Under the pieces are notes generated by a model. It was given only the letters and a program-made list of their open reading frames with translations, made no database searches and had not been told where the DNA came from. A program made the position numbers and the translations under genes. Shown one piece after another: positions 1 through 5,703 of a stretch of DNA of 5,703 nt (position 1 is the first letter of the stretch; each line of letters opens with the position of its first letter). The stretch comes from a bacterium (GTDB lineage Bacteria; UBP15; UBA6099; DSWB01), in NCBI GenBank assembly GCA_020061125.1, contig JAGUYV010000306.1, forward strand, positions 1 to 5,703, read 5' to 3'.

Positions 1-251
1 ACGATGCCGGCCAGGGGGCCGGCGCCGGGAACGGCGTCCGCGACCTGTTCCACATGCCGGGGCAGTTCGGGCGCTTCGGGCCGCAGTCCCACGGCCAGAA
101 CCCTGTCGAACAGGGGCGTGATTACATGCGCCACATGGGCCAGCAGGGGCCGGCCGCCGAAATCCAGCCATTCCTTGGGCTGCCCGTAGCGGCTGCTCCG
201 GCCGCCGCACAGAATTGCCGCAGTCATTTTGGGTTGCGCATCAATGCTCAT
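1..251 (-). CDS. mobA: MobA-like molybdenum cofactor guanylyltransferase, N-terminal part (cut by window edge)
   Basis: The visible 83 residues are the nucleotide-binding start of an NTP-transferase. Residues 14-26 read LCGGRSSRYGQPK, matching the family signature LxGGxSxRxGxxK that binds the GTP phosphates. Residues 76-83 read PGAGPLAGI-like (GPLAGI at 78-83), a second block typical of MobA. MobA transfers GMP from GTP to molybdopterin to make the guanine-dinucleotide cofactor of DMSO-reductase-type enzymes, in the cytoplasm. I chose the ATG at 251 because GAGG lies at 261-264 with a 9-base spacer; the alternative ATG at 227 has no Shine-Dalgarno sequence. The 3' end lies beyond position 1. 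No other cofactor gene is visible, so a related nucleotidyltransferase (for example a MocA-like CTP/GTP enzyme) cannot be excluded. The gene follows the dehydrogenase on the same strand after a 174-base gap. Confidence 0.82.
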   Translation of the reverse strand, partial: MSIDAQPKMTAAILCGGRSSRYGQPKEWLDFGGRPLLAHVAHVITPLFDRVLAVGLRPEAPELPRHVEQVADAVPGAGPLAGI

Positions 252-294
252 CCGGTCACGCCTCGCGCGCACTCATGCGCTCGAAGTTCATAAT

Positions 295-323
295 AGTGTA
301 TGGCGCGGCGCATAGTTTCACAA
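295..323 (-). promoter_or_regulatory. Weak candidate promoter for the mobA-like gene
   Basis: On the minus strand TTGTGA (318-323) and TACACT (295-300) are separated by 17 bases, each matching the sigma70 consensus at four of six positions. Transcription would start near 288, giving a leader of about 37 bases. A short perfect hairpin, GCGCA-TGAG-TGCGC at 267-280, would lie in that leader just before the Shine-Dalgarno sequence. The rest of the gap 252-425 shows no clear terminator for the upstream dehydrogenase, so read-through is also possible. Confidence 0.3.
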
Positions 324-425
324 ATCGCACCCGTAACCCAGACTCACCGCAGCGCAGGGGGACGAGCAAGTGAAATCTCCTTAGCGCGTCCGGTGTGAAA
401 CAAACGCCTCGTGCGCATTCGGGAA

Positions 426-1520
426 TTACTGATCGAGAAACAGTTCCACGCCGCGCTTCTGGATGCGGGGAAGAAAATCATCGGGTTCGAGCGCGGATTC
501 CGCGGCGTGAACGCCCGGTTTGTTGAGTTCGCCGCGAGCGATCATGAGTGCGCCTTCCACGGCCGGAATGCTGGTGATGTCCGCAATGTGCCCCACGCCG
601 CTGTATGTGTGGTGCGCGGATTTGCCGCCTTTTTCGCCGTAAGCGTCAATGCGGAACACGGATTTGTCTATGCCGCCCTTGCCGAATATGCCGGCCTGTT
701 CAATGGGCAGGAAGATGTTTGCGAGCTTGTCGCGCTTTTTGGGCGTGTTGCTCAAACCGAGCAGGCCCACTGTGGTGGCCAGCGCCGCGATATAAGGCGG
801 GTGAATGCCGCCGCGCAGACTCACTTCCTCGAGTCCTGGCAGGTTGCGAGGCACGCTCACGGATTCGGCGTGCCCCGTGTAATACACGGGCAGTTTGCCC
901 ATGGGCGCCGGAAACTCCACGACTTTGCGGCCCATGCCGGTTTTGACCTTGATTTCCCTGCCGTTCTTCCACTGAAGGGTGTGGCCGCTGAAAATGTGCA
1001 GCACATGCTTGATGTTGGCGAGGCCGATGTCCTCGTTGGAGCCGCCAGCCCAGCTTATGTGGATCTTCCTGCACTTGTCCATGGACTGGTAGCCTTTTTT
1101 GGCCAGCAGGTTGGTGATGCCCGGAGAATTGCCCAGGCCCGCTATCACGGTTACGCCCTCGGCCTTTGCCCGGTTGTCCAGGGACGCGGCGTCCAGGTAT
1201 GCGTCGTAGTCGTCGCAGATGGACACATACGGGACTTTTGCGTCAAGGCACGCGCCGATGATTTTCTTCTCGAACATGTAGAACGGGCCGATGAACCCCA
1301 TGGCTACATCCGCGCCCGCCACCACGGACGAAACCGAAGCCGGGTCCATGGCGTCCACTTTCACGGCCGACGCCTTGGCGCCGGTCTCCTGGGCGAACGC
1401 CGCGGCTTTGTCAATATTCAAATCCGCGATGATAATCTCTTTGACATCCGTTTCCTCGTTCAAAAGCCGCACGGCCACTTTGGCCATGTCCCCGCAACCG
1501 CCCAGCACACAGATTTTCAT
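426..1520 (-). CDS. Saccharopine dehydrogenase-family oxidoreductase
   Basis: This is a complete 364-residue protein. It opens with a Rossmann fold: MKICVLGGCGDM at residues 1-12 contains the glycine-rich dinucleotide loop, and D33 after the second strand (IIIADLN) is the usual acidic residue that contacts the adenosine ribose and often favours NAD. AGLGNSPGITN at residues 127-137 is the G-x-x-PG motif typical of saccharopine reductase-like enzymes. The remaining half fits the substrate-binding domain of this family. The size matches single-domain bacterial members. Known members reduce or oxidise imine-linked amino acids (saccharopine, carboxynorspermidine, lysine derivatives); the substrate here cannot be read from sequence. 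The start at 1520 is preferred: a G-run (1530-1535) precedes it by 9 bases. The longer reading from 1592 would begin inside the -10 box at 1591-1596. It is transcribed divergently from tsaE. Confidence 0.9.
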   Translation of the reverse strand: MKICVLGGCGDMAKVAVRLLNEETDVKEIIIADLNIDKAAAFAQETGAKASAVKVDAMDPASVSSVVAGADVAMGFIGPFYMFEKKIIGACLDAKVPYVSICDDYDAYLDAASLDNRAKAEGVTVIAGLGNSPGITNLLAKKGYQSMDKCRKIHISWAGGSNEDIGLANIKHVLHIFSGHTLQWKNGREIKVKTGMGRKVVEFPAPMGKLPVYYTGHAESVSVPRNLPGLEEVSLRGGIHPPYIAALATTVGLLGLSNTPKKRDKLANIFLPIEQAGIFGKGGIDKSVFRIDAYGEKGGKSAHHTYSGVGHIADITSIPAVEGALMIARGELNKPGVHAAESALEPDDFLPRIQKRGVELFLDQ

Positions 1521-1590
1521 TTTGATTCGCCCCCCGTGCTTGATAGACCCCCGTTCGCGGCGCAGTTCCGCGAAACGAAGTCCCGGCGCC

Positions 1591-1599
1591 ATTATATCA
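1591..1599 (-). promoter_or_regulatory. Extended -10 promoter of the dehydrogenase gene
   Basis: The minus strand reads TGATATAAT, a perfect TATAAT with the extended TGn element. No good -35 hexamer lies 16-18 bases upstream, which an extended -10 can tolerate. The predicted start is near 1584, leaving a leader of about 64 bases before the ATG at 1520. The match also argues against translation starting at the ATG inside this box (1592). Confidence 0.6.
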
Positions 1600-1609
1600 C
1601 AAGCGCGCC

Positions 1610-1640
1610 GCCGCGCGGCATTGTTTTGCGGCCGGGCCGC
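1610..1640. promoter_or_regulatory. Two GC-rich dyads between the divergent promoters
   Basis: GCCGCGCGGC at 1610-1619 is a perfect 10-base palindrome. GCGGCC-G-GGCCGC at 1628-1640 is a perfect inverted repeat with 6-base arms. Their centres lie about 19-20 bases apart, near two helical turns, and the first covers the -35 area of the dehydrogenase promoter. They could be operator half-sites, but short GC palindromes arise easily in DNA of this composition. Confidence 0.25.
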
Positions 1641-1676
1641 GGTTTCTGGGCCTGATAAGCCATTCGGGTATTGTGC

Positions 1677-1685
1677 TGTTATATT
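1677..1685 (+). promoter_or_regulatory. Extended -10 promoter of tsaE
   Basis: TGTTATATT matches the extended -10 pattern TGnTATAAT with one mismatch. No convincing -35 box is present. Transcription would begin near 1691-1693, only about 5-7 bases before the tsaE ATG at 1698, so the message would be leaderless or nearly so. Confidence 0.4.
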
Positions 1686-1697
1686 ATTTCATTAAGC

Positions 1698-2165
1698 ATG
1701 AGCGCAGAGACTGGACGAACCATCGAGACAACGGGCGCGGCGCATACCGAAGCGCTGGGCCGCGCCGTGGGCGAAGTTGCCGAAGCGGGACTTTATCTCG
1801 CATTGGACGGAGAACTGGGCGGGGGCAAGACCACATTCGTGCGCGGTCTGGCCGCGGGCCTTGGGGCGGCAGCGCGCGTGGCCAGCCCCACCTTTGTCAT
1901 CATGCGCGAATATTGCGGACGGCTGCCATTGTATCATTGCGACTTTTACCGGCTGGAACACGGCGGGGACATTGCGGAACTGGAACTCGATGCCTGTCTG
2001 GAGCGGGGCGTGGTGGCTGCGGAGTGGGCGAGCCTGTTCGAGCCGCCGCGCGGTGCGCGTGTGCTGGCCGTGCATTTCGAGTGGACCGGCGACGAAGCGC
2101 GCCGCGTCACCATGACCGCGCATTGCGAACGCACGCGCAAACTGCTTGCCGGAATCAAGCTGTAA
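1698..2165 (+). CDS. tsaE: tRNA threonylcarbamoyladenosine biosynthesis ATPase TsaE
   Basis: This is a complete 155-residue protein of the usual TsaE (YjeE) size. The Walker A loop is GELGGGKTT at residues 38-46, with K44 and T45 for ATP phosphate and magnesium. The family blocks follow in order: SPTFVIMREY at 63-72, HCDFYRLEH at 80-88 and EW at 109-110. TsaE binds the TsaB-TsaD complex in the cytoplasm and uses ATP hydrolysis to reset it during t6A37 formation on ANN-decoding tRNAs. tsaB and tsaD are not in the window. I chose the ATG at 1698 because the family fold begins soon after it. A TTG at 1671 would add nine residues but lies upstream of the predicted promoter box. There is no clear Shine-Dalgarno sequence before 1698. 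It converges with gene A, leaving 36 bases that hold no good terminator. Confidence 0.93.
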   Translation: MSAETGRTIETTGAAHTEALGRAVGEVAEAGLYLALDGELGGGKTTFVRGLAAGLGAAARVASPTFVIMREYCGRLPLYHCDFYRLEHGGDIAELELDACLERGVVAAEWASLFEPPRGARVLAVHFEWTGDEARRVTMTAHCERTRKLLAGIKL

Positions 2166-2201
2166 TTCCCGGACCAATCGAATGAGGTTGTTGAAACTGT
2201 G

Positions 2202-3065
2202 TTACGGGCTGCTGCACAGTTCCGGAACGGCTGCGCCGCTTTCCATGCCGAATGTTTGTTTAAGCAGCACGAAGTCCTTGATGTCAATGATTTCGTCGCC
2301 GTTAAAGTCCATGTCCGGATTGTAGGCGCTTTCGCCTTTTATGGAGCCGAATGGTTTTTTCAAGAGAACGACATCCGTGATATTGACAGCGCCGTCGCAG
2401 TTGAAGTCGCCGGTTTGGGGGCCGGCGCCGAGGCGAACGGTTCCCGCATCGGTCTGTCCTGTTGCAGCGGCCGTGACCCTGGCCGCATCCCGGTAGCCTG
2501 TCCCGCCGGATTCGCTTCCCGGAACATACATATAACCGGAATCGCCGGGGATCATCACGCGGATCGTTAGGGTTGCGGTCGCGCCTTCGGCAACGCTCGC
2601 CGTGAATGTACCGTCAGCGGCTGTTGTGGCCTGGCCCATTTCAACATCGCCGTTCATGAGCTTGATGGTGATGCCAGGAACCGGCTTGTCGGGATACCCG
2701 GATCCGGGCAGGGTGCCCCCGGTCGTGTCATACTCGGCGACAATGCCCGTAATCGTTCGCGCGGGTTCTGTAATGACTGTCACGCAATTGCTGCGCTCGC
2801 TTAATTGACCCTGTCCGTTCACCGCTTTGACCACGAAATAGTTGTACGGCATAATGCCGGAATCCGTCATTGTCCAATAGGTCGAGGTTGCTGGAATCAG
2901 GCCCTGGTTTTGCTGATAGAGCGTGTCTTGGCCGCAATCGCGAAGGGAATACACATGATATCCAGACAGGCCGGACAGTCCCGTTCCATCGGTATTTTGA
3001 ACCGGCGCGTTCCATATGAACTCGATTCCTTGCTGGCTCGATAAGGCGACAAGGCCGGTAGGCGG
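2202..3065 (-). repeat. Paralogous C-terminal cassette, copy in protein A
   Basis: Residues 331-617 of A (Fn3-like, prealbumin-like, dockerin and tail) align along their whole length with the last 287 residues of B. Shared landmarks are APVQNT-D/N-G, SGYHVY versus AGFHIF, GGT-x-x-G-x-GYP, NITD, DFVLLK and a final C-S-(S)-P. Over the 51 residues from the first-loop cysteine to the final FG I count 31 identities and no gaps. The DNA of this stretch is diverged (about three quarters identical over 65 bases compared by hand), so the duplication is not recent. Confidence 0.85.
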
Positions 3066-4055
3066 CATGGGCGCGACTTGCTTGTCCACGAAAAACACAT
3101 ATTCCTCCGCGGAGAAACTTCCGGCACTGTTGGTGGCGCGCATGGAAATATAGCTCTTGCCGTTGGGCAGCGCGTTCCAGAAAGCCTGGGGCAGTTTCCA
3201 GTTTTCCGTGAACCGGCTGGAATTCACAGTTTCGGCAAGAGTGGTCCAGGCGGCCACATCGCCGCATGGCCCTTGTGTGGAGCATGCCTGTATTTCGATG
3301 AGCTGGATCTTCTCGTCGCCGGTGTCGAATACATCCACATCATATTCGGCGGTGTTCGCCGAGAGCACGCTCTGGAATGGTGAAACCTTGTTCACAATTA
3401 TTGGACCGGACGAGCAAGTGATGTATGCCTCGAATTTGTCGTCAATGAGTTCAACAACATCGTAATAATACCATGCTAGTACTTTGGTTGACATTGCTGC
3501 GTTTGAAGAATAATAAACCAGGCTGGTCATTTCTCCAGGGGCCAATGACATGTTTTCGAAATTGAGATTCATGAGAATGAAATTGGGGTTGTTGGGCGGC
3601 CAGAGGTCGCTGAAAAGATTAGCCTTGCCGCCAAAAACATAGTGTGTGGTTCCCTCATATGTGCCGGGACATTCGCCGCCTGCAGTATCTGAAAAGAAAT
3701 TTTGCGGATCGAGATCGCAGGCAGGACCGGAAAACACCGCCGGATCGTATTCAATCGCTGTCTGGAATCCACCGACCGGGCTGGGCCAGGATGGATCCTG
3801 CTGAAACACGACATTGAAGGATTGGGCGCCGGAGCAGGAATCGAGTTTTATGAGTACATGAGAGCCGTCAAAGGCGTTGACCGCATTTGTGCAGGGCATT
3901 CCGGAAATATCGGCGGAGGCGGGAAGTATGCAGACTGCCGATTGAGGCCGCGCGGGGGTTGACGCAAGACAGCAGAATACAGCGCACGCCAAGGCAATGC
4001 CGATGCGCGGGAATCTGTCACCGTTCCGTCGAAAAGCTGCCGGAAATGATCTCAT
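2202..4055 (-). CDS. Exported multidomain protein with C-terminal dockerin (protein A)
   Basis: This is a complete 617-residue protein. Residues 1-17 are basic, 18-31 hydrophobic, with likely signal peptidase I cleavage near 38-41; no proper lipobox is seen. Residues about 42-217 form a candidate cohesin/CBM-like beta-sandwich (GGFQTAIEYDPAVF at 95-108). Residues 223-325 look Ig-like, 328-430 Fn3-like, and 433-543 prealbumin-like (carboxypeptidase regulatory type; GSGYPDKPVPGI at 451-462). The dockerin spans 548-603 with two complete calcium loops, DFNCDGAVNITD (550-561) and DFNGDEIIDIKD (583-594). The predicted mature chain has 12 cysteines, an even number that suits disulfides outside the cytoplasm. 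Dockerins bind cohesins, so the protein may attach to a surface or scaffold partner; no catalytic domain is visible. GGGAG at 4060-4064 precedes the ATG by 4 bases. The gene region encoding the N-terminal half is more AT-rich than its neighbours. Confidence 0.85.
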   Translation of the reverse strand: MRSFPAAFRRNGDRFPRIGIALACAVFCCLASTPARPQSAVCILPASADISGMPCTNAVNAFDGSHVLIKLDSCSGAQSFNVVFQQDPSWPSPVGGFQTAIEYDPAVFSGPACDLDPQNFFSDTAGGECPGTYEGTTHYVFGGKANLFSDLWPPNNPNFILMNLNFENMSLAPGEMTSLVYYSSNAAMSTKVLAWYYYDVVELIDDKFEAYITCSSGPIIVNKVSPFQSVLSANTAEYDVDVFDTGDEKIQLIEIQACSTQGPCGDVAAWTTLAETVNSSRFTENWKLPQAFWNALPNGKSYISMRATNSAGSFSAEEYVFFVDKQVAPMPPTGLVALSSQQGIEFIWNAPVQNTDGTGLSGLSGYHVYSLRDCGQDTLYQQNQGLIPATSTYWTMTDSGIMPYNYFVVKAVNGQGQLSERSNCVTVITEPARTITGIVAEYDTTGGTLPGSGYPDKPVPGITIKLMNGDVEMGQATTAADGTFTASVAEGATATLTIRVMIPGDSGYMYVPGSESGGTGYRDAARVTAAATGQTDAGTVRLGAGPQTGDFNCDGAVNITDVVLLKKPFGSIKGESAYNPDMDFNGDEIIDIKDFVLLKQTFGMESGAAVPELCSSP

Positions 4056-4120
4056 GATGCTCCCGATGACATTTTTTAATGTTCCATTTTCTGAACGAAC
4101 GGCTGCAACGGCTTCTTGCG

Positions 4121-4173
4121 TTATTGATGGTTGTGTTCCGTCATGCCTTATTAAGAATTCCCAGATGTTTCAT
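4121..4173 (-). other. Leader of gene A with two possible mini-ORFs
   Basis: The predicted transcript of A has a leader of about 117 bases. An ATG at 4173, almost at the predicted start site, opens a 10-codon frame (MKHLGILNKA, stop at 4141-4143). Its TGA overlaps an ATG at 4144 that opens a 7-codon frame ending at 4121. Neither has a Shine-Dalgarno sequence or a known counterpart. They may be chance; I saw no strong stem-loop or riboswitch pattern in the rest of 4056-4120. Confidence 0.15.
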
Positions 4174-4178
4174 GAAAA

Positions 4179-4187
4179 ATTATACCA
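4179..4187 (-). promoter_or_regulatory. Extended -10 promoter of gene A
   Basis: The minus strand reads TGGTATAAT, a perfect TATAAT with the extended TGn element, within the 166-base gap between the two dockerin genes. The -35 region has no good match. The predicted start is near 4172. It suggests that A can be transcribed apart from B, although no terminator separates them. Confidence 0.55.
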
Positions 4188-4221
4188 CAAAAATTGCCCA
4201 AACGCATCGTTCCAAAAAAAA

Positions 4222-5085
4222 TCATGGGCTGCAAGGGGACGGGTTCACCGGGCTGCCGGGGAGGCCGAAGTTGGGTTTGAGGAGAACGAAGTCGCTGATG
4301 TCCACGATCTGGTCGCCGTTGATGTCGGCGTTCACATTGTAGCCGTCTTCGCCCAGGGCCTTGCCGTATGCGGGTTTTAGCAGCACCATGTCCGTGATGT
4401 TCACGACCCAGTCGCAGTTGATGTCGCCCGCGGTGGGGCCGTGTCCCAAAGGCGCGACGGTTACGGTTTTGAACGCACCCGGGGATATGGTGACATCCTT
4501 GACCAGGGTACGCACTGCGGTGCCGCTGTTCATGGTGCCGTCGTCGTACAGGTAGCCGGATTCCTCGGTGATCACGGCCTGGAGGGTGAATGTTGCGCCC
4601 GTGGGGTTGCCGGTCACGGCCAGCGCGAACGAGCCGTCCGCGCCTGTAACCGCCGAGGCGATCTGCGTCTGGCCGCTCATGAGATACATTGTCAGCCCGG
4701 GCACGGCAACTTTGGGATAGCCCGTGCCCGCCACGGTGCCGCCGCTCATGTCCCGCCGCGTCACGGTTCCGAGCACGGCCTGGGGCGCGGTGACCGCGGC
4801 CGCGCATGTGGACGATGCGCTCAAGGTTCCGGATTCGTTCTCCGCGGTGAGGAAGTAATAGTAAAGTTCATTTTCCGACACGGTATCGTCGGAATAGGAC
4901 AGGGTTTCTGCGACGATAAGCGATGTGTCGAGTTGCACGGAATCCGTGCCGTAGCATGATGAGCCGCGGAAAATGTGGAAACCGGCCAGGTCCGTGAGAT
5001 CGGATCCGTTGGTGTTCTGAACGGGCGCAACCCATGTCACGGTGACGAGGGCTGTGGTGGAGGATGCGGCCACGGTGTCCGGCGG
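4222..5085 (-). repeat. Paralogous C-terminal cassette, copy in protein B
   Basis: Visible residues 207-493 of B match residues 331-617 of A in domain order and length. Both copies have exactly four cysteines: C250, C300, C430 and C491 here, against C374, C424, C553 and C614 in A. Spacing within each pair is identical (50 and 61 residues), and the distance between pairs differs by one residue. The regions upstream of the cassette do not look alike in the two proteins. Confidence 0.85.
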
Positions 5086-5703
5086 GTTGGGCGTGACGCT
5101 CGACGCCAGGGTCGGGGTGATGATGCGCGCGATGTTGTTGCTGTCCTCGTTCCCGAGGCTGTCCATGGCGCGCACGGTGAAACTGTGCGCCATGTTGTTT
5201 TGAAGGCCGGAGACATCCAACAGGACGCCGGTGGTGGAGAAGTCCGCGGACGCAAAATTGTAGGGCCGGGAACCCGTGCTGTAGTAAACATTGTAGGTGA
5301 TGGGCGGGGCGGAGTCCGAGGCTGCGCTCCATGTGAGGCGCACGGCGCCGCCGGTTCCCAGGTCCTGGGCCATGGCCAGGCCCCCGAACACGGGCGCGTC
5401 CGCGTCTATAACTACCGTTCCATTCGCGCTCCACAAGGATTTCTTTTGCGCCGAATCCACGGTCTGCACCGCGAAATAGTATGTGCCCGTGGCGTTGAGA
5501 TTCAGGACAATGGAAGTCGAGGCCCCGGCTGTGGTGAGGCCTTCCTGGATTGCGCCGGAATACACATCCGCTCCGCCCGCGGTCGTGCCCACGCGCACAT
5601 TGTAGCGCAGGAGCGCGGCGGGCGTTTCGATGTCGGATCCCGCGCTCCAGGACAGGCGCACCGGCCCCGGCGCGCTCGCCGGAACCGCGGAGGGGGCGCC
5701 TGC
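4222..5703 (-). CDS. Exported Fn3-repeat protein with C-terminal dockerin, C-terminal part (protein B, cut by window edge)
   Basis: 493 residues are visible, open to the right edge; the true start is outside. The in-frame GTG at 5661 lies inside an Fn3 domain and is not a start. Three Fn3-like domains cover visible residues about 8-101, 103-200 and 205-305. A prealbumin-like domain follows (about 308-420; GTGYPKVAVPGLT at 326-338), then a dockerin at 425-480 with calcium loops DINCDWVVNITD (427-438) and DINGDQIVDISD (460-471). The segment LRYNVRVGTTAGGADV at 32-47 resembles a sequence common in FG-GAP/VCBS-repeat surface proteins, so such repeats may lie upstream (inference). No enzyme domain is visible. 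The likely role is extracellular attachment or assembly through the dockerin. The last 287 residues are paralogous to A, the next gene downstream. A run of eight T follows the stop directly, without a convincing hairpin. Confidence 0.85.
   Translation of the reverse strand, partial: AGAPSAVPASAPGPVRLSWSAGSDIETPAALLRYNVRVGTTAGGADVYSGAIQEGLTTAGASTSIVLNLNATGTYYFAVQTVDSAQKKSLWSANGTVVIDADAPVFGGLAMAQDLGTGGAVRLTWSAASDSAPPITYNVYYSTGSRPYNFASADFSTTGVLLDVSGLQNNMAHSFTVRAMDSLGNEDSNNIARIITPTLASSVTPNPPDTVAASSTTALVTVTWVAPVQNTNGSDLTDLAGFHIFRGSSCYGTDSVQLDTSLIVAETLSYSDDTVSENELYYYFLTAENESGTLSASSTCAAAVTAPQAVLGTVTRRDMSGGTVAGTGYPKVAVPGLTMYLMSGQTQIASAVTGADGSFALAVTGNPTGATFTLQAVITEESGYLYDDGTMNSGTAVRTLVKDVTISPGAFKTVTVAPLGHGPTAGDINCDWVVNITDMVLLKPAYGKALGEDGYNVNADINGDQIVDISDFVLLKPNFGLPGSPVNPSPCSP

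Follow-up and report, generated by a model that had tools for sequence, protein, structure and literature searches.

The window (the whole stretch of DNA analysed, 5,703 nucleotides) is an entire contig, C88, of a 4.1-Mb source genome that lies in 513 contigs and is 79% complete. Reading of its open reading frames revealed two adjoining paralogous genes on the minus strand, here called A and B, the second of which is cut by the contig end, leaving its 5′ end open. The genes, their C-terminal dockerins and the two cysteines of interest in each are located as follows.

2202..4055, minus strand: gene A, a secreted protein of 617 residues with a C-terminal dockerin, ending ELCSSP (open reading frame; PF00404)
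2253..2411, minus strand: dockerin of A, Pfam match, residues 549-601 (PF00404, 33.2 bits; the model folds as a dockerin)
2373..2408, minus strand: first calcium loop of A, DFNCDGAVNITD (read from the sequence)
2397..2399, minus strand: TGC codon of Cys553 of A, loop-1 position 4, one proposed half of the clasp
2274..2309, minus strand: second calcium loop of A, DFNGDEIIDIKD (read from the sequence)
2214..2216, minus strand: TGC codon of Cys614 of A, fourth residue from the C terminus, the other proposed half
4222..5703, minus strand: gene B, paralogue of A, 493 residues seen, with a C-terminal dockerin, ending PSPCSP (open reading frame)
4276..4431, minus strand: dockerin of B, Pfam match (PF00404; the model folds as a dockerin)
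4390..4425, minus strand: first calcium loop of B, DINCDWVVNITD (read from the sequence)
4414..4416, minus strand: TGC codon of Cys430 of B, loop-1 position 4
4291..4326, minus strand: second calcium loop of B, DINGDQIVDISD (read from the sequence)
4231..4233, minus strand: TGC codon of Cys491 of B, third residue from the C terminus

The domains of A and B are genuine type-I dockerins, both scoring above the curated cut-off of PF00404 (Dockerin_1; 22.9 bits), with 27.2 bits for B, which also matches fn3 (31.2 bits). In each protein, both predicted calcium loops carry ligands at positions 1, 3, 5, 9 and 12, with the first ligand of a loop taken as its position 1, and by this numbering the loop-1 cysteine stands at position 4 and the tail cysteine at loop-2 position 32. 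In EF-hand-type loops the residue at position 4 does not coordinate calcium, so a cysteine there is free to join a bond. The two pairs recorded in the first-pass annotation, C553/C614 in A and C430/C491 in B, each 61 residues apart, are thus confirmed within domains that match PF00404, and the positions listed in that annotation for A (2214-2399) correspond to its two cysteine codons. Further paired cysteines occur in other domains of the two proteins, where C374/C424 of A corresponds to C250/C300 of B.

By eye, the N-terminal part of A that precedes its fn3-like region (3300-3947, minus strand) looks cohesin-like (GFQTAIEYDPAVF, LAPGE), a resemblance for which neither Pfam profiles nor a sequence search against solved structures gave support. 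The rest of the contig looks, again by eye, housekeeping-like, with a TsaE-like ATPase (1671-2165, plus strand), a saccharopine dehydrogenase-like gene (426-1592, minus strand) and a MobA-like gene (3-272, minus strand).

A profile search identified six dockerins in the source genome. All five that are C-terminal (A, B and those on contigs C320, C212 and C17) combine NCD in loop 1 with a cysteine 2-3 residues before the stop, and they keep this cysteine at the end of tails that are otherwise unlike (MESGAAVPEL, LPGSPVNPSP, RSLMTPPTGL, NELDAAPSSDPVL) and differ in length by three residues. On C320, the carrier is a frame of 2,019 residues with a beta-propeller and many fn3 domains; as it holds only seven cysteines in all, the presence of one in loop 1 and another at the extreme end cannot be put down to chance. 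The sixth dockerin, on C118, is N-terminal in its protein and has cysteines at loop-1 position -1 and loop-2 position 28 (its second loop carries an insertion, and the numbering was anchored on position 12). The first-pass annotation had taken a spacing of exactly 61 residues, kept while the sequence drifts, as the sign of a bond. This argument does not survive the comparison, because the five C-terminal spacings are 61, 61, 61, 64 and 64, and the range across the order is 60-64.

We extended the search to seven genomes of the phylum, all from one order, using a profile of the five dockerins of the source genome together with the Pfam model, which yielded 33 C-terminal dockerins. The loop-1 cysteine is present in 26 of these, all of which also have the tail cysteine, leaving none unpaired. 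Among the seven that lack the loop-1 cysteine, four lack the tail cysteine as well and form an orthologous set ending KEETW or KEQAW, with another pair inside the linker, while the other three have the tail cysteine and exactly one more, located in the linker (L091, L095) or at position -6 (L100). The resulting contingency table ([[4,3],[0,26]]) gives a one-sided Fisher P value of 0.0009 over all 33 sequences. When the sequences are clustered at 90%, 70% and 50% identity, P becomes 0.043, 0.066 and 0.2 (not significant), respectively. With a small set of relatives, some of them recent duplicates, and a P value that weakens with clustering, the association taken alone is suggestive, not conclusive. 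Each of the 33 domains, counted from 12 residues upstream through to its end, holds an even number of cysteines, and the same is true of all 14 clusters formed at 70% identity and all 10 formed at 50%; the mean is 2.5 per domain, and by chance half of the counts would be odd.

Tail endings vary widely across the order (CSSP, CSP, CQN, CREK, CKP, CAP, CQR, CQ and CDPLYDAR), and in most members of the NCD type only 1-3 residues separate the cysteine from the end, with 7-17 residues following it in others. The terminal C-S-x0-1-P that had been put forward as a signature of the arrangement occurs only in A and B among these tails. Synonymous codon change at the cysteines was considered as a further line of evidence and discarded as uninformative, nearly all codons being TGC (25 of 26 in the tail and all in the loop).

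A subfamily with a degenerate first loop bears directly on the role of the loop-1 cysteine. It comprises 14 copies in four genomes (G003-G006), located at protein ends and in many cases in frames of ~1,340-1,420 residues (L088, L090, L092, L093, L096, L098, L104 and others), with a degraded loop 1 that mostly reads GNPTCRPTVHVANL. Compared with the consensus GDxNCDGxVNITDL, its ligands have been lost at four positions (D1N, N3T or N3A, D5R or D5S, and D12N or D12S), whereas loop 2 is intact (DFNMDGKISIHD and similar). Both cysteines are nonetheless kept in 14 of 14 copies, with a tail of LLCDPLYDAR or similar. The cysteine thus outlives its loop, which argues that it is more than a part of the NCD spelling. 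More tentatively, and at somewhat below even odds in our judgement, a disulfide may have replaced calcium in the first half of these dockerins of the source order: the GNPTCRPTVHVANL loop would be unable to bind calcium, the bond alone would fix that half, and the result would be half-calcium-independent, locked modules.

To place these observations in a wider context, we surveyed 386 genomes from many families with the same profile, which gave 44 C-terminal dockerin-like domains with a readable stop, all from other phyla. Neither cysteine is present in 40 of them, two have only the loop-1 cysteine, two have only the tail cysteine and none has both. In a separate contig scan, Ruminococcus and other Clostridia (L030, L051, L055, L056, L072, L073) carried NCD in loop 1 with no later cysteine partner, some Planctomycetes carried a tail cysteine without one in loop 1, and one planctomycetotal domain (L058) combined NCD with a linker pair and a terminal cysteine. 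Since NCD outside the order mostly occurs without a tail cysteine, the loop-1 cysteine needs no partner in general, and NCD, which had been suggested as a marker of the clasp, does not serve as one in Clostridia and others. The expectation that the two cysteines co-occur therefore stands inside the order (26 of 26, none alone) and fails as a general rule outside it; the loop-1/tail pair is largely specific to the source order. In dockerin-like domains from Roseateles/Pelomonas (L014 and L015, both at 2501-2683), position 10 of loop 1 is a cysteine and the sequence ends TTCP; this may represent an independent clasp at a different site.

Both dockerins were modelled with AlphaFold from the window sequences and distant relatives, which gave well-predicted cores (block mean pLDDT >85, residues 11-60) and low-confidence tails (mean pLDDT of 68 and 59 for A and of 67 and 49 for B). 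For both, the best PDB match is 2y3n_B (A: Z 8.9, r.m.s.d. 2.3, 60 aligned; B: Z 9.4, r.m.s.d. 1.9, 60 aligned), and the next-ranked fold matches are other dockerins. The B model has bridge residues at 5 and 67, given without partners. The matched structure, the type II-like dockerin of Bacteroides cellulosolvens Cel48, also ranks first by sequence among solved structures (E = 1.1e-13), but its loop-1 position 4 is glycine and the aligned stretch contains no cysteine.

Intramolecular clasps have been described in cellulosomal dockerins, and one paper on the subject is reportedly that of Slutzki et al. The known examples are non-covalent, namely a ring-stacking contact between Tyr5 and Pro66 in Cel48S of C. 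thermocellum (PMC4728124) and one between Trp651 and Pro727 in DocScaA of R. flavefaciens (PMC4728124, PMC5934362). In the sequence numbering used here, Tyr5 of Cel48S is loop-1 position -1 and Pro66 is loop-2 position 28. The arrangement that we propose resembles these clasps in joining the N-terminal edge of the domain to the tail after the last helix, and the C118 pair occupies positions identical to those of Cel48S. It differs in that the contact would be a disulfide, usually placed five residues further on, at loop-1 position 4. The aromatic residue at -1 is absent (threonine in A, alanine in B), with proline at loop-2 position 29 in both, which puts A and B outside the aromatic-proline class, though they would work like clasped dockerins. 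Ruminococcal and clostridial NCD dockerins share the cysteine at loop-1 position 4 and, having no tail cysteine, have no such clasp.

The positions of the paired cysteines shift in step, with (4, 31-35) in the loop-1 type, (-1, 28) in C118 and (-4, 24) in an internal dockerin of another genome (G001:C20). A later position at the N-terminal end is thus paired with a later one at the C-terminal end, which fits a tail running parallel to the N-terminal edge. The pair at (-6, 34) in G001:C117 is an exception to this register. Two proteins of an unrelated genome (G302) also have a cysteine at -1, with a tail cysteine at 29 in the one that was numbered, and further cysteines are present.

Disulfide-containing docking modules are known from fungi (Piromyces, Neocallimastix), where the fold is unrelated and there are no calcium loops. 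A fungal dockerin-bearing enzyme has been reported (PMC10485095), and engineered intermolecular disulfides between cohesin and dockerin (Bugada 2025) are cited in a review (PMC12484212). We found no description of a disulfide inside a bacterial dockerin in the open-access literature, the coverage of which is partial, so that a prior report is possible.

Among the genes of the source genome is one for a VKOR-family oxidase (G000:C387; E = 2.2e-26), which contains a CPYC motif. Enzymes of this family drive disulfide formation in exported proteins. No match to DsbA of PF01323 was found in this 79%-complete genome.

Only one cohesin match in the genome, again at 79% completeness, exceeded the cut-off (C118; PF00963, 40.5 bits). 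The protein (L076, L219) has a lipoprotein-like signal, LFNGC, and is encoded on the same strand as, and near, a protein with a dockerin directly after its signal peptide; judged from sequence, the two are a possible surface cohesin-dockerin pair outside any cellulosome. By inference, the C118 cohesin could also be a partner of dockerins of the A and B type. No glycosidase family was matched in the three carriers scanned (A, B and C320), which have fn3 and propeller domains instead. A cellulosome was considered and rejected, given a single cohesin, no multi-cohesin scaffoldin and no glycoside hydrolase in A, B or C320 of this 79%-complete genome.

Some EF-hand- or dockerin-like proteins of the order have a C-terminal CxVCDDD...C within ~30 residues of the stop (for example, CLVCDDDASPTSYTDCLP and CTVCDDDDGTPESPCYY). 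The carriers are L226-L231 (G003, G004, G005) and L225 (G000:C409:4747-4767), and the ending may serve as a C-terminal tag or form a separate knot held by metal or disulfides.

Taken together, we consider it probable (roughly 0.8) that the C-terminal dockerins of A and B contain an intramolecular disulfide between loop-1 position 4 and the near-terminal cysteine, as a covalent counterpart of the Tyr-Pro and Trp-Pro clasps. From the co-occurrence of the cysteines, their even counts, their survival without the loop-1 ligands, the dockerin-fold models and the VKOR oxidase, we infer the bond itself, how it is placed in space and its contribution to stability. After export, VKOR (with a thiol partner) would close the disulfide, which would fasten the tail of 9-12 residues beyond the last helix to the N-terminal edge of the domain, keep the two loop-helix halves joined and shield the free C-terminal end. 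In this way the clasp may stabilise the docking module of large secreted proteins.

An alternative is that the terminal cysteine acts as an anchoring or sorting tag, or forms an intermolecular disulfide with a surface partner such as the cohesin protein or with a second copy, the loop-1 cysteine being incidental. Its closeness to the end in most NCD-type members would suit such a role, as would the presence in the genome of a cohesin protein with a lipoprotein-like signal, and the CxVCDDD...C endings of EF-hand-like proteins suggest that a C-terminal cysteine is a theme in this order. We nevertheless regard this as unlikely, because within the order the loop-1 and tail cysteines are gained and lost together and their count per domain is always even, because some members continue for 7-17 residues past the tail cysteine, and because the same arrangement occurs internally (G001:C20) and N-terminally (C118), where a C-terminal tag is impossible. 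The cysteines might also be free thiols, with NCD a common inherited spelling and the terminal cysteine hitch-hiking in a slowly changing family. The Clostridia, Ruminococcus among them, that have NCD without a later cysteine are in keeping with this, as is the relatedness by descent of the order's members, but each of the tails, differing in sequence and length, keeps its cysteine, the cysteine stays in the TCR subfamily where the loop consensus around it has been destroyed, and the large carriers contain few cysteines (7 in 2,019 residues). We therefore think free thiols distinctly improbable; the even counts, the internal and N-terminal examples and the degraded-loop subfamily weaken both of these readings.

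It is also conceivable that the bond is real and acts as a redox switch, reduction releasing the tail and altering cohesin binding. The cysteine is part of the first calcium loop, and neighbouring residues make contact with the cohesin in type-I complexes (loop residues S11-T12 bind the cohesin; PMC4728124). Nothing that we found points to regulation, however, and we rate such a switch as very improbable. Extracellular disulfides of this kind are usually structural.

The structural disulfide, closing loop 1 onto the C-terminal tail, thus remains our preferred reading, and these dockerins are probably a lineage-specific, covalently clasped variant. The first-pass annotation had proposed that a covalent clasp ending at the C terminus would be a distinct dockerin subtype, and the co-occurrence of the cysteines in relatives lends sequence-level support to such a candidate. 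Among non-cellulosomal bacteria, dockerin termini would repeatedly have gained cross-links at slightly shifted sites (loop 1, -1 and -4). Dockerins serve as parts for designed enzyme complexes, where calcium dependence and loose ends are weak points, and a disulfide in place of the aromatic clasp, and in one branch in place of the loop-1 calcium ligands, would offer ready-made stable modules. A disulfide-clasped family would also permit a direct test of what the clasp contributes.
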